Below are positions 1 through 64,000 of a stretch of DNA of 64,000 nucleotides, one piece after another (the first letter of the stretch is position 1; every line of letters begins with the position of its first letter). Under the pieces are notes generated by a model, which was not told where the DNA came from, did no database searches, and was given only the letters and a program-made list of their open reading frames with translations. Both the position numbers and the translations under genes were made by a program. The stretch spans positions 1 through 64,000 of the forward strand of contig NZ_VDFW01000027.1 of the NCBI RefSeq assembly GCF_006152065.1, written 5' to 3'. The stretch is from Amycolatopsis alkalitolerans (GTDB taxonomy: Bacteria; Actinomycetota; Actinomycetes; Mycobacteriales; Pseudonocardiaceae).

Positions 1-1
1 G

Positions 2-1045
2 CCCGCTTCGGCTCCCCCGCCCGCGCCGACGCCGCCCGCCGCGCAGGCCCCGGCGCCGCAGACCCCGGCGCCGCAGGCCCCGGCGCCCGAATCCGACGGC
101 AGCGGCCCGTACGTCACGCCACTGGTGCGCAAGCTCGCCACCGAGCACGGCATCGACCTGTCGACCCTGACCGGCAGCGGGGTCGGCGGCCGGATCCGCA
201 AGCAGGACGTGCTCGCGGCGGCCGATGCCAAGCAGCAGCAGGCCACGCCCGCCCCGGCCGCGGCGCCCGCCGTGCAGCGGCCCAGCGCCCCGGCCCCGGC
301 GGCTTCGCCGGAGCTGGCGGCCCTGCGCGGCACCGTGCAGAAGGCGAGCCGGATCCGCCAGGTCATCGCGCAGCGCACCCGCGAGTCGCTGCAGACCTCC
401 GCGCAGCTGACCCAGGTGTTCGAGGTCGACGTCACCAAGGTCGCCCGGCTGCGCCAGCAGGCCAAGGCGGGTTTCGCCGAGCGTGAGGGCGTCAAGCTGA
501 CCTTCCTGCCGTTCTTCGCGAAGGCGACGGTCGAGGCGCTCAAGGCGCATCCGAACGTCAACGCCTACCTCAACGAGGACACGAAGGAGATCACCTACTT
601 CGGCGAGGAGCACCTCGCGGTCGCGGTGGACACCGAGAAGGGCCTGATCTCCCCGGTCATCCACGACGCCGGCGGGCTGAACCTGGCGGGTCTCGCCCGG
701 GGTATCGCGGACCTGGCGGCCCGCACGCGGGCGAACAAGGTCACGCCGGACGAGCTGTCGGGCGGCACCTTCACCATCACGAACCTGGGCAGCAACGGCG
801 CCCTGTTCGACACGCCGATCATCAACCAGCCGCAGTCCGGGATCCTGGGCGTCGGCGCGGTGGTGAAGCGGCCGGTCGTGGCGACCGACGCCGACGGGCA
901 GGACACCATCGCCATCCGGTCGATGGCGTACCTGGCGCTGACCTACGACCACCGCCTGATCGACGGCGCCGACGCGGGCCGGTTCCTGACCACGATCAAG
1001 AACCGCCTCGAAGAGGGCCACTTCGAGGACGAACTGGGCCTGTAG
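2..1045 (+). CDS. sucB: Dihydrolipoamide acyltransferase (E2), 5'-truncated by window edge
   Basis: E2 core of a 2-oxoacid dehydrogenase complex; moves an acyl group from lipoyl-lysine to CoA. The frame is open from base 2, so the lipoyl domain lies outside the window. Visible in order: an Ala/Pro-rich linker, a peripheral-subunit-binding domain ([14 protein letters not shown] to GRIRKQDVL), a second Ala/Pro linker, and the catalytic acyltransferase domain ending with the active-site stretch [12 protein letters not shown] (HxxxDG). The following order, TIGR01777 protein then lipB then lipA, matches the Mycobacterium tuberculosis dlaT (Rv2215) neighbourhood. There the same protein is called SucB or DlaT and serves pyruvate dehydrogenase, so aceE in this window is a likely partner. 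Family call firm; whether the complex is pyruvate or 2-oxoglutarate specific is inferred. Confidence 0.93.
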
Positions 1046-1054
1046 GCGGCTTCG

Positions 1055-1092
1055 GAAGGGGCGCCCGGTGGTCCTCCGCGGGGCGCCCCTTC
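1055..1092 (+). terminator. Hairpin terminator after sucB/dlaT
   Basis: Perfect 12-bp inverted repeat GAAGGGGCGCCC / GGGCGCCCCTTC with a 14-nt loop, starting 9 nt after the E2 stop codon. There is no U-tract, which is common for actinobacterial terminators. Confidence 0.75.
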
Positions 1093-1116
1093 GCATACCC
1101 GGAATAGGGTGAGCCC

Positions 1117-1986
1117 ATGCGCGTCCTGGTCGCGGGCTCCCGCGGGCTCATCGGCACAGCCCTCGTCGCCGCTCTCACCGATGCCGGCCACCAAGTGCGG
1201 CGGCTCGTGCGAGGCACCGGCGACTACACCTGGGACCCGCCGTCCGGCCGGATCGACGGCAAGGCGTTCAACGACGTCGGCGCGGTCGTGAACCTGTGCG
1301 GCTCGTCGATGGTCACCCGATGGAGCGCGGCCCGGAAGCAGATGATCGCCGACAGCCGGATCGAGCCGACCGAGGTGCTCGCCGAAGCGGTCGCGGAGCA
1401 CGAGATCCCGGTCCTGGTCAACGCCTCCGCCGTGGGCTACTACGGCGACCGCGGCGACGAGGTTCTCGACGAGACCGCATCCCGCGGCGAGGGTTTCCTG
1501 GCGCATCTGTGCGAGGCATGGGAGGCGGCCACCGCACCCGCCAAGCGTGCCGGAGCCCGCGTGGTGCACGTGCGGACCGGGCTCGTGCTCAGCCGCCGCC
1601 GTGGCCTGCTCGGCCTGCTCAAGCCGCTGTTCCGGCTCGGCCTTGGCGGGCGGCTCGGCGACGGCAGGCAGTACCTGCCGTGGATCAGCGAGCACGACGA
1701 GGCCGCCGGGATCCGGTTCCTGATCGAGCACGAAACGCTCGCCGGACCGGTCAACCTGTCCGGCCCCGAACCCGTCACGAACAGCCAGTTCACCAAGGCG
1801 CTCGGGCGGGCGCTGAACCGGCCGGCGCCGTGGCGGGTGCCCGGTTTCGCGCTCGAGGCGGTGCTCGGCGAGGCCGCGGACGAATTGGTGCTCGTCTCGC
1901 AGCGGGCGGTGCCGGCCGCGCTGCGCGAGGCCGGATACTCGTTCGCACACTCCACTGTGGACGCTGCACTGGCGGCCGTTCGTTGA
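1117..1986 (+). CDS. TIGR01777 family epimerase-like protein
   Basis: Predicted 289-aa atypical short-chain dehydrogenase/epimerase of the TIGR01777 (YfcH) family. The N-terminus [13 protein letters not shown] is a Rossmann NAD(P)-binding loop. The central segment [11 protein letters not shown] holds the family's active-site region, and a C-terminal DUF1731-like tail ([18 protein letters not shown]) ends the protein. It sits between the E2 gene and lipB, as its mycobacterial counterpart Rv2216 does, suggesting a conserved but undefined association with lipoate-dependent enzymes. ATG start chosen because the glycine motif begins seven residues in. Substrate unknown. Confidence 0.88.
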
Positions 1987-2612
1987 TCCGCTGGCCGCTC
2001 ACCGGGGCCGGGTTCCTGTGCCTGTTCATCGTGCTCGGCGTCGTGGTCGCGAAGCACCCCCTCGCGCTCGATCTCGCGGTGACCGGTGCGTTCTACGGGC
2101 TGTGGCGCGGCACCCTCGGCCAGGTCACGAGTCTGGTGAGCGATCTGCTCGGGATCGCCGTCCCCGCCGTGGTCGCGATCGGGCTGCTCACCGGCGCGAT
2201 CCTCGCCTGGTACCGGGGTTCGCGGCGGGAAGCGTGGCTGGTCGCGCGGGCGCTGGTCGTCTACGGGGCGGCGCGGCTCACCAGCTGGCTGGCCAAACCG
2301 CTCTTCCTGCGCCAACGACCACGGGAGTACGCCGAGTTCAGCTATCCCAGCGGGCATGTGGTGGCGATCGCGAGCAGCGCGCTGGCTCTCGTGCTGCTGT
2401 GCCGGTGGCTCGCCCCCGCGATGACCCGCTGGGCCGCGCTCGCCTCGAGCCTGGTGACCGCGGTGGTCGCGCTGACCCGGCTGCTCCTGGGGGTACACTG
2501 GCTCACCGACACCGTCGGCGCGGTACTCGGCGTGCTCGGCACCGGACTGCTCGCCGCGAGTGTGGTGCGGCTCCTACCCGGACCTATATCTGGACCGGCC
2601 CATGCGGCGTAA
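1983..2612 (+). CDS. PAP2-family membrane phosphatase
   Basis: 209-aa integral membrane phosphatase of the type 2 phosphatidic acid phosphatase superfamily, expected to act on a lipid phosphate or undecaprenyl pyrophosphate at the membrane. All three family motifs are visible: KPLFLRQRP (KxxxxxxRP), YPSGH, and [12 protein letters not shown] (SRxxxxxHxxxD-like). About five or six hydrophobic segments are present. The start is a TTG that overlaps the previous stop (TTGA), indicating translational coupling; no better in-frame start lies near. Its end is 11 bp from lipB. The exact lipid substrate cannot be told from sequence. Confidence 0.85.
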
Positions 2613-2623
2613 CCTGGCGTTCT

Positions 2624-3361
2624 GTGAGCGTTTCCTCTTGCCGCGCCGGCACCGAACCGGTCGACGTCCGTCCCATCGGCACGATCGACTACCTCGAGGC
2701 ATGGGAGCTGCAGCGGACGTACGTCAACGCCCGCGCCGACGGCACCGGGCCGGACACGATGCTGCTGCTGGAACATCCGTCGGTGTACACGGCCGGCAAG
2801 CGGACCGAGCCGGGCGACCGGCCGGCCGACGGCACCCCGGTCATCGACGTCGACCGCGGCGGCAAGATCACCTGGCACGGGCCGGGTCAGCTGGTCGGTT
2901 ACCCCATCATCAAGCTCGGTGACCCGATCGACGTCGTGCACTACGTGCGGCGGCTGGAAGAGGCGCTGATCAAGGTGTGCGACCAGTTCGGCGTGCACAC
3001 CGGCCGCGTCGAGGGCCGCAGCGGGGTGTGGGTGCCAGCCGACGAGCGCGGCCTCGAGCGCAAGATCGCCGCGATCGGCATCCGGGTCCAGCGCGGGGTC
3101 ACGATGCACGGGTTCGAGCTGAACTGCGACGCCGATCTGTCCGCGTTCGACAAGATCGTCCCGTGCGGTATCCGGGACGCGGGCGTGACCTCGCTTTCCT
3201 ATGAGCTGGAGCGCGACGTGACCGTCGCCGAGGCGCTTCCACTGGCCCGCGACGCCGTGCTGGCCGCCCTCGACGGTGAACTGCCGGTGAGCGAGGACCG
3301 CTGGCTTTCCCGCCCCGCCGCGCCCCTCGCCCCCGGCGTCACCTTCGCGTTGCAGCCCTGA
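2624..3361 (+). CDS. lipB: Octanoyltransferase LipB
   Basis: Transfers octanoate from octanoyl-ACP to the lipoyl domains of E2 and H proteins, the first step of lipoate biosynthesis in the cytosol. 245 aa from a GTG start. Family motifs are the [18 protein letters not shown] block, the lysine-containing [15 protein letters not shown] segment, and the catalytic cysteine in [13 protein letters not shown] (about C181). A TAACCT -10-like box at 2610-2615 lies 8 nt before the GTG, so transcription could be leaderless from inside the PAP2 gene end. Works with lipA 3.7 kb downstream; four unrelated genes separate them. Confidence 0.95.
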
Positions 3362-3366
3362 GGCAC

Positions 3367-4302
3367 TCAGTCCAGCTGGGGTGCGATCGCGGACGCGATC
3401 AGCTCCAGGTGGTCGAGGTCCGACAGGTCCAGCACCTGCAGGTACAGCCGGGTGATCCCGGCCTCCTCGCGGAACCGGCCGATCTTCTCGACCACCTCCG
3501 CCGGTGTTCCGGCAAGCCCGTTCCGCCTGAGTTCGCCGGTTTCCCGGCCGATCGCTTCGGCGCGGCGCGCCACCTCGGCGTCGTCCGCGCCCACGGCGAC
3601 CGTCAGCGCGACGGAACGGGTGATCTCCTTGGGGTCGCGGCCGATCTCGCGTGCGGCCGCCTCGACCCGCTCGAACTGGGCGGCGGCCGTCGCCGCGTCG
3701 GTGAACGGCAGGTTGAACTCGTCGGCGTAGCGGGCCGCGAGCGCGGGCGTGCGCTTCTTGCCGCCACCGCCGATGATCACCGGCGGGCGCGGGGTCTGCA
3801 CCGGCTTCGGCAGCGCGGGCGAATCCTTGAGCTGGAAGTGCTCACCGGCGAAGTCGAACGTCTCGCCCTCGCGGGTTTCCCACAGTCCGGTGATGATCGC
3901 GAGTTGCTCTTCGTACCGGTCGAACCGCTCCTTCAGCGGCGGCAGCTCGATGCCGTAGGCGGTGTGCTCACCGTCGAACCAGCCGGCGCCGAGGCCCAGT
4001 TCGACTCGCCCACCGGACATCTGGTCCACCTGCGCGACCGAGATCGCGAGCACCGACGGGTGCCGGAAGGTGGCCGATGTGACCAGCGTGCCGAGCCGGA
4101 TCCGCGAGGTCTCGCGGGCGAGCGCGCCGAGCGTCACCCACGAGTCGGTCGGCCCTGGCAGCCCGGAAACCCCGCCCATCTTCAGGAAATGGTCGGACCG
4201 GAAGAACGCGTCGAAACCGGTTTCTTCGGTCTTTTTCGCGATCCGAGACAGGTCGTCGTAGCTGGCGCCTTGCTGGGGTTCGGTGAAGATCCTCAAGTCC
4301 AC
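3367..4302 (-). CDS. Luciferase-like F420-dependent oxidoreductase
   Basis: 311-aa TIM-barrel enzyme of the bacterial luciferase superfamily, probably F420-dependent (TIGR03560-like). The N-terminus MDLRIFTEPQQ and the segments LGTLVTSATFRHP and LGLGAGWFDGEHTAYG are typical of this group, as is VIIGGGGKKRTPALAARYAD near the middle. Converges on lipB with a 5-bp gap. The GTG start has only a weak ribosome site, but a TTAGTG -10-like box lies a few bases upstream (4310-4315), so a leaderless message is possible. Substrate unknown; these enzymes reduce or oxidise diverse metabolites. Confidence 0.85.
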   Translation of the reverse strand: MDLRIFTEPQQGASYDDLSRIAKKTEETGFDAFFRSDHFLKMGGVSGLPGPTDSWVTLGALARETSRIRLGTLVTSATFRHPSVLAISVAQVDQMSGGRVELGLGAGWFDGEHTAYGIELPPLKERFDRYEEQLAIITGLWETREGETFDFAGEHFQLKDSPALPKPVQTPRPPVIIGGGGKKRTPALAARYADEFNLPFTDAATAAAQFERVEAAAREIGRDPKEITRSVALTVAVGADDAEVARRAEAIGRETGELRRNGLAGTPAEVVEKIGRFREEAGITRLYLQVLDLSDLDHLELIASAIAPQLD

Positions 4303-4547
4303 AACTCCACACTAACGGGTGGCCTTGCTCGCTCGCGGCGTGATCCGTTCGGCGCCGGGCCACGTCGTCGGCGCCGTGGTGCTCTTCAGCGGCGGCAGGA
4401 GTGCACATCGAGGTGGACGCCGCACCCCCGCGTGGCGACACCAGTTCGGCTCGTCCCACCTCGGCGCCGGTCGACCCGGCCAAGGCCGAACTCGCCAAGC
4501 AGGTTCTCGCCCAGGTGGCGCGGACGTACTTCCGTGAGCCGCGCCGC
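4303..4547. other. Spacer with possible decayed coding segment
   Basis: 245 bp between the luciferase-like gene and the tetR gene. On the plus strand, two partial open stretches in different frames look protein-like: VALLARGVIRSAPGHVVGAV from about 4319, then APVDPAKAELAKQVLAQVAR from about 4460. The second runs into the 3' end of the oppositely oriented tetR gene. No start with ribosome site joins them. This may be a broken gene remnant; no family recognised. Confidence 0.3.
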
Positions 4548-5162
4548 TCACGGCTGGTCGATGCGGCGGAGCCGCGTGAGCAACTGCGTGATCACCTCTT
4601 CGACCTGCCCGCCGACCTTCTCCGGATCCGGTGAGCTCGCGATTTCCGTTGCGGCGGCGGACAAAGCGCCGAACAGCAGGCGCGCGGTGATCTCCACCGG
4701 CACGCTCTCCACTTCGCCGGCTTCGATCAGGTCCTCCAGGCTCGAGCGGATCAGCCCGAAGCTCGCCCTGTCCTCCGCCTCACGCCAGCGTTCCCAGCCC
4801 ATCACCACCGGCGCCTCGTGAATCGCGATGCGCTGGTACGCGGGATCGAGACAGGCCGAAATGAACGCGCGCAACCCGCGCAGCGCGCGCTCCCACGCCG
4901 TCTCGGGCCCGCTCATGATTTCTTCGAGCCGGCCGAAGACACCGCTTTCCACCTGACTGAACGCCGCTTCGAACAGCGCCTGTTTGCCGCTGAAATGGTG
5001 GTACAGCGCGCCTTTGGTCACTCGTGCCCGCTTGGCGATCTCGTCCAGCGAAGTGCCCGCATACCCCCGTTTCGTGAACAGCGCGACCGCACTGTCCACC
5101 AGCGCGGATCGCGTGGACTCCGAATAGTCGAGCCGCCTGGACCGCATTGTCGCCACCGACAC
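4548..5162 (-). CDS. TetR-family transcriptional regulator
   Basis: 204-aa one-component repressor. The N-terminal helix-turn-helix (about residues 15-60) reads ALVDSAVALFTKRGYAGTSL and VTKGALYHHFSGKQALFEAAF, textbook TetR; the rest is a variable ligand domain. Divergent from the gene at 5277, with a 114-bp spacer holding two palindromes of the same sequence family (5186-5202 and 5218-5232). It therefore probably represses both genes. The start is uncertain: GTG at 5162, GTG at 5156 and ATG at 5147 are in frame, and a TAAACT box at 5163-5168 favours leaderless initiation at one of the inner two. Ligand unknown. Confidence 0.9.
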   Translation of the reverse strand: MSVATMRSRRLDYSESTRSALVDSAVALFTKRGYAGTSLDEIAKRARVTKGALYHHFSGKQALFEAAFSQVESGVFGRLEEIMSGPETAWERALRGLRAFISACLDPAYQRIAIHEAPVVMGWERWREAEDRASFGLIRSSLEDLIEAGEVESVPVEITARLLFGALSAAATEIASSPDPEKVGGQVEEVITQLLTRLRRIDQP

Positions 5163-5185
5163 AGTTTACGCCAGCCCCCAGGTTC

Positions 5186-5202
5186 ACATACCCGTGGTAT
5201 GT
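5186..5202. promoter_or_regulatory. Perfect palindromic operator (TetR type)
   Basis: ACATACC-CGT-GGTATGT, 7-bp perfect arms. It lies near the expected -35 region of the tetR promoter, between the divergent genes. Its size and position fit a TetR dimer site. Confidence 0.7.
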
Positions 5203-5217
5203 TCGCGGTGCCGGCAT

Positions 5218-5232
5218 CATACCAACAGTATG
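5218..5232. promoter_or_regulatory. Second palindrome of the same operator family
   Basis: CATAC-CAACA-GTATG, 5-bp perfect arms, starting 31 bp after CATACC of the first site, close to three helical turns. A further GTATG half-site lies at 5246-5250, before the gene at 5277. Confidence 0.6.
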
Positions 5233-5276
5233 GAGCAGACCGAGAGTATGCACCGGGTCACAGAAGGGGACGACCC

Positions 5277-5783
5277 ATGGGCTGGACGGATTTCTACCAA
5301 CGACGAGACATAGCCGACGCGGTGTTGCGGCGCGCCTCCCGTGATCCGCGGGCGCACCTGCCCCTCGCCGAGATCCCCGGCGCGAAAGAGGTCTTCGGAA
5401 GCGAGGAGCAACTGCTGCTCGCCCTGCAGTACCGCTGGAGCCGCCTGCTCAGCGGGCATCTGCGCACCGAGTTCGAAGACGGGACCGACGATCACGTCGA
5501 GGCGGTGACGCGCGCGTGGCACCGCGCCGTGCGCGCGAACCGTACGCTGCGCGCGGTGCTCGACGCCCAGGTCGAGCGCTACCCGGCCGTGCGCCAGATG
5601 CACGAGGCCGAAGTGCGGATGCTGGCGGTGGCCGCCGGCCTGGCCGATCCCGGCGAGCCCGCCGACGAGATCACGAAGGTGGGCACGGCGTTCTTCGCAC
5701 TGCTGCGGCACGGGCCGGAACTGGAGGCCCCGCGACGCAACCCGCTCGGGCACCTGCTGAAGATGCTCGCCCCGAGCGCCTGA
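5277..5783 (+). CDS. Small TetR-C-like protein without DNA-binding domain
   Basis: 168-aa predicted mostly helical soluble protein with no recognised catalytic motif. The start MGWTDFYQRRDIADAVLRRA has a good ribosome site (AGAAGGGGA). The helical pattern (FGSEEQLLLALQYRWSRLLS, VRQMHEAEVRMLAVAAGL) resembles the ligand-binding half of TetR proteins, but a helix-turn-helix is not evident. It is driven by the promoter region containing the two CATACC palindromes, so it is probably under control of the divergent TetR. It could be a degenerate regulator or a partner protein. Function unassigned. Confidence 0.75.
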   Translation: MGWTDFYQRRDIADAVLRRASRDPRAHLPLAEIPGAKEVFGSEEQLLLALQYRWSRLLSGHLRTEFEDGTDDHVEAVTRAWHRAVRANRTLRAVLDAQVERYPAVRQMHEAEVRMLAVAAGLADPGEPADEITKVGTAFFALLRHGPELEAPRRNPLGHLLKMLAPSA

Positions 5784-5800
5784 CGATCTAACATCCGTGC

Positions 5801-6739
5801 ATGGCGAAGTGGACGGAAACCGATATCCCGGACCAGACCGGGCGCACGGTGCTCATCACGGGCGCGAACTCCGGGCTCGGGCTGCGAAGCGCGAAGGTCT
5901 TCGCGGCCAAAGGCGCGCGCGTCCTGCTCGCCTGCCGGTCCGCCGAACGTGGTGAGCAGGCTCTGCGCACCGTCCAGACGGTCGCGCACACCGCGCCCGA
6001 GCTCATCCTGCTCGATCTCGCCGACCTCGGCTCCGTCCACCGGGCGGCCGCCGAGGCACGGGATCATAGCGGCGACGCACTCGACGTCCTGATGAACAAC
6101 GGCGGGATCATGGCCACGCCCAAGCGCCGCACCGCCGACGGGTTCGAGCTGCAGTTCGGCACCAACCACCTCGGGCACGCGGCGCTCACCTGGCAGCTGA
6201 TGCCGGCCCTGCGCCGCGGCACGAACGCTCGCGTCGTCACCCTGACCAGCTTCGCGGCGACCGGCGCCAAGATCGATCTGGCCGACCCGAACTACGAGCA
6301 CCGGCGCTACAACCCCGCCACCGCGTACGGACAGTCGAAGCTCGCGAACCAGGTGTTCGCGCTGGAGCTGGACAGGCGGCTGCGGGCCGCGGGCGAGGAC
6401 GTCGTCAGCGTCGCGGCCGCGCCCGGCTATACGGTCACCAACCTCGAAGCGAACATGGCGAAGACGTACCCCGGGCTGCTCGGCCCGCTCATCGCGGGGA
6501 CGTCGAAACTAGGCGACCTGCTGATCGCGCAGGACGTCCGGATGGGCGCGTTGCCGCAGCTCTACGCGGCGACGGCGGCCGGGGTCAACGGTGGCGACTA
6601 CCTCGCCCCTGGCGGCCTCCAACTGCGCGGGTACCCGCGCATCGTCAAGCCGCTGGCCGCGGCCCTCGATCGCGCGACGGGCGCCGGGCTGTGGGAGCTG
6701 ACGGCGAAGTTGACGGGCGTCACGCCGGACCCGGCATAA
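5801..6739 (+). CDS. Short-chain dehydrogenase/reductase
   Basis: 312-aa NAD(P)-dependent oxidoreductase of the classical SDR fold, of the retinol-dehydrogenase-like type often annotated in actinobacteria. Cofactor motif TGANSGLG (residues about 21-28), the NNGG loop (LMNNGGIM), the catalytic Ser in LTSFAATG and the YGQSK pair (Tyr/Lys) are all present. A TAACAT -10-like box ends 6 nt before the ATG (5789-5794), suggesting leaderless transcription. The next small gene follows after 2 bp. Substrate not predictable. Confidence 0.88.
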   Translation: MAKWTETDIPDQTGRTVLITGANSGLGLRSAKVFAAKGARVLLACRSAERGEQALRTVQTVAHTAPELILLDLADLGSVHRAAAEARDHSGDALDVLMNNGGIMATPKRRTADGFELQFGTNHLGHAALTWQLMPALRRGTNARVVTLTSFAATGAKIDLADPNYEHRRYNPATAYGQSKLANQVFALELDRRLRAAGEDVVSVAAAPGYTVTNLEANMAKTYPGLLGPLIAGTSKLGDLLIAQDVRMGALPQLYAATAAGVNGGDYLAPGGLQLRGYPRIVKPLAAALDRATGAGLWELTAKLTGVTPDPA

Positions 6740-6741
6740 CC

Positions 6742-7023
6742 ATGGCGGTCACCTACCTGCTGCTCGCTCGACTCCCGGACGGGCAGCTGGCGGCGTTCGA
6801 AGCCTACGAGAACGCGGTCCTCCCACTCCTCGCCGAGCACGGCGGGCGACTCGAACGGCGGCTGCGGACGCCGGACGGCCGCCTCGAGGCTCATATCGTC
6901 ACGTTCGACGGTGACGAGGACTTCGCCGCCTACCGCGCCGATCCGCGGCGCGCGGCCGCCGCGCCGCTGCTGGCTTCGTCGGGCGCGCAGATCGACCTGC
7001 ACGCCATGCGTGACGTGCGTTGA
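6742..7023 (+). CDS. Small DUF1330/ABM-like protein
   Basis: 93-aa protein beginning [20 protein letters not shown]. The pattern of a short beta strand, a helix with [18 protein letters not shown], then [20 protein letters not shown] resembles the dimeric alpha/beta barrel (DUF1330 or antibiotic-biosynthesis-monooxygenase-like) fold. It starts 2 bp after the SDR stop, so the two are co-transcribed; such small barrels often accompany oxidoreductases. Exact role unknown. Confidence 0.7.
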
Positions 7024-7075
7024 TGCGGGGCAGTGCGATAGATCGCAGCACGGGACGCCGCCCGGACCGCACGCG

Positions 7076-7081
7076 TACGCT
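7076..7081 (+). promoter_or_regulatory. -10 box for leaderless lipA
   Basis: TACGCT hexamer 7 nt before the GTG start of lipA with no Shine-Dalgarno in between; this spacing is typical of leaderless actinobacterial genes. Confidence 0.5.
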
Positions 7082-7088
7082 GGCAGGC

Positions 7089-8090
7089 GTGACTGCTGCG
7101 CCTGAAGGTCGGAAGCTGCTGCGGCTCGAGGTCCGTAACGCGGAGACCCCGATCGAGAAGAAGCCGTCCTGGATCAAGACGCGGGCGAGGATGGGGCCGG
7201 AGTTCACGGAGCTCAAGGGCCTGGTCCGGCGGGAGGGTCTGCACACGGTGTGTGAGGAGGCGGGCTGTCCCAACATCTACGAGTGCTGGGAAGACCGCGA
7301 AGCCACCTTCCTGATCGGCGGCGACCAGTGCACCCGGCGCTGTGACTTCTGCCAGATCGACACCGGTCGGCCCGCCGCGCTGGACACGTCCGAACCGCGC
7401 AAGGTCGCCGAGAGCGTGCAGGCGATGGGCCTGCGCTACTCGACGGTCACCGGGGTCGCCCGCGACGACCTGCCCGACGGTGGTGCGTGGCTGTATGCCG
7501 AGACCGTGCGCCAGATCCACGCGCTCAACCCCGGTACCGGCGTTGAGCTGCTGATCCCCGACTTCAACGCCGACCCGGCCCAGCTGGCCGAGGTGTTCTC
7601 CTCCGCGCCGGAGGTGCTCGCGCACAACATCGAGACCGTGCCGCGGATCTTCAAGCGGATCCGTCCCGGGTTCCGGTACGCGCGCTCGCTGGAGGTCCTC
7701 ACGAGGGCCCGTGAAGCCGGGCTGGTGACCAAGTCCAACCTCATCCTCGGCATGGGTGAGACCCCGGACGAGGTCGAGCCCGCGATGCGCGACCTGGTCG
7801 AGGCCGGGTGCGAGATCCTCACCATCACCCAGTACCTGCGCCCCTCGGTGCGGCATCACCCGGTGGACCGCTGGGTCAGACCGGAGGAGTTCGTCGAGCA
7901 CTCGGCCGTGGCCGAGTCGCTGGGCTTCGCCGGGGTCATGGCGGGCCCGCTGGTGCGGTCCTCGTACCGCGCGGGCCGGCTCTACGCACAGACCAAGCGC
8001 CACCGCGGCGAGCCGCTGCCCGAGAACCTCGCCCACCTGGCCGAAGCCGGGCCCGCCGCGCAGGAGGCCGCGAGCCTGCTGACCCGCTGA
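7089..8090 (+). CDS. lipA: Lipoyl synthase LipA
   Basis: Radical SAM enzyme that inserts two sulfurs into protein-bound octanoyl groups, completing lipoate on E2 subunits. 333 aa from GTG. The auxiliary 4Fe-4S cluster motif [12 protein letters not shown] (about C55, C60, C66) and the radical SAM motif CTRRCDFC (about C81, C85, C88) are intact, and the C-terminal RSSYRAGR region holding the conserved RSSY serine ligand is present. An upstream in-frame extension exists, but the GTG at 7089 fits the leaderless -10 box and the family N-terminus. Acts after LipB. Confidence 0.96.
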
Positions 8091-8093
8091 CTT

Positions 8094-8110
8094 TCAGGGT
8101 TCGTCCCTGA
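8094..8110 (+). terminator. Hairpin after lipA
   Basis: Perfect repeat TCAGGG-TTCGT-CCCTGA immediately after the lipA stop, a short candidate terminator. Confidence 0.55.
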
Positions 8111-8176
8111 GGCCGCTCCCCACCGGCCGCGCTAGGTTGGACCTCGACACCGACAAATCGGGCAGGGGGGCGTGCC

Positions 8177-8821
8177 GTGGTCACCGATATCCTGAACTGG
8201 CTGCAGAACCTTCCGCAGCCGGCGCTGGTCGGCGCCACCGGTCTGCTCGTGTTCCTGGAATGCACGATCGGGCTGGGCTTCCTGGCGCCCGGCGAGTCGG
8301 GCCTGCTCGTGGCGGCGACGACAGCGCACACCGTGCCACGGTTCCTGATCCTGTGGGGCGTGGTGACGGCGTGCGCCACGATGGGTGACTCGATCGGGTA
8401 CGCCATCGGGCGGCGGTGGGGGCCGCGCCTGCGCGAGACGAAGCTGATCCAGAAACACGGCGTGGACGCGTGGGACCGGGCGACCGGGATCCTGCACAGG
8501 CGGGGCGCATGGGCCGTGTTCTTCGCACGGTTCCTGCCGGTGATCCGCACCCTGACCCCGGCCGCGGCCGGCACCTCGGGCCTGCCGTTCCGCAAGTTCC
8601 TGCCCGCGGCCTTCGCGGGTGCACTGTGCTGGTCGGCGCTGCACATCAGCATCGGCGTGGCGCTGGGCGAGGCGGCGAAGCGCGTCGAGAGCCTGATGAG
8701 CACCGGCGGGTTCATCGTGCTGGCGCTACTCGCGGCGGCCGGGGTGTTCTTCGCCCTCCGATGGCGCAAGAAGCGCGCCGCGCCGGTCAGACAAGAGCAA
8801 GAGACCGACTCGAGCGTGTGA
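8177..8821 (+). CDS. DedA-family membrane protein
   Basis: 214-aa DedA/SNARE-associated (VTT-like) integral membrane protein. Recognisable features are the re-entrant segment FLECTIGLGFLAPGESGLL, the family glycine motif GDSIGYAIGRRWG, and FFARFLPVIRTLTPAAAGTSG, carrying the conserved arginines of the family signature. Four to five hydrophobic segments; basic C-terminus. DedA proteins are implicated in recycling of lipid carriers such as undecaprenyl phosphate and in envelope proton balance. GTG start, with GGGGGG upstream as a ribosome site. Converges with the acyl-CoA dehydrogenase. Confidence 0.9.
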   Translation: MVTDILNWLQNLPQPALVGATGLLVFLECTIGLGFLAPGESGLLVAATTAHTVPRFLILWGVVTACATMGDSIGYAIGRRWGPRLRETKLIQKHGVDAWDRATGILHRRGAWAVFFARFLPVIRTLTPAAAGTSGLPFRKFLPAAFAGALCWSALHISIGVALGEAAKRVESLMSTGGFIVLALLAAAGVFFALRWRKKRAAPVRQEQETDSSV

Positions 8822-8870
8822 TCTCGGCGTCCCGAACGTAGATCTCCGCGGCGGTGGGCAGGCGGTGGTG

Positions 8871-10778
8871 TCATCCGGGGGGAATCGGGCGGTGGACCGA
8901 CGCTTCGGCAGACGCACCGGCGCGCCAGTCGGCGATCCACGGGCCCGTGCCCTCGCTCGGGTCGAAAACGCCCTCCTCCAGCCACCTGTACCGCCCATCG
9001 AGGACACCGGCGGTCAGCTCGCGCGCCTCGTCGTCGGTGTTGTCCCAGAGCGCGTCGAACAGGACCTCGATGCGCAGCCGCGCCTGGCGGCAGAACACGT
9101 CCGCCAGTTCCCGCGCGCTCTCGGTGTCCTCCCGTTCGGCTCGCACGCAACTGGCGGCCATCGCGAACAGTTCGGCACCGATGTCGACGATCCGCCCGAG
9201 GAAGCCCTGCCGCTTCTCGAGCCCGGCCTGCCAGCGCGCCATCCCGTAGAACGTCGAGCGCGCCAGCTTGCGTGCCGTCCGGTCGACATACCGCAGGTGC
9301 GGCGCGAGCATGCCGAACTCGTGGAACGAGGTCGGCACGTTTCCCTTGCCGCTGACCAGCTGTGCCAGCCACTTCGCGTAGAACCCGCTCGCCTTCGCCG
9401 CCGCCTTCGCCTTGTCACGCGGTGACGCCTCGACGTCGGCGAGCGCGCCCGCGGCCGCCAGATGCGCATCGACGGCCTCACGCGCGATGAACAGGTGCAT
9501 GATCTCCGTGGAACCCTCGAAGATCCGGTTGATCCGCAGATCCCGCACCAGCTGCTCGGCTCCGACCGCCCGCTCGCCACGCGCCGCGAGCGAGGCCGCG
9601 GTCTCGTACCCGCGCCCGCCGCGGATCTGCAGCAGCTCATCGGCGACCTGGCACGACATCTCACTCGCCCACAGCTTCGCCAGCGCCGCCTCGATGCGGA
9701 TGTCGTTGCGCCCCTCGTCGCTCATATACCCGGACAGCTCCTGCACGCTCTCCATCGCGAACGTCGTCGCGGCGATGAACGAGATCTTGTTCGCCACCGC
9801 ACCGTGCCCGGCGATCGGCCCGCCCCACTGCACCCGCTCGGCCGACCACTCGCGCGCGATCTTCAGGCACCATTTGCCCGCCCCCGCGCACATCGACGGG
9901 ATCGACAGGCGGCCGGTGTTCAGCGTGGCCAGCGCGATCTTGAGTCCCCTGCCCTCGCCACCGACCACGTTCTCCTTGGGCACGCGGACGCGGTGGAACC
10001 GCGTCAGCCCGTTCTCGATCCCGCGCAGGCCCATGAACGCGTTGCGCCGCTCGACGGTGATACCGGGGCTGTCCATCTCGACGATGAACGCCGTCACCCC
10101 GCCCGGATGCCCGTCGGAAGCCGGCACCCGCGCCATTACCACGACGAGTTCGGCCACGACCCCGTTGGTGGTCCACAGCTTCACGCCGTCCAGCTCGTAG
10201 GCCTCGCCGTCCTCGGTGGGCACCGCCGAGGACGCGAGCCGCGCCGGGTCGGAGCCGACGTCCGGTTCGGTGAGCAGGAACGCCGTGATCGCGCCCCTCG
10301 CGCAGCGGGGCAGGAACTTCGCCTTCTGCTCGGGCGTGCCCGCGAGTTTGAGCGGTTCGGGCACGCCGATCGACTGGTGTGCAGAAAGCAGCACGCCGAG
10401 CGTCGGGTTCACCGAAGCGACGAGCATGAGCGCGCGGTTGTAGGCGACCTGGGTCAGGCCGAGCCCGCCGTACTCCTCGGGAATCTTGATCCCGAAACAG
10501 CCGAGCCCCGCGAGCCCCTTCACGTACTCGTCGGGAATCCGCGCCTCGCGCTCGATGACGCCGCCGTCGATCGTCGCGCAGTACTCGCGGAGCCGGCCGA
10601 GGAACTCCTCGGCCGGCGCCGCGGCTTCGGCGGCGGGACGCGGGTGGGGATGCACCAGATTGAGCCGGAACCGGCCGAGATAGAGCTCCTTCGCGAACGA
10701 CGGCTTGACCCAGCCGGTCTCGCGGGACTCCTCCGCCAGCGCACGGGCCTCCCGTTCGGTCACCTTGGCTCGTGTCAT
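8871..10778 (-). CDS. Acyl-CoA dehydrogenase with C-terminal extension
   Basis: 635-aa flavoprotein of the FadE type, longer than the usual 380-400 aa because of a C-terminal helical extension of roughly 200 residues, as in very-long-chain-type enzymes. Core motifs are FLLTEPDVGSDPARL (FAD/substrate loop), KLWTTNG, GLRGIENGLTRF and LQIRGGRGYETA followed by IFEGSTEIMHLFIAREA. The ATG at 10778 is preceded by GAGGAGG, so the longer upstream reading is not used. It presumably performs alpha,beta-oxidation of an acyl-CoA. Gene stands alone; substrate length unknown. Confidence 0.9.
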   Translation of the reverse strand: MTRAKVTEREARALAEESRETGWVKPSFAKELYLGRFRLNLVHPHPRPAAEAAAPAEEFLGRLREYCATIDGGVIEREARIPDEYVKGLAGLGCFGIKIPEEYGGLGLTQVAYNRALMLVASVNPTLGVLLSAHQSIGVPEPLKLAGTPEQKAKFLPRCARGAITAFLLTEPDVGSDPARLASSAVPTEDGEAYELDGVKLWTTNGVVAELVVVMARVPASDGHPGGVTAFIVEMDSPGITVERRNAFMGLRGIENGLTRFHRVRVPKENVVGGEGRGLKIALATLNTGRLSIPSMCAGAGKWCLKIAREWSAERVQWGGPIAGHGAVANKISFIAATTFAMESVQELSGYMSDEGRNDIRIEAALAKLWASEMSCQVADELLQIRGGRGYETAASLAARGERAVGAEQLVRDLRINRIFEGSTEIMHLFIAREAVDAHLAAAGALADVEASPRDKAKAAAKASGFYAKWLAQLVSGKGNVPTSFHEFGMLAPHLRYVDRTARKLARSTFYGMARWQAGLEKRQGFLGRIVDIGAELFAMAASCVRAEREDTESARELADVFCRQARLRIEVLFDALWDNTDDEARELTAGVLDGRYRWLEEGVFDPSEGTGPWIADWRAGASAEASVHRPIPPG

Positions 10779-10935
10779 CGCAGCCACCTCCTCGGCGTCA
10801 AGAGCTTTGTGACGAGTGTTACCCACGAGTAGCGACAGGAAAACCCCCAATCGCCGGAGCGTGTTCCGGCCGTCACCAGAAATGGCCGTGCCAGTGCGCG
10901 CGGGGCACCATGGGCGGTAAGGGGAGGGGATCGAC

Positions 10936-11826
10936 ATGTCCGAGATGACACTGCCCCGTCCGGTCGGGTTCGTGCTCGGGGGTGGCGGCAGCCTTGGCGC
11001 CATGCAGGTCGGCATGCTGCGGGCGCTCGACGAGCACGGCATCCGCCCGGACCTCGTGGCCGGCACGTCCGTCGGCTCGCTCAACGGCGCGGTCCTCGCC
11101 GCCGCCCCGGAGGACGCGACGCGCCGCCTGCCGGAGATCTGGACGCACCTGACGCGCGCCGAGGCGTTCCCCGGCGGCGTGTTCAGCCGGGTCCGCACGC
11201 TCCACCACGCGAAAACCCACCTGTTCCCCAACACCGGACTCGCGATGATCATCCGGCAACATCTCGGTGGGGGTGCGACGTTCGACGACCTCGAAGTTCC
11301 CCTCGGCGTGGTGACCACCGACGTCGACACCGCCGAACCCGTGCTGGTCCGCTCCGGCGAACTGCTGCCCACCCTGCTCGCGAGTTCCGCGATCCCCGGG
11401 ATCTACCCGCCGGTCGAGCACGAGGGCCGCCTGCTCTACGACGGCGGCCTCGTCGCGAACGTGCCGATGAGGCAGGCGCTGCACATGGGTGCGCGCTCGC
11501 TCGTCGTGCTCGACTGCGCCTTCCCCGGCCAGATCCCGTCGCCGCCGCACACGTTCGCCGAGGTCCTGATGTACACGGCGATGATCAGCATGCGGAACCA
11601 GGCCGTGCTCGAGGCGCCGCTCGCGGCCGCCGAGGTGCCGGTCGTGTACCTGCCGGGACCGGTGCCGGTGCGGATGAGCCCGCTCGATTTCAGCCATACC
11701 GCGGAATTGGACAAAAGTGCCTATGGGGCCGCCCTGGCATATCTCGACGACCTGCTCGTCGCCGGTCCCGGACTTTACGGAGGACCCGGTGTGAAAGTCG
11801 TGTCAGCCGCGGAAAGCCCAGCGTGA
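10936..11826 (+). CDS. Patatin-like phospholipase (RssA type)
   Basis: 296-aa cytosolic serine hydrolase with a Ser-Asp dyad. The oxyanion loop VLGGGGSLGAMQVG is at residues about 12-25, the nucleophile elbow is GTSVG (about 42-46), and the aspartate is in LYDGGLVANVP (about 170). ATG has a strong upstream AGGGGAGGGG. A membrane segment or signal peptide is not visible. Divergent from the acyl-CoA dehydrogenase, with a 157-bp spacer, so both could act in lipid turnover, but this is inference from position. Confidence 0.9.
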   Translation: MSEMTLPRPVGFVLGGGGSLGAMQVGMLRALDEHGIRPDLVAGTSVGSLNGAVLAAAPEDATRRLPEIWTHLTRAEAFPGGVFSRVRTLHHAKTHLFPNTGLAMIIRQHLGGGATFDDLEVPLGVVTTDVDTAEPVLVRSGELLPTLLASSAIPGIYPPVEHEGRLLYDGGLVANVPMRQALHMGARSLVVLDCAFPGQIPSPPHTFAEVLMYTAMISMRNQAVLEAPLAAAEVPVVYLPGPVPVRMSPLDFSHTAELDKSAYGAALAYLDDLLVAGPGLYGGPGVKVVSAAESPA

Positions 11827-11927
11827 CACACGCCACTTCGCCGCAACAAACCACGTGGTGGGCCGTCCATACCAGCGCGGTACTTTGATGCACAGCCCGC
11901 TCCTTCGACCTCCACAAAAGAGACCTG

Positions 11928-13163
11928 ATGTTTTTGACCAAGCCTTTACGTCTTCCTGGCAGATCTCGTTCCGGCGTGCTCATCGGCCTGTTACTGACCG
12001 CGCTTGCCGTTTCGGCGTGCAGTTCCGGCAATTCGGGCACGACCTCCCCTAACGGAAACAACGGCGGTGCTGCCACGTCGCCGGCGGCTCCCGCGGTGTC
12101 GCTCTCGATCCAGCCCGCCGCCGACTCGACCAACGTCAGCCCCACCACGCCGATCGTCGTGAAGGCCGCGGGCGGCACCATCACCGACGTCACGGTCACC
12201 AACGCGGCCAAGGGCACCAAGGTCAACGGCAGCCTGTCGGCGGACAAGACGACGTGGACGTCGAGCGATGCGCTCGGCTACGGGGCGAAGTACCAGATCG
12301 ACGCGCACGCGACCGACCCCTCGGGCAAATCCGTGGACCAGCAGAGCACCGTGAGCACGATCAAGCCCGCGAAGCAGGCCAACGCGAACCTGATCCCGGC
12401 GCCGTCCTCGGTGGCGCAGACCGGCGTCGGCGTCGGCCAGCCGATCGTGTTCCAGTTCTCCTACGACGTGAAGAACAAGGCGGCGGTGGAGAAGCAACTG
12501 TCGGTCAAGTCGAACCCGCCGCAGGAGGGCGGCTGGTACTGGGTCGACAGCAAGAACGTGCACTACCGGCCGAAGGACTACTGGCAGCCGGGCACCACGC
12601 TGACGGTGTCCGCGAAGATCTACGGGGTCGACTTCGGCAACGGCGTGTACGGCGCGGAAGACCGCACGGAGACCTACCACGTGCACGACTCGTGGATCGC
12701 GAAGGCCGACGGCAACACCGAACAGATGCAGATCTTCCACAACGGGCAGATGGTCAAGTCGATGCCGATCTCGATGGGCAAGGACGCGACCCCGACGCAT
12801 CTGGGCGCGCACGTGATCTCGTTCAAGTCGGCGAACTACATCATGGACTCGTGCACGTACGGCGTGTGCCCGCCCGACCCGAATGCGTACCGGTCGAACG
12901 AGCAGTGGTCGGAACGCATTTCCAACGACGGCGAGTTCGTGCACGAGAACCCGAACAGCGTGGGCGCGCAGGGCAGTACGAACGTGTCACACGGCTGCAT
13001 CAACCTCAACGCGGCCAACGCCCAGTGGTTCTTCAACACCTTGGGGCTCGGCGATGTCGTCGAGGTGGCCAATTCCGGCGGCCCGCAGCTGCCCGTGTGG
13101 GACCTCTACGGCGACTGGGCCTTGTCGTGGAGCCAGTGGCAGAAGGGCAGTGCACTCAGCTGA
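11928..13163 (+). CDS. L,D-transpeptidase lipoprotein
   Basis: 411-aa secreted cell-wall enzyme that forms 3-3 cross-links in peptidoglycan. The N-terminus carries a signal peptide with lipobox LAVSAC (Cys about 29), then a Thr/Ser/Pro-rich linker and two Ig-like regions as in mycobacterial LdtMt2. The C-terminal YkuD domain ends with the active-site motif SHGCINLNAANAQWFF. The preceding HENPNSVG supplies the first conserved histidine. A perfect terminator follows. ATG start gives a normal lipoprotein signal. Family firm; number of Ig domains is estimated by eye. Confidence 0.93.
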   Translation: MFLTKPLRLPGRSRSGVLIGLLLTALAVSACSSGNSGTTSPNGNNGGAATSPAAPAVSLSIQPAADSTNVSPTTPIVVKAAGGTITDVTVTNAAKGTKVNGSLSADKTTWTSSDALGYGAKYQIDAHATDPSGKSVDQQSTVSTIKPAKQANANLIPAPSSVAQTGVGVGQPIVFQFSYDVKNKAAVEKQLSVKSNPPQEGGWYWVDSKNVHYRPKDYWQPGTTLTVSAKIYGVDFGNGVYGAEDRTETYHVHDSWIAKADGNTEQMQIFHNGQMVKSMPISMGKDATPTHLGAHVISFKSANYIMDSCTYGVCPPDPNAYRSNEQWSERISNDGEFVHENPNSVGAQGSTNVSHGCINLNAANAQWFFNTLGLGDVVEVANSGGPQLPVWDLYGDWALSWSQWQKGSALS

Positions 13164-13171
13164 CCTCGCTT

Positions 13172-13210
13172 CGAGAGGCCGGGATCTCCGCGGGGGATCC
13201 CGGCCTCTCG
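13172..13210. terminator. Bidirectional terminator, ldt / ltrA
   Basis: Perfect 15-bp repeat CGAGAGGCCGGGATC / GATCCCGGCCTCTCG with a 9-nt loop, exactly filling the 47-bp gap between two convergent genes. Confidence 0.85.
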
Positions 13211-14389
13211 CTATTCCCCGACCGGGTGGCCGTGGGTCGCGACGACGCTCGTCACGACGAGACCCACCACGACGACCGCGGCGAGGTGCACCGGCAGCGG
13301 AGTGAACGACACCGCGAGCACCAGCGCGGCCGCGAGCGGGAACCCCACGGCGATCGGGCGGCATTCGTTGCGCGGCCCGACATGCAGCAGCCACACACTC
13401 AGCAGGTACAGCGCGATCGGCACGTTCAGTGCGAGCGCGGTGCCCAGCCCGCCGAGATGGCCGGTGTGGGTGTCGTAGTCGATCACCAGCTCGAGCCCGG
13501 TCCCGACGGCCGCCGCCGAGCCGAAGATCACGTAGTGCCCGTAGCCCCACACGTAGCCCCGCCGGAACTGCGCCAGCCGCCGGTGCGCGGGCTGGTCGAA
13601 GTAGAGCCACCACATCGCGAACACGATCGCCACCCCCGCGATCGCGACCGAGATCAGCCCGCCGGCGGGATGCCCGCTGCCGAGTGCCTCCTGCAGCGCG
13701 TTGCTCGCCGCGAGCACCGATTCGCCGAGCACGATCAGGGTGAACAGCCCGTACCGCTCACCGATGTGGTGCGGGTGCCAGTTCGTCGGGGCCGCCTGCT
13801 CGGCCCAGACCGGGACCAGCAGTTCGGCCACGACGAGCACGAGGAAGCTCGGCAGGAACCACGATTCCGGCACCGCGAGCCGCAGCAACCAGCCCAGCTG
13901 GACGACGGTGACCCCGAGCGCGTAGCGCAGCGCGGTCGGCCGGTTGCCCTCGTCCTGGCGCGCCGCGCGCAACCACTGGCCGACCATCGCGAACCGCATG
14001 ATCACGTACCCGGCGGTGACCGTGGTGAAGTCCTCGTGCCAGGCGTCCGGCACCCCGGCGGCGACCACGAGGGCGCCGACGATCTGCACGAACGTCGCGA
14101 CGCGGTACGGCACGTCGTCGGTGTCGAAGGCCGACGCGAACCAGCTGAAGTTCACCCAGCCCCACCAGATCGCGAAGAACACCAGGAGGTAGGACAGGAC
14201 GCCGTGCCCGATCTGGTGCTCGGCGAGGGAATGGTGCAGTTGCCCGCCCGCCATGCTCACCGCGACCACGAAACACAGGTCGAACAGCAGCTCCAGCGGT
14301 GTCGCGGCGCGATGCCGCTCCGAACGGTCTCGGGCCGTCATCGGCCGGTACCACACGTGGGCCGGGCGCGGTGCGCGCTCGTCGGGCAT
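13211..14389 (-). CDS. Low temperature requirement A (LtrA) family membrane protein
   Basis: 392-aa polytopic membrane protein of the LtrA family. The start region PLELLFDLCFVVAVS contains the family hallmark ELxxDLxFV, and YVWGYGHYVIFGSAAAVGTG and ERYGLFTLIVLGES are further conserved segments. Ten or more hydrophobic segments. ATG preceded by GGAGG. The biochemical role of LtrA proteins is not established; the name comes from cold-growth phenotypes in Listeria. Single gene, transcribed away from the long spacer at 14.4-15.2 kb. Confidence 0.88.
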   Translation of the reverse strand: MPDERAPRPAHVWYRPMTARDRSERHRAATPLELLFDLCFVVAVSMAGGQLHHSLAEHQIGHGVLSYLLVFFAIWWGWVNFSWFASAFDTDDVPYRVATFVQIVGALVVAAGVPDAWHEDFTTVTAGYVIMRFAMVGQWLRAARQDEGNRPTALRYALGVTVVQLGWLLRLAVPESWFLPSFLVLVVAELLVPVWAEQAAPTNWHPHHIGERYGLFTLIVLGESVLAASNALQEALGSGHPAGGLISVAIAGVAIVFAMWWLYFDQPAHRRLAQFRRGYVWGYGHYVIFGSAAAVGTGLELVIDYDTHTGHLGGLGTALALNVPIALYLLSVWLLHVGPRNECRPIAVGFPLAAALVLAVSFTPLPVHLAAVVVVGLVVTSVVATHGHPVGE

Positions 14390-15185
14390 CTCGGCTCCTC
14401 CGGTCAGGGGCAGACGGCCGATATCCCATCATGAAAACGCGCTGGGCTCGGGTGGGCTCAGCTCCCCCTCCTGCGAGCCCACCCGAGCGGGTGCCTTCGC
14501 GCGATCACCGAACGGTCCCCCGCGGACGCCGGCAATGGCGCCGAGAAATGAGCGTGCGTGTCCCCATCGGACGACTACGGCTCGTTCGGCTGGTGGCCCC
14601 ATCCCCGGACCGCCAACCGGACCGCCACTTTCCGTAGCGAATCCCTCGAAGTGAAGGCTCGACCAGGTTTACCCGGTTGCTCTCAGTAGCGCCACCTCAT
14701 TAGGGAAACCATCACTCGTATGGAGCAGTGAATACTACGTGCTGTAGTTGGTTGGCCGACCGCCGTACTCACCGCACCGGGCGAGGTCGTGACCGCGAGG
14801 CTCGCGTTCTCCGCCGGGATTAGCCACAACCTCGCGCCCGGTCCGGTCACAGTGCGCTTCCGGCCCGATGGGAAACGAGCCGTCCCGCAAGCGCGGCCAA
14901 GACCGCTAAGCCGGGCGCGAACGGCGTCACGGACAGCCCAGATCGCGACGGAGAGTAATCGTTTCCTTGCTGGAAGAACGCGCGACAACCAGCCCTCAGA
15001 CGGAGAATCGCGATGAACAGCCTCGGTGCATCCGAGCAGTGGGCTATTGCGGTCGGTTCAGCCAGAACTGCCGCAGATCACGCTGCGCGGCGTCCTCGTG
15101 GCCACGGCGGAACTCGCCCCCGCCCGGCACCGTGTGCTGGGCGTGTTCGCCTCGTGACCTACGGGGCAGCCGACCGGCGGGCTCG
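14390..15185. other. 796-bp spacer with little or no coding content
   Basis: No convincing intact gene between ltrA and dnaE. It is visibly less GC-rich around 14640-14760. It contains a degenerate coding-like stretch (14732-14881) and a short minus-strand stretch ending HEDAAQRDLRQFWLNRPQ (about 15044-15130) that has coding-like third positions but no convincing start. No tRNA, repeat array or IS end was recognised. Confidence 0.6.
14732..14881 (+). pseudogene. Possible remnant of a decayed gene
   Basis: About 50 codons without a stop, with strong GC third-position bias in the central part: TAPGEVVTARLAFSAGISHN then LAPGPVTVRFRPDGKRAV. It reads like one edge of a beta-sandwich domain. There is no ATG or ribosome site; only an internal GTG at 14789. 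The stretch is flanked by low-GC, non-coding sequence. Family not recognised; chance reading is possible. Confidence 0.3.
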
Positions 15186-18100
15186 TCAGGTGCTCGCGGT
15201 GATACCCGGGATGCCTTTCAGTTCGCCCATGAGCATGCTCGTCACCTTGACCGGGTAGTCGTAGAGCGCGAAGACCGTCTCCTGCTGGCGGCCGATCAGC
15301 TTGAGCCGGACCGGGGTGTCGCCCTTGTGCGCCAGCAGGGTCTGCTTCAGCTCGCCCACCACGCTCTTGTCGAGCTTCTCGGCCGAGCAGTGCAACATCA
15401 GCGGCGGCTCGTCCTCGCCGTTGCCGATCTCCGACAGGTCGAGCGGGACCAGGCCGCCGCCGAAGACGGACATCTTGTCTTCGCGCCAGTTCACCCGGCC
15501 CTTGACCAGGACGGCATTGTCCTCGACCAGATCCGCCGAGAACATCGCGTACGACTTCGGGAAGAACAGCACCTCGAGCGAGGCGTCCATGTCCTCGACC
15601 GTGCAGATCGCCCAGGGCTCGCCCTTCTTGTTGACCCGGCGCTCGAGCGAGGTGATCAGGCCCGAGACGACCAGCTCGCCTTCCTTCGGCGGGTTGTCCA
15701 GGATCGCCGCGATCGGCTTGGGCGCGTGCTTGCGCAGGATGCGCTCGGCCCCGTCGAGCGGATGCGCCGACACGTACAGGCCCAGCATCTCCCGCTCGTA
15801 GGACAGCAGCTGCTTACGCGGCCACTCCTCCTCACCGAACTTCAGGTGCGCCAGCGGCGACGAGGAACTCGACGCGCCCTCGTCCTCATCACCCGCGCCG
15901 AACAGGTCGAACTGGCCCATCGCCTCCTGCCGCTTGAGCGGCACCACCGCTTCGACCGCGTCCTCGTGTACCTGGATCATCGACAGCCGCGTGTTGCCCA
16001 GCGAGTCGAACCCGCCCGCCTTGATCAGCGATTCCAGCACCCGCTTGTTGCAGGCCACCAGCTCGGCCTTGTCCAGGAAGTCGGTGAACGAGGAGTACTT
16101 GCCCTTCTCCTCGCGGGTCTTGATGATCGAATCGACGACGTTGGCGCCGACGTTGCGGACGGCACCCATCCCGAAGCGGATGGCGTCCCCGACCGCGGCG
16201 AAGCGCGGGCCCGACTCGTTCACGTCCGGCGGCAGCACCTTCACGCCGAGCCGGCGGCATTCGGACAGGTAGACGGCGGACTTGTCCTTGTTGTCGCCCA
16301 CCGAGGTCAGCAGCGCGGCCATGTACTCCGCGGTGTAGTTCGCCTTCAGGTAAGCGGTCCAGTACCCGACCAGCGCGTAGCCCGCCGCGTGCGACTTGTT
16401 GAACGCGTACCCGGCGAACGGGAGGATCGTGTCCCACAGCGCCTTGATCGCGGCCTTCGAGAAGCCCTTCTCCTGCATACCGGCTTCGAAGCCCTCGTAC
16501 TCCTTCTCAAGGACTTCCTTCTTCTTCTTGCCCATCGCCCGGCGCAGCACGTCCGCTCGGCCCATCGAATAGCCGGCGACCTTCTGCGCGATCTGCATGA
16601 TCTGTTCCTGATACACGATCAGGCCATAGGTCTCGGACAGGATTTCCTGCAGCGGCTCTTCGAGCTCCGGATGGATCGGGGTGACCTCTTGCCGGCCGTT
16701 CTTGCGGTCGGCGTAGTTGTTGTGCGTGTTCATCGCCATCGGGCCCGGCCGGTACAGGGCGTTGACGGCGGCGATGTCGGCGAACTCGGTCGGCTGCATG
16801 CGGCGCAGCAGGTCTCGCATGGCGCCACCATCGAGCTGGAACACGCCCAGCGTGTCACCGCGGCCGAGCAGCTTGTACGTGTCCGGATCTTCGACGCCGA
16901 GCGTGTCGAGGTCGATGTCGACGCCGCGGTTGGCCTTGATGTTGTCGATCGCGTCACCGATGACGGTGAGGTTACGCAGGCCGAGGAAGTCCATCTTCAA
17001 CAGGCCGATGGCCTCGCACGACGGGTAGTCCCAGCCGGTGATGATCGCCCCGTCGTCGCGCTGCCACAACGGGATGGCGTCCATCAGCGGTTCGCTGGAC
17101 ATGATGACCGCGCAGGCGTGCACACCGGCGTTGCGGATCAGGCCTTCGAGACCGCGCGCGGTGTCGAAGATCGTCTTGACCTCTTCGTCGGTCTCGACGA
17201 GCGTGCGCACCTCCGCCGCCTCGCCGAACCGTTCGTGCTGCGGGTCGACGATGCCCGAAAGCGGGATGTCCTTCGCCATGATCGGCGGCGGCAGCGCCTT
17301 CGAGATCCGGTCGGCGATCGAGTAGCCCGGCTGGCCGAAGTGGACGCGCGCGGAATCCTTGATCGCGGCCTTGGTTTTAATGGTGCCGAAGGTGATCACC
17401 TGGGCGACCTTGTCCGCGCCGTACTTCTCGGTGGCGTAGCGGATCATCTCGCCGCGGCGGCGGTCGTCGAAGTCGATGTCGATATCGGGCATCGACATGC
17501 GCTCGGGGTTGAGGAACCGCTCGAACAGCAGGCCGAGCGGGATCGGGTCGAGGTTGGTGATGCCCAGCGCGTACGCCACGAGTGCGCCCGCCGCCGAGCC
17601 ACGGCCGGGGCCGACCCGGATGCCCACGCTGCGGGCGTAGTTGCACAGGTCGGCCACGACGAGGAAGTACGCCGGGAAGCCCTTCTGGGCGATGACGCCG
17701 AGTTCCATCTCCGCCCGCTCGACGTAGCCCTCGGGGATCCCGTCCGGGAAGCGCCACTTGAGGCCGTCGATGACCTGCTGGTGCAGCCAGGACTCCTCGG
17801 TGTGCCCTTCGGGGACTTCGAAGACCGGCATCCGGTCCTTGTGCGTGTACACCTCTTCGTAGGACTGGACACGCTCGGCGATCATCAGCGTGGTGTCCGC
17901 CGCGCCGGGCACCTCGGTGTCCCAGTACTCGCGCATATCGGCGGCCGACTTCAGGTAGTAGCCGTTACCGTCGAACTTGAACCGGTTCGGGTCATTGAGC
18001 GTCTTGCCCGACTGCACGCACAGCAACGCCGAATGCGAATCGGCCTGGTCTCTGGTGACGTAGTGCGAGTCATTGGTGGCCAGCGGCTTGAGGTCCAGTT

Positions 18101-18752
18101 GCCTGCCGATCTCCAGCAGGCCCTCCCGGACCGACCGTTCGATCGGCAGCCCGTGGTCCATCAGCTCGAGGAAGAAGTTGTCGGCGCCGAAGATGTCCTT
18201 GTAGTCCGACGCCGCCTGGATCGCCTCGGCCTTCTGCCCCAGCCGCAGCCGGGTCTGCACCTCGCCCGAGGGGCAGCCGGTGGTCGCGACGATGCCGGCC
18301 GCGTTCTCCGCGATCAGCTCGCGGTCCATCCGGGGCTTGCGGTAGTAGCCCTGGATACTCGCCAGCGACGAGAGCTTGAACAGGTTCCGCAGACCGGTCG
18401 CGTTCTCGGCGAGCATCGTCATATGCGTGTACGCGCCGCCACCGGAGACGTCGCCGCCCTCACCGAACTCGTCCGAACCGCGCTGGCTCGCCTGCCCCCA
18501 GAACACCGGCTTCTTCGTGAACCGCGACTCCGGCGCGATGTACGCCTCGATCCCGATGATGGGCTTGAGGCCGGCCTTGCGCGCTTCCTGGTAGAACTGG
18601 TCGGCCCCGTACATGTTGCCGTGGTCGGTCATCCCCACGGCCGGCATCTCCAGCCGCTTGGCCTCGGCGAACAGCGGAGCGATCTTCGCCGCACCGTCGA
18701 GCATCGAGTACTCGGTGTGCACATGCAGGTGAACGAAAGAATCGTTCGACAC
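15186..18752 (-). CDS. dnaE: DNA polymerase III subunit alpha (DnaE1)
   Basis: 1188-aa replicative polymerase. The N-terminal PHP domain starts [19 protein letters not shown], the motif is complete (HxH, then [11 protein letters not shown]), and the polymerase core includes [19 protein letters not shown] and [16 protein letters not shown] with the catalytic aspartates. [18 protein letters not shown] is further on, and a C-terminal OB-fold ([20 protein letters not shown]) binds single-stranded DNA. GTG at 18752 has GGGGAGG 9 nt upstream and gives the typical DnaE1 length. A 21-residue longer reading exists but lacks a ribosome site. Single-copy housekeeping gene. Confidence 0.97.
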
Positions 18753-18832
18753 CGGCGAAAACCTCCCCGTGAACGGTACTGCGCGACCCTGGACGGCCAG
18801 CCTAGCTCGCGGCACCGACAGTTTCGCGGAGA

Positions 18833-18866
18833 CGTGCCGGACGCCCGGGGAGCGACGTCCGGCACG
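18833..18866 (-). terminator. Terminator of the G1 peptidase gene
   Basis: Perfect 11-bp repeat CGTGCCGGACG / CGTCCGGCACG, 12-nt loop, a few bases after the stop of the peptidase gene and before dnaE. Confidence 0.7.
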
Positions 18867-18872
18867 CCAGGG

Positions 18873-19592
18873 TCAGCCGGTGTAGGACACGGTGAACCCG
18901 TCGCCGGAGGAGTTCGGGTTCGACGGGGTCGCGTAGTCGACGCCGTTCTGCCGCAGGATGATCTTCTCCGAGCTCACCAGGCCCGGGCCGGCGCTGTCGA
19001 CCTTCAGGTTACGGAAGCCGAAGGTGGAGAAGTGCGCCACGGCCGACTGCGAGCCGCCGACGGTGGGGGCCTCCTGGACGAACTCCGCGGACTGGCCGGG
19101 GCCGGTGTAGGTCTTGGTGGCCGACCAGCTTTTGCCGGTGGTGTCGTCCGCGAGCGAAATAACCCAGGAGGATCCACTCGATTTCGCGACGGAAGCGGTG
19201 ACGGAATCGCCTGCCTTGACCGTCACCCCCGGAATCGTCACGGAATAGTTGGGCAGGATTTCCCACCAGGCGGAATATTCCGCGTGCCCATTGACGTAAT
19301 CCGATTCCGTACCGGTCTGGATGAGGTCCGAATTCCCGTCGCCGTCGATACCGACCCACGCCGAGGAATAGGTCGACGAACTGGTCGCGGACACCGAGGG
19401 AACCGTCCAGGTGGCGGTCGCGGAGGTGTAGCTGCCGCCGGTTTCGGCGTAACCGGACCAGTTCGACGAATAGGACACGTTTCCCTGGTGCGAGATGAAG
19501 TGGTCGGCCGCGTTCACCGACGCGGCGCCGGCGGGGAGGGCCGACACCGCGAGCGCGGCACCGGAAACGAGAGCGGTAAGGCGGGGAACCAT
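18873..19592 (-). CDS. Secreted G1-family glutamic endopeptidase
   Basis: 239-aa protein with a Sec signal peptide (LTALVSGAALAVSALPAGAA) and a mature domain of the eqolisin/peptidase G1 fold. Recognisable blocks are SSNWSGYAETGG, SAWVGIDGDGNSDLIQTGTE (containing the candidate catalytic Gln), YSAWWEILPN and SAEFVQEAP (candidate catalytic Glu). G1 peptidases use a Gln/Glu dyad and usually work at acidic pH outside the cell. The ATG at 19592 is chosen for the AGGAGA 6 nt upstream; an in-frame GTG lies 15 bp earlier. Isolated gene between dnaE and an aminotransferase. Confidence 0.88.
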   Translation of the reverse strand: MVPRLTALVSGAALAVSALPAGAASVNAADHFISHQGNVSYSSNWSGYAETGGSYTSATATWTVPSVSATSSSTYSSAWVGIDGDGNSDLIQTGTESDYVNGHAEYSAWWEILPNYSVTIPGVTVKAGDSVTASVAKSSGSSWVISLADDTTGKSWSATKTYTGPGQSAEFVQEAPTVGGSQSAVAHFSTFGFRNLKVDSAGPGLVSSEKIILRQNGVDYATPSNPNSSGDGFTVSYTG

Positions 19593-19746
19593 TCTGACTC
19601 TCCTCACGGGATGGAGCGGGGAGGTACTTCCGAAAGGAATTCCTAACCAGCTGAACGCGCTCTCGGCAAGAATCCGACCGGGAGACCCTACTTTGGTCGG
19701 GGCACAAAAAGGACGAGATATCCGCTAGCGGGCACTAGTACAGTCG

Positions 19747-20934
19747 GTGATCATGCGAGACGAGGACGTGCTCCGGTACCGGGACGAGACGCCGGGGGCA
19801 GCCGGCGTGGCTCACTTCAACAACGCGGGTTCGGCACTGCCGCCCGCCGTCGTGGTCGACACCATGACCGAGTATCTGCGTGAAGAAGCGCTGACCGGTG
19901 GGTACGAGGCCGCGGCCGCGGCGGCTGACCGGGTCGACGCCGTGTACGGCTCCCTCGCGCGGCTGCTGGGCGCCGGCGTCGAGGACATCGCGGTCACCGA
20001 CAACGCCACGCGCTCCTGGCAGGCGGTGTTCTACGCGATGCGGTTCGAGCCTGGGGACCGAATCCTGACCTGCCGTTCGGAGTACGCCAGCAACGCGATC
20101 GCGTACCTGCAGGTCGCGCGGCGCACGGGGGCGGTCGTCGAGGTGGTCGACGACGACGAGTCCGGCCAGGTGGACGTCGCCGATCTCGCACGCCGGATCG
20201 ACGGGCGGGTCAAGCTCATCTCGATGACCCACGTGCCGACGCAGGGTGGGCTGGTCAACCCGGCCGAGCAGGTCGGCGCGGTCGCCGAGGAAGCCGGGAT
20301 CCCGTTCCTGCTCGACGCGTGCCAGTCGGCGGGACAACTCGACCTCGACGTCCGGCGCCTGCGGTGCGACGCGCTGAGCGGCACCGGCCGCAAGTACCTG
20401 CGCGGCCCGCGGGGCACCGGCTTCCTGTACGTCCGCCCGCGCCTGCGCGAGCGGCTCGAGCCCGCGATGCTCGACCTGCACTCGGCGGCGTGGACCTCGC
20501 CGGAGACGTACGAGGTGGTGCCGACGGCCAAGCGCTTCGAGGTGTGGGAACGCAGCTACGCGCTCACGCTCGGGCTGGGTGCGGCCGTGGATTACGCGCT
20601 GGCCATCGGACTGCCCGCGATCGAGGAACGCGTGAGCGCGCTCGCCGCGCTGTTGCGGTCGGAACTGCGCGAGATCAAGGGCGTGACGGTGCGGGACCAG
20701 GGCGTGAAGCAGTGCGGGATCGTCACTTTCTCGTCCGACCGCCTACCGGCGGCGGAGATCAAGGCGCGGCTCGCCGAGGCGAAGATCAACACCTCGGTCA
20801 GCGGCGCCGGGTCGGCCCAGTACGACTTCACCGCCCGCGCCCTGCCCTCATTGGTCCGCGCCTCGGTCCACTACTACAACACCGAGTCCGAGATCCACCA
20901 CCTCACCACCACCCTCACCCGCCTCCACCCCTGA
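19747..20934 (+). CDS. Class V PLP aminotransferase / desulfurase-like
   Basis: 395-aa fold-type I PLP enzyme of the class V family (NifS/selenocysteine-lyase-like). The substrate-side start VAHFNNAGSALPPAVVV and the central DACQSAGQLDLDVR are typical, and the PLP lysine is in SGTGRKYLRGPRGTGFLYV. Too short of a reactive Cys loop to be called a cysteine desulfurase. The GTG start is 5 nt after a TAGTAC -10-like box (19736-19741), so leaderless initiation is possible; an ATG is 6 nt further in. Convergent with the GH3 gene, sharing a hairpin over both stops. Substrate unknown. Confidence 0.83.
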   Translation: MIMRDEDVLRYRDETPGAAGVAHFNNAGSALPPAVVVDTMTEYLREEALTGGYEAAAAAADRVDAVYGSLARLLGAGVEDIAVTDNATRSWQAVFYAMRFEPGDRILTCRSEYASNAIAYLQVARRTGAVVEVVDDDESGQVDVADLARRIDGRVKLISMTHVPTQGGLVNPAEQVGAVAEEAGIPFLLDACQSAGQLDLDVRRLRCDALSGTGRKYLRGPRGTGFLYVRPRLRERLEPAMLDLHSAAWTSPETYEVVPTAKRFEVWERSYALTLGLGAAVDYALAIGLPAIEERVSALAALLRSELREIKGVTVRDQGVKQCGIVTFSSDRLPAAEIKARLAEAKINTSVSGAGSAQYDFTARALPSLVRASVHYYNTESEIHHLTTTLTRLHP

Positions 20935-20971
20935 CCCCCACGCCGGGGGAGGGGTGGGCGGAGGGGTCAGG
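20930..20971. terminator. Hairpin spanning both convergent stop codons
   Basis: CCTGACCCC / GGGGTCAGG, 9-bp perfect arms, with flanking CACCACC / GGTGGTGG further able to pair. The arms include the TGA stops of the aminotransferase and of the GH3 gene. Confidence 0.65.
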
Positions 20972-23252
20972 TGGTGGTGGCTGGGGTGGTTAGGACGCGG
21001 TCAGGGCCAAGGTCGCGGAGGGGGCCCACGATGTCGAAGGTGGCCGAGCACGGGAGGTCCGTGGCGGAGCGGCCGACGTGGACCTTGAAGCGGCCGGGTT
21101 CGACGATGCGCCGCAGGTCGAGGCCGGTGAAGCCGGTGCGGTCGGCGTGCAGCCCGAACGTGACCCGCTTGCTCTCCCCCGCCTCGAGCGCGACCCGCGC
21201 GAACCCGGCGAGCGCGAGCACCGGGCGGGTCACCTGCGCCTGCACGTCGTGCAGGTACAACTGCACCACCTCCGCACCCGCCCGGTCTCCGGCGTTCCGC
21301 ACGGTGACCGAAATGGACACCGAACCGTCCGACGGGATTTCCGTGGCGCTCAAAGACAAGTCCGAATACTCGTACGTCGTGTACGAGATCCCGTGGCCGA
21401 ACGGGAACAGCGGCGTCGGGTCCAGATTGGAGATTCCCTCGCTGTTCCCGCCGAGCGGCGGGTGCAGGTAGGTCCCGGGCGAACCGCCCGGCACCCGCGG
21501 CACCTGCACCGGCAGCCGGCCCGAAGGCGCGACCCGGCCGGACAGGATGCCCGCGAGCGCCGGGCCGCCTTCCTCGCCCGGCATGAACGCCTGGACCAGC
21601 GCCGCCGCACCGGCATGCCGCCCGAGCGCGTACGGCCGCCCGGAGACGACGACCACGATCACCGGGGTCGAGGTCGCCAGCACGGCGGCCACCAACTCGT
21701 CCTGCACCCCGGGCAGGCTCAGGTCTTCGGCGTCGCAGCCCTCACCCGAGGTGCCCTCGCCGAACAACCCGGCCCGGTCACCGACCACCACGATGCACAC
21801 GTCCGCTTCGTCGGCCGCCGCAACAGCTTCCGCGAAACCGGAGCGATCCTCGTCGCGGATCGGGCAGCCCGCCTCCAGCGAGATCGACGCGCCGGGCAGC
21901 TCGGCGCGTAGCGAGTCCACAAGGGACGGTGCCTCGACGCCGATGCCGAACTCGGGGAAGCGCGGCAGCACGTGGTTCGGGTACGAGTAGCAGCCCATGA
22001 ACGCCAGCGGATCGTCGGCACACGGCCCGACGACCGCGATCTTCCCGCCCCGCAACGGAAGCACGCGGTCATTGGCCAGCAGCACTACCGACTTCTCCGC
22101 GATCTCACGGGCGATCGCGCGGTTGCGCGGCGAGTCCAGATCGACCGCCTCCACCTTCGGTGCCCAGCCAGGATCGAGCAGGCCGAGCTCCGCCTTCTGC
22201 CGCAGCAGCCGATGCACCGACCGGTCCACAAGGGACTCCGGCACCTCGCCGGAACGCACCAGCTCGATGAGTTCCTTGCCGTAGCACAGGGTGTCGGGCA
22301 GCTCCACATCGATCCCGGCGGCCAGCGCCAGCGCGCCCGCACCGCCCACGCTGTCGGTGACGCGGTGCATGCTCTTGAGGAAGGCGATGGCCCAGTAGTC
22401 CGAGACAACGACGCCGTCGAAACCCCACTCGTCGCGCAGGACTCCCGTCAGCAGCGGAGTGTTCGCCGCGACCGGGACGCCGTCGAGGTCGACGTACGCG
22501 TTCATCACCGAGCGGGCCCCACCGTCGCGAATGGACATTTCGAACGGCGGCAGGATCACGTCGCGGAACTCGCGCGGCCCGATCGACACCGGCGCGTGGT
22601 TACGCGCGGCGCGCGACGCGGAATACCCGGCGAAATGTTTCAGCGTCGCCACGATCCCGGTCGTCTCCAGGCCGCGGACGTAGGCCGAGCCCATCATGCC
22701 GACCAGGTAAGGATCCTCGCCGAGGGTCTCCTCCACGCGGCCCCACCGGTAGTCGCGCACCACATCGAGCACCGGCGAAAGCCCCTGGTGTACCCCGACC
22801 GCGCGGATGTCCTCCGCGATCGCGGTGGACATCCGTTCCACCAGCGCGGGTTCGAAGGTCGCCGCCCACGCCAGCGGGGACGGGTACACCGTCGCGCCGA
22901 GCGTGGTGAACCCGGTCAGGCATTCCTCGTGCACGATCGCGGGCACCCCGAGCCGCGTCTCGTCGATGATTTCCCGCTGCAGGGCGGCAACGCGTTCGGC
23001 GCCCTCGGCCGCGGTGACCGGCGCGGTGCCGAAAACCCTGGTCAGATGCCCGATCCCGGCCGCCCGAACCTGCTCGAACGGCACCCCGCCACGCGCGAAG
23101 ACGTCCTGCATCGGCGCGACGTTGGCGTTGAGCTGCTCGTTGCCCGGCCACGCGCTGCCGAGTTGCGCCACCTTCTCCTCGATGGTCATCTCGGCGCGCA
23201 ACGCATTGGCGCGCTCGTCAGGGGAAAGCGAGGTGTCCTGCCAGCGGGTCAT
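20967..23252 (-). CDS. GH3 glycosidase, probable beta-xylosidase
   Basis: 761-aa glycoside hydrolase family 3 enzyme: N-terminal TIM barrel (residues about 1-370), an alpha/beta sandwich (about 390-600) and a C-terminal fibronectin-III-like domain (from about 660). The nucleophile is the aspartate in GVVVSDYW (about D285), and KHFAGYSASRAARNH is the substrate-binding KH block. No signal peptide, so it acts in the cytosol on imported oligosaccharides. It overlaps the LacI gene by ATGA, and the divergent operon carries a sugar importer and xylose isomerase, pointing to xylosides. Beta-glucosidase or arabinofuranosidase activity cannot be excluded. Similar to the bxlA position in Streptomyces bxl clusters. 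Confidence 0.88.
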   Translation of the reverse strand: MTRWQDTSLSPDERANALRAEMTIEEKVAQLGSAWPGNEQLNANVAPMQDVFARGGVPFEQVRAAGIGHLTRVFGTAPVTAAEGAERVAALQREIIDETRLGVPAIVHEECLTGFTTLGATVYPSPLAWAATFEPALVERMSTAIAEDIRAVGVHQGLSPVLDVVRDYRWGRVEETLGEDPYLVGMMGSAYVRGLETTGIVATLKHFAGYSASRAARNHAPVSIGPREFRDVILPPFEMSIRDGGARSVMNAYVDLDGVPVAANTPLLTGVLRDEWGFDGVVVSDYWAIAFLKSMHRVTDSVGGAGALALAAGIDVELPDTLCYGKELIELVRSGEVPESLVDRSVHRLLRQKAELGLLDPGWAPKVEAVDLDSPRNRAIAREIAEKSVVLLANDRVLPLRGGKIAVVGPCADDPLAFMGCYSYPNHVLPRFPEFGIGVEAPSLVDSLRAELPGASISLEAGCPIRDEDRSGFAEAVAAADEADVCIVVVGDRAGLFGEGTSGEGCDAEDLSLPGVQDELVAAVLATSTPVIVVVVSGRPYALGRHAGAAALVQAFMPGEEGGPALAGILSGRVAPSGRLPVQVPRVPGGSPGTYLHPPLGGNSEGISNLDPTPLFPFGHGISYTTYEYSDLSLSATEIPSDGSVSISVTVRNAGDRAGAEVVQLYLHDVQAQVTRPVLALAGFARVALEAGESKRVTFGLHADRTGFTGLDLRRIVEPGRFKVHVGRSATDLPCSATFDIVGPLRDLGPDRVLTTPATTT

Positions 23253-24298
23253 CGTGCTCCTTGTTCGGAAATCGGGGCCGTCGAGCCGCGCACCACGAGG
23301 TTCGTCGCGAGCTCGACATGGTGGGAGTCCAGGGATTCGCCGTCGGCGAGCCGCAGCAGCGTGCGCAACGCGACGCGGCCCATGTCCTGCAACGGCTGGC
23401 GGACGGTGGTCAGCGCCGGGGTGGCCCGCTCCGCGAGCACGGTGTCGTCGAAGCCGATCACGCTCAGGTCCTCGGGCACGCGCAGGCCGCGGCGGCGTGC
23501 CGCCTCCATCACGCCGAGCGCGGCGGCGTCGTTGCCGGCGAAGATCGCGGTCGGCGGGTTGTCCGCGGCGAGCAGGCGGGTGCCCATCTCGAGGCCGTCG
23601 CCGTACTCGAAACCGCCGTGCAGCACCAGATCCGGATCCGCGACGCAGCCGGCGTTCTCCAGCGCGGCGCGATAACCGTGAAGCCGGGCCTGGCTGCACG
23701 ACGCGCCCGGGGGGCCGCCCGCGTACGCGATCCGCCGGTGGCCGAGGCTCAGCAGATGTTCGGCCGCGGTCAGACCACCGGACCAGTTCGTCGCGCCGAC
23801 GCTGGTCACCTCGACGCGCGGCAGGTTGAGCGGGTCGATCACGACGAGCGACAACCCGGCCCGCCCGAAGCCCTCCACCTGGGCGAGACTCAGCTCGGAC
23901 GTGACGACGATGAGGCCCTCGCGGCCACTGCTCTTGAGCCGCTGCGCCCAGCTGTCCTCCGGTGTGAACGGCCCGGTTCCGGCCGGCTCGGGCACCCGGC
24001 CGACCACCACGTCCACCCCGATCTCCGCGCCGGCTTCCGTTACGCCACGCAAGATTTCGAGCGAGTACGTGCTGCGCAGATCGTCGAACACGAGGTCCAC
24101 GACACGCGAGGGCGCCACCGTGCGGCGGCCGGTCTGCGGGATGTACCCGAACTCGCGCAGGGCCTCTTCGACGCGGGCCCTGGTCGCGTCGGACACGTCG
24201 CCGCGCCCGTTGAGCACCTTGGAGGCCGTCGGCAGCGACACCCCCGCGGCGTCGGCCACCATCGCCAGCGTCGCCCGCTTGCTCGAACGGACCGCCAC
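23249..24298 (-). CDS. LacI-family repressor of the xyloside locus
   Basis: 349-aa LacI/GalR repressor. Helix-turn-helix and hinge: ATLAMVADAAGVSLPTASKV, LNGRGDVSDATRARV (residues about 9-45), followed by a periplasmic-binding-like sugar domain with the segments TAIFAGNDAAALGVMEAARR and SVIGFDDTVLAERATP. GTG start with GGAGG 5 nt upstream. Co-transcribed with the GH3 gene and divergent from the importer; a perfect 18-bp palindrome precedes the importer and an imperfect one precedes this gene, so it very likely regulates both. Corresponds in position to bxlR. Inducer probably xylose or xylobiose, inferred. Confidence 0.92.
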   Translation of the reverse strand: MAVRSSKRATLAMVADAAGVSLPTASKVLNGRGDVSDATRARVEEALREFGYIPQTGRRTVAPSRVVDLVFDDLRSTYSLEILRGVTEAGAEIGVDVVVGRVPEPAGTGPFTPEDSWAQRLKSSGREGLIVVTSELSLAQVEGFGRAGLSLVVIDPLNLPRVEVTSVGATNWSGGLTAAEHLLSLGHRRIAYAGGPPGASCSQARLHGYRAALENAGCVADPDLVLHGGFEYGDGLEMGTRLLAADNPPTAIFAGNDAAALGVMEAARRRGLRVPEDLSVIGFDDTVLAERATPALTTVRQPLQDMGRVALRTLLRLADGESLDSHHVELATNLVVRGSTAPISEQGAR

Positions 24299-24311
24299 GC
24301 TTACCTCCTAT

Positions 24312-24324
24312 CGGAAAATTTCGG
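24312..24324. promoter_or_regulatory. Imperfect operator-like palindrome before lacI gene
   Basis: CGGAAAATTTCGG, centred on A, one mismatched pair. It shares the CCGAAA half-site with the 24410 palindrome and lies just upstream of the ribosome site, consistent with autoregulation. Confidence 0.5.
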
Positions 24325-24409
24325 CTCACTCTAACGCCGGAGTTTCCATTACGCCAGCCCCTTGACGGGGAGCACGGAGCGTCCTAAGTTCCGTGCCACA
24401 CCATAGTGT

Positions 24410-24427
24410 TTCCGAAACTTTTCGGAA
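24410..24427. promoter_or_regulatory. Perfect LacI-type operator of the importer operon
   Basis: TTCCGAAA-CT-TTTCGGAA: 8-bp perfect arms, even symmetry as for LacI-family sites. It lies 23 nt before the ATG of the binding-protein gene. Confidence 0.8.
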
Positions 24428-24450
24428 CCTTCGATGGGGAAGGCACGACG

Positions 24451-25743
24451 ATGACACTGGGCAAGCGCAGAACGGCGCTGATGGCGGCCGGGGTGGCCGC
24501 ACTCCTGAGCTTCACGGCGGCCTGCGGCAGCAGCGGTCCGTCGAGTGCCGGCGGCGGTGTCACCGCATGGGCGCTGACCGGCGGTGACGAGCAGACCTTC
24601 CGCACCTCCTTCCAGGACGACAAGGTCGACGGGCAGTTCTTCGGCAACGACGCCTACAAGCAGAAGATCCGCTCAGCCGTCGGCGCCGGCCAGGCGCCTT
24701 CATTGCTGTTCAGCTGGGGCAACGGCGGCATGCTCAAATCCTGGGTGGACGCCGGGAAGGTCATGGACCTCACCCCGGAGGTGCAGAAGGACCCGACGCT
24801 GACCAGCCGGTACCTGCCCTCGGTCGCGCGGACCGGCGTGATCGACGGCAAGACCTACGCGGTGCCGAACAACGGTATGCAACCGGTCGTGCTGTTCTAC
24901 AACAAGGACCTGTTCAACAAGATCGGCGCGCAGCCGCCGAAGACCTGGGACGATCTGATGGCCCTCGTGCCGAAGTTCAACCAGGCCGGCATCGCCCCGT
25001 TCGCGATGGGCGGGCAGAGCAAATGGCCGCAGCTGATGTGGGAGGAATACCTGGTCGACCGCATCGGCGGGCCCGGGGTGTTCAACGCGATCGCGGCCAA
25101 CAGGCCGAACGCTTGGTCGGATCCCGCGGTGATCCAGGCGAACACCATGATCCAGCAACTCGTCGACGCCGACGGGTTCGTCAAGGGCTTCAACTCGATC
25201 GCCACCGACTCGAACGCCGACACCGCGCTGCTGTTCACCGGCAAGGCCGCGATGTACCTGATGGGCTCGTGGGCGTTCCCCACCATCAAGCAGGCCGACG
25301 CGCAGTTCATCTCCGGCGGCAAGCTCGGCTACACGACCTTCCCCACCGTCGCGGGCGGAAAGGGCGCACCGGCGGACATCGTGGGCAACCCGGCCAACTA
25401 CTGGTCGATCTCGGCCACGGCCGGCGACCAGCAGAAGCAGGCCGCGGTGCAGTACCTGCGCACCGGGGTCATGAACGACTCCTATGTGGACAGCCTGCTG
25501 GCCAACGGTTCCGTGCCGCCGGTCAACGGGATCGAGGCGAAACTCGCCAAGGCGCAGGACCCGCAGTATCTGTCCTATGTGTACAACATGGCGAGCAAGG
25601 CGCCGAACTTCCAGCTCTCCTGGGACCAGGCCCTCTCGCCGGGGCAGGCCGACACGCTGCTGAACAACCTCGGTCAGCTGTTCCTCAAGCAGATCACGCC
25701 GGAGCAGTTCTCCGCCACCATGAACGCGACGATCGGCAAGTGA
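24451..25743 (+). CDS. Sugar ABC importer, substrate-binding lipoprotein
   Basis: 430-aa extracellular solute-binding protein family 1. Signal peptide and lipobox LLSFTAACGSS (Cys about 25), then a MalE-like two-lobe domain including QPVVLFYNKDLFNKIGAQPP and MYLMGSWAFPTI. ATG at 24451 has GGGGAAGG upstream; an earlier in-frame GTG would overlap the operator. First gene of a four-gene operon with two permeases and xylose isomerase; its stop overlaps the next ATG (TGATG). Predicted to bind xylobiose or longer xylo-oligosaccharides (BxlE-like), from context. No ATPase gene is present here; such systems often borrow a shared MsiK ATPase. Confidence 0.9.
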   Translation: MTLGKRRTALMAAGVAALLSFTAACGSSGPSSAGGGVTAWALTGGDEQTFRTSFQDDKVDGQFFGNDAYKQKIRSAVGAGQAPSLLFSWGNGGMLKSWVDAGKVMDLTPEVQKDPTLTSRYLPSVARTGVIDGKTYAVPNNGMQPVVLFYNKDLFNKIGAQPPKTWDDLMALVPKFNQAGIAPFAMGGQSKWPQLMWEEYLVDRIGGPGVFNAIAANRPNAWSDPAVIQANTMIQQLVDADGFVKGFNSIATDSNADTALLFTGKAAMYLMGSWAFPTIKQADAQFISGGKLGYTTFPTVAGGKGAPADIVGNPANYWSISATAGDQQKQAAVQYLRTGVMNDSYVDSLLANGSVPPVNGIEAKLAKAQDPQYLSYVYNMASKAPNFQLSWDQALSPGQADTLLNNLGQLFLKQITPEQFSATMNATIGK

Positions 25744-26684
25744 TGGAAGCTCCCACGATCGCCTCCGAGCGGGCCGATCTCCGGTCGGAGGCCGTGCGGA
25801 AGCCCGGTGCGGGAAACCCCCGCACCGGGCCCAGCCCGCTGATGGCCGTCCCCGCGCTGGTGTTCTTCGCGGTGTTCGCCCTGCTGCCGCTCGGCGGGGT
25901 CGTGGTGCTGAGCCTCATGCGCTGGGACAGCATCGGCGACCCCAGCTGGATCGGGCTCACCAACTGGGCGAGTGCGCTGGGCGACCCGGCGACCTACCAC
26001 GCGATCTGGCTGAGCGTGCAGGTGATGGTGTTCAGCTGGCTCTTCCAGACACCGGTTTCGTTGCTGCTCGGCGTGTTCATCGCCGGGCGCGGCCGGTACC
26101 GGGCGGTACTGGGGGTGCTGTACTTCCTGCCGCTGCTGCTGTCCGCGGCGGCGATCGCGATCGCCTTCAAAGCCTTGCTGGATCCCAACTTCGGGCTGAG
26201 CCGCGCGTTCGGGATCAACGCGCTTTCGCAGGATTGGCTCGGCGACCCGAAACTCGCGCTGTACATGGTGATCTTCGTGATCGGCTGGCAGTTCGTCCCG
26301 TTCCACACGTTGCTGTACCAGGCCGGTGTGCGGCAGATCCCGCGTCAGCTGTACGAGGCCTCGGAGATCGACGGCGCCGGCCGGGTACGGCAGTTCTTCT
26401 CGATCACGTTGCCGCAGTTGCGGTACACGATCGTCACATCCTCGACGCTGATGCTGGTCGGCTCGCTGACCTACTTCGACCTCGTGTTCGTGCTCACCGG
26501 CGGCGGGCCGGGCGACGCGACCAGGTTCCTGCCGCTGGACATGTACCTCAAGGGCTTCTCGGCCAACGACATGGGCCGCGCGAGCACTCTCGCGGTGCTG
26601 CTCGTGGTCGCCGGTCTCGCGCTCTCACTGGGGCTGGCCCGGCTCGCCGGGTTCGGCCGCGGTAGCCAGTTGGAGGGAGCCTGA
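25743..26684 (+). CDS. Sugar ABC importer permease 1 (MalF-like)
   Basis: 313-aa inner-membrane permease with six hydrophobic segments. The first begins PSPLMAVPALVFFAVFALLP. The ATPase-contact EAA loop is EASEIDGAGRVRQFFSITLP near residue 205-225. ATG overlaps the binding-protein stop by one base and the next gene starts on its stop, so the three importer genes are translationally coupled. Family firm; substrate inferred from neighbours. Confidence 0.92.
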   Translation: MEAPTIASERADLRSEAVRKPGAGNPRTGPSPLMAVPALVFFAVFALLPLGGVVVLSLMRWDSIGDPSWIGLTNWASALGDPATYHAIWLSVQVMVFSWLFQTPVSLLLGVFIAGRGRYRAVLGVLYFLPLLLSAAAIAIAFKALLDPNFGLSRAFGINALSQDWLGDPKLALYMVIFVIGWQFVPFHTLLYQAGVRQIPRQLYEASEIDGAGRVRQFFSITLPQLRYTIVTSSTLMLVGSLTYFDLVFVLTGGGPGDATRFLPLDMYLKGFSANDMGRASTLAVLLVVAGLALSLGLARLAGFGRGSQLEGA

Positions 26685-27502
26685 TGCGCGCCCGTCCCAA
26701 TGTGCCGGCCGGGATCGCCGGGTTCGTCTGGCTGGTCGTCGTGCTGGTGCCGGTGTACTACATCGTCGTCACGAGCCTGCGAAACCAGCAGGGGTTCTAC
26801 GACGCCAACCCGCTCGGCATCCCGTCGCCCCCGACGCTCGGGAATTACCAGCTGGTGCTGGAAAACGACTTCCTCCGTTACTTCCTCAACAGCGCGATCG
26901 TCACGCTCGGCACCGTCGCGATCACCGTCGCGGTCTCGCTGATGGCCGCCTATTTCGTGGTGCGCGGCCGGACCCGGTTCGCCGGGCTGACCTACAAGGC
27001 GTTCCTGCTGGGCCTGGCGATCCCGTTGCAGGCCACGATCATCCCGATCTATTACCTGATCACCCGGGCGCGTATGTACGACACGCTGCTCGCGGTGATC
27101 CTGCCGTCGGTGGCGTTCGCGATCCCGCTGTCGGTGATCATCCTCGCCAACTTCCTGCGCGACGTGCCGAACGAGCTGTTCGAGTCGATGCGGATGGACG
27201 GTGCCGGGCACTGGCGGATGCTGGTGAGCCTGGTGCTGCCACTGGTCAAGCCGGCCATCGTGACGGTGGCTGTCTACGACGGGCTCAACGTGTGGAACGG
27301 GTTCCTCTTCCCGCTGATCCTCACGCAGAGCTCGGACCAGCGTGTGCTGCCCATGGCATTGTGGGCATTCCAGGGTCAGTTCCGGGTCAACATCCCGGCG
27401 GTGCTCGCCGCCGTGCTGCTGTCGACGCTGCCGGTCCTGGCGCTGTACATCCTCGGCCGCCGCCAGCTCGTGACCGGGCTGACCGCGGGTTTCGGTAAGT
27501 GA
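26684..27502 (+). CDS. Sugar ABC importer permease 2 (MalG-like)
   Basis: 272-aa permease, six hydrophobic segments, with the EAA loop [20 protein letters not shown]. The C-terminus [16 protein letters not shown] is typical of MalG/BxlG-type proteins. Ribosome site GGAGGGA is inside the end of the preceding gene; ATG overlaps its stop. Pairs with the preceding permease to form the channel. Followed 13 bp later by xylA. Confidence 0.92.
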
Positions 27503-27515
27503 GTTAGGAGACGAA

Positions 27516-28673
27516 ATGCCGGATTTCACCCCTACCCGTGAGGACAGGTTCTCGTTCGGGTTGTGGACCGTCGGCTGGCAGGGGGTGGACGTCTTCGGCG
27601 GTGCGGCACGACCGGCGATGGAGCCGGCCGAAGCCGTACACCGGCTGTCGGACCTGGGTGCGTACGGCATCACCTTCCACGACAACGACGTGATCCCGTT
27701 CGGTTCGTCGGCCGCCGAGAAGGAGGCGGCGCTCAAGCCGCTGCGGGAGGCGCTCGCGACCACCGGCATCCAGGTGCCGATGCTCACCACGAACCTGTTC
27801 TCGCACGCGGTGTTCCGCGACGGCGGCTTCACCAACAACGACCGCGACGTGCGCCGGTTCGCGCTGCGCAAGGTGCTGGACAACCTGGACCTGGCCGCCG
27901 AACTGGGCGCGCGGACGTTCGTGTGCTGGGGCGGCCGCGAGGGCGCCGAGTCGGGTGCCGCGAAGGACGTCAAGGCCGCGCTGGACCGGTACAAGGAAGC
28001 CGTCGACACGATGACGCAGTACATCGTCGACTCCGGCCACGAACTGCGCGTCGCGATCGAACCGAAGCCGAACGAGCCGCGCGGTGACATCCTGCTGCCC
28101 ACGATCGGGCACGCGCTCGCGTTCATCAACGAGCTGGACCGGCCCGAAATGGTCGGGCTCAACCCCGAGGTCGGGCACGAGGAGATGGCCGGTCTCAACT
28201 ACGCGCACGGGCTCGCGCAGGCGCTGTGGCACGGCAAGCTGTTCCACATCGACCTCAACGGCCAGCACGGTCCGCGGTTCGACCAGGACCTGCGTTTCGG
28301 CGCCGGGAACGCGCGTGGCGCGTTCTGGACCGTGGACATCGTGGAGAACGGCGGGTACGACGGGCCGCGGCACTTCGACTTCAAACCGCCGCGCACCGAG
28401 GACTTCGACGGCGTCTGGGTCTCGGCCGCCGGCTGTATGCGCAACTACCTGATCCTGCGGGAGAAGGTGCGCGCGTTCCGGGCGGACCCGGAGGTGCGGG
28501 CGGCGCTGTCGGCGGCCCGGGTGGACGAGCTCTCGCAGCCGACGCTCACCGCGGGTGAGAGCCTGGAAGCGTTCCGTGCGGAGGAGTTCGACCCGGAGGC
28601 CGCCGCGAAGCGAGGTATGGCGTTCGAGCACCTCGACCAACTCGCCCTCGAACACCTCTACGGCGTCCGCTGA
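27516..28673 (+). CDS. xylA: Xylose isomerase
   Basis: 385-aa class I (short) xylose isomerase converting xylose to xylulose. Metal and substrate motifs: [13 protein letters not shown] (catalytic His and Asp), [13 protein letters not shown] (Glu and Lys), [29 protein letters not shown] and [13 protein letters not shown] ribosome site before the ATG. Being last in the importer operon under the LacI-type operator, it ties the locus to pentose use. A xylulokinase gene is not in this window, so the pathway is completed elsewhere. Confidence 0.96.
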
Positions 28674-28828
28674 CCGGCCGCTTGGCTCTCGCGCAGCATC
28701 TGCGTGGTGGTGAAGGGAAACACGAAGGCGCACCGCGCCCTCATCGGCCACGAAACTGCGCCAGCACGCCTGGCAGGAATCCCGTGAGTGCCCTCGGCCC
28801 GGCGAGGCCGATTCCGCGAGATGGAAGA

Positions 28829-29623
28829 TCAGTGGACGGAGAGCGCATGCCCCTTCGCCGACGGTGCGCCGAGCGCCCGGGAAATCGCCCGCGCGGTCGC
28901 CTTGATCACCGGGAACAGCGCCCGCGGTTCGCATTCGTCGATGTGCACGACCAGGCCCAGCGCGGCGACCACCTCGTCGCCGGGGCCCCGGATCGGCGCC
29001 GCGATCGCCACCCCTTCCAGGGTGATCTGCTCCTCCGCGACGGCTATGCCGGTGTGGCGCACGTCCGCCAGCGTGCGGCGCAGCTCGTTCGGATCGGTCA
29101 CGGTCTTCGGCGTGTACCGCTTGAGCGGGCCGTGCAGCACGCTCTCCTGCACCTCCGGCGACGCGTAGGCCAGCAGGACGAGACCGGTACCGGCCACCTG
29201 GAGCGGCCAGCGCTGCCCCAGCCTGCTCAACACCGTCACCGCCCCCCGGGCGCGCAGGGTTTCGACGTACACGACTTCGGAGCCGTCGCGCACCGCGAGG
29301 TGAACGTGTGCGCGGGTGGAGTGGAAGAGGTCCTCGAGATAGGGCTGCGCGAGTTCGCGCAGCTCCAGACCGCGCGGGGCGAGCGCGGCCAGTTCGAGCA
29401 GGTGCAGGCCGATCCGGTACCGGCCGTCGGTGTCACGCTCCAGCGCGCCCCAGTTCATCAGTTCCCCGGTCAGCCGGTGCGCGGTGGTCAGCGAAAGCCC
29501 GGCGCGGCGGCTGATCTCGCTCAGGGTGAGGCTGCTGCGGCCGGGCGCGAACGCATCGAGCACGGCGAGAAGTCGTCCGGCTGCGGTCATGGGCGTGGGC
29601 GCGGGCGACAGTACCCTCTCCAT
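28829..29623 (-). CDS. IclR-family regulator (downstream of betaine importer)
   Basis: 264-aa IclR protein: winged helix-turn-helix (SLTLSEISRRAGLSLTTAHR, about residues 35-55) and a GAF-like ligand domain (QVAGTGLVLLAYASPEV, GVAIAAPIRGPGDEVVAALG). GAGGAG ribosome site. It is transcribed in the same direction as the importer, starting 150 bp after the binding-protein gene, and is distinct in sequence from the IclR gene at the other end of the operon. Its target could be the betaine importer or the adjacent xylose locus; position alone does not decide. Confidence 0.88.
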   Translation of the reverse strand: MERVLSPAPTPMTAAGRLLAVLDAFAPGRSSLTLSEISRRAGLSLTTAHRLTGELMNWGALERDTDGRYRIGLHLLELAALAPRGLELRELAQPYLEDLFHSTRAHVHLAVRDGSEVVYVETLRARGAVTVLSRLGQRWPLQVAGTGLVLLAYASPEVQESVLHGPLKRYTPKTVTDPNELRRTLADVRHTGIAVAEEQITLEGVAIAAPIRGPGDEVVAALGLVVHIDECEPRALFPVIKATARAISRALGAPSAKGHALSVH

Positions 29624-29772
29624 GGCGGCTCCTCAGGTCGACGATGACCGGAACATGGCCAGGCTACCGCGATTCACGCCCATCTCAATCCCCGTTGATC
29701 ACGGTTCAGTAGCGGTACCCGCGTCGGGCGTTCCGGTCCCAGAACGCCCAACGCGGGTGCGCGAGATTCGCC

Positions 29773-30735
29773 TTACTTGCCCAGCCAGGCGGTCACCTTC
29801 GCCTGGTTGGCGTCGACCCACTTCTTCGCGGCCGCGTCCGGGCTCATCTTTTCCTCGGCGATCCAGCGGGCGACCGTGTTCTGGTCCTCGTTGGTCCACT
29901 GGAACTTCTGCACGAGCTGGTACGCCGGCCCGTCGGCGTCCGCGAACTTCTTGCTCGCGATCTTGTCCAGGTCGTAGTTCGGGTAGTCGCAGGCGACCTT
30001 CTGCGGATCCGAATCGCAACCTGGCGTGTTCGGGGGCAGGTTCACCTTCACCAGCGGCACTTCCGACAGCAGCCACTGCGGTGAGTAGAAGTACCCGATC
30101 AACGGCGTCTTCTGCTGTTCGGCCTGCTTGAAAGCCTGGATCAGCGCCGTTTCACTGCCCGCGTAGACGACCTTGTAGTTCAGGTTCAGGTTCTTCACCA
30201 GCGCCTCGTCGTTCGTCACGAAGGACGGGTCGCCATCGAGCAGTTGCCCCTTGCCTTCCGACTCCGAGGTCTTGAACATGTCCGCGTACTTGTTGAGGTT
30301 GTGCCAGTCCAGCACGTCCGGATGCGCCTTCGCGAGCCACGGCGGGACGTACCAGCCGATCTGCCCCTTCACGCCGGTGGAACCGGCCTCCACAGCCGTC
30401 TTCTGCTCGGTGATGTACTTCTTCTTGAGATCGTCGTGCCCCCAGTTCTCCAGGATCACGTCGACCTCGCCAGTACCGAATCCCTGCCAGGAAACCTCTT
30501 CCTTCAGGTCCTTTTTGGTCACGTGGCAGCCGAGATCGTGCTCGGCGACATACGCGACGACGGCCGCGTTCGCCTCGTAGCCCACCCACGGGTTGACCGC
30601 GATGTTGAAATCACCGCATTTCCCGCCACCGGAGCCGCTCGCATTCGAATCCCCGACCTTCGCGCCACCGCAGGCGGTCAGCAGGAGCGCCGCACACGCG
30701 AGCGCCGCACCACCCAGCCATTTCGTTCGTGCCAC
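29773..30735 (-). CDS. Glycine betaine-type binding lipoprotein (ProX/OpuAC)
   Basis: 320-aa substrate-binding protein with lipobox LLLTACGGA. Aromatic residues of the OpuAC fold that cage quaternary ammonium groups are visible in FNIAVNPWVGYEANAAV, VILENWGHDD and GWYVPPWLAKAHPD, and again in GYFYSPQWLLSEVP. GTG start with AGGAGG upstream. Last importer gene of a three-gene operon. Ligand is likely glycine betaine, proline betaine, carnitine or choline; the exact one is not decidable by eye. Confidence 0.9.
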   Translation of the reverse strand: MARTKWLGGAALACAALLLTACGGAKVGDSNASGSGGGKCGDFNIAVNPWVGYEANAAVVAYVAEHDLGCHVTKKDLKEEVSWQGFGTGEVDVILENWGHDDLKKKYITEQKTAVEAGSTGVKGQIGWYVPPWLAKAHPDVLDWHNLNKYADMFKTSESEGKGQLLDGDPSFVTNDEALVKNLNLNYKVVYAGSETALIQAFKQAEQQKTPLIGYFYSPQWLLSEVPLVKVNLPPNTPGCDSDPQKVACDYPNYDLDKIASKKFADADGPAYQLVQKFQWTNEDQNTVARWIAEEKMSPDAAAKKWVDANQAKVTAWLGK

Positions 30736-30756
30736 TGGTAAAAATCCTCCTTGTTG

Positions 30757-32691
30757 TCAGGCGGAACGCCGTGCCGCCGCCTGTGTCAGACGGTCGAGCA
30801 GGACGCCGAGCAGGACGATGGCCAGCCCCGCCGCGAGCCCCTTTCCGTAGAGTTGTCCCTGCGAGAAACCGGCGACCACGTCGTAACCGAGCGCGCCGGC
30901 GCCGACCAGCCCGCCGACCACGACCATCGACAGGACGTAGATGAGGCCCTGGTTGGTGGCGAGCGTGAGCGCGCGCTTCGCCATCGGCAACTGGACCTTC
31001 GTGATCGTCTGCCACGCGCTCGAACCCGACGCGAGCGACGCCTCGACCGTCGTCGCCGAAACGCCGCGCACCCCGTCCGCGGTGATCTTGATCGCCGGCG
31101 GGGCGGCATAGACGATCGCGGCGACGATGGCCGTGAACCGGGTCGCCGAGAACAACGCCAGGAACGGCACCAGGTAGACGAACGGGGGCATGACCTGACC
31201 GGCGTCGAGCAGTGGCCGCAGCACGCGGTCCACCCGCTCGCTGCGCCCCATCCACACGCCGATCACGACCCCGAGCAGCATCACGATCACGGTGGCGACC
31301 AAAGTGGACGCGAGCGTGATCATGCTGTCCTGCCACAGCCCGGTCCCGATGATCAGGCCGAGGCAGACCGCCGAGACGATCGCCGCCCGCAAACCCCCGA
31401 GCACCACCGAAAGCGCCACGACCACCGCGCCGATGAGCCACCACGGCGACTCGGACAGCAGCGACTGCAACGGATCGATCAGCACCAGCGTCACCCCGTC
31501 CTTGATCGCGTTGGTGACGGGCGCGAGGTTGAGCTGGATCCAGTCGGTCGCGTCGCTCACCGCTTTCGCGATGGCGGAGCCGATTTCGACGTCGGGGAAC
31601 TCGGCGGCCCAGACGTAGGTGTAGGACAGGTACGCGCACACGAGCGCCCCGGCGCCACCGGCCGCGAGCAACCATCGTGGCGTGTGGCGCTTCTTCGCAC
31701 TCGCCGCGGCGGTGGTGATGCGGTCGAGCACGATCGCCATCACCACGATCGCGAGCCCGGCGTTGAAAGCCGTGCCGACATCGAGCGTCTGCAGCGCCTG
31801 GACCACCGTCTTGCCGAGGCCGGGCGCGTCGATCAGCGCGGCGATCGTGACCATCGACAACGCGGCCATCATCGTCTGGTTGATCCCGAGCACGATGGTG
31901 CGCTTCGCCGAGGGCAGCAGCACTTTCGTCAGCGTCTGCCAGGCCGTCGAGCCCAGGGAATCGCTGGCCTCGACGGTTTCACGCTGCACCGACCGGATGC
32001 CGTGCGCGGTGAGCCGGATCGCCGGCGGTGCGGCGTAGATCAGCGTCGCGATGGTCGCCGAAGCCGGTCCGATCAGGAAGAACAGCGTCAGCGGCGCGAG
32101 GTAGACGAACGTCGGCATGGTCTGCATGAAGTCCAGCACCGGCGTGATGAACCGCTGGAACCGGTCCGACAGCCCGGCCCAGATGCCCAGCGGAATACCG
32201 AACAGCAGCGCGATGATCACGGCGCTCAGCGTCAGCGCGAGCGTGTCCATGCTCTCCTGCCAGAGCCCCTGCAGGCCGAGGAAGAAGAACCCGGCCGCGG
32301 CGAGCAGCCCGGCTCGCCAGTGGCCGGCCGCGACCGCGATCCAGGTGATCACCGCGACCACGCCGAGCCAGCCCAGCAGCGGCACCGGCCGGTCAAAGGC
32401 GGGCTGCGCGATGAGGGACTGGACGAAGGTCGCGAACTCGCTCACGACGAGCCGGATCTCGTTGAAGAAGTACAGGAAAACCGGGTTGGAGTCGCGGTTC
32501 GCGCCGATCGTGTCGTTGACTTCGTTGAGCCACCGGTGCAGCCCGGTGAGCTGGGCCGCACCGAGAGAAAGCGTTTGCAGGCCACGCAGGACGAACCAGA
32601 GCACCAGCCACGCCACGAGAATCCCCGCGACGAGCACACCTTTTCCCGGCCTGCGCGCGGAAGGCCGCGCGAGTGAGACGGCGGCCATCAC
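30757..32691 (-). CDS. Fused double permease of betaine-type ABC importer
   Basis: 644-aa protein containing two complete ProW-like permease domains in tandem. Domain 1 has its EAA-type loop at [20 protein letters not shown], domain 2 at [21 protein letters not shown] single transporter therefore carries both channel halves in one chain, whereas ProW-type systems normally homodimerise. The start ATG overlaps the proV stop (ATGA), so it is translationally coupled to the ATPase. About 12 or more hydrophobic segments. Confidence 0.9.
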
Positions 32692-33764
32692 GCGTCGCGC
32701 TCTTCGCCGGCGATGACGGATAGGATCTCTTCGTCACCCACGATGCCGATCAGCTCACCGTCCCGTACCACGCGGACCGGCTTTTCGGCGGCGAGCACGG
32801 CCCTCGTCGCGTCGCGGACGAGCACTTCGGGCGCCAGTTCCGGCCCGTCGAGCGCGTCCCCGGACCGCGGCGGGCGCATGATCCATTTCAGCGTGAGCAC
32901 ATCCGCACGGGGCACGTCGCGGACGAAGTCCCGCACGTAGTCGTCCGCCGGCGCGCCGACCAGTTCGTCGCCGGTGCCGAGTTGCACCGTCTCGCCGTCG
33001 CGCATGATGAGGATGCGATCGCCGAGTTTGAGCGCCTCGTTGAGGTCGTGGGTGATGAACACCATGGTCTTGCCGACCTCGCGGTGCAGCCGGATGACCT
33101 CGTTCTGCATGTCGCGGCGGATCAGCGGGTCCAGTGCGGAAAACGGCTCGTCGAACAGCATCACGTCCGGGTCGACGGCGAGCGCCCGCGCGAGCCCGAC
33201 GCGCTGCTGCATACCGCCGGAGAGCTGGTCCGGGTACGACTTCTCGTAGCCGGAAAGCCCGACGAGTTCGATCACCTCGCCGGCGCGCCGCAGCCGTTCG
33301 GACTTCTTCACGCCGCGGATCTCCAGCCCGTAGGCCACGTTCTCATCGACGCGCCGGTGCGGCAGCAAGCCGAAGTGCTGGAACACCATCGAGAACTTGC
33401 CCCGTCGCAGCTCGCGCAGCCTCTTCGCATCCGCGGCGCGGATGTCCTCGCCCTCGAACACGATTCCGCCGGCCGTCGGCTCCACGAGCCTGGTCAGGCA
33501 GCGGACCAAAGTGGACTTTCCCGAGCCGGAAAGCCCCATCACCACGAAGACTTCGCCCGGTGCGACGTCGAATCCGACGTCACGGACCGCGGTCACGCAC
33601 CCGGTCCGGTCCATGATCTCGCGGCGGGAAAGCCCGTGCAGTTCGGCCGAGCCGGGAATGCGATCGGACTTCGGACCGAACACCTTCCACAGCCCCGAGA
33701 CCGAGATGACGGGCTCCGTACTGACCGCTGCCCCGGTATTGAGCTCGTGGATCGGTACCGCCAC
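32688..33764 (-). CDS. Betaine-type ABC importer ATPase (ProV/OpuAA)
   Basis: 358-aa ATPase: Walker [11 protein letters not shown], signature [16 protein letters not shown], Walker [15 protein letters not shown], and H-loop FITHDLNEA. An N-terminal extension precedes the ATPase ([17 protein letters not shown]), as in ProV. The C-terminal region ([18 protein letters not shown]) resembles one CBS motif, the osmosensing part of OpuA, but is short. GTG start preceded by AAGGGGGA; a perfect palindrome sits 17 nt upstream. First gene of the operon. Confidence 0.92.
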
Positions 33765-33781
33765 GATCCCCCTTTCTCATT

Positions 33782-33798
33782 GTTGCGCAATACGCAAC
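33782..33798. promoter_or_regulatory. Perfect operator palindrome before the betaine importer
   Basis: GTTGCG-CAATA-CGCAAC, 6-bp arms. The same CGCAAC half-site recurs as inverted and direct copies upstream of the neighbouring IclR gene (34678-34722), linking that regulator to this site. Confidence 0.7.
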
Positions 33799-33886
33799 GC
33801 CCGGTTCTGTTCCGGAGACAGGATGTGTTGCCGATCTTGCCGCGTCAAGGGTGAGTGATGTTTCAAACCGGTTAGCAACGAGACTG

Positions 33887-34675
33887 TTAGCCGAAATAAC
33901 CGATGCGGAAAGAGATCTCGTTCGCGCCCGCACGCAGGCGCTCGGCGATCGACGAGTACGCTTCGCTGGTCATCCGGTACGCGGGCGCGGAAACACTGAC
34001 CGCGGCGACCACATCGCCGTCGCTGCCCCGGATCGGCGCCGCGACGGCGTTGAGCCCGACCTCCAGCTCCTCGGCCGTGCAAGCCCAGCCACGTTTACGG
34101 ACCGCGTTGAGGTCGGTGAGCAGCTTGGACCGGCTGGTGATCGTGTTCGGCGTGAAGCGCTCGAGGGTGTCGAGCGCCACGGTCAGATCTTCCTCGGACG
34201 CCCAGGCGAGCAAGACCTTCCCGCTCGACGTGGCATGCAGCGGCGTACGCTGGCCGATCCAGTTGCGCGCCGTCACCGCGGCGGTGCCGTGCACCTGCGT
34301 GATGTTCGTGGCCTGACCCTCGTCCATGATCGCGACATTCACGGTCTCGTCGAACTCCGCCGCCAGCCGCTCGCACACGGGCTGGCTCTCCCGCGGCAAA
34401 TCCAGCCGCGCCGTGGTCGCGCCGGCAAGACGGACGATCCCGAATCCGAGCCGGTACTTGCCGCGTTCACTGACCTGCTCGACGAGCTGGCGCGCTTCGA
34501 GGGCACCGACGAGGCGCGACGCGGTGGACTTGTGCACTTCGAGCTCGCCGGCGATCTCGGTGACGCCGGCTTCCCCGCGTCTGGCGAGGATGTCCAGGAT
34601 GGCCAGCGCCCGGTCCACCGACTGAACCTGGACGCCGTTTCCGTTGCCACCTCGCTGCACATCACCGTTGCCCAT
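33887..34675 (-). CDS. IclR-family regulator (upstream of betaine importer)
   Basis: 262-aa IclR regulator with a winged helix (GEAGVTEIAGELEVHKSTAS, about residues 35-55) and the GAF-like effector domain (HATSSGKVLLAWAS, VGLNAVAAPIRGSDGDVVAA). Located directly upstream of the importer operon on the same strand. CGCAAC motifs lie before both this gene and proV, so it is the better candidate for controlling the importer and itself. ATG start; -10 and motif sites crowd the start, so a short or absent leader is likely. Effector unknown. Confidence 0.9.
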   Translation of the reverse strand: MGNGDVQRGGNGNGVQVQSVDRALAILDILARRGEAGVTEIAGELEVHKSTASRLVGALEARQLVEQVSERGKYRLGFGIVRLAGATTARLDLPRESQPVCERLAAEFDETVNVAIMDEGQATNITQVHGTAAVTARNWIGQRTPLHATSSGKVLLAWASEEDLTVALDTLERFTPNTITSRSKLLTDLNAVRKRGWACTAEELEVGLNAVAAPIRGSDGDVVAAVSVSAPAYRMTSEAYSSIAERLRAGANEISFRIGYFG

Positions 34676-34975
34676 GACGCAACTTTACCCAGCGACCGCA
34701 ACTTTTCGCGCACTCTGTTGCACATAGTGCTCCACGTTGTATTATGGAAGACTTTGCTCACTGGCTGTCCACTTCGGACACTCCTTTGCCTATTTCGACG
34801 ATTCCGGAAACGGTAAAATATCAATCCGCGGGATACCCATCGAAATCCGGGCGAATGATCACCGTTTCCAACCGCATATCAGCAATTATTTTCCCGGTAA
34901 CGTTCGCTTTTCCGAATACGACAGGGTGCACAAAGCGGCGGAATCGCCACACTCCGACGGAAAAGGAACCTCCTC
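34676..34975. other. AT-richer 300-bp promoter region between iclR and excalibur gene
   Basis: Base composition drops clearly below the surroundings. The left part holds CGCAAC half-sites; the right part ends in the AAAAGGAACCTCC ribosome site of the excalibur gene. An open plus-strand reading from 34744 has unusual codon use and is probably not a gene. No RNA gene recognised. Confidence 0.5.
34697..34722. promoter_or_regulatory. CGCAAC inverted half-sites at IclR promoter
   Basis: CGCAAC at 34697-34702 and GTTGCA at 34717-34722, with another CGCAAC at 34678-34683 next to the start codon. Matches the arms of the proV operator. Confidence 0.5.
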
Positions 34976-35431
34976 ATGCCCAAGATCAGTCGTGTGCTCG
35001 GTACCCTGGCCGCGGCCGGCGCCATTTCGCTGGCCGGCCCCGTTCCCCTCGCGTTCGGCCAGAGCGGGGATCTGAACTGCAGCGACTTCAAATATCAGGA
35101 GGACGCCCAGGCCGTCTACGACGCGGATCCGTCCGATCCGAATAACCTCGACGGAAACGACAACGACGGGATCGCCTGCGAGTCGCTTCCCCACAGACCG
35201 GCGCAGACGACCACCACGTCCAGCAAGCCGGCGACCACCTCCCAAAGACCCACGACCACGCCGACCAGAACGTCCACCGGGCAGGTCAGGGTCAAGCCGT
35301 CCGGCAGCGTGGCGACCGGCGGCGGTGACGGCGATTCCGGTAACGGCGCCGCGTTCGCGGTCGGCGGTGTCGCGCTCGCCGGGACCGCGGCCGGTGCCGT
35401 CGTACTCGCCCGGCGGCGCGCGCAGCGATGA
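34976..35431 (+). CDS. Excalibur-domain cell-surface protein
   Basis: 151-aa exported protein: signal peptide (MPKISRVLGTLAAAGAISLA), an excalibur calcium-binding domain with LNCSDFKYQEDAQAVYDADP and the DxDxDGxxC-like loop DGNDNDGIACE, a Thr/Pro/Ser-rich stalk, then PSGSVATGGG, a hydrophobic helix (AVGGVALAGTAAGAVVLA) and a basic tail RRRAQR. This C-terminal layout is that of a sortase substrate, though LPxTG is absent. The stop overlaps the sortase ATG (ATGA). Good ribosome site. Predicted wall-anchored; ligand beyond calcium unknown. Confidence 0.88.
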   Translation: MPKISRVLGTLAAAGAISLAGPVPLAFGQSGDLNCSDFKYQEDAQAVYDADPSDPNNLDGNDNDGIACESLPHRPAQTTTTSSKPATTSQRPTTTPTRTSTGQVRVKPSGSVATGGGDGDSGNGAAFAVGGVALAGTAAGAVVLARRRAQR

Positions 35432-36024
35432 GTTTCCCGCCCCGGCGCCGGTGGCCCGCCCTGCTGGCCATCGGCGCCGCGCTCGTGGCCTGCGGCCCGG
35501 CACCGCAGACCCCGCAACCGGAACCGCCCACGACCACACAGGTGCTGACGCAACCGGCCCCGGTCACGGCGGGCGCCCGTCCGGCGACGCTGGAGATCCC
35601 GGCCATCGGAGTCCACACCGGACAGATCATCGACCTCGGCCTGACCTCGGCCGGGGAGCTGGAGGTGCCGAAGGACGCGCGGACGACCGGCTGGTACACC
35701 GGCAGCCCCGCTCCCGGTGACGTGGGCCCGGCCGTGCTGGCCGCGCACGTCGACTACAACCACGTGCCCGGCACGTTCTACCGCCTCAAGGACCTTCGCG
35801 CCGGCGATCAGGCCATCGTGCGCCGCGCGGATGGCAGCAGCGTGGTGTTCACGGTCTACCGCGTGGCGCACTACCCGAAGTCGGCCTTCCCGACCGACGA
35901 GGTCTACGGCGACACGGCCGGCCCCGAACTGCGCCTGATCACCTGCGGTGGCACGTTCGACCGGGCGACCAGGAACTACGAGGACAACATCGTGGCCTAT
36001 GCCCGGCTCAAATCCCCCGGCTGA
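35428..36024 (+). CDS. Class F sortase
   Basis: 198-aa sortase with an N-terminal hydrophobic anchor (WPALLAIGAALVACG) and Pro/Thr linker. Catalytic residues: His in LAAHVDYNH (about H107), Cys in LITCGG (about C173), and a candidate Arg in the following FDRATRNY segment. Family F is typical of actinobacteria, compact and without class-defining insertions. Translationally coupled to the excalibur gene, so that protein is its likely substrate. The N-terminal AC could also be a lipobox, which would tether the enzyme by lipid. Overlaps the convergent next gene by 17 bp. Confidence 0.92.
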   Translation: MSFPPRRRWPALLAIGAALVACGPAPQTPQPEPPTTTQVLTQPAPVTAGARPATLEIPAIGVHTGQIIDLGLTSAGELEVPKDARTTGWYTGSPAPGDVGPAVLAAHVDYNHVPGTFYRLKDLRAGDQAIVRRADGSSVVFTVYRVAHYPKSAFPTDEVYGDTAGPELRLITCGGTFDRATRNYEDNIVAYARLKSPG

Positions 36025-36634
36025 GTGCCTTCAGCCGCCCGATCGCCGCCGCGTCGCCCTCGAACCCAGCACGGACGGCGTCCCGGCCGAACACGAACAG
36101 CACCAGTTCGACCGCCGCCCCGACGACGGTCACCGGGTCCGGCCCGGTCTTGACGGTCGCCTGCCGGCCGTCCGGCGTGCGCAGCACCACGCCGACGGGC
36201 GATTTGCGCAGGTTGAGTTTGGCCGCCATGGTGGCTCCGCGCCACGCCGCCGCGTCACGCGCCGAGTCCACGTCGCGCGGCTCCCAACCGGGCTGCCCGC
36301 GGCGAACGTCCTCGTGATGCACCAGGAATTCGGTGCTGTTGGCGGCCTCGCCGACCGCGCCGATCCGCATCGGGGAGAACCGGGCCGGCCCGGAGCGCAC
36401 CAGCTCGACCAGCTCGGGCCACGGTTTCGCGGCGTACTGATCCTGCACCCGGCGCGTGTACGAGGCGAGTTGCGGGACTACGATGCCCGGCGCGGCGTCC
36501 GGCCGGCGGTCGCGCAGCGCCAGGTGCGCGGCGAGATCCCGGGTCCGCCAGCCCTCGCACAACGTCGGCGCGTCCGGCCCGGTCTCGTCGAACAGCGCAC
36601 TCAGCGCCTGGCGCTCATCAGCGGCGATACCCAT
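36008..36634 (-). CDS. TIGR03085 family protein (mycothiol maleylpyruvate isomerase-like)
   Basis: 208-aa member of the DinB/MDMPI superfamily (TIGR03085). N-terminal four-helix bundle with TLCEGWRTRDLAAHLALRDR (metal-binding His) and FLVHHEDVRRGQPGWEPR (second histidine pair). Superfamily members often use mycothiol as cofactor, which fits a Pseudonocardiales host, but the actual reaction is unknown. ATG start; the 3' end overlaps the sortase gene tail to tail. Confidence 0.88.
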   Translation of the reverse strand: MGIAADERQALSALFDETGPDAPTLCEGWRTRDLAAHLALRDRRPDAAPGIVVPQLASYTRRVQDQYAAKPWPELVELVRSGPARFSPMRIGAVGEAANSTEFLVHHEDVRRGQPGWEPRDVDSARDAAAWRGATMAAKLNLRKSPVGVVLRTPDGRQATVKTGPDPVTVVGAAVELVLFVFGRDAVRAGFEGDAAAIGRLKALSRGI

Positions 36635-36698
36635 GCGGCCGAGACTACCCGCGAGTAGCGTGGTGCAACACTAGGCGGCGTGCCGGCCACTAACAGGT

Positions 36699-37280
36699 GT
36701 GACCATCGACGAGGCCGGGCTGGGGGTGCCGGTGGCCGCCGGTGACGGTGAGCTCTGGAGCCGCGCGGCGGCCGGTGACCAGCACGCGTTCACCGAACTG
36801 TTCGAGCGCCATGCCCAGGCCGTGTGGAATCACGCCTACCGGCTCACCGGTTCGTGGAGCGCGGCCGAGGACCTGACGTCGAACACGTTCCTCATCGCCT
36901 GGCGGAAACGCCGCGACGTGACCTTGGTGCACGACAGCGCGTTGCCATGGCTGTACACCGTCGCGGGCAACCTTGCGCGCTCCGAACATCGCGGCGCGAG
37001 CCGGCGGTTACGCCTGCTGCGGCGCCTCCCTGAGCCGCGTGCGGTATCCGACCACGCGGACAGCGTCGCCGAACAACTCGACGGGGAGGCCCGGCTGCGC
37101 AGCGTGCTCGACGCCGTGCGGAACCTGCCGCGCGCGCAACGGCAGGTCGTCGAGCTGTGCCTGCTCGGGGACCTGTCGACGGCCGACGCGGCCGCGCTGC
37201 TCGAGGTCGCCGAGGTCACCGTCCGCTCCCACCTGTCGCGCGCCCGCGCGCACCTTCGCGCTCTGCTGGAGGAGAAATGA
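36699..37280 (+). CDS. ECF-type RNA polymerase sigma factor
   Basis: 193-aa sigma-70 family ECF factor. Region 2: AFTELFERHAQAVWNHAYRL and DLTSNTFLIAWRKR. Region 4: LPRAQRQVVELCLLGDLSTA then VAEVTVRSHLSRARAHLRAL. No region 3. GTG start preceded by AACAGG. The stop overlaps the ATG of the next gene (ATGA), whose product has a single membrane helix after a short cytosolic segment and is a candidate anti-sigma factor. No autoregulatory promoter motif was identified with confidence. Confidence 0.92.
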   Translation: MTIDEAGLGVPVAAGDGELWSRAAAGDQHAFTELFERHAQAVWNHAYRLTGSWSAAEDLTSNTFLIAWRKRRDVTLVHDSALPWLYTVAGNLARSEHRGASRRLRLLRRLPEPRAVSDHADSVAEQLDGEARLRSVLDAVRNLPRAQRQVVELCLLGDLSTADAAALLEVAEVTVRSHLSRARAHLRALLEEK

Positions 37281-38446
37281 CCAGCCTGCCCCCACCCCGC
37301 GAACTGCCGCCCGAGGTCCGTGCCCGCCTGCGGGAGAACGTCCTCGCCGGGATCGAGCGCCCGTCCCGGCGCGGCTGGCTCGTGGCGGCAGCCGCCGTCC
37401 TGCTCGTCGCGGGCGGGGTGACGGGCGTCCAGTTGCTGCGGACAGGACCGGACTCGAGCACGCTCGGCACGGCAAGCGGCCCGGTCGACCGGTGCTGGGC
37501 GGCGGCGCGGGCAGCGGGCAAGGCCGGCCAGTTGCCCGACCGTAAGAACTGGCGGACGGTTTCCACTGCGTCGCAAGGCGACGACGTCGTCACCGGGTTC
37601 TCCGCCGGCGGCAAGACGATGTTCTGCGAGACGACGGCGACCACCGTGACCTTGTCGGACCCGGACGCGAAAGTCAGCTACGCCAAGGGAACCCGCACCG
37701 CCCTGCTGCTCTACACCGGGACCGGGCTGGCGGCGGGGATCGCGGACCCGTCCTGGCACGGCATCGAACTGTCCATGCCGGACGGTCTCGGCATCACCTC
37801 CGCCTTGTTCGAGACGAAAAGCCGGGAGTTCGCGTTGTTCACCGGGACCGATCCGGCGAAGACCATGCTCTGGGCCGGGGACACGATCAAGGGTCAGCGC
37901 ACGCGGCCGGGCCCGCGGGTGCAGCTTCCCGCGCCGCCACCGCCGCTGTTCACCGTCGTCGACCGGCCCGGCGACCGGGGCTCCCGCGAGGGACACGCAC
38001 TCGGCGCCTGCCTCGCCGCGCTGCCGGCGCCGCTCGCCGGCGCGGATGGCTACCAGCCCGGCGCGCTGCTCGAAGACGGCGGCTACCAGGTGGTGCTGGG
38101 CCGGAACGCGGGCCACGCCATCGCCTGCGTCACCGAACCCGGCCGGCCGCACACCGTGCTGTATGTCGACACCTACATCGGCGAGTCGATCCCGGTGCGG
38201 CGACTTTCGGTGCCACAGGTCGGTTCGAAGGTGCCGTTCGTGGGCATCACCCCGCAGTCGGCCACCACGATGAAGGCCGACTTCGGCCTGGCAGAGCCCC
38301 AGTACCCGACCGTCCTCAATGGAACGTTCGCGATGTGGCTCCCGCCGGGGGCCCGACCCGTCGACCCGGCCAGGGGCGAGACCTCGGTCCAGGTGGACGA
38401 CGCGCGCGGCGCGAGCCTGTTCAACGGCTACGTGCCGATGAGGTGA
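37277..38446 (+). CDS. Single-pass membrane protein coupled to ECF sigma (candidate anti-sigma/sensor)
   Basis: 389-aa protein starting MTSLPPPRELPPEVRARLRE. A cytosolic piece of about 33 residues is followed by one membrane helix (GWLVAAAAVLLVAGGVTGV) and a large predicted extracellular domain of about 330 residues with several cysteines (DRCWAAAR, KTMFCETTAT, LGACLAALP, AIACVTEPG). No known domain recognised. The 4-bp overlap with the sigma gene indicates tightly linked production. The cytosolic segment is much shorter than a normal anti-sigma domain, so the sigma-binding role is a hypothesis. Confidence 0.75.
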   Translation: MTSLPPPRELPPEVRARLRENVLAGIERPSRRGWLVAAAAVLLVAGGVTGVQLLRTGPDSSTLGTASGPVDRCWAAARAAGKAGQLPDRKNWRTVSTASQGDDVVTGFSAGGKTMFCETTATTVTLSDPDAKVSYAKGTRTALLLYTGTGLAAGIADPSWHGIELSMPDGLGITSALFETKSREFALFTGTDPAKTMLWAGDTIKGQRTRPGPRVQLPAPPPPLFTVVDRPGDRGSREGHALGACLAALPAPLAGADGYQPGALLEDGGYQVVLGRNAGHAIACVTEPGRPHTVLYVDTYIGESIPVRRLSVPQVGSKVPFVGITPQSATTMKADFGLAEPQYPTVLNGTFAMWLPPGARPVDPARGETSVQVDDARGASLFNGYVPMR

Positions 38447-38505
38447 CAGGTACCTTCGCCGGCTGGTATCCCCGTGCCCTGCCGATCCCAGCTGATGCGA
38501 ACCCC

Positions 38506-39774
38506 TCAACGGTGATCGGGACGGGCTCGGCTCCCGGCGGCTTGCAGCAGCGCGATGGCGGCCATGAGGATCGCCGTGCCGAACCCCAGCGAGGCATAGG
38601 ACGCCTGGGCGACAACCACCCCGGCGACCGATCCACCGAGCGCGGCGGCGCCGTTCATCACCAGATCCGACACCCCCTGCGCGGACGTGCGGCTCGCGGC
38701 CGGCATCGATTCCGACAGCAGCGCGGAGCCCGCGACGATCCCGCACGACCAGCCCAGGCCGAGGAGGAACAGCCCGATCCCCAACTGGACCACGCTGCCG
38801 CCCGGCGCCGCCCCGCTCACCACCGCCGCCACGGCGGTCAGCACCGCTCCGCCGAGGACGACCGGTACCCGGCCCACGCTGTCGGCCAGCCATCCGGTCA
38901 GCGGCGAAAGCCCGTACATCCCAACGATATGCACGCTGATCACCAGCCCGATGACGGTCAGCGTCACCGCCACGTGGTGCATGTGCACGGGTGTCATCAC
39001 CATGACCGACACCATCGCCATGTGAGACGACGCCACGGCAACCAACCCGATCAGGGCCCGCGGACGCGCCACGATGAGACGCAAGGTCGTGAGGAATCCG
39101 GCCTTCGCGGATTCCGGGTCATCGTGCGTCGCCTCCCGCTGCGCCAGCAGCAAGGGATCGGGACGCAACAGGATGACCAGCACCGTTGCCGCGCACGCGA
39201 AGCACAGCATGGCGATGAAGAACGGGCCGGCCAGCGGCGGCAGGCCGATCAGACCGCCGAACCGGCCGGCGGGTTCGGCGAGGTTGGGCCCGAGCACCGA
39301 CCCCACGGTGGTCGCCCATACGACCGTCGCCAGCGCGCGGGCCGCCCGTCGCGGGGCGGCCAGGTCCATCGCGCCGTAGCGTGCCTGCAGTCCGGCCGCG
39401 GTGGCCGCGCCGAACAGCAGGAGCCCGCCCAGCAGCAGTGGCAGGGACCGCACTACGGACGCCAGGACGACGACCGCGGCCCCGGCCGCGCCCGTCGCCA
39501 TCCCGGTCGCCAAACCGGCCCGCCTGCCGCGACGGCGGGACAGCCGGCCCAGCGGAACGGCCGCGACGGCCGCCCCCAGCACGCTGAAGGTCTGCGCGAG
39601 CCCGCCGGCGCCGTCGGTTCCGGCGATATCCGCCGCGATCAGGGCGCCGACGGCCACGCCCACCGCGACACCGAGACCGCCGAGGATCTGGGCGGCGGAC
39701 AACACGGCGACGGTGCGTCGCTGCACGACCGCGGTTTCGGCGCGCCGCGGGCTGAGGGCGGGTTCGGACGACAC
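38506..39774 (-). CDS. MFS transporter
   Basis: 422-aa major facilitator protein with about 12 hydrophobic segments. Family marks are PLGRLSRRRGRRAGLATGM after TM2 (GRxxDRxGRR-like) and PLTGWLADSVGRVPVVLGG in the second half. The GTG at 39774 is preferred: the longer reading upstream is arginine-rich and would run into the ATPase gene. The stretch AGAAGGG is about 12 nt upstream. It lies 16 bp after the peptide ABC operon on the same strand and is probably its last gene, possibly exporting a by-product. Substrate unknown. Confidence 0.85.
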   Translation of the reverse strand: MSSEPALSPRRAETAVVQRRTVAVLSAAQILGGLGVAVGVAVGALIAADIAGTDGAGGLAQTFSVLGAAVAAVPLGRLSRRRGRRAGLATGMATGAAGAAVVVLASVVRSLPLLLGGLLLFGAATAAGLQARYGAMDLAAPRRAARALATVVWATTVGSVLGPNLAEPAGRFGGLIGLPPLAGPFFIAMLCFACAATVLVILLRPDPLLLAQREATHDDPESAKAGFLTTLRLIVARPRALIGLVAVASSHMAMVSVMVMTPVHMHHVAVTLTVIGLVISVHIVGMYGLSPLTGWLADSVGRVPVVLGGAVLTAVAAVVSGAAPGGSVVQLGIGLFLLGLGWSCGIVAGSALLSESMPAASRTSAQGVSDLVMNGAAALGGSVAGVVVAQASYASLGFGTAILMAAIALLQAAGSRARPDHR

Positions 39775-39790
39775 GGTCGGGGTGGCCCTT

Positions 39791-40765
39791 CTAGGCGGCG
39801 AGCGGGAAATGACATTCAACCAGGTGTCCGCGCGCGACCTCGACCGTCGGCGGCGGGACACGAGCGCAGACGTCCTTCGCGACCGGGCAGCGGCTGCGGA
39901 ACCGGCATCCGCTCGGCACATCGGTCGGTGACGGTGGTTCACCGGTCAGCAGCTGCCGGTTACCGCGCCGGGCGGGGTCCGGGACCGGCGCGGCGGCCAG
40001 CAGGGCCCGCGAGTAGGGGTGCCGCGGCCGCTCGAAGAAGGCGCGGGTCTCGGCGACTTCCACGAGCCGCCCGAGATACATCACCCCGACGCGGTGCGAG
40101 ATCTGGCGTACCACCGGGAGGCCGTGCCCGATGAACAGGTACGTCAGCCCGAGCCGCTCTCGCAGGTCGGCCAGCAGGTTCACCACCTGCGCCTGCACCG
40201 AGACGTCGAGTGCGGACACGGGTTCGTCGGCCAGGACGAGCCGCGGATTCACCGCGATCGCGCGGGCGATCCCCACGCGCTGCCGCTGCCCGCCGGACAG
40301 CGAGCGGGGAAACGCGGTGGCCTTCGCGCCATCCAGCCCGACCGCGCTGAGCAGTTCCGCAACCCGGTCGCGCAACTCGTCGCCGCGCATCCGGTGGAAG
40401 ACCCGCAACGGCTCGGCCACGATCTGCCCGACGCGCATCCTCGCGTTGAGCGAGCCGAGCGGATCCTGGAACACCGCCTGCATCTGCGCGCGCAGCCGGC
40501 GCAGCTGTTCGCCGCGCAGGCCCGTGACGTCGCGGCCGTCGAAGTACACGCGTCCCGCCGTCGGATCCTCCAGCCGCAACGCCAGCCGGCCCAGCGTCGA
40601 CTTGCCGGAGCCCGACTCGCCGACCAGTCCGAACGTCTCACCGGCGGTCAGGCCGAGCGACACACCGTCGACGGCGCGGACCACGGCGGGGCGCTGGAAC
40701 GGGTTGGGGCTGCTGCGCACCTTGTAGTGCCGTGACACACCGTCCAGCCGCATCAGCAGGGTCAT
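39791..40765 (-). CDS. Peptide/opine ABC importer ATPase 2 (DppF-like)
   Basis: 324-aa ATPase of the OppF/DppF type: Walker [16 protein letters not shown]-loop AVFQDPLGSLNARM, signature LSGGQRQRVGIARAIA, Walker B RLVLADEPVSALD, C-terminal GCRFRSRCPVAKDVC cysteine motif of the oligopeptide ATPase tail. The H-loop reads LFIGHGLPVV; most relatives have ISHDL, so the histidine is kept but flanks differ. ATG overlaps the preceding gene by 4 bp (ATGA). Confidence 0.92.
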   Translation of the reverse strand: MTLLMRLDGVSRHYKVRSSPNPFQRPAVVRAVDGVSLGLTAGETFGLVGESGSGKSTLGRLALRLEDPTAGRVYFDGRDVTGLRGEQLRRLRAQMQAVFQDPLGSLNARMRVGQIVAEPLRVFHRMRGDELRDRVAELLSAVGLDGAKATAFPRSLSGGQRQRVGIARAIAVNPRLVLADEPVSALDVSVQAQVVNLLADLRERLGLTYLFIGHGLPVVRQISHRVGVMYLGRLVEVAETRAFFERPRHPYSRALLAAAPVPDPARRGNRQLLTGEPPSPTDVPSGCRFRSRCPVAKDVCARVPPPTVEVARGHLVECHFPLAA

Positions 40766-41784
40766 GACCGGTCTCCGTCCTGGGGGTTCCAGCAGGCGGT
40801 GGGCACCGGGCCGGCGGTCACCAGCGGCGGGTCCTCGGTACCGCAGCGGTCGAGTGCGCGGGCGCAACGCGGCTGGAACGCACATCCCGCCGGCAGGCGC
40901 CCTGGTTCCGGGACCCCGCCGGGGATATCGGGCAACCGGCCCGGTCGTTCACCTTCCAGCGGCGGGATACACGCGAGCAGCCCGGCGGTGTAGGGATGCC
41001 GCGGTCCGCCGAAGATCTGCGCGGGCTCGCCGACCTCGACGACGCGTCCCGCGTACATGACCGCGACTCGGTCGGCGACCTCGGCGGCGACCCCGAGATC
41101 GTGCGTCACCAGCAGGACGGACATGCCGGTGTCCGACCGCAACCGGTCGATCAGGTCGAGGATCTGGGCCTGCACGGTCACGTCGAGCGCCGTGGTCGGT
41201 TCGTCGGCGATCAGCAGTTTCGGCGAGCAGGCCAGCGCCATGGCGATCATCACCCGCTGGCACATCCCGCCGGAGAGCTGGTACGGGTAGCTGCGCAGCA
41301 CCCGGCCGGCGTCGGAGATACCGACCTCGCCCAGCAGTTCGCGCATCCGCGCGCGCTCGGCCCGCCTGCTGCTCCGGCCCTCGCGGCGCAGAGCCTCGGA
41401 CAGCTGGGCCGCCACCGTGAACACGGGATCCAAAGCGGACAGTGGCTCCTGGAAGACCATCGCCATTTCCCGGCCGCGCAGCCGGCGCAGCTCGCCGTCG
41501 CCGGCCTCGGCGAGGTTCCGCCCTGCCAAGGTGATGCGGCCCTGCACGGCGAAAGCCGGGTCGCGCCGGGTCAGCCCCAGGATCGTCCGCGCCGTCACGC
41601 TCTTGCCGCTGCCCGACTCGCCGACGAGGCACACCGTCTCTCCCGCGCCGACGTCCAAGGTCGCGTCGCGCACGAGGTCGACACCGGACCCGCGCAGGGT
41701 GACCCGCACTCCGTCTAGCGTCAGCAATGGCCCGGCGCGGTCCGGCGCCGGCTCCGTGGCGCTCACCTGTGTCGATGCCGTCAT
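40762..41784 (-). CDS. Peptide/opine ABC importer ATPase 1 (DppD-like)
   Basis: 340-aa ATPase: Walker [16 protein letters not shown], signature [16 protein letters not shown], Walker [16 protein letters not shown]-loop [15 protein letters not shown], and the C-terminal [15 protein letters not shown] oligopeptide-ATPase tail. It starts 4 bp after the DppC-like permease stop and overlaps the DppF-like gene. Energises the importer as a heterodimer with it. Confidence 0.92.
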
Positions 41785-41788
41785 CGGT

Positions 41789-42640
41789 TCACTCCCGGTC
41801 CATCCGGTCGCGCAGCCAGTCGCCGAGCAGGCTGACGCTGATCACCACCAAGGTCAGCGCGAGCCCGGGAAAGGTCGAGACCCACCAGGCGTTCGCGAGG
41901 TACGGCTGTCCCGAGGACAGCAGCTGTCCCCAGTCCGGCACGTCGCTGCTCGGTCCGAGCCCGAGGAACGACAACGACGCGGCGAGCACGATCGACGTGC
42001 CCACCGACACGGTGGCCAGCACGACCACCGGCGCGATCGCGTTGGGCAGCACATGCCGCAGTAGCACCCGGGTGCGCCGCAGCCCGGTCGCGCGCGCGGC
42101 CTGCACGAACAGGCGGCCGCGCACCGCCATCACCTGGCCCCGCATGACACGGGCGAACACCGGCATCGTGGCGACCGCGACGCCCAGGACCAGGTTGAGC
42201 CTGCTCGCCCCGAGCCCGGCGGTGATCACCAGCGCGAGCAGGACTCCGGGGAAGCACATGAGAATGTCGACGAGCCTGCCGAGCGCGGAGTCCACGATGC
42301 CGCCGAGGTAGCCGGCGAGCAGGCCCAGTACGGTGCCGGCCGTCGCGGCCAGCGCCACCGAAGACAACCCGATCACCACGGCGGTGCGGGCGCCGTGCAC
42401 GAGGAGCGCCAGCACGCTGCGGCCGTACTGGTCCGTGCCGAGCAGCGTCCCCTGCCCGGGACCCCGCAGCACCTGGTCCGGATGCAGCGCGGCGGGATCC
42501 CCCGGTGCCAGCACGCCGGGAACCAGCGCCGCAGCAAGCGTGAGCAGCACGATCACCCCGGCGACGCAGAGCATGATCCGGTTCGACGACAGCCACGGCG
42601 GTACCCGGCGCCGCGGCAACGTCGCGGTGACGGCGGTCAT
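41789..42640 (-). CDS. Peptide/opine ABC importer permease (DppC-like)
   Basis: 283-aa permease. N-terminal membrane helix (IMLCVAGVIVLLTLAAALVP), then LGTDQYGRSVLALLVHGART, the DppC hallmark, and the EAA-type loop VQAARATGLRRTRVLLRHVL. Five or six membrane segments. ATG overlaps the amidohydrolase stop (ATGA), giving direct translational coupling between a hydrolase and an importer subunit. Partner of the DppB-like permease at 43911. Confidence 0.92.
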   Translation of the reverse strand: MTAVTATLPRRRVPPWLSSNRIMLCVAGVIVLLTLAAALVPGVLAPGDPAALHPDQVLRGPGQGTLLGTDQYGRSVLALLVHGARTAVVIGLSSVALAATAGTVLGLLAGYLGGIVDSALGRLVDILMCFPGVLLALVITAGLGASRLNLVLGVAVATMPVFARVMRGQVMAVRGRLFVQAARATGLRRTRVLLRHVLPNAIAPVVVLATVSVGTSIVLAASLSFLGLGPSSDVPDWGQLLSSGQPYLANAWWVSTFPGLALTLVVISVSLLGDWLRDRMDRE

Positions 42641-43878
42641 CGGCTGACCGCCTTCGCCATGGCGAGACCGGTGGGCGCCGGCGGTGCGGGGAGGGCGGCC
42701 TCGCCGACCGGATCCGGCTGGAACGGGGTCCCCCGCGCGACGACAAGGCGCAGCGAGTGCAGGGCCGAGATATCGGCGAGCGGGTCACCCTCGACGGCGA
42801 TCAGGTCAGCCGACAGCCCGGGACGCAGCCGCCCGGTGACCTCGCCGAGCCCGAGCGCCTCGGCGGCCCGCGCGGTCGCCGCGTACAGCACCTGGTCCGC
42901 CGGCAGGCCGACCATCGCGAGCGCTTCGAGCCCCGCCACGTAGGCGTAGTGGGGCACGTTGTCGATCCCGGCGTCCGTGCCCGCGATGATCTTCGCGCCA
43001 CGTTCGTGCAGTACCGGCAGCGAGGGTTTGAAATCCTCGCCGCGGGTGGCGAGGAACTCCGCATACCGCGTGTTCACGGTCGGGCAGACGTAGGCACCGC
43101 TCGCGACGATCCGTGCCACGAGTTCGTCGTCGACCGACATCCGGCCGTCCGGCAGTACGAACGAGCAGTGTTCGAGGGTGTCCACGCCCGCGTCCAGCGC
43201 GCGGCGGATGCCTTCCACCCCGTGCGCGTGCGCGGCGACCCGCTTGCCGAGGCGATGTGCCTCGCCGACCGCCGCCGCGAGCTGGCCGTCGGTGAACTGC
43301 GCGAACCACGGCGCCGAACCGGCCGTCATGAATCCGCCGGTGGACATGACCTTGATCAGGTCCACGCCCATCTTGTGGTGCAGCCGGACCATCCGCCGCA
43401 CCTCGTCGTCGGTGTCACATTCGCCGCCCATGAACCAGCAGTGCCCGCCGGTGACGGTGAGCGGCCGCCCGGCGGTCACCATGCGCGGGCCGCGGGCGAT
43501 ACCCGTGTCGATGGCATCACGCACCACCACGTCCAGAAAGGACCGCGCACCGAGGTCGCGCGCGGTCGTGACGCCCACGCTGAGCAACTCGCGCGCGCTG
43601 CGCAACATGAGCACGAGCTGCTGCGGGTCGCTTTCGGCCTTCATCCGCTCGACCGGCGCGGGCCCGCCGTCGAACCCGAGATGCACGTGGCTGTCGATCA
43701 GTCCGGGCAGCAGGGTGAGATCACCGAGCTCCACCCGCTCGACCGCCCCGTAGTCCGGTGGCAGCTCGGCGGCCGGACCGACCCAGGCGATGGTGTCACC
43801 GTCGACGAGCACACCCGCGCCGGCGTGGACCTCGCCCTGCTCACCGGTCAGCACCCGGTTCGCCGTGTAGAACTTCAT
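42637..43878 (-). CDS. Amidohydrolase (imidazolonepropionase/Xaa-Pro dipeptidase-like)
   Basis: 413-aa cytosolic metal-dependent hydrolase of the amidohydrolase superfamily. HxH motif LIDSHVHLGF (about residues 60-69), lysine metal bridge in VDLIKVMSTGGFM, histidines in RVAAHAHGVEGIRRAL and TLEHCSF, and the catalytic aspartate in IIAGTDAGIDNVP. This subset hydrolyses Xaa-Pro dipeptides, aryl amides or cyclic imides. The gene sits between the two permease genes of a Dpp-type importer, so the imported compound is very likely its substrate. Not a signal-peptide protein; ATG at 43878 starts MKFYTANRVLTGEQG. Confidence 0.9.
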   Translation of the reverse strand: MKFYTANRVLTGEQGEVHAGAGVLVDGDTIAWVGPAAELPPDYGAVERVELGDLTLLPGLIDSHVHLGFDGGPAPVERMKAESDPQQLVLMLRSARELLSVGVTTARDLGARSFLDVVVRDAIDTGIARGPRMVTAGRPLTVTGGHCWFMGGECDTDDEVRRMVRLHHKMGVDLIKVMSTGGFMTAGSAPWFAQFTDGQLAAAVGEAHRLGKRVAAHAHGVEGIRRALDAGVDTLEHCSFVLPDGRMSVDDELVARIVASGAYVCPTVNTRYAEFLATRGEDFKPSLPVLHERGAKIIAGTDAGIDNVPHYAYVAGLEALAMVGLPADQVLYAATARAAEALGLGEVTGRLRPGLSADLIAVEGDPLADISALHSLRLVVARGTPFQPDPVGEAALPAPPAPTGLAMAKAVSR

Positions 43879-43910
43879 GATCGATTCCCTTCCGGCACCG
43901 AGGCAGCACC

Positions 43911-44846
43911 TCAGCTCTTGCCGATCGCCACCCGGACCCGCGGGTCGACATAGGCGTAGGAGACGTCGACGACGATGTTGATGAGCAGGTAGATCGCCGC
44001 GATCACCAGGACGACGCCCTGAATGACCGGGTAGTCCTGTCCCTGGATGGCTTGCACGAGCGTCTGGCCGAGGCCGCGCCGCGCGAACACGGTCTCCACG
44101 ATCACGGCACCGGCGAGCAGCGCGCCGAGCTGGAAGCCGATGATCGTGATGGTGGGGATCACCGCGTTGCGCAGGACGTGCTTGCCGACCACGACCCGGG
44201 TACGCAAACCCTTGGCGTGCAAGGCGGTCACGAAGTTCTCGCCGAGTACTTCGATGATGCTGTTGCGGACCAGCCTGGTCACCACGCCGGCCGCCGACAG
44301 CCCCAGCGTGACGCTCGGCAGGACCAGCGACGCCGCGCCCGCGCTTCCGGTCGCGGGGAACAGGTGCAGCGTGAACGAGAACAGCATGATCAGCAACAGC
44401 CCCACCCAGAACGAGGGCATCGCGGTGCTGATCAGGCTCAGCACCCGGATCATGCCGTCCAGCCAGGAGTTCCGGAAGATCGCGGACAGCGAGCCGAGCA
44501 GGATCCCGGCGACCGCCGAGACCGCGGCCGCGCACAGTGCGAGCTGCAACGTGGGCCAGATCTGCTGCCCGATCACCTGCGTCACGGGTTGCCGGGTCGA
44601 ATACGAGGTGCCGAGGTCCAAGGTCACCGCGTCCTTGACGAAGCTGAGGTACTGCTGCCACAACGGCTGGTCGAGGCCGAACTGCTGGCGCAGGCTCGCC
44701 GCGACCTGCGGTGTGCTCGGCGAGGAGCCGAGCAGCACCGAGACCGGGTCGCCAGGAAGCAGCCGCAGTGTGATGAACAGGATGACGGTGACCCCGATCA
44801 GGGTGGGGATGGCGATCAGGACCCGTTTCACGAGCGCGTAGGTCAC
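43911..44846 (-). CDS. Peptide/opine ABC importer permease (DppB-like)
   Basis: 311-aa permease. DppB family N-terminus (YALVKRVLIAIPTLIGVTVI, LRLLPGDPVSVLLG), EAA-type loop VTALHAKGLRTRVVVGKHVL and C-terminal VIAAIYLLINIVVDVSYAYV followed by DPRVRV. Six membrane segments. Starts 25 bp after the binding-protein gene; the amidohydrolase gene follows after 32 bp. Confidence 0.92.
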   Translation of the reverse strand: MTYALVKRVLIAIPTLIGVTVILFITLRLLPGDPVSVLLGSSPSTPQVAASLRQQFGLDQPLWQQYLSFVKDAVTLDLGTSYSTRQPVTQVIGQQIWPTLQLALCAAAVSAVAGILLGSLSAIFRNSWLDGMIRVLSLISTAMPSFWVGLLLIMLFSFTLHLFPATGSAGAASLVLPSVTLGLSAAGVVTRLVRNSIIEVLGENFVTALHAKGLRTRVVVGKHVLRNAVIPTITIIGFQLGALLAGAVIVETVFARRGLGQTLVQAIQGQDYPVIQGVVLVIAAIYLLINIVVDVSYAYVDPRVRVAIGKS

Positions 44847-44871
44847 TTTGTCCCTCCGATGTGGAGACTCG

Positions 44872-46542
44872 CTAACTCGCCAGGTAGGTGTCGTAGAAGA
44901 TCGGGTAGCCCTCGGCGTCGAACCGAAGGCCCGCTACGCCGGCGCCCGTCGCCGCCGTATAGGTCGGGACGTACACGGGGATGCTGAAGGCATCCTGGGT
45001 GATCTCCTTCTGCAAGGCCGAGTACTTGGCCATCCGGGAGGTCCGGTCGAGGTCCTGCTGAGCGGCGAGCAGCTCGCCGTCCAGCGCCGGATCCGACACC
45101 CGCGCCATGTTGAAGCCCAGCGCCTGCGGCTTGGGTACGAACTTCGAGGAGTAGACGGAGTAGAGCACGTTCGGATCGATGTTCACCAGGCTCAGCCCGA
45201 CGATGTCGTAGTCGCCGGCTTGGATCGCCGCCTGCAACGGCGCCGTCTGGACGAGCTTGACGGTGACCTCGACCCCGATGTCCTTCATGTTCTGCTTGAA
45301 GAACTCCGCGATGTCCTGCCGTTTCTCGCGGTTCGGCGAGGCCTCGAGGTAGGTGATGCTCAGGCGCTGCCCGTCCCGCTGGCGTATCCCGTCCGCACCG
45401 GGTACCCAGCCGAGCGCGTCGAGTGCCGAGCGAGCGGCGTTCGCGTTGAACTGCCAGCTGTTCTCGACGGTCCGGTCGTAGCCGGACGTACTCGGTGAGA
45501 GCGGGGACCAGGCGCGGTCGTAAACCCCGAAGTAGAGCGACTTCACGGCGGAGGCGACGTCGAAGCCCGACCTGATCGCCCGCCGCAGCGCCGGATCGCC
45601 CCAAGGAGCCTTGGCCGTGTTGAAATGCAGCTGGAACGGCGAGCCGGACTGGTTCTGCTTGTAGAAGTGCAGTGTGCTGTCGTTCTGGACGGCGGAGACC
45701 TGGGTCTCCGGCACGTTGCCGACCATCTGCACCGCACCGCTGCGCAGGGACCCCATCCGCACGGTCGCGTCGGGAATGATCTGGAAGGTCAGCGTGTCCA
45801 AATAGGCCGGTCCACTGTGGCCGGCGCCGGCCGGGCCCCAGGCGTAGGAGTCGTTGCGCGCCAGCACGATCCGGTCATTGGTCGTGTAGGAGACGAACTT
45901 GTACGGCCCGGTGCCGACGGGTTTGAGCCGGAAAGCCTGCGCCCCCTCGGCGCGGACGGCGGTGGGCGAGACCATGCCGAGGAACGGCGAGCTCAGGTTC
46001 GCGAGAAACGGCGCGTAGGGCGCGGACAGCGTGACGACCGCGGTGTTCGGCGCCGTGGCGGCGCACGACTTGTAGGGCCCGATGGCGCCGATCGCGAACA
46101 CCGAGCCCGTCGACGGGTCCGCGATCCGGTCGAGGTTGAAGCAGACCGCGCCGGCGTCGAACGGCGTCCCGTCGTGGAATGTCACGCCGTCGCGCAGGGT
46201 GAAGGTGTAGGTCTTGCCGTCCGGGCTGATCGTCCACGCACTGGCCAGCCACGGCACCTGTTTCGTGCCGTCGGGAGTGGTGGCCACAAGGCTGTCGTAG
46301 AGCTGGCGCAGAACGCGTGCTTCCTGCGCCGAGGCGGCCACGTTCGGATCGAGCCCGGTGATACCGGTGTCGATGGCGACGGTAAGGCTGCCGCCGGGCT
46401 TGGGTGGACCGACCGGGCCTGCCGCGCCGGTCGCCCCGCTGCAGGCCGCGGCCATGATCGGGATCAGGCCGCAGGCGAGCGCGGTTCGCCATCGGCGGGT
46501 GCGGCGCCGGAGTGGAGTGAGGGCGTGGGGGTTCAGTCTCAT
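44872..46542 (-). CDS. Peptide/opine ABC importer, binding lipoprotein (family 5)
   Basis: 556-aa extracellular binding protein of the DppA/OppA/NikA family with lipobox PIMAAACSG. Family blocks: GGSLTVAIDTGITGLDPN, PWLASAWTISPDGKTYTFTL, PVGTGPYKFVSY, and NTAKAPWGDPALRRAIRSGF. ATG at 46542 has AAAGG 8 nt upstream and yields a normal signal peptide; an earlier in-frame ATG would add 21 polar residues. First gene of the importer operon, with a 301-bp regulatory region shared with the divergent YheO-type regulator. Confidence 0.9.
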   Translation of the reverse strand: MRLNPHALTPLRRRTRRWRTALACGLIPIMAAACSGATGAAGPVGPPKPGGSLTVAIDTGITGLDPNVAASAQEARVLRQLYDSLVATTPDGTKQVPWLASAWTISPDGKTYTFTLRDGVTFHDGTPFDAGAVCFNLDRIADPSTGSVFAIGAIGPYKSCAATAPNTAVVTLSAPYAPFLANLSSPFLGMVSPTAVRAEGAQAFRLKPVGTGPYKFVSYTTNDRIVLARNDSYAWGPAGAGHSGPAYLDTLTFQIIPDATVRMGSLRSGAVQMVGNVPETQVSAVQNDSTLHFYKQNQSGSPFQLHFNTAKAPWGDPALRRAIRSGFDVASAVKSLYFGVYDRAWSPLSPSTSGYDRTVENSWQFNANAARSALDALGWVPGADGIRQRDGQRLSITYLEASPNREKRQDIAEFFKQNMKDIGVEVTVKLVQTAPLQAAIQAGDYDIVGLSLVNIDPNVLYSVYSSKFVPKPQALGFNMARVSDPALDGELLAAQQDLDRTSRMAKYSALQKEITQDAFSIPVYVPTYTAATGAGVAGLRFDAEGYPIFYDTYLAS

Positions 46543-46648
46543 TCCGGGTGCCTTTCCAGTGTCACCTGATGGAGTCAAGCTAAAAACCTGCGTTGACATG
46601 GTCAATGCATGGTTGAAGCCTGCAACAGACAGTTGACATCGCCGAAAT

Positions 46649-46662
46649 ACTGGGGCCCCAGT
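46649..46662. promoter_or_regulatory. 14-bp perfect palindrome
   Basis: ACTGGGGCCCCAGT, fully symmetrical, near the middle of the divergent region. Candidate dimer-binding site. Confidence 0.5.
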
Positions 46663-46766
46663 GTTACAAGATCTCGCAACATTGCGATTTCCCTTGCTTC
46701 AAGCCAATCTCGGTGTCAGCGTTGGGAGCGGACGGTACGCGCGAGGGTCCGTTCGAAGCAGCGCGC

Positions 46767-46779
46767 TGAACCCGGTTCA
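46767..46779. promoter_or_regulatory. 13-bp perfect palindrome before the regulator
   Basis: TGAACC-C-GGTTCA, followed 8 bp later by TTGAATTCAA. Candidate autoregulatory site of the YheO-type regulator. Confidence 0.5.
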
Positions 46780-46843
46780 ACTTGCCGTTGAATTCAAGCG
46801 CTACGCTCAGCACCATCCCGACGGGTGATAGGAAGGACGATCA

Positions 46844-47662
46844 GTGAGCGCAGCGGCAGGGCGCACGACCTCTCGACGACGCGAGGCGGCCGGCGGCATC
46901 CCCGCGCGGAGCGTCGATGGCGAGCGGCTGCTCGCGGTCTTCGCGAGCCTGGTGGAGCCCATCGGCCGGTCGTTGCCACCGAACAGCGAAGTCGTGCTCC
47001 ATGACCTGAGCATGTTGCCCAACTCGATCGTCGCCGTGCACGGCGACGTGACGGGCCGCAGCGTCGGCGATCCCGCGACGGACCTGTTGCTGGAACACCT
47101 CATGCGCGGCGCGGAAGGCCATCTGGTCGACTACGAGACGAAGCTGCCGGACGGCAGGCGACTGCGCTCCTCGACGATGATCATCAAGGATGTGGCTGGC
47201 ACCCCGGCCGCCGCGCTGTGCATCAACACAGACGTCTCGGCCTGGGAAACGGTACGGCGCATCGCGGAGTCCATGGCCGGTGAGACGACATCGGCCCCCG
47301 GCGCCGAGGCGTCCACATCGGACGCCCCACGCGTGGCTTCCCCGCGGTACCAGGGGCCGAAGGCGAGCACTGAGGCGTTCGTGCACGACGTGGACGAGCT
47401 CGCCGCGATCCTGATCGAACGGACGATCGCCGAGGTCGGGCTGCCCGTCGAACTGATGCGCAAGGAACACAAGATGCGGGTGGTGGAGCAGCTGCGCGAA
47501 CGCGGCATGTTCCTGCTCAAGGACGCCGTCGAGATGGTCGCGACGGCATTGTCGGTCACCCGGTTCACGATCTACAACTACCTCAACGAAATCGCCGGCC
47601 AGATTCCCGATTCCGCGGACCGGGGCGCTGCTGGGAAGCCGGCAAGACGGAAGGACGGCTGA
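46844..47662 (+). CDS. YheO/DauR-type PAS transcriptional regulator
   Basis: 272-aa regulator. N-terminal YheO-like PAS domain with NSEVVLHDLSMLPNSIVAVH and a DTKLP-like segment YETKLPDGRRLRSSTMII, then INTDVSAWETV. C-terminal helix-turn-helix (GMFLLKDAVEMVATALSVTR, FTIYNYLNEI). In Pseudomonas aeruginosa the family member DauR represses D-arginine catabolism; here the ligand is unknown. Divergent from the importer operon and directly followed (1 bp) by the PatB-type lyase, so it likely controls uptake and breakdown of one compound. GTG start with AGGAAGGA upstream. Confidence 0.88.
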   Translation: MSAAAGRTTSRRREAAGGIPARSVDGERLLAVFASLVEPIGRSLPPNSEVVLHDLSMLPNSIVAVHGDVTGRSVGDPATDLLLEHLMRGAEGHLVDYETKLPDGRRLRSSTMIIKDVAGTPAAALCINTDVSAWETVRRIAESMAGETTSAPGAEASTSDAPRVASPRYQGPKASTEAFVHDVDELAAILIERTIAEVGLPVELMRKEHKMRVVEQLRERGMFLLKDAVEMVATALSVTRFTIYNYLNEIAGQIPDSADRGAAGKPARRKDG

Positions 47663-47663
47663 G

Positions 47664-48863
47664 GTGAACCAAGCGGCGGCGTTCGACGCGCTGACCCCGG
47701 ACCTGCTCCGGGCCCGGGGCAGTCTCAAGTGGACGAGGTACGGCGAGGACTCGCTGGCCGCCTTCGTCGCGGAGATGGATTTCGGGACCGCACCGCCGAT
47801 CCTGCAGGCGCTGCACGCGGCCGTGGACACCATGAACTTCGGGTACCTGCCCCCCGCTATGGCCGACGCGATGTCGCAGGCGTGCGCGGAATGGCAATCG
47901 CGCCGGTACGGCTGGCGAGTCCCGCCCGAGGACGTCCATCCGATCCCCGACGTGATCAAGGCGCTGGAAATCGCGATCGAGCACTTCTCCCGTCCGGGCA
48001 GCCCGGTCATCCTGACCACCCCGGCGTACATGCCGTTTCTGACCGTGCCCGGGCTGCTCGGCCGGGAGATCATCCAGGTGCCCATGGCGCTGGATGGGCA
48101 GCGTCACGTGTTCGACCTCGACGGGATCGACGCGGCCTACCGCGCCGGCGGCGACCTGCTCATCCTGTGCAACCCGTACAACCCGCTCGGCCGGGTGTTC
48201 ACCGCGGCGGAGCTGACGGCGCTGGCCGAGGTCGTCGACCGGCACGGTGGTCGCGTGTTCTCCGACGAGATCCACGCGCCGCTCACCTATCCCGGGCACA
48301 CCCACGTGCCGTACGCGTCCCTGTCGGAGACCACGGCCGCGCACACCGTGACCGCCACCTCCGCCTCGAAGGCGTGGAACCTGCCCGGGCTGAAATGCGC
48401 GCAACTGATCATCACCAGCGAGGCCGACGCGCGGACTCTCGCGGACGCCGGCCCGTTCGCCACACACGGCGCGAGCAACCTTGGCGTGGTGGCCAACACC
48501 GCCGCGTTCACCTCCGGCGGGCAATGGCTCGACGATGTGATCGGCTACCTCGACCAGAACCGGTACGCACTGGCCTCCTTGCTGGCCGAGCACCTACCCG
48601 GGGTGGGTTACCGGATTCCCGAAGGCACCTACCTCGCCTGGCTCGACTTGCGCGCCCTCGGTCTGGGCGACAATCCGGGCGAGATCCTTCACGAACGGGC
48701 CGGCATCGTACTCGTCGACGGGCCGGCCTGCGGTGAGCCGGGCCGCGGCTACGCCCGGTTGAACTTCGCCACCCCACGCCCCATCCTGGAGCGGCTAGTG
48801 ACCGGTATCGCCGAGGCAGCGCAACGATTCGGCGGCCAGATCGTCGAACCACAAGCTGGTTGA
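47664..48863 (+). CDS. PatB/MalY-type PLP C-S lyase (aminotransferase class I/II)
   Basis: 399-aa fold-type I PLP enzyme of the MalY/PatB subgroup, which mostly cleaves cystathionine-like C-S bonds. Marks: KWTRYGEDSLAAFVAEMDF at the start, NFGYLPPAMADAM (substrate-loop GY), CNPYNPLGRVF, SDEIHAPLTYPG, and the PLP lysine in SASKAWNLPGLKCA. GTG start 1 bp after the regulator stop. The group can also act as aminotransferases, so the C-S lyase call is by subgroup resemblance. Linked by operon to the YheO-type regulator. Confidence 0.87.
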   Translation: MNQAAAFDALTPDLLRARGSLKWTRYGEDSLAAFVAEMDFGTAPPILQALHAAVDTMNFGYLPPAMADAMSQACAEWQSRRYGWRVPPEDVHPIPDVIKALEIAIEHFSRPGSPVILTTPAYMPFLTVPGLLGREIIQVPMALDGQRHVFDLDGIDAAYRAGGDLLILCNPYNPLGRVFTAAELTALAEVVDRHGGRVFSDEIHAPLTYPGHTHVPYASLSETTAAHTVTATSASKAWNLPGLKCAQLIITSEADARTLADAGPFATHGASNLGVVANTAAFTSGGQWLDDVIGYLDQNRYALASLLAEHLPGVGYRIPEGTYLAWLDLRALGLGDNPGEILHERAGIVLVDGPACGEPGRGYARLNFATPRPILERLVTGIAEAAQRFGGQIVEPQAG

Positions 48864-48871
48864 CGCGGCAG

Positions 48872-48887
48872 CCACCGAAAACGGTGG
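48872..48887 (+). terminator. Short hairpin after the C-S lyase gene
   Basis: CCACCG-AAAA-CGGTGG, perfect 6-bp arms, 8 bp after the stop codon. Weak candidate terminator. Confidence 0.45.
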
Positions 48888-48962
48888 ACCTTCTGATGTC
48901 CTGTTTGAAACGCCCTGCTGCGCGAGCGTGGCGTACGCCGCACTCCCACCACGTAGCACGTT

Positions 48963-49394
48963 CTAGCCGAGGACACGGACGAGCAAAGCGGCGAGACGAT
49001 CGCGTTCGGTGGACGGCAAGGCGCGGAGCAGGTCAGCCTGAACGGCGGAGAGTGTTGCGTCCAGTTCCGTTAGCCGTCGTTTTCCTGATGGGGTCATGGT
49101 GATCAGGTTGCGGCGGCGGTCGCTGGGGTCCGGAGCGCGCGCGACGTGGCCTTGACTGGTCAGCTCACTGAGCATGGTGTGCATGTCGCTCTGGTCGATT
49201 CCGCACCGCTGGCCGATCCGTACCTGACTGTCGGGGCCGAACTCGTCAAGCGCGGCGAGTATCGCGAAGTGGTAGGCGCGCCCGCCGATAGCGGTCATCG
49301 CGTCGTTGATGAGCCGGTGCCCCCGCGCGGCCGCCTTGTTGATCAGCCAGCTCGGTTTGCTGCGCAGGCGGGTGGGCGTTTCCTCCAGCTCCAT
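48963..49394 (-). CDS. MarR-family regulator
   Basis: 143-aa winged-helix regulator. DNA-binding part: VRIGQRCGIDQSDMHTMLSE, then LTSQGHVARAPDPSDRRRNL with the wing arginine stretch DPSDRRR typical of MarR. ATG start. Divergent from the HbpS-like gene across a 93-bp spacer that holds three identical-arm palindromes (49415-49470), so it almost certainly binds there. MarR proteins often sense phenolics or oxidants; the ligand is unknown. Confidence 0.92.
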   Translation of the reverse strand: MELEETPTRLRSKPSWLINKAAARGHRLINDAMTAIGGRAYHFAILAALDEFGPDSQVRIGQRCGIDQSDMHTMLSELTSQGHVARAPDPSDRRRNLITMTPSGKRRLTELDATLSAVQADLLRALPSTERDRLAALLVRVLG

Positions 49395-49414
49395 GCACCC
49401 AGTCTAGCCAATCC

Positions 49415-49470
49415 CTTGGTCACACCAAGCTTGTGTTATTCTTGGTCACACCAAGCTTGGTGCGACCAAG
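49415..49470. promoter_or_regulatory. Three tandem MarR-type operators
   Basis: CTTGGT-CAC-ACCAAG at 49415-49429 and 49441-49455, and CTTGGT-GCG-ACCAAG at 49456-49470: three perfect 15-bp palindromes with the same 6-bp arms. A TGTTATTCT -10-like box lies between the first two. Confidence 0.85.
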
Positions 49471-49487
49471 AAAGAAGGAGTGGACAG

Positions 49488-49907
49488 ATGTCGCTGACTT
49501 TGGACGAAGCGCGAGCCGTCAGCGCACGCGTGTGTGCACACGCTGCCAGAATTGGCGCCCAGGTCACCGTCGCGATTGTTGACGATGGCGGGCACCTGCA
49601 GGTTCTTGATCGCATGGACGGCGCGTCTCCGCTGTCGGCGCGCGTCGCCCCAGTGAAGGCGTCCAGTGTCGCGCTGTTCCACCGCGACGGCCGGGAGTTG
49701 ATGAGTTTCCAGCAGGCGTGGCCCGCGCAGTTCGCGCAGATAGATCAGATAGCCGGAACGCCCATCATGGCGGGCGCGGGCTCGCGGCTGATACGGCGCG
49801 GCGATGCCGTTGCCGGTGCAATTGCAGTCAGTGGAGCCTCGCCCGACCAAGATGACGCGTGCGCCGAGGCCGGGCTCGGTTCACTTTCGCCCTCGGTGCC
49901 GGCATAG
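49488..49907 (+). CDS. GlcG/HbpS family protein
   Basis: 139-aa protein of the HbpS/GlcG (DUF336) family: SLTLDEARAVSARVCAHAAR then QVTVAIVDDGGHLQVLDRMD, ASPLSARVAPVKASSVALFH and PIMAGAGSRLIRRGDAVAGA followed by IAVSG. In Streptomyces, HbpS is a secreted haem-binding partner of the SenS/SenR system; this copy has no signal peptide, so it is a cytosolic relative. Ribosome site AAGAAGGAG. Controlled by the divergent MarR protein through the triple operator. The C-terminus shortly overlaps a possible gene remnant on the other strand. Confidence 0.88.
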   Translation: MSLTLDEARAVSARVCAHAARIGAQVTVAIVDDGGHLQVLDRMDGASPLSARVAPVKASSVALFHRDGRELMSFQQAWPAQFAQIDQIAGTPIMAGAGSRLIRRGDAVAGAIAVSGASPDQDDACAEAGLGSLSPSVPA

Positions 49908-49990
49908 CTTGGCACCAGCAGCCGGCCGAACGGCATGCCACGCCGGTAGTTGTGAATGCCCGCGGCGGGGTAGTCGATGTTGCGAGCCAT
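49886..49990 (-). pseudogene. Possible 5' fragment of a truncated gene
   Basis: Minus-strand reading MARNIDYPAAGIHNYRRGMP then FGRLLVPSYAG has strong coding-like third positions for about 35 codons, then turns into low-complexity sequence where it becomes antisense to the HbpS gene end. It starts only 8 nt from the tRNA 3' end. It looks like the start of a gene whose remainder was replaced. Family not recognised; could be chance. Confidence 0.35.
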
Positions 49991-49997
49991 TCACTTG

Positions 49998-50069
49998 TGG
50001 GCGCAGCAGGGTTCGAACCTGCGACCCCCTCCTTGTAAGGGAGGTGCTCTTCCGCTGAGCTATGCGCCC
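49998..50069 (-). tRNA. tRNA-Val (UAC)
   Basis: 72-nt cloverleaf readable by eye: acceptor GGGCGCA / TGCGCCC plus discriminator A; D stem GCTC/GAGC; anticodon stem CCTCC/GGAGG with loop CTTACAA, anticodon TAC; T arm GCAGG-TTCGAAC-CCTGC. CCA is not encoded. Its 3' end points toward the accessory MarR/HbpS and importer region, a usual orientation for island insertion. Confidence 0.95.
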
Positions 50070-50110
50070 CTCGTCCCGGCGGCGGCACGCGCCGCCGGGG
50101 CAAGCGAAAT

Positions 50111-50575
50111 TCAGCCGGCCAGTTCGGCCACGGCCTTCTTCCAGGCTTCCTGGTCGCGCGCTTCACCGGGCTGGTTGACCTCGGCGAACCGGACGACCCC
50201 GGCCTTGTCGATCAGGAACGTACCGCGGACGGCAAGCCCCGCGGCCTCGTTGAACACACCGTAGAGCTTCGCGACCTCGCCGTGCGGCCAGAAGTCCGAC
50301 AGCAGCGGGAACTGGTAACCCTGCTGCTCGGCCCAAGCCTTGAGCGAGAACGGTGTGTCGACCGACACACCGAGTACCTGCACGCCATTGCCGTCGTATT
50401 CGGCGAACTCGTCGCGCAGCTGGCACAGCTCACCGGTGCAGATCCCGCTGAACGCGAACGGGTAGAACACGAGCAGCACGGGCTTGTCGTTCTGGAACGA
50501 CGACAGGGTCACGGATTGCTTGTTGTAGTCGTTGAGCCTGAAATCCGGGGCCTTCGAACCGATCTCGACCGCCAT
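50111..50575 (-). CDS. Peroxiredoxin, AhpE/BCP type
   Basis: 154-aa thiol peroxidase reducing peroxides. Active-site segment FYPFAFSGICTGELCQLRDE: peroxidatic Cys about C46, and a second Cys five residues later (C51), the BCP-type resolving position. Mycobacterial AhpE, its positional counterpart next to DUF3052 and aceE (Rv2238c), has only the first cysteine, so this enzyme may resolve intramolecularly. ATG at 50575 with AGAGGTG upstream; a longer reading is basic and unlike the family. Confidence 0.9.
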   Translation of the reverse strand: MAVEIGSKAPDFRLNDYNKQSVTLSSFQNDKPVLLVFYPFAFSGICTGELCQLRDEFAEYDGNGVQVLGVSVDTPFSLKAWAEQQGYQFPLLSDFWPHGEVAKLYGVFNEAAGLAVRGTFLIDKAGVVRFAEVNQPGEARDQEAWKKAVAELAG

Positions 50576-50629
50576 CTGGGACACCTCTCGCGTCGCGCGT
50601 CGCCTGCCTGCGAGCTCCAACCTTACCGG

Positions 50630-51058
50630 TCAGCGCTTCGACTTCGACTTCGGTGAGACGAGTTTCGTACCCGCCCAGTTCGGCCCGACGCTGATGTTGG
50701 ACGTCTGCGCGAGCCCGACCGTCGGCACCGCCTCCGCGATATCGCTCGGCTCGACATGTCCGGGTTGTCCCGTCTTGGGCGTCAGCACCCAGATGACGCC
50801 GCTCTCGTCGAGGGGTGCGCGGGCGTCCATGATCGCGTCGACCAGGTCGCCGTCGTCCTGCCGCCACCACAGCAGCACGACGTCGATGACCTCGTCGGCG
50901 TCCTCGTCGAGGAGCTCGCCACCGATATGTTCTTCGATCGCCACGCGGAGGTCGTCATCGACGTCCTCGTCCCATCCGATCTCCTGAACCACCATGTCCG
51001 GCTTGATGCCAAGCCTCTCGGCGACGCTGTTGTAGTCAGCGTCTCCAGCGGCGACCAC
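50630..51058 (-). CDS. DUF3052 family protein
   Basis: 142-aa acidic protein of the actinobacterial DUF3052 family: DYNSVAERLGIKPDMVVQEI, GWDEDVDDDLRVAIEEHIGG, VDVVLLWWRQDDGDLVDAIM-like core, and a basic SPKSKSKR tail. Same neighbour order as Rv2239c in M. tuberculosis (between ahpE and aceE). GTG at 51058 chosen: GGAGG lies 9 nt upstream, while the GTG at 51067 would sit directly on it. Function unknown in the family. Confidence 0.85.
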   Translation of the reverse strand: MVAAGDADYNSVAERLGIKPDMVVQEIGWDEDVDDDLRVAIEEHIGGELLDEDADEVIDVVLLWWRQDDGDLVDAIMDARAPLDESGVIWVLTPKTGQPGHVEPSDIAEAVPTVGLAQTSNISVGPNWAGTKLVSPKSKSKR

Positions 51059-51086
51059 TGCTTTCACTCCTCCAACTACGACGGGC

Positions 51087-51103
51087 GACCGGACGATCCG
51101 GTC
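51087..51103. promoter_or_regulatory. Palindrome upstream of the DUF3052 gene
   Basis: GACCGGA-CGA-TCCGGTC, 7-bp perfect arms, 29 nt before the GTG at 51058. Either an operator or a 5'-UTR hairpin. Confidence 0.5.
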
Positions 51104-51346
51104 ACTCGGATACACGGGATGGGGTTAGCGAACACGCCCGCGGCCCGCGGCGCAACCGTCCACACCGGATCTGTGCCAACTCGTTCCCCGCCCCAGGGGC
51201 CGCTGACCTCGCCGGACGCCCCTTCCGCACCGCATTTCGCCGCGGTCGATCCGCGTGACCTAGGGTGGAGATGTCTCGCGCGCGCGTGCGCGTGCGGTAT
51301 TCGCGAATCCGGCCGCGGGACAGGCAAACGTTACCGCCGAGTAGCG

Positions 51347-51433
51347 ATGACGGAGGCCCGGAAAGAGACGACGATGGCAGCAGGGACGGCCGGCGGCGGC
51401 CGCGCCCTGACATGCGAAGTGACGACTGGCTAG
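51347..51433 (+). CDS. Possible 28-codon leader ORF before aceE
   Basis: ATG-started frame [18 protein letters not shown] followed by [10 protein letters not shown], ending TAG at 51431-51433, where the aceE AGGAG ribosome site begins. There is no ribosome site of its own, but GTAGCG lies just before the ATG. Its termination next to the aceE start could couple or attenuate aceE translation. Only position supports it. Confidence 0.3.
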
Positions 51434-51441
51434 GAGATCCC

Positions 51442-54252
51442 TTGGCCCCGCGAAACGACCAGGCCGCGCCCGGTGGCGCCCGCACCCCGCAGGCGCCGGC
51501 GCGCGTACGCGTCATCCGCGACGGATTGGCCGCCCACCTGCCCGACATCGACCCGGAGGAGACAGCCGAATGGCTGGATTCCTTCGACGAGGCACTCGCC
51601 CGTGGCGGGCAGCAGCGCGCCCGCTACCTGATGTTGCGGATCCTGGAACGTGCCCGTGAGCGCAACGTCGGCGTGCCGCCGCTGAGCGCGACGGACTACG
51701 TGAACACGATCCCCACCGAGAACGAGCCCTGGTTCCCCGGCGACGAGGAGATCGAGCGCCGCTACCGCGCGTACATCCGGTGGAACGCGGCGATCATGGT
51801 GCACCGGGCCCAGCGGCCGGGGGTCGGCGTCGGCGGTCACATCTCCACCTACGCGTCGTCGGCCGCTCTCTACGAGGTCGGCTTCAACCACTTCTTCCGC
51901 GGCAAGGACCACTCCGGCGGCGGTGACCAGGTCTTCTTCCAGGGCCACGCCTCCCCCGGCATGTATGCCCGCGCCTTCCTCGAGGGCCGCCTGTCCGAGC
52001 GGCAACTCGACGGGTTCCGCCAGGAGTACTCGCACGCGGGCGAGGGCGGCGGCCTGCCGTCGTACCCGCACCCGCGGCTGATGCGGGAGTTCTGGGAGTA
52101 CCCGACGGTGTCCATGGGCCTCGGCCCGATGAACGCCATCTACCAGGCCCGGTTCAACCGCTACCTGCGTGACCGCGGTCTCCGCGACACCGACGACCAG
52201 CACGTATGGGCGTTCCTCGGCGACGGCGAGATGGACGAGGCGGAGTCGCGCGGCCTGATCCACGTGGCCGCCGGGGAGGGCCTGGACAACCTGACCTTCG
52301 TCGTCAACTGCAACCTCCAGCGCCTCGACGGCCCGGTCCGCGGCAACGGGAAGATCATCCAGGAGCTCGAGGCCTACTTCCGGGGCGCGGGCTGGAACGT
52401 GATCAAGGTGATCTGGGGCCGCGAGTGGGACAAGCTGCTGTCCGCCGACCGCGACGGCGCCCTGGTCAACCTGATGAACGTCACCCCCGACGGCGACTAC
52501 CAGACCTACAAGGCCAACGACGGCGCGTATGTCCGCGAGCACTTCTTCGGCCGCGACCCGCGCACGAAGGACCTGGTCAAGGACCTGACCGACGCCGAGA
52601 TCTGGAACCTCAAGCGCGGCGGCCACGACTACCGCAAGGTGTACGCGGCGTACAAGGCGGCGATGGAGCACCACGGCCAGCCGACGGTGATCCTGGCGCA
52701 CACCATCAAGGGCTACGGCCTCGGCCCGGCGTTCGAGGGCCGCAACGCCACGCACCAGATGAAGAAGCTCACCCTCGACGACCTGAAGCTCTTCCGCGAC
52801 TCGCAACGCATCCCGATCAGCGACGAGGACCTGGAGCGCGACCCGAAGCTCCCGCCGTACTACCACCCCGGCAAGAACTCGCCGGAGATCGAGTACATGA
52901 TCGGCCGCCGGCGCGCGCTCGGCGGGTTCCTGCCGGAGCGGCGGGCGAACCGGGCGAAGGCGCTCGTGCTGCCGGGCGACAAGGTGTACGAGGCCGTCCG
53001 CAAGGGCTCGGGCAAGCAGGAGGTCGCCACCACGATGGCGTTCGTCCGGCTGGTCCGGGAACTGGCCAAGGACAAGGAGATCGGCTCGCGGCTCGTGCCG
53101 ATCATCCCGGACGAGGCGCGCACGTTCGGCCTCGACTCGATGTTCCCCACGGCAAAGATCTACAACCCGCACGGCCAGACCTACACCTCGGTGGACGCCA
53201 ACCTGATGCTGGCGTACAAGGAATCCGAGCACGGCCAGCTGCTGCACGAGGGCATCAACGAGGCCGGTTCGACGGCCTCGTTCACCGCGGTCGGCACGTC
53301 CTACGCGACGCACGGCGAGCCGATGATCCCGATCTACATCTTCTACTCGATGTTCGGGTTCCAGCGCACCGGCGACGGCCTGTACGCGGCCGCGGACCAG
53401 ATGGCGCGCGGGTTCGTGCTCGGCGCGACGGCCGGGCGCACCACGCTGACCGGTGAGGGGCTGCAGCACGCGGACGGGCATTCGCTGCTGCTGGCGCACG
53501 GGAACCCGGCGGTGGTCTCCTACGACCCGGCGTGGTCGTTCGAGATCGCGCATATCGTCAAGGCGGGCCTGCACCGGATGTACGGCGAAACGGGCCCGGA
53601 CGGAAACGGCGAGAACGTCTTCTACTACCTGACGATCTACAACGAGCCCTACCAGCAGCCGGCCGAGCCGGAGAACCTCGACGTGGACGGGCTGCTGCGC
53701 GGCCTGTACCGCTACGCCGAAGCGCCCGCCGGGGACGGTCTCCAGGCGCAGATCCTGGTCTCCGGCGTGACGATGCCGGACGCGCTCAAGGCGCAGCGGC
53801 TGCTCGCCGAAGAGTGGGGCGTGCGGGCCGCGGTGTGGTCGGCCACGTCGTGGTCGGAGCTGCGCCGGGAGGCCGTCGAGATCGACCGGGAGAACCTGCT
53901 GCACCCGGAGGCCGAGCCGCGCGTGCCGTACGTGACGCAGGCCCTCGAGGGCGCGCCGGGGCCGATCGTGGCGGTGTCGGACTGGATGCGCGCGGTACCG
54001 GACCTGATCCGCCCGTGGGTGCCGGCCGACATGATCACGCTCGGCACCGACGGGTTCGGTTTCTCCGACACCAGGCCGGCGGCGCGGCGCCACTTCCTGG
54101 TGGACGCCGAGTCGATCGTGGTCGCGACGCTGACCGGGCTCGCCCGCCAGGGCAAGCTCGACCAGTCGAAGGTCACCGACGCGACGCGCAGGTACCGGAT
54201 CGACGACGTGTCCGCCGCCGGGCCACAGCTGTCCGATTCGGGCAACGCATGA
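51442..54252 (+). CDS. aceE: Pyruvate dehydrogenase E1, homodimeric (AceE)
   Basis: 936-aa thiamine-diphosphate enzyme decarboxylating pyruvate and loading the E2 lipoyl group. Core blocks: [40 protein letters not shown], the ThDP/Mg motif [17 protein letters not shown] to [15 protein letters not shown], the transketolase-like centre, and [19 protein letters not shown] at 51442 chosen since AGGAG lies 5 nt upstream; the in-frame ATG at 51412 has no ribosome site. Stop overlaps the ATG of the lactate dehydrogenase-like gene (ATGA). Synteny with Rv2241. E2 partner is probably the gene at the left window end. Confidence 0.96.
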
Positions 54253-55460
54253 CGAAGAGGCAGGTGCCGCGGGTCTCGCAGCTACGCGAGATCCTGCGGC
54301 CGAAGCCGGTCGTGCTGAACCCGGCCGAACGCAGGCTCGGCAACGCGCACACGATCGCCGACCTGCGCACGATCGCCCGGCTGCGCACGCCGCGCGCGGT
54401 GTTCGACTACACCGACGGCGCCGCGGAACTCGAAGACAGCCTGCGCCGCGCGCGCCAGGCGTTCCGCCGGGTCGAGTTCCATCCCAACGTGCTGCGCGGG
54501 GTCGCGGACGTGGACACGAGCGTGACGGTGCTCGGGCAGCGCTCGGCGCTGCCGTTCGCGTTCGCGCCCACCGGGTTCACCCGGATGATGCACCATGAGG
54601 GCGAGCGCGCGGTCGCCCATGTGGCGCAACGCGAAGGCATCCCCATGGCGCTGTCGACGATGGGCACGACGTCGATCGAGGACGTCGCCGCGACCGCGCC
54701 CGACGCGCGGAAATGGTTCCAGCTCTACGTCTGGCGCGACCACGGCGCGGGCAAGGACCTGATGCGGCGGGCGCACGAAGCGGGTTACGACACGCTGCTG
54801 CTGACCGTGGACACGCCGGTGGGCGGGGCGCGGATGCGTGACGTGCGCAACGGCCTGACCATCCCGCCGACGCTCACCTTGCGCACTTTCCTCGACGGCG
54901 CAACGCATCCGGCGTGGTGGTTCAACCTGCTCACCACCGAACCGCTGCGGTTCGCCTCGCTCGAGTCGTGGAGCGGGACGGTCGCCGAGCTGATCAACAC
55001 CTTGTTCGACCCGGAGCTGAGCTTCGACGATCTGGACTGGGTGCGCGAAAGCTGGCCGGGAAAGCTTGTGGTGAAAGGGATCCAGAACGCCGACGACGCG
55101 CGCGACGTGGTGAAGCACGGTGCGGACGCGGTGGTGCTGTCCAACCACGGCGGCCGCCAGCTCGACCGCGCCCCGACGCCGCTGGAGCTGCTGGCCCCCA
55201 CGCTGGACGCGCTGAACGGGGACGCCGAGGTCTGGCTCGACACGGGCATCCTGTCGGGCGGTGACATCGTCGCGGCGCTGGCTCAGGGCGCGACGACCTG
55301 CCTCGTCGCGCGGGCCTACCTCTACGGCCTGATGGCCGGCGGCGAACGTGGCGTGCAGCGATGCGTGGACATCCTGCGCACGGAGATCGTGCGGACCATG
55401 CAGCTGCTGGGCGTGCGCACGATCGGCGCACTGCGGCCCACCCACGCCACCTTGCGCTGA
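54249..55460 (+). CDS. lldD: FMN-dependent alpha-hydroxy acid (L-lactate) dehydrogenase
   Basis: 403-aa FMN enzyme of the LldD/glycolate oxidase family, giving pyruvate from L-lactate. Motifs: [46 protein letters not shown] (catalytic Tyr region), [16 protein letters not shown] (FMN lysine), and the catalytic His plus Arg in [19 protein letters not shown]. The phosphate-binding loop reads [13 protein letters not shown] where relatives have DGGI/DSGI. Translationally coupled to aceE and followed by a lactate permease, so L-lactate is the likely substrate; mandelate or glycolate remain possible. Symbol by family and context. Confidence 0.87.
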
Positions 55461-55520
55461 ACGACGCTGCGCCATTCAGAGCAGCAATCCCCCGCGGTAT
55501 CAATCAGTGGAACGCCACGC

Positions 55521-55550
55521 TTGACGTCCCCGGTACGGCCTCTTGATGAT
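55521..55550 (+). promoter_or_regulatory. Promoter of the lactate permease gene
   Basis: TTGACG, 18-bp spacer, GATGAT; located 50 nt before the permease ATG and just ahead of the palindromes at 55562-55590. Confidence 0.5.
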
Positions 55551-55561
55551 CTGCCACGCAC

Positions 55562-55590
55562 TGCGGAAAACGGATTCCGCATGGTGGAAT
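55562..55590. promoter_or_regulatory. Overlapping palindromes downstream of the permease promoter
   Basis: TGCGGAA-AACGGA-TTCCGCA (55562-55581) and ATTCC-GCATGGT-GGAAT (55574-55590) share one arm. The TTCCGC half-site is like those of IclR-family operators. Position after the -10 box suits a roadblock repressor. Confidence 0.55.
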
Positions 55591-55600
55591 TGAGGTCGGC

Positions 55601-57214
55601 ATGTTCGTGCAAGAGGTCGCCCCGCTCGCCGGGTCACTCGGCCTGTCGGCGCTTGTCGCGGTCCTTCCCCTCGCGACGGTGCTCGTCCTGCTCGGCGGCG
55701 TCCGGATGAGGGCTCACCACGCGGCGCTCCTCGGTCTCCTGGTCGCCCTCGTGGTCGCGATCGCGGTCTACCGGATGCCCATCGGGCAGTCGATCTCCAG
55801 CGCGTTCCAGGGCGCCGCGTTCGGGCTCTTCCCGATCATGTGGATCGTCGTCAACGCCTTGTGGATCTACCGGATCACCGTCCGCACGGGCCATTTCGAC
55901 GTGCTGCGGCGCTCGTTCGGCCGGGTTTCCGACGACCCCCGCATCCAGGGCCTCCTCATCGCGTTCTGCTTCGGCGCGCTGATGGAGGCACTCGCCGGCT
56001 TCGGCGCGCCGGTCGCGATCAGCTCGGTCATGCTCGTCGCGCTCGGGTTCACCCCGGTCCGCGCCGCCGTGCTCTCCCTGGTCGCCAACACCGCGCCCGT
56101 CGCGTTCGGCGCGATGGGCACGCCGGTGGTGACCCTCGCGCAGGTCTCCGGCATCCCGCTGGACACCGTGTCCTCGATCGTCGGCAGGCAGACCCCGCTC
56201 CTGGCGGTGTTCGTGCCGCTGCTGCTCGTGATCATCGTCGACGGCCGGCGCGGGCTGCGGGAAGCGTGGCAGCCCGCGCTCGTGTGCGGGCTCGCGTTCG
56301 GTGCCGTCCAGTTCGGTGCTTCGAACTTCGTCTCCCCGCAACTGGCCGACATCGGCGCCGCGCTCGCGGGCGCCGCGGCACTGGTCGCACTGCCGATGAC
56401 CCGCAAACCGGCCCGCGAGGAGGTGCGCGCCTCCGTCCTCACCGGCGTCGCGACCGAAACCCTCGACCGGCCTGAGGACCGCGGCGAGATCACCCGCGCG
56501 TACCTGCCCTACCTGCTCATCATCGTGATCTTCTCGCTCGGCCAGGTGCCGCCGGTCAAGAAGCTGCTGGACTCGGCCACCTGGAAGTTCCACTGGCCGG
56601 GCCTGCACGTGGCCGCGTCCAGCGGGAAACCCGTTTCCGGCAACACGTTCTCGCTGCCCTTCCTCAACACCGGCGGCACCCTCGTGCTCGTCGCCGGTGT
56701 CCTCACGATGATCGCGCTCCGCGTGTCCGCACGCGACTCCGTGCGGGAATGGGGCGCCACGATCAACGAACTGCGCTTCGCGATCCTGACCGTCATGGGT
56801 GTCCTCGCGCTGGCCTATGTGATGAACCTGTCGGGCCAGACCACGACGATCGGCTACTTCATCGCCGGCGCCGGCGCCGGCCTGGCGTTCCTGTCCCCCG
56901 TGCTGGGCTGGTTCGGCGTCGCCGTCTCGGGCTCGGACACCTCGGCCAACGCGTTGTTCGGCGCCTTGCAGGTCACCGCCGCCCACCAGGCCGGGCTGTC
57001 GGCCGAACTGCTCGCTTCGGCCAACAGTTCCGGCGGCGTGCTCGGCAAGATGATCTCGCCACAGAACCTCAGCATCGCCTGCGCCGCGGCGATGCTGCCC
57101 GGCGAGGAAGGCACGCTGTTGCGCAAGGTGCTGCCGTGGAGCCTGGGCATGCTGGCGGTGATGTGCCTGATCGTGGTCGGCCAGAGCACCGTCCTGGCTT
57201 GGATGCTGCCCTGA
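55601..57214 (+). CDS. lldP: L-lactate permease (LctP/LldP family)
   Basis: 537-aa membrane protein with about 12-14 hydrophobic segments. Family blocks: GAAFGLFPIMWIVVNALWIY, CFGALMEALAGFGAPVAISS, VANTAPVAFGAMGTPVVTLA, and near the end GSDTSANALFGALQVTAA and SSGGVLGKMISPQNLSIAC. ATG with GAGG upstream. Own promoter and operator, 140 bp after the lactate dehydrogenase gene on the same strand. Imports lactate (possibly glycolate) by proton symport. Confidence 0.94.
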   Translation: MFVQEVAPLAGSLGLSALVAVLPLATVLVLLGGVRMRAHHAALLGLLVALVVAIAVYRMPIGQSISSAFQGAAFGLFPIMWIVVNALWIYRITVRTGHFDVLRRSFGRVSDDPRIQGLLIAFCFGALMEALAGFGAPVAISSVMLVALGFTPVRAAVLSLVANTAPVAFGAMGTPVVTLAQVSGIPLDTVSSIVGRQTPLLAVFVPLLLVIIVDGRRGLREAWQPALVCGLAFGAVQFGASNFVSPQLADIGAALAGAAALVALPMTRKPAREEVRASVLTGVATETLDRPEDRGEITRAYLPYLLIIVIFSLGQVPPVKKLLDSATWKFHWPGLHVAASSGKPVSGNTFSLPFLNTGGTLVLVAGVLTMIALRVSARDSVREWGATINELRFAILTVMGVLALAYVMNLSGQTTTIGYFIAGAGAGLAFLSPVLGWFGVAVSGSDTSANALFGALQVTAAHQAGLSAELLASANSSGGVLGKMISPQNLSIACAAAMLPGEEGTLLRKVLPWSLGMLAVMCLIVVGQSTVLAWMLP

Positions 57215-57233
57215 CCGATTCGCCAGATCCGCC

Positions 57234-57860
57234 TCACCGAACGGGTTGACTGACCCGCGTCCGCCGGGCCGAACGGCTCCAGCTCCACCAGCCGTGGATC
57301 ACCAGCGCCGCGAAGACCACGTAGATCGCCGCGGAGAAGTACAGCCCCGAGGCGATCTGGAGCGGCACGCCGATCGCGTCCACGGCCAGCCAGACGAGCC
57401 AGAACTCCACCAGCCCCAGCCCCTGCGTCCCGAACGCGACGAGCGTCCCGACGAAGATCGCGGCATCCGGCCACGGCGCCCACGACGCGTGCAGTGCCTG
57501 GAGCACCAGCGCCATCACGACCGTGCCGGCCGCGAACACCCCGGCCAGCGCCAGCCGTTCGGCGAGCCGCCCGGTCCGCACGACCACGCCGTAGACCGGA
57601 TCCTTCCGGCGCGTCCACGCCCACCAGCCGTACAGCGAGATCACCAGGATCGCGACCTGCCGCGCCGCGAGACCGCCCAGATGCGCGGAGGTGTAGACCG
57701 CGAACAGCAACACCGTCGCACCGACCTGCACCGGCCACGTCCACAGCGTGCGGCGCTCGGCGAGGAACACCACCGCGAGCGCGCAGATCTGCCCCGCCAG
57801 CTCCGCGATCGAGATCCACTGCCCGAAAACGGTCACACCGTGTTCCAGCAAGAAACTCAC
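57234..57860 (-). CDS. pnuC: PnuC-family vitamin transporter
   Basis: 208-aa membrane protein of the PnuC family with about seven hydrophobic segments. Marks: FLAERRTLWTWPVQVGATVL, ISLYGWWAWTRRKDP (WxxW substrate motif region) and EFWLVWLAVDAIGVPLQIAS. PnuC imports nicotinamide riboside; close relatives import thiamine (PnuT) or riboflavin (PnuX). GTG start with GAGG 5 nt upstream; it overlaps the stop of a tiny upstream reading frame by GTGA. Converges with the lactate permease. Exact vitamin undecided. Confidence 0.9.
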   Translation of the reverse strand: MSFLLEHGVTVFGQWISIAELAGQICALAVVFLAERRTLWTWPVQVGATVLLFAVYTSAHLGGLAARQVAILVISLYGWWAWTRRKDPVYGVVVRTGRLAERLALAGVFAAGTVVMALVLQALHASWAPWPDAAIFVGTLVAFGTQGLGLVEFWLVWLAVDAIGVPLQIASGLYFSAAIYVVFAALVIHGWWSWSRSARRTRVSQPVR

Positions 57861-57984
57861 ACGAACCTCAACCCGAACCCGGCCATCATGATTCCCCACC
57901 CTGCGTAGTAATCGATCTCGATGCGCTGATCTGCCCCGCACTTTCGGGTGAGTGGGGTGGCGGACGAAGATCCACAAGGTCCAT
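57857..57984 (-). CDS. Candidate leader ORFs coupled to pnuC
   Basis: Two tiny frames chained by overlaps: a 32-codon frame 57984-57886 (MDLVDLRPPPHSPESAGQIS...) whose TGA overlaps an ATG (ATGA), and a 10-codon frame 57889-57857 (MMAGFGLRFV) whose TGA overlaps the pnuC GTG (GTGA). The frame of the second stays open and protein-like upstream (ADQRIEIDYYAGWGIMMAGF) but has no start there. Could be leader peptides or a gene remnant. Confidence 0.35.
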
Positions 57985-57993
57985 AGTGGACCT
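57977..57993. promoter_or_regulatory. 17-bp perfect palindrome upstream of pnuC
   Basis: AGGTCCA-TAG-TGGACCT, 7-bp arms, overlapping the start of the leader frame. Operator-like. Confidence 0.5.
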
Positions 57994-58014
57994 ACCGGTG
58001 GGGACCGGGGAGAT

Positions 58015-58047
58015 GAGGCCGCTCGGCGGGATCCGCCGGGCGGCCTC
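58015..58047. repeat. Long hairpin in the pnuC/fasR spacer
   Basis: GAGGCCGCTCGGCGG-GAT-CCGCCGGGCGGCCTC: 15-bp arms with one G/T-type mismatch and a 3-nt loop. No U-tract on either side. Role unknown; attenuator or insulating terminator are options. Confidence 0.6.
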
Positions 58048-58098
58048 CTACATGTTCGCGCCGTGCGCTCCCATCTTGGGCGCGGATCCCGATGATTC

Positions 58099-58119
58099 TT
58101 GGGGGGCCGAGCCCCCCAA
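58099..58119. repeat. G6/C6 hairpin, probable dispersed repeat
   Basis: TTGGGGGGC-CGA-GCCCCCCAA, 9-bp perfect arms followed by ACCCCC. Similar G-run/C-run hairpins recur in intergenic regions of many Pseudonocardiales and Nocardia-group genomes, from memory; only one copy was seen in this window. Confidence 0.55.
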
Positions 58120-58170
58120 ACCCCCGCGGTGCGAGTTCCTTCCGTCCCGGCGTGGTTCCGTCGGCGATGA

Positions 58171-58189
58171 CCAACGCCGGTTTCGTTGG
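58171..58189. promoter_or_regulatory. Inverted repeat at fasR promoter
   Basis: CCAACG-CCGGTTT-CGTTGG, just upstream of the -10 box at 58200. Possible regulator site. Confidence 0.4.
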
Positions 58190-58199
58190 GTTTTACACG

Positions 58200-58205
58200 T
58201 ACGAT
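58200..58205 (+). promoter_or_regulatory. -10 box of fasR
   Basis: TACGAT, 10 nt before the ATG at 58216, no ribosome site between: near-leaderless start. Confidence 0.5.
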
Positions 58206-58215
58206 CGCGGGTGTC

Positions 58216-59406
58216 ATGACACAGATCAGTGGGCGGCCGGCGCCGAAGCACCATGGGTTGTCCGCGAAGACGTTGCGGAGGCTCGACAGGGCATCGGGAC
58301 GGCTCGCGTCGGCGAGTGTGGCCGCCATGGAACAACGGCTGCCCTGGTTCAAACGCCTCCCCGCCGACCAGCGCGCCAGCGTCCTCATGATCACCCAGAC
58401 CGGCGCCGCCGGGTTCGTCGACTGGCTCCGCGATTCCCAGGAAGCCCTCAAGCTCACCAGCGAAGCGTTCCGCAGCGCCCCCCAGGAACTGTCCCGCTGG
58501 ATCAGCCTCCGCCAGGCCGTCGGCCTGGTCCGCATGGCCATCGAGGTCTTCGAGGAGGAACTCCCCGCCTTCGCCGCCACCGACGCGGAACGGGCGGCGC
58601 TCATCGAGGGCATCCTCCGCTACGGCCGCGAGATCGCCTTCGCCACGGCGAACTCCTACGCCGCCGCGGCCGAAGCGCGCGGCGCGTGGGACGCCCGCCT
58701 CGAAGCGCTCGTCGTCGACGGGATCGTCCGTGGCGACGCCGAGGAGTCGGTCCTCTCCCGCGCCTCCGCCCTCGGCTGGGATCCCGCCGCGGCGGCCACC
58801 GTGCTCGCCGGGCGCCCCTCCTCCGACGACCCGCCGACCGTGGTGTTCGAGGTCCGGCGGCTGGCCGCGCGGCTGGGGCGCCAGGTCCTGCTGAGCGTGC
58901 AGGGTTCCCGGCTGGTCGTCGTCGCGGGCGGGCCCGAACGGGACGTCGGCAAGCTTGCGGTCGCCTTCGGGGACGGGCCCGTGGTCGCCGGACCGACCGT
59001 GGCAAACCTCGGTGATGCCTACCGCAGCGCGGCCGAAGCGCTCTCCGGACTGCGTGCCGTCGTCGGCTGGCCCGGCGCGCCGCGCCCGGTCCGCTCCGCC
59101 GAACTGCTGCCCGAACGCGCCCTGCTCGGCGACGCCGAAGCCGAACGCCTGCTCATCGCGGAGATCGCGCAGCCGCTCGAGAACGCCGGGAGCACGATGC
59201 TCAAGACGGTCGAGGCCTACCTCGAAGCGGGCGGAGTGCTCGAGACCTGCGCGAAAGCCCTCTTCGTGCACCCCAACACGGTGCGTTACCGCCTTCGCCG
59301 GGCCACCGAACTGACCGGCCGCAACCCGGCCGATCCACGGGACGCGCTGGTCCTGCGCGTGGCCCTGACGGTCGGCCGACTGGCCCGCGCGCGCGGCATC
59401 TGGTGA
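58216..59406 (+). CDS. fasR: PucR/CdaR-type regulator FasR
   Basis: 396-aa regulator with a C-terminal PucR helix-turn-helix: MLKTVEAYLEAGGVLETCAK then ALFVHPNTVRYRLRRATELT, and no classic N-terminal DNA-binding domain. The middle region resembles the GGDEF-like domain of CdaR proteins. Gene order fasR-fabD-fabH-acpP-fabF is that of Streptomyces coelicolor, where FasR activates the fatty-acid operon; the mycobacterial positional equivalent is Rv2242. Therefore probably the activator of the operon that starts at 59564. Membrane segments are absent. Confidence 0.9.
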   Translation: MTQISGRPAPKHHGLSAKTLRRLDRASGRLASASVAAMEQRLPWFKRLPADQRASVLMITQTGAAGFVDWLRDSQEALKLTSEAFRSAPQELSRWISLRQAVGLVRMAIEVFEEELPAFAATDAERAALIEGILRYGREIAFATANSYAAAAEARGAWDARLEALVVDGIVRGDAEESVLSRASALGWDPAAAATVLAGRPSSDDPPTVVFEVRRLAARLGRQVLLSVQGSRLVVVAGGPERDVGKLAVAFGDGPVVAGPTVANLGDAYRSAAEALSGLRAVVGWPGAPRPVRSAELLPERALLGDAEAERLLIAEIAQPLENAGSTMLKTVEAYLEAGGVLETCAKALFVHPNTVRYRLRRATELTGRNPADPRDALVLRVALTVGRLARARGIW

Positions 59407-59563
59407 CCGAACTCACGTCCCGCACTGCCCGAACCATACAAGACAATCCCGTTCCGGATGCTCGTGCGGCCGGGATGCTTGGAGGGTTCCCACAAATTCG
59501 CCGCGCGGACTTGGTGAGCGGCGGCATCCCGACCATGGCCACGGACCGTGTTCCCTGTGAACC
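59407..59563 (+). promoter_or_regulatory. Presumed fab operon promoter region
   Basis: 157 bp between fasR and fabD. AT-richer words CATACAAGACAATCCC (about 59436-59451) may hold the -10 box. No clear palindrome for FasR was found by eye. Confidence 0.35.
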
Positions 59564-60469
59564 GTGACAGCTCTCCTCGCCCCCGGACAGGGGTCTCAGG
59601 CCCCTGGCATGTTGTCCCCCTGGCTCGAACGCGACGGCACCCGCGAGAAGCTGCGAAGCTGGTCCGAGCGCGCCGGTCTCGACCTGGTGCACCTGGGCAC
59701 CGAGGCGGACGCCGACACGATCCAGGACACCGCCATCGCGCAGCCGCTCATCGTCGCGCTGTCGCTGCTGGCCTTCGAGGAGCTGAAAGACGTCCCGCCC
59801 GGCGCGCCGGTCGCCGGGCACTCGGTCGGTGAACTGGCCGCCGCCGCCATCGCCGGGGTGCTCTCGGCCGAGGACGCCGTCGCGCTCGCCGCGGTCCGCG
59901 GCGCCGAGATGGCCAAGGCGTGCGCGGCCGAGCCGACCAGCATGGCCGCCGTCATGCTCGGCGAGCCCGAGCAGGTCGTCGCCTGGCTCGCGGGCAACGG
60001 GCTGACCGCCGCGAACCGCAACGGCGCCGGCCAGATCGTCGCCTCGGGCGCCGCCGCCGCGATCGAGCGCATCGTCGCCGAACCCCTGGAAGGCACGAAG
60101 GTGCGCGCGCTGAAGGTCGCGGGCGCCTTCCACACCGAGTACATGGCCCCGGCCGAAGACGCGCTGCGCCAGCACGCCGCGTCGATCACCCCGGCCGACC
60201 CCGCCCGCCCGCTGCTGTCCAACGCCGACGGCGCGGTCGTCACCAGCGGAGCCGAGTACCTCGAACGCCTGGTCAAGCAGGTCACCCGGCCCGTGCGCTG
60301 GGATCTGACGATGGACGGCCTCGTGGGCCTCGGCGTGACCTCGACCGTCGAACTGCCGCCGGCGGGCACGCTCACCGGGCTGGTCAAGCGCCAGCTCAAG
60401 GGTACGGTCACCACCACTGTCGCGTTGAAGACCCCGGCGGACCTGCCGGGCGCCGAGGAGGTCCTGTGA
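59564..60469 (+). CDS. fabD: Malonyl-CoA:ACP transacylase FabD
   Basis: 301-aa transferase loading malonate onto ACP for type II fatty-acid synthesis. N-terminal ALLAPGQGSQAPGML (oxyanion GQGSQ), active serine in GHSVGELAAAAIAG (about S87), and the C-terminal AGAFHTEYMAPAEDAL histidine block. GTG start. The 3' end overlaps fabH by GTGA. First gene of the fabD-fabH-acpP-fabF operon. Confidence 0.95.
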   Translation: MTALLAPGQGSQAPGMLSPWLERDGTREKLRSWSERAGLDLVHLGTEADADTIQDTAIAQPLIVALSLLAFEELKDVPPGAPVAGHSVGELAAAAIAGVLSAEDAVALAAVRGAEMAKACAAEPTSMAAVMLGEPEQVVAWLAGNGLTAANRNGAGQIVASGAAAAIERIVAEPLEGTKVRALKVAGAFHTEYMAPAEDALRQHAASITPADPARPLLSNADGAVVTSGAEYLERLVKQVTRPVRWDLTMDGLVGLGVTSTVELPPAGTLTGLVKRQLKGTVTTTVALKTPADLPGAEEVL

Positions 60470-61440
60470 CGACATTGCGCCTGAAGCAGGGCCCCGCCGC
60501 GAGCCGTGTCCTGGGGATCGGCAGCTACCAGCCCGAGCGGATCGTCACCAACGACGACCTGTCCGAGGTCATGGACACCAACGACCAGTGGATCCGCGAC
60601 CGCGTCGGCATCATCGAGCGCCGGTTCGCCGAGAAGGACGAGCTGCTGGTCGACATGGCCGTCAAGGCGGGCACCAACGCCCTCGCCGACGCCGCCCTCC
60701 AGCCGTCCGAAATAGACACCGTGATCGTGCCGAACTGCACGATGCCCTCGCCGATCCCGAACGCCGCCGCGCAGGTGGCCGACCGGATCGGGATCAAGGC
60801 GCCCGGTGCCTTCGACGTCAACGCCGCGTGCGCCGGGTTCTGCTACGGCCTCGGTATCGCCTCGGACCTGATCCGCTCCGGTTCCGCGGGCAAGGTGCTG
60901 GTGATCGGCGCCGAGAAGCTCACCGACGTGGTGGATCCGCAGGACCGCTCGACCGCGATCATCTTCGCCGACGGCGCGGGTGCCGCGGTGGTCGGCCCGT
61001 CCGGCGAGCCGGCCATCGGGCCGGTGGCCTGGGGCAGCGCGGGCGACCTGGTGGAGACGATCTACATGCGGGACCACCGGTACCTCTTCCAGGAGGGCCA
61101 GGCGGTCTTCCGGTGGGCGACCACGCGGATCGCGCCGATCGCACTCCAGGCGCTGGAGCTGGCCGGGGTCGCGCCGTCCGAAGTGGACGTGCTGATCCCG
61201 CACCAGGCCAACCTGCGCATCGTCGAGGCGATCGCGAAGAAGCTGCGCGCCCAGGGCGCCCGCGAGGACATGGTGGTCGCCGACGACATCAGGTACTCGG
61301 GCAACACGTCCTCGGCGTCGATCCCGCTGGCGCTGGACCACATGCGCAAGGCGGGCACCGTCAAGCGCGGCGATGTCGTGCTCATGGTGGGATTCGGTGC
61401 GGGACTGTCCTATGCCGGACAGGTCATCATCTGCCCGTGA
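60466..61440 (+). CDS. fabH: Beta-ketoacyl-ACP synthase III FabH
   Basis: 324-aa initiating condensing enzyme joining acyl-CoA and malonyl-ACP. Catalytic triad visible: Cys in VNAACAGFCYGL (about C122), His in IPHQANLRIVEAIAKKL (about H246), Asn in YSGNTSSASIPLAL (about N280). GTG start overlapping fabD stop, with GAGGAGG upstream. The primer preference (branched acyl-CoA in actinomycetes) is inferred from family. Confidence 0.95.
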   Translation: MTTLRLKQGPAASRVLGIGSYQPERIVTNDDLSEVMDTNDQWIRDRVGIIERRFAEKDELLVDMAVKAGTNALADAALQPSEIDTVIVPNCTMPSPIPNAAAQVADRIGIKAPGAFDVNAACAGFCYGLGIASDLIRSGSAGKVLVIGAEKLTDVVDPQDRSTAIIFADGAGAAVVGPSGEPAIGPVAWGSAGDLVETIYMRDHRYLFQEGQAVFRWATTRIAPIALQALELAGVAPSEVDVLIPHQANLRIVEAIAKKLRAQGAREDMVVADDIRYSGNTSSASIPLALDHMRKAGTVKRGDVVLMVGFGAGLSYAGQVIICP

Positions 61441-61511
61441 TACCACTTACCCCGGCGGGCACCCGCTCGCCGGGGTGAAAGACCCCGAAAACCAGGAAAG
61501 GGAAACCAGCA

Positions 61512-61757
61512 GTGGCGGACAAAGAAGAGATCCTCGCCGGCCTCGCGGAAATCGTCGAAGAGGTCGCCGGTGTGGCGCAGGACGACGTGAGCTCGGAGAA
61601 GTCGTTCGTGGACGACCTGGACATCGACTCGCTTTCGATGGTCGAGATCGCCGTGCAGGCCGAGGACAAGTTCGGGGTGAAGATCCCCGACGACGAGCTC
61701 GCCAACCTCAAGACCGTCGGTGACGCCGTGGACTACGTCGCGGCGAACTCGAAGTAA
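61512..61757 (+). CDS. acpP: Acyl carrier protein AcpP
   Basis: 81-aa acidic carrier of fatty-acid intermediates. Phosphopantetheine serine in FVDDLDIDSLSMVEIAVQ (DSL, about S40). GTG start, AGGAAAGGG upstream. It lies 71 bp after fabH and 35 bp before fabF. Larger than E. coli ACP by only a few residues and lacking the long C-terminal tail of mycobacterial AcpM, consistent with an organism without mycolic acids. Confidence 0.95.
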   Translation: MADKEEILAGLAEIVEEVAGVAQDDVSSEKSFVDDLDIDSLSMVEIAVQAEDKFGVKIPDDELANLKTVGDAVDYVAANSK

Positions 61758-61792
61758 GCATTCTCTGAACACGATTCCTCGGGAGACTCCAC

Positions 61793-63040
61793 ATGAGCAA
61801 CATCGACGTCGTGATCACCGGGCTGGGTGCGACCACGCCGCTCGGCGGGGACGTCGCGTCCACCTGGGACGGCCTGCTCGCCGGCCGGAGCGGTATCCGC
61901 CGTATCGAGGCCGACTGGGTCGAGAAGTTCGATCTGCCGGTGAAGATCGGTGCAACTCTCGCCGAGGAACCGACAGAGACGCTTCCGCGCGTGCAGGCGC
62001 GCAGGCTGGACCGGTGCGAGCAGATCGCTCTCATCGCGGCGCGGCAGGCATGGGCGGACGCCGGGTTCGGTGCACCGACGGACGAGCACAGCGATGTCGA
62101 GCCCGAGCGGCTCGGCGTGTCCATCGGCACGGGCATCGGCGGCCCGCTCACCCTGCTCGCACAGGACGATCTGCTGGAGGAGTACGGCATCCGCAAGGTG
62201 TCGCCGCTGACCGTGCCGATGCTCATGCCCAACGGTCCCGCCGCGCACGTCGGCATCGACCTGAAGGCCCGCGCCGGAGTGCACTCGCCCGCGTCGGCGT
62301 GTGCCTCCGGCGCGGAGGGCATCGCGAACGGCTTCCAGATGATCCAGAACGGCCGGGCCGACGTGGTGATCGCGGGCGGTACGGAGGCCTGCATCCACCC
62401 GATCACCGTCGCGGGGTTCGCGCAGGCGCGGACGGTGTCCACGAACAACGACGACCCGGCGCACGCGTCGCGCCCGTTCGACACCGCCCGGGACGGGTTC
62501 GTGCTCGGCGAGGGTTCGGGCGTGGTGATCCTCGAGCGCGCGGACCGGGCGAAGGCGCGGGGCGCGAAGATCTACGGCCGGCTCGCCGGGTACGGGATCA
62601 CCTCCGACGCGCACCACATCACCGGCAACCACCCGGAGGGCATCGGCCAGATCGCGGCGATGACCAACGCGATCCGGATGGCCGGGCTGACCAGCGCGGA
62701 CATCCAGCACGTCAACGCGCACGCGACCGCGACGGTGGTCGGCGACGTCGGTGAGGCCAAGGCGATCCGCAAGGCGATCGGCTCGCACGCGGTGGTGACG
62801 GCTCCGAAGGGCGCGCTCGGCCACCTCGTCGGCGGGGCGGGTGCGGTCGAGGGCATCGCGACGCTGCTGTCGATCTATCACGGCATCGTGCCGGCGACGC
62901 TGAACCTGGAGAACCTCGACCCGAAGGTCGAGCTCGACGTGGTGTCCGGCGAGCCGCGCAAGGGTGACTACACCGCGGCCATCAGCAACTCGTTCGGCTT
63001 CGGCGGCCACAACACCGCACTGCTGTTCACGGCGGCGTGA
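61793..63040 (+). CDS. fabF: Beta-ketoacyl-ACP synthase II FabF
   Basis: 415-aa elongating condensing enzyme. Catalytic Cys in SPASACASGAEGIANG (about C170), first His in VNAHATATVVGD, second in KGALGHLVGGAGAVEG, and the C-terminal NSFGFGGHNTALLF. ATG with GGGAG upstream. Last gene of the operon, closed by a strong terminator. KasA is its mycobacterial positional equivalent (Rv2245). Confidence 0.96.
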   Translation: MSNIDVVITGLGATTPLGGDVASTWDGLLAGRSGIRRIEADWVEKFDLPVKIGATLAEEPTETLPRVQARRLDRCEQIALIAARQAWADAGFGAPTDEHSDVEPERLGVSIGTGIGGPLTLLAQDDLLEEYGIRKVSPLTVPMLMPNGPAAHVGIDLKARAGVHSPASACASGAEGIANGFQMIQNGRADVVIAGGTEACIHPITVAGFAQARTVSTNNDDPAHASRPFDTARDGFVLGEGSGVVILERADRAKARGAKIYGRLAGYGITSDAHHITGNHPEGIGQIAAMTNAIRMAGLTSADIQHVNAHATATVVGDVGEAKAIRKAIGSHAVVTAPKGALGHLVGGAGAVEGIATLLSIYHGIVPATLNLENLDPKVELDVVSGEPRKGDYTAAISNSFGFGGHNTALLFTAA

Positions 63041-63052
63041 GGTCCGTGCTGT

Positions 63053-63086
63053 GCGGCGGCCGGCTCCTTCGGGGGCCGTCCGCCGC
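63053..63086. terminator. Terminator with UUCG tetraloop after fabF
   Basis: 15-bp stem (13 of 15 paired) GCGGCGGCCGGCTCC / GGGGCCGTCCGCCGC closed by a TTCG loop, in the 48-bp gap between convergent genes; likely works in both directions. Confidence 0.8.
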
Positions 63087-63088
63087 CG

Positions 63089-63685
63089 TCAGCATTTGGT
63101 GGCCTCGGGGGTGGTGTAGCCGGCGACGTTGTCGATCCGCCAGTTGCCCGACTCCAGCGTGACCGGCAGCGTCAGCTTCCAGTGCACGCACGAGGAACCC
63201 GGCAGCGCGTCGGGTGCGTCGAGGGGGTCCTGGACGCTGGTGAAACCCAGCAGCACGCGCAGGTCCTCATCGGACGCCGCGTCGATCCGGTAGACCAGCG
63301 GGCTGCCGTCCTTCGTGGACCGGTAGTCGTGCAGCCAGGCCGGCCGCGACTTCGCCTGGATCCGGGCTTTCGTGACGGTGGTCCGCCACGCGTCGTAGTC
63401 GCGGTTGTTGATCGAGTCGAAGTAACGCTGCAGCAGCCGCCGGACGTCCTCGTGCAGGGGGTGCGCGGCGGCGTCGGGAGTCAGCTCCACGGTGCCGGGG
63501 CCGGGCTGCTGCCCCGGCGGGCGGGCGGTGGAGCTGGGCAGGGCGAGGATCGCGTCCTGCTGGACGTCCGGTGTGCGGTAGACCTCCCTGGCCAGCAGCC
63601 CGCCACCGACCATGAGGGAAACGACCACGACGACGACGGGCAGCAGCCAGCGGTGAGGGCTCGGCGAGACCGGCACAGCTGACAC
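63089..63685 (-). CDS. Membrane-anchored protein of unknown function
   Basis: 198-aa protein with an N-terminal membrane helix (LLPVVVVVVSLMVGGGLLAR), a Pro-rich linker and an extracellular domain of about 130 residues (DVRRLLQRYFDSINNRDYDA, WLHDYRSTKDGSPLVYRI). The latter has the feel of a cystatin/NTF2-like accessory domain. Two cysteines (SSCVHW and the final ATKC) may pair. No recognised family. Convergent with fabF. Confidence 0.75.
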   Translation of the reverse strand: MSAVPVSPSPHRWLLPVVVVVVSLMVGGGLLAREVYRTPDVQQDAILALPSSTARPPGQQPGPGTVELTPDAAAHPLHEDVRRLLQRYFDSINNRDYDAWRTTVTKARIQAKSRPAWLHDYRSTKDGSPLVYRIDAASDEDLRVLLGFTSVQDPLDAPDALPGSSCVHWKLTLPVTLESGNWRIDNVAGYTTPEATKC

Positions 63686-63749
63686 ATCGGCAGCCTACTG
63701 CCCCCGGTTAACTCACGCTCCGCAACCGTCGAACTCGCCGTCCCAACCG

Positions 63750-64000
63750 TCAGCCGACGCGGTGGAGCCAGGTGACGGGGGCGCCGTCGCCGGCGTAGCG
63801 GAAGGGCTCGAGGGCTTCGTCCCAGTTGGCGGCCAGCAACTCGTCCACGCGGTGCGCGAACGCCTCGCCCGCCCGCGCCTGGCTCACCAGCGCGCGCAGC
63901 TGATCCTCCCCGACCACGATGTCGCCGTTGGCGCTGGTCCGCCCGTGCCACAGGCCGAGCCCGGGCGCGAAACAGTACCGCTCGCCGTCGACGCCGGGAC
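63750..64000 (-). CDS. DUF3145 family protein, truncated by window edge
   Basis: C-terminal 83 residues of a gene entering from beyond the window: PGVDGERYCFAPGLGLWHGR, NGDIVVGEDQLRALV, and ANWDEALEPFRYAGDGAPVT followed by WLHRVG and a TGA stop. This matches the actinobacterial DUF3145 family, which lies next to fabF in Streptomyces (SCO2391 region). Function unknown. Confidence 0.82.
   Translation of the reverse strand, partial: PGVDGERYCFAPGLGLWHGRTSANGDIVVGEDQLRALVSQARAGEAFAHRVDELLAANWDEALEPFRYAGDGAPVTWLHRVG

Follow-up and report, generated by a model that had tools for sequence, protein, structure and literature searches.

Several described systems resemble in part the one considered here. 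As far as the available descriptions go, the S. hominis-type thioalcohol pathway proceeds from an uptake of peptide type and the cleavage of an amide to C-S cleavage by a PatB-type lyase and release of a thiol; its transporter and peptidase are not dedicated to it, and only PatB is special. In contrast, the cassette reported here gathers importer, hydrolase, lyase, MFS protein and regulator at one locus, and its hydrolase is an Amidohydro_1 protein and not an M20A dipeptidase such as PepV, although both may work alike by analogy. The Bacillus subtilis scm (yxe) pathway also breaks down an S-modified cysteine, S-(2-succino)cysteine, with a metal-dependent amide hydrolase, and related clusters exist for other S-alkylcysteines; as outlined in the accessible text of these sources, it relies on an N-acetyltransferase, a monooxygenase (ScmK) or a 2SL lyase, and an M20 deacetylase, and cysteine is recovered (PMC9706529, PMC12757645). 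None of the N-acetyltransferase, ScmK/2SL and M20 deacetylase is found among the nine genes of the cassette, whose PLP lyase, unlike the scm enzymes, would destroy the cysteine skeleton.

In Mycobacterium tuberculosis, where Rv0072-Rv0073 are presumably ABC transporter genes, the consecutive gene numbers of Rv0074 and Rv0075 suggest an amidohydrolase-PatB pair, likened here to the cassette by description. Rv0074 is a COG1228 amidohydrolase with peptidoglycan-cleaving activity (PMC6347829) and Rv0075, with 38% identity to AecD, is proposed to be a C-S lyase (PMC12910592); in the available parts of both papers, the two proteins are not treated as one pathway and the role given to Rv0075 is a guess. 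The cassette amidohydrolase (AH) also has GGH and HAHG motifs in common, in the best alignments, with Cc2672, related arginine carboxypeptidases/prolidases and ochratoxinase. Unlike these relatives, it is linked to PatB, and FDG, GGHCW and APW are invariant in an alignment of 25 close homologues chosen from 120 listed, of 2482 passing the limit. Lastly, Campylobacter Cj1387c, from the YheO/DauR family, has the same PAS_6 + HTH architecture as the cassette regulator, and a RidA-type gene commonly accompanies YheO-like orthologues, according to the accessible text of PMC4519771. This RidA linkage recurs in three YheO-linked variants of our loci (L053, L063 and L138), whereas the neighbours of the cassette regulator are an importer, AH and PatB. 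The initial annotation held that no described system has this set of genes. Indeed, our literature search, judged from listings, found no work describing such a cassette; however, since its components are familiar when taken singly, the cassette is not a wholly new kind of system.

The nine-gene cassette of Amycolatopsis alkalitolerans

The window, i.e., the whole stretch of 64,000 nucleotides that was analyzed, carries a cassette made of a run of seven minus-strand genes, transcribed in the order binding protein, DppB, AH, DppC, DppD, DppF and MFS, and of two divergent plus-strand genes:

38506..39774 (start unsure, about 39774), minus strand: MFS transporter (MFS_1 2.6e-25, Pfam), last gene of the cassette
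39791..40765, minus strand: DppF/OppF-type ATPase (ABC_tran + oligo_HPY)
40762..41784, minus strand: DppD/OppD-type ATPase (ABC_tran + oligo_HPY)
41789..42640, minus strand: DppC-type permease (BPD_transp_1 9.1e-27)
42637..43878, minus strand: amidohydrolase AH, 413 aa, COG1228-like, putatively of carboxypeptidase-aminoacylase type (Amidohydro_1 2.4e-37)
43911..44846, minus strand: DppB-type permease (BPD_transp_1 2.5e-42)
44872..46542, minus strand: family-5 solute-binding protein, 556 aa (SBP_bac_5 1.1e-82)
46844..47662, plus strand: YheO-like regulator, 272 aa (PAS_6 + HTH_22)
47664..48863, plus strand: predicted PatB/MalY-type PLP C-S (beta-)lyase, 399 aa (TIGR04350 324.1 bits, motifs)

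These genes lie where the initial annotation had put them and belong to the families that it had named, but it counted eight families for a set of nine genes. The ATGA overlaps that it reported at AH/DppC and DppD/DppF (4 bp at the latter) and the 1-bp spacing between the YheO-like and PatB-like genes are exact; elsewhere in the minus-strand run, adjacent genes are separated by 4 to 32 bp. The start codon of AH is most likely ATG 43878 rather than the far-upstream GTG of the longest ORF. Likewise, the most likely start of the binding protein is ATG 46542, just downstream of a GGAAAGG sequence, because TTG 46605 would sit 5′ of the predicted promoter (see below).

The binding protein, the two BPD_transp_1 permeases and the two ABC_tran/oligo_HPY ATPases make up the complete subunit set of a Dpp/Opp ABC importer. 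However, the binding protein scores below the cut-offs of the equivalogs for dipeptide (DppA, 93.7 vs. 1005 bits), nickel (NikA, 196.6 vs. 393) and glutathione (GsiB, 139.5 vs. 594) binding proteins, and below that of TIGR04028 (218.3 vs. 468.5). Its N-terminus appears lipoprotein-like by eye.

AH has all the residues of the binuclear metal site of the amidohydrolase superfamily (HxH, Lys, His, His and Asp ligands: H64, H66, K176, H217, H237 and D302), and its AlphaFold2 model has a mean pLDDT of 88.4. The nearest solved structures are the carboxypeptidases 3mtw (Cc2672; the nearest) and 3be7, ochratoxinase 4c5y coming further down. Judging from these sequence relatives, AH would be an amidohydrolase of carboxypeptidase/aminoacylase type. 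The imide and proline substrates initially proposed were drawn solely from family names, and the score of AH against the Xaa-Pro dipeptidase model NF051886 is 263.9 bits for a cut-off of 500.

The best-matched named family of the lyase is TIGR04350 (PatB C-S lyase). Its score of 324.1 bits, with the profile almost wholly covered, lies just below the cut-off of 340, and the protein is thus best called PatB-like, short of a certified member of the family. The motifs NPYNPLG, SDEIH and SKAWN (with the PLP lysine) are kept, and the protein aligns with 3fdb and 6qp3 (chain name: Cystathionine beta-lyase PatB), as expected for a fold-type I PLP enzyme.

Conservation of the cassette and linkage of AH with PatB

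Related loci were taken as the best 80 of 267 confirmed stretches from a genome scan. The full nine-gene set is found in the same order in nine of these 80 loci, belonging to seven other genera: Microlunatus (L031), Occultella (L032 and L034), Auraticoccus (L036), Tessaracoccus (L037), Ruania (L039), Pseudactinotalea (L042) and Microbacterium (L045 and L057). In these nine full cassettes, the YheO orthologues have 54-63% identity with that of the window; an MFS gene in the same place is found in nine of the 80 loci (41-45% identity). Furthermore, a PatB gene lies at most 9 kb away in 29 of the 39 entries of the AH clade vs. 1 of the 57 outside it. When the presence of PatB and YheO is mapped on the AH tree, six changes are needed, a number that none of 500 shuffles reached; the support of the clade node is just 83/78. 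This recurrence in the same order across genera, together with the linkage of PatB with the AH clade, rules out chance clustering. The co-occurrence in other genomes, on which the initial annotation had made its proposal depend, is therefore verified, and the idea of one functional unit gains support from it.

Ten of the 39 clade entries have no PatB nearby; nine of their genomes were searched, and seven have a PatB elsewhere (E ≤ 1e-40) whereas two (those of L035 and L059) have none. The binding protein-Dpp-AH part is kept in L033, L047 and L056, from which PatB and YheO are absent; an Lrp-type regulator is common to these three loci, as are, judged by cluster, genes for DUF3335 and Amidohydro_3 proteins, and the best PatB elsewhere in their genomes has 48-53% identity. 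L090 also carries Dpp-AH without PatB or YheO. Conversely, AH and PatB stay paired despite replacement of the importer by SBP_bac_3 and ABC genes (L051), a GlnH-like protein (L061) or a metabolite/H+ symporter-like MFS (L054). The Brevibacillus locus L053 is rearranged on one strand, in the order binding protein-DppB-AH-DppC-DppD-DppF-YheO-PatB, then AhpD-like, MFS_3 and RidA genes. In L063, a class-V PLP enzyme and RidA are found beside AH and YheO, and the same clusters occur in L080; this class-V enzyme comes nearest to the NCBIfam models of cysteine desulfurases and then of EgtE, without reaching any of their cut-offs. Immediate hydrolysis of the imported molecule had been deduced from the location of AH between the permease genes. 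This location alone does not show it, since AH is placed after DppF in L056, L080 and L038-type loci and occurs elsewhere without Dpp genes nearby (L054 and L111) or with other ABC genes (L051 and L061). Some of these loci call for remarks: statements on L040, L043 and L047 rest on tblastn, ORF calling having given false ORFs, and L051 is from Rhodococcus, its cyanobacterium label on the tree being taken for a look-up slip and ignored.

The distribution of AH is patchy. Scoring six candidates per genome in 296 class genomes, we found it in only three at E ≤ 1e-88: its own and two with relatives of 44-50% identity that were not assigned to a clade, one of which (L140) has no PatB nearby. PatB is common without AH: close homologues (59-69% identity) with no AH nearby occur in 7 of the 296 sampled class genomes, one of these loci (L126) being cut by a contig end. 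In two loci (L122 and L123), an MFS gene of 44-51% identity directly adjoins PatB, the other cassette genes being absent. Plasmid carriage of AH was also considered: a tblastn search of 72,556 plasmid records retrieved seven at E ≤ 1e-60, the best with 48.4% identity, and therefore no close copy of AH is present among them.

The YheO-like regulator and the repeat array of the divergent gap

The regulator matches PAS_6 (104.5 bits for a cut-off of 27) and HTH_22 (75 for 29.6), as do YheO-type proteins. DauR, from the same family, acts in D-arginine catabolism. The divergent gap holds two overlapping features:

46577..46605, minus strand: predicted promoter of the binding-protein arm, by consensus match (-35 TTGACC 46605-46600, -10 TAGCTT 46582-46577, 17-bp spacer)
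46583..46638, minus strand: operator-like array of three TCAAC-N6-TTG repeats (46636-46623, 46616-46603 and 46596-46583; period exactly 20 bp)

The first copy sits within the 18-bp imperfect dyad TGTCAACTGTCTGTTGCA, and the third copy is imperfect. The triple array, at exactly the same period, occurs in the divergent gap of eight of the 10 full cassettes (the window and the nine others); it scores 22-24 of 24 in eight loci vs. a maximum of 16 over 2,074,338 control positions. It is absent from the full cassettes of L036 and L037, from the tandem-AH loci L038, L044, L048, L049 and L052, and from Arthrobacter L054. Searches of 10 whole genomes found it in seven, at the cassette only, and in none of the other three; the reversed pattern gave no match. 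The placement of the promoter relative to the array is also kept across genera: by eye, five of seven loci have TAGnnT at 17 bp, and L031 and L045 have a TA-type box at 18 bp.

Motif finding used 13 of 15 regions, with a null of only eight Markov shuffles per width; the near-duplicates L034 and L049 were excluded and scanned for the array afterwards (scores of 23 and 16 of 24, i.e., absent from the latter). The best PWM match of L054 lies in its divergent gap and scores 12.4, a value reached at none of 1,039,130 control positions. A match downstream of PatB in L040 (12.2) was left uncounted, and Brevibacillus L053 has weak matches only, in a low-G+C background.

With a putative operator-like array in the divergent gap, both arms could plausibly be under common control. 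That YheO binds the array, and with which sign, is an inference: as the array covers the core promoter from which the import arm would be transcribed, the regulator may be a repressor that the substrate releases. In line with repression, loss of a YheO-like PAS6-HTH regulator in Campylobacter jejuni raised the adjacent L-PSP (RidA-type) protein, according to the text available for PMC4519771. We found no operator of the YheO family in print: the accessible text of PMC4519771 contains neither "binding site" nor "operator", and that of PMC10717218, whose regulator is of another PAS type, does not contain "binding site"; among 82 papers on such regulators, the ten that were listed do not mention YheO.

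Proposed function and alternative explanations

What we observed directly is the gene content, the conserved linkage, the intact catalytic motifs and the array, which in the searched genomes occurs nowhere but at the cassette; from this we infer a substrate, an order of reactions and a direction for the MFS protein. With modest confidence, slightly better than even, we propose an import-and-cleave cassette dedicated to a beta-substituted alanine held in an amide, for which an S-substituted cysteine is the likeliest candidate. This small compound would be imported by DppBCDF with the family-5 binding protein, either as a dipeptide or as an N-acyl derivative, for instance a mercapturate, and AH, with its binuclear metal site, would hydrolyze the amide and free the substituted amino acid. 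PatB would then catalyze a PLP-dependent beta-elimination releasing a thiol and 2-aminoacrylate, the latter giving pyruvate and ammonia, and the MFS protein would probably export the leaving group (the thiol or a residue). The YheO-like protein, sensing the compound or a product, would control both arms through the three 20-bp direct repeats. The hydrolase-then-lyase logic of the initial annotation agrees with the types to which both enzymes are assigned by sequence. RidA clears 2-aminoacrylate, and the RidA genes of the YheO-linked variants therefore support the elimination step.

Mercapturates are N-acetylcysteine S-conjugates excreted by mycothiol producers. A narrower scheme can be put forward only tentatively: a one-locus reclaiming by actinobacteria of extracellular mercapturates, or of equivalent cysteine-S-conjugate peptides, in which the PatB-partnered AH clade would replace M20 deacylases and YheO would read three direct repeats with a period of exactly 20 bp, close to two helical turns. 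If the import-and-cleave proposal is true, one separate clade of the COG1228-type amidohydrolases, which are poorly annotated, would gain a function, and the YheO/PAS_6-HTH_22 regulators, on which few studies exist, a candidate operator; a single locus would then encode the whole import-cleave-export route of cysteine S-conjugates. The array makes the claim on the regulator directly testable, and the AH-PatB pairing could be a lead for COG1228-lyase neighbours elsewhere, mycobacteria included.

Dpp and AH could also serve general salvage, by cutting ordinary dipeptides or N-acyl amino acids, with PatB acting as a cysteine desulfhydrase or cystathionine lyase in sulfur and nitrogen metabolism and no dedicated S-conjugate. 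The AH family does include dipeptide and N-acyl amino acid hydrolases (accessible text of PMC11511702), Rv0075, a relative of PatB, has been proposed to act as a desulfhydrase (in the available part of PMC12910592), and four of the above loci (L033, L047, L056 and L090) have Dpp-AH without a local PatB. However, PatB, YheO and MFS accompany AH in nine other full cassettes and the seven genomes having the array carry it only at the cassette, which together point to one specific inducing compound; moreover, plain dipeptides would hardly call for an exporter, and we regard such salvage as rather unlikely. It is improbable that the lyase acts on a non-sulfur beta-substituent (beta-N-linked and mimosine-like, or O- or Se-linked) delivered as an amide or peptide. 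PLP beta-lyases of the PatB fold also cleave substituents other than sulfur, and the RidA linkage reports beta-elimination and not the leaving group, but the named family matched best is a C-S lyase family and the class-V enzyme of L063 is, by its nearest models, also sulfur-linked.

A role in detoxification or resistance, in which the cassette would import and destroy, or destroy and expel, a toxic peptide-like natural product, lyase and MFS being protective, appears very unlikely to us: the MFS protein weakly resembles multidrug efflux models (below cut-off), ochratoxinase 4c5y, a relative of AH, degrades a mycotoxin, and the patchy distribution would fit, but ATP-driven import of a toxin would be costly and, by eye, no resistance or biosynthesis gene recurs beside eight of the full cassettes. 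In the flanks of eight of the nine full cassettes (without L034), also inspected for substrate clues, the only shared gene clusters noticed are c26 (L032 and L057) and c59 (L032 and L039). Both look sugar-permease-like by eye and lie several kb from the cassette.

Organization and conservation of the cassette

The initial annotation placed nine genes of an import and hydrolysis cassette in the window, and all nine were found at these positions. The minus-strand import arm consists, in this order, of the genes for the binding protein, DppB, an amidohydrolase (AH), DppC, DppD, DppF and an MFS transporter, with exact ATGA overlaps at the AH/DppC and DppD/DppF junctions and remaining intergenic gaps of 4 to 32 bp. 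On the plus strand, 1 bp separates the genes of a YheO-like regulator and of a predicted PatB-like C-S lyase (PatB). The most likely starts of AH and of the binding protein are ATG 43878 and ATG 46542, respectively.

42637-43878, minus strand: COG1228-like amidohydrolase (AH)
44872-46542, minus strand: SBP_bac_5 binding protein
46583-46638, minus strand: array of three TCAAC-N6-TTG repeats in the divergent gap
46844-47662, plus strand: YheO-like regulator (PAS_6 and HTH_22)
47664-48863, plus strand: PatB/MalY-type PLP C-S lyase (PatB)

The initial annotation had suggested searching other genomes for co-occurrence of these families. This search, on the loci surrounding the best 80 of 267 confirmed AH relatives (one genome scan), revealed nine loci in which all nine genes are present and their order is conserved: Microlunatus L031, Occultella L032 and L034, Auraticoccus L036, Tessaracoccus L037, Ruania L039, Pseudactinotalea L042, and Microbacterium L045 and L057. 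None of 10 further loci (L111-L120) carries the full set. The only clusters common to the flanks of eight listed full-cassette loci are two permease-like ones, each in two loci. In Brevibacillus L053, eight of the nine genes lie on one strand in an altered order and are followed by AhpD-like, MFS_3 transporter and RidA genes. A text search found no description of this combination, in a mostly non-subscription literature that does not establish its absence in print.

Enzymes and proposed route

The six residues that form the metal site in binuclear amidohydrolases are all present in AH (H64, H66, K176, H217, H237 and D302), and the AlphaFold2 model of AH has a mean pLDDT of 88.4. The closest solved structures to AH are the L-arginine carboxypeptidase Cc2672 (3mtw) and a Zn-dependent arginine carboxypeptidase (3be7); other close ones include several chains annotated as amidohydrolase and 2qs8, whose chain is named Xaa-Pro dipeptidase. 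Ochratoxinase (4c5y) ranks lower. AH scores 263.9 against the Xaa-Pro dipeptidase family, far below the cut-off of 500. AH and Cc2672 both carry an HAHG motif, whose His219 presumably occupies the position of a tyrosine of Sgx9260b/c. This tyrosine is reported to bind the alpha-carboxylate of the substrate (PMC10699109), and a review handles aminoacylases and prolidases of this group jointly (PMC11511702). PatB reaches 324.1 bits against TIGR04350, slightly below the 340-bit cut-off; its residues 20-370 align with 6qp3 (named Cystathionine beta-lyase PatB), which we take to be the S. hominis enzyme, and its PLP motifs are kept. Since the binding protein is below the cut-offs of the DppA, NikA and GsiB models, it does not reveal the ligand class.

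From these parts and their links, as read in the sequences, we favor a route in which uptake would be followed by amide hydrolysis, PLP beta-elimination and export. The substrate may be a mercapturate, a conjugate of Cys-Gly or a dipeptide of the type Xaa-Cys(S-R). The cassette would be of a known kind, one dedicated to the salvage or degradation of S-substituted cysteine held in an amide. The S. hominis thioalcohol route (PMC11742315) shares its logic, whereas the cassette is a single regulated locus with a different hydrolase. The B. subtilis scm system differs, as it acetylates, cleaves and deacetylates, thereby saving cysteine (PMC9706529; PMC12757645). Judging by two papers, Rv0074 and Rv0075 of M. 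tuberculosis look like a comparable pair.

RidA proteins clear 2-aminoacrylate, the product of PLP beta-elimination, and their presence in YheO-linked loci therefore supports the elimination step. A class-V PLP enzyme (closest models: cysteine desulfurase and EgtE) and RidA adjoin AH and YheO in L063, and both clusters are also present in L080. L138 (9177-14458), which has no AH, encodes YheO and RidA together with a class-V PLP enzyme and an amino acid permease. The group of YheO, class-V PLP enzyme and RidA thus recurs in L138 and, near 11.2-13.9 kb, in L063 and L080. The YheO-RidA linkage is already in print: a study in Campylobacter describes it as frequent and reports that loss of the YheO-like gene leads to more RidA-type protein (PMC4519771).

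Linkage of the hydrolase and the lyase

The AH tree included 96 sequences from 89 loci and the window. The window falls in a clade of 39 rows, which represent the window itself and 33 loci (two tandem copies in five of them); the node support of this clade (83/78) is not strong. PatB (>33% identity, within 9 kb of AH) was found for 29 of these 39 rows (24/34, window included) compared to only one of the 57 rows outside the clade. The PatB and YheO label changes six times on the tree compared to a mean of 19.9 after shuffling (0/500 shuffles as low), although this low count is partly owed to near-copies among the rows. The AH-PatB association is kept despite a switch of importer in Rhodococcus L051 (SBP_bac_3 protein and ABC genes), Pseudonocardia L061 (GlnH-like protein) and Arthrobacter L054 (metabolite/H+ symporter-like MFS). 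In genome G080 (L111), from the same taxonomic order, an AH 64-65% identical adjoins a PatB 61% identical.

Other loci argue against a tight coupling. In L033, L047 and L056, the binding protein-Dpp-AH part is approximately as similar to the window as that of full cassettes, but PatB and YheO are absent within the locus. These three loci, which share an Lrp-type regulator and clusters corresponding to DUF3335 and Amidohydro_3 in L056, are a second, different assembly built on the same importer and hydrolase. The DUF3335 protein of L056 is peptidase-C39-like. PatB is encoded elsewhere in their genomes (best identities of 53, 48 and 51%, respectively). More generally, seven of nine clade genomes without nearby PatB have one at E <= 1e-40, and none was found at this threshold in the two others (L035 and L059). 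L090 carries Dpp-AH alone.

In an even sample of 296 genomes of the class, AH (E <= 1e-88, six candidates scored per genome) was detected in three, the own genome and two with 44-50% identity (counted irrespective of clade), and PatB (E <= 1e-60) in 128. Furthermore, no AH lies in the stretch surrounding seven PatB homologues (59-69% identity), mostly about 9 kb on each side, that of L126 ending soon after PatB. Therefore, PatB is widespread and AH is the specific element. In two of the seven, L122 and L123, an MFS 44-51% identical to that of the cassette directly follows a PatB of 64-68% identity, forming a PatB-exporter pair with no AH, Dpp or YheO nearby; the MFS may thus belong to the product of PatB. 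Among 18 other genomes of the genus, the best AH match is only 49% identical (G011), so the AH copy of the window is patchy in distribution and was perhaps acquired by transfer. The G011 locus (L112) is outside the clade without PatB nearby, and its AH is identical to the relative from Amycolatopsis taiwanensis L073.

Five loci from Microbacterium and Agromyces (L038, L044, L048, L049 and L052) carry tandem AH pairs behind a more distant Dpp set, whose binding protein is 29-32% identical; YheO-PatB remains on the divergent arm. Each of the two copies has its own branch in the tree, and they perhaps serve two related substrates. In L050 (7398-12219), a clade AH without close PatB within 9 kb lies between ECF-transporter-like genes (identified by eye) and a PfkB-family kinase; it possibly serves another substrate class.

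Operator-like array in the divergent gap

A motif search in 13 of the 15 gaps between the YheO and binding-protein genes revealed a dyad-like TGTCAAC-N5-GTTGCA (width 18, log-likelihood 84.6 versus a mean of 33.5 and a maximum of 40.1 for eight shuffles). In leave-one-out scans, the site ranks first within its own sequence in seven of eight cases, and second behind a neighboring repeat in L057. Among 1,039,130 control positions, none equals or exceeds the top hit for the window, L031, L032, L042 and L054, one does for each of L045 and L057, and two for L039. Half-site columns are 91% identical among seven motif sequences compared to 39% for flanks.

The flanks show that this element opens a series of three TCAAC-N6-TTG units with a period of exactly 20 bp (offsets 2, 22 and 42). 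The array was found in eight of 29 scanned sequences (window, L031, L032, L034, L039, L042, L045 and L057) with scores of 22-24 of 24, the control maximum being 16 among 2,074,338 positions. It is thus present in 8/10 full cassettes, window included; the scan did not find it in the full cassettes L036 and L037, nor in L053, L054 and the five tandem-AH loci. A search with <=3 mismatches in ten whole genomes (the L054 genome and nine that carry the full cassette) found it in seven, all 11 matches being on the cassette according to their coordinates; it was not found in those of L036, L037 and L054, and the reversed pattern gave no match in the ten genomes. In the own genome, the exact 18-bp element occurs once, at the cassette gap; one mismatch adds two places, versus six for the reversed control. 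In L054, MFS-PatB and AH-YheO are divergent and the best single site (12.4) is in the gap between them. In L032, L039, L042 and L045, genome matches shifted by 20 bp lie downstream of the third repeat, where there seems to be a weak fourth unit at the same period.

In the window, repeat 2 ends inside a predicted -35 box (TTGACC), repeat 3 occupies the spacer and TAGCTT follows the box at 17 bp; TAGnnT is conserved at this distance in five of seven array loci compared. Since the array overlies the predicted core promoter, this arrangement suggests, at the sequence level, repression of the import arm. As YheO and the array co-occur, we infer that YheO is its binder.

Outside the cassette, a MarR-type gene (48963-49394, minus strand) and a GlcG/HbpS-like gene, the latter recognized by eye, are divergently oriented. 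Their gap contains the following repeats, which are probably MarR operators (49415-49470).

49415-49429 and 49441-49455: CTTGGTCACACCAAG
49456-49470: CTTGGTGCGACCAAG
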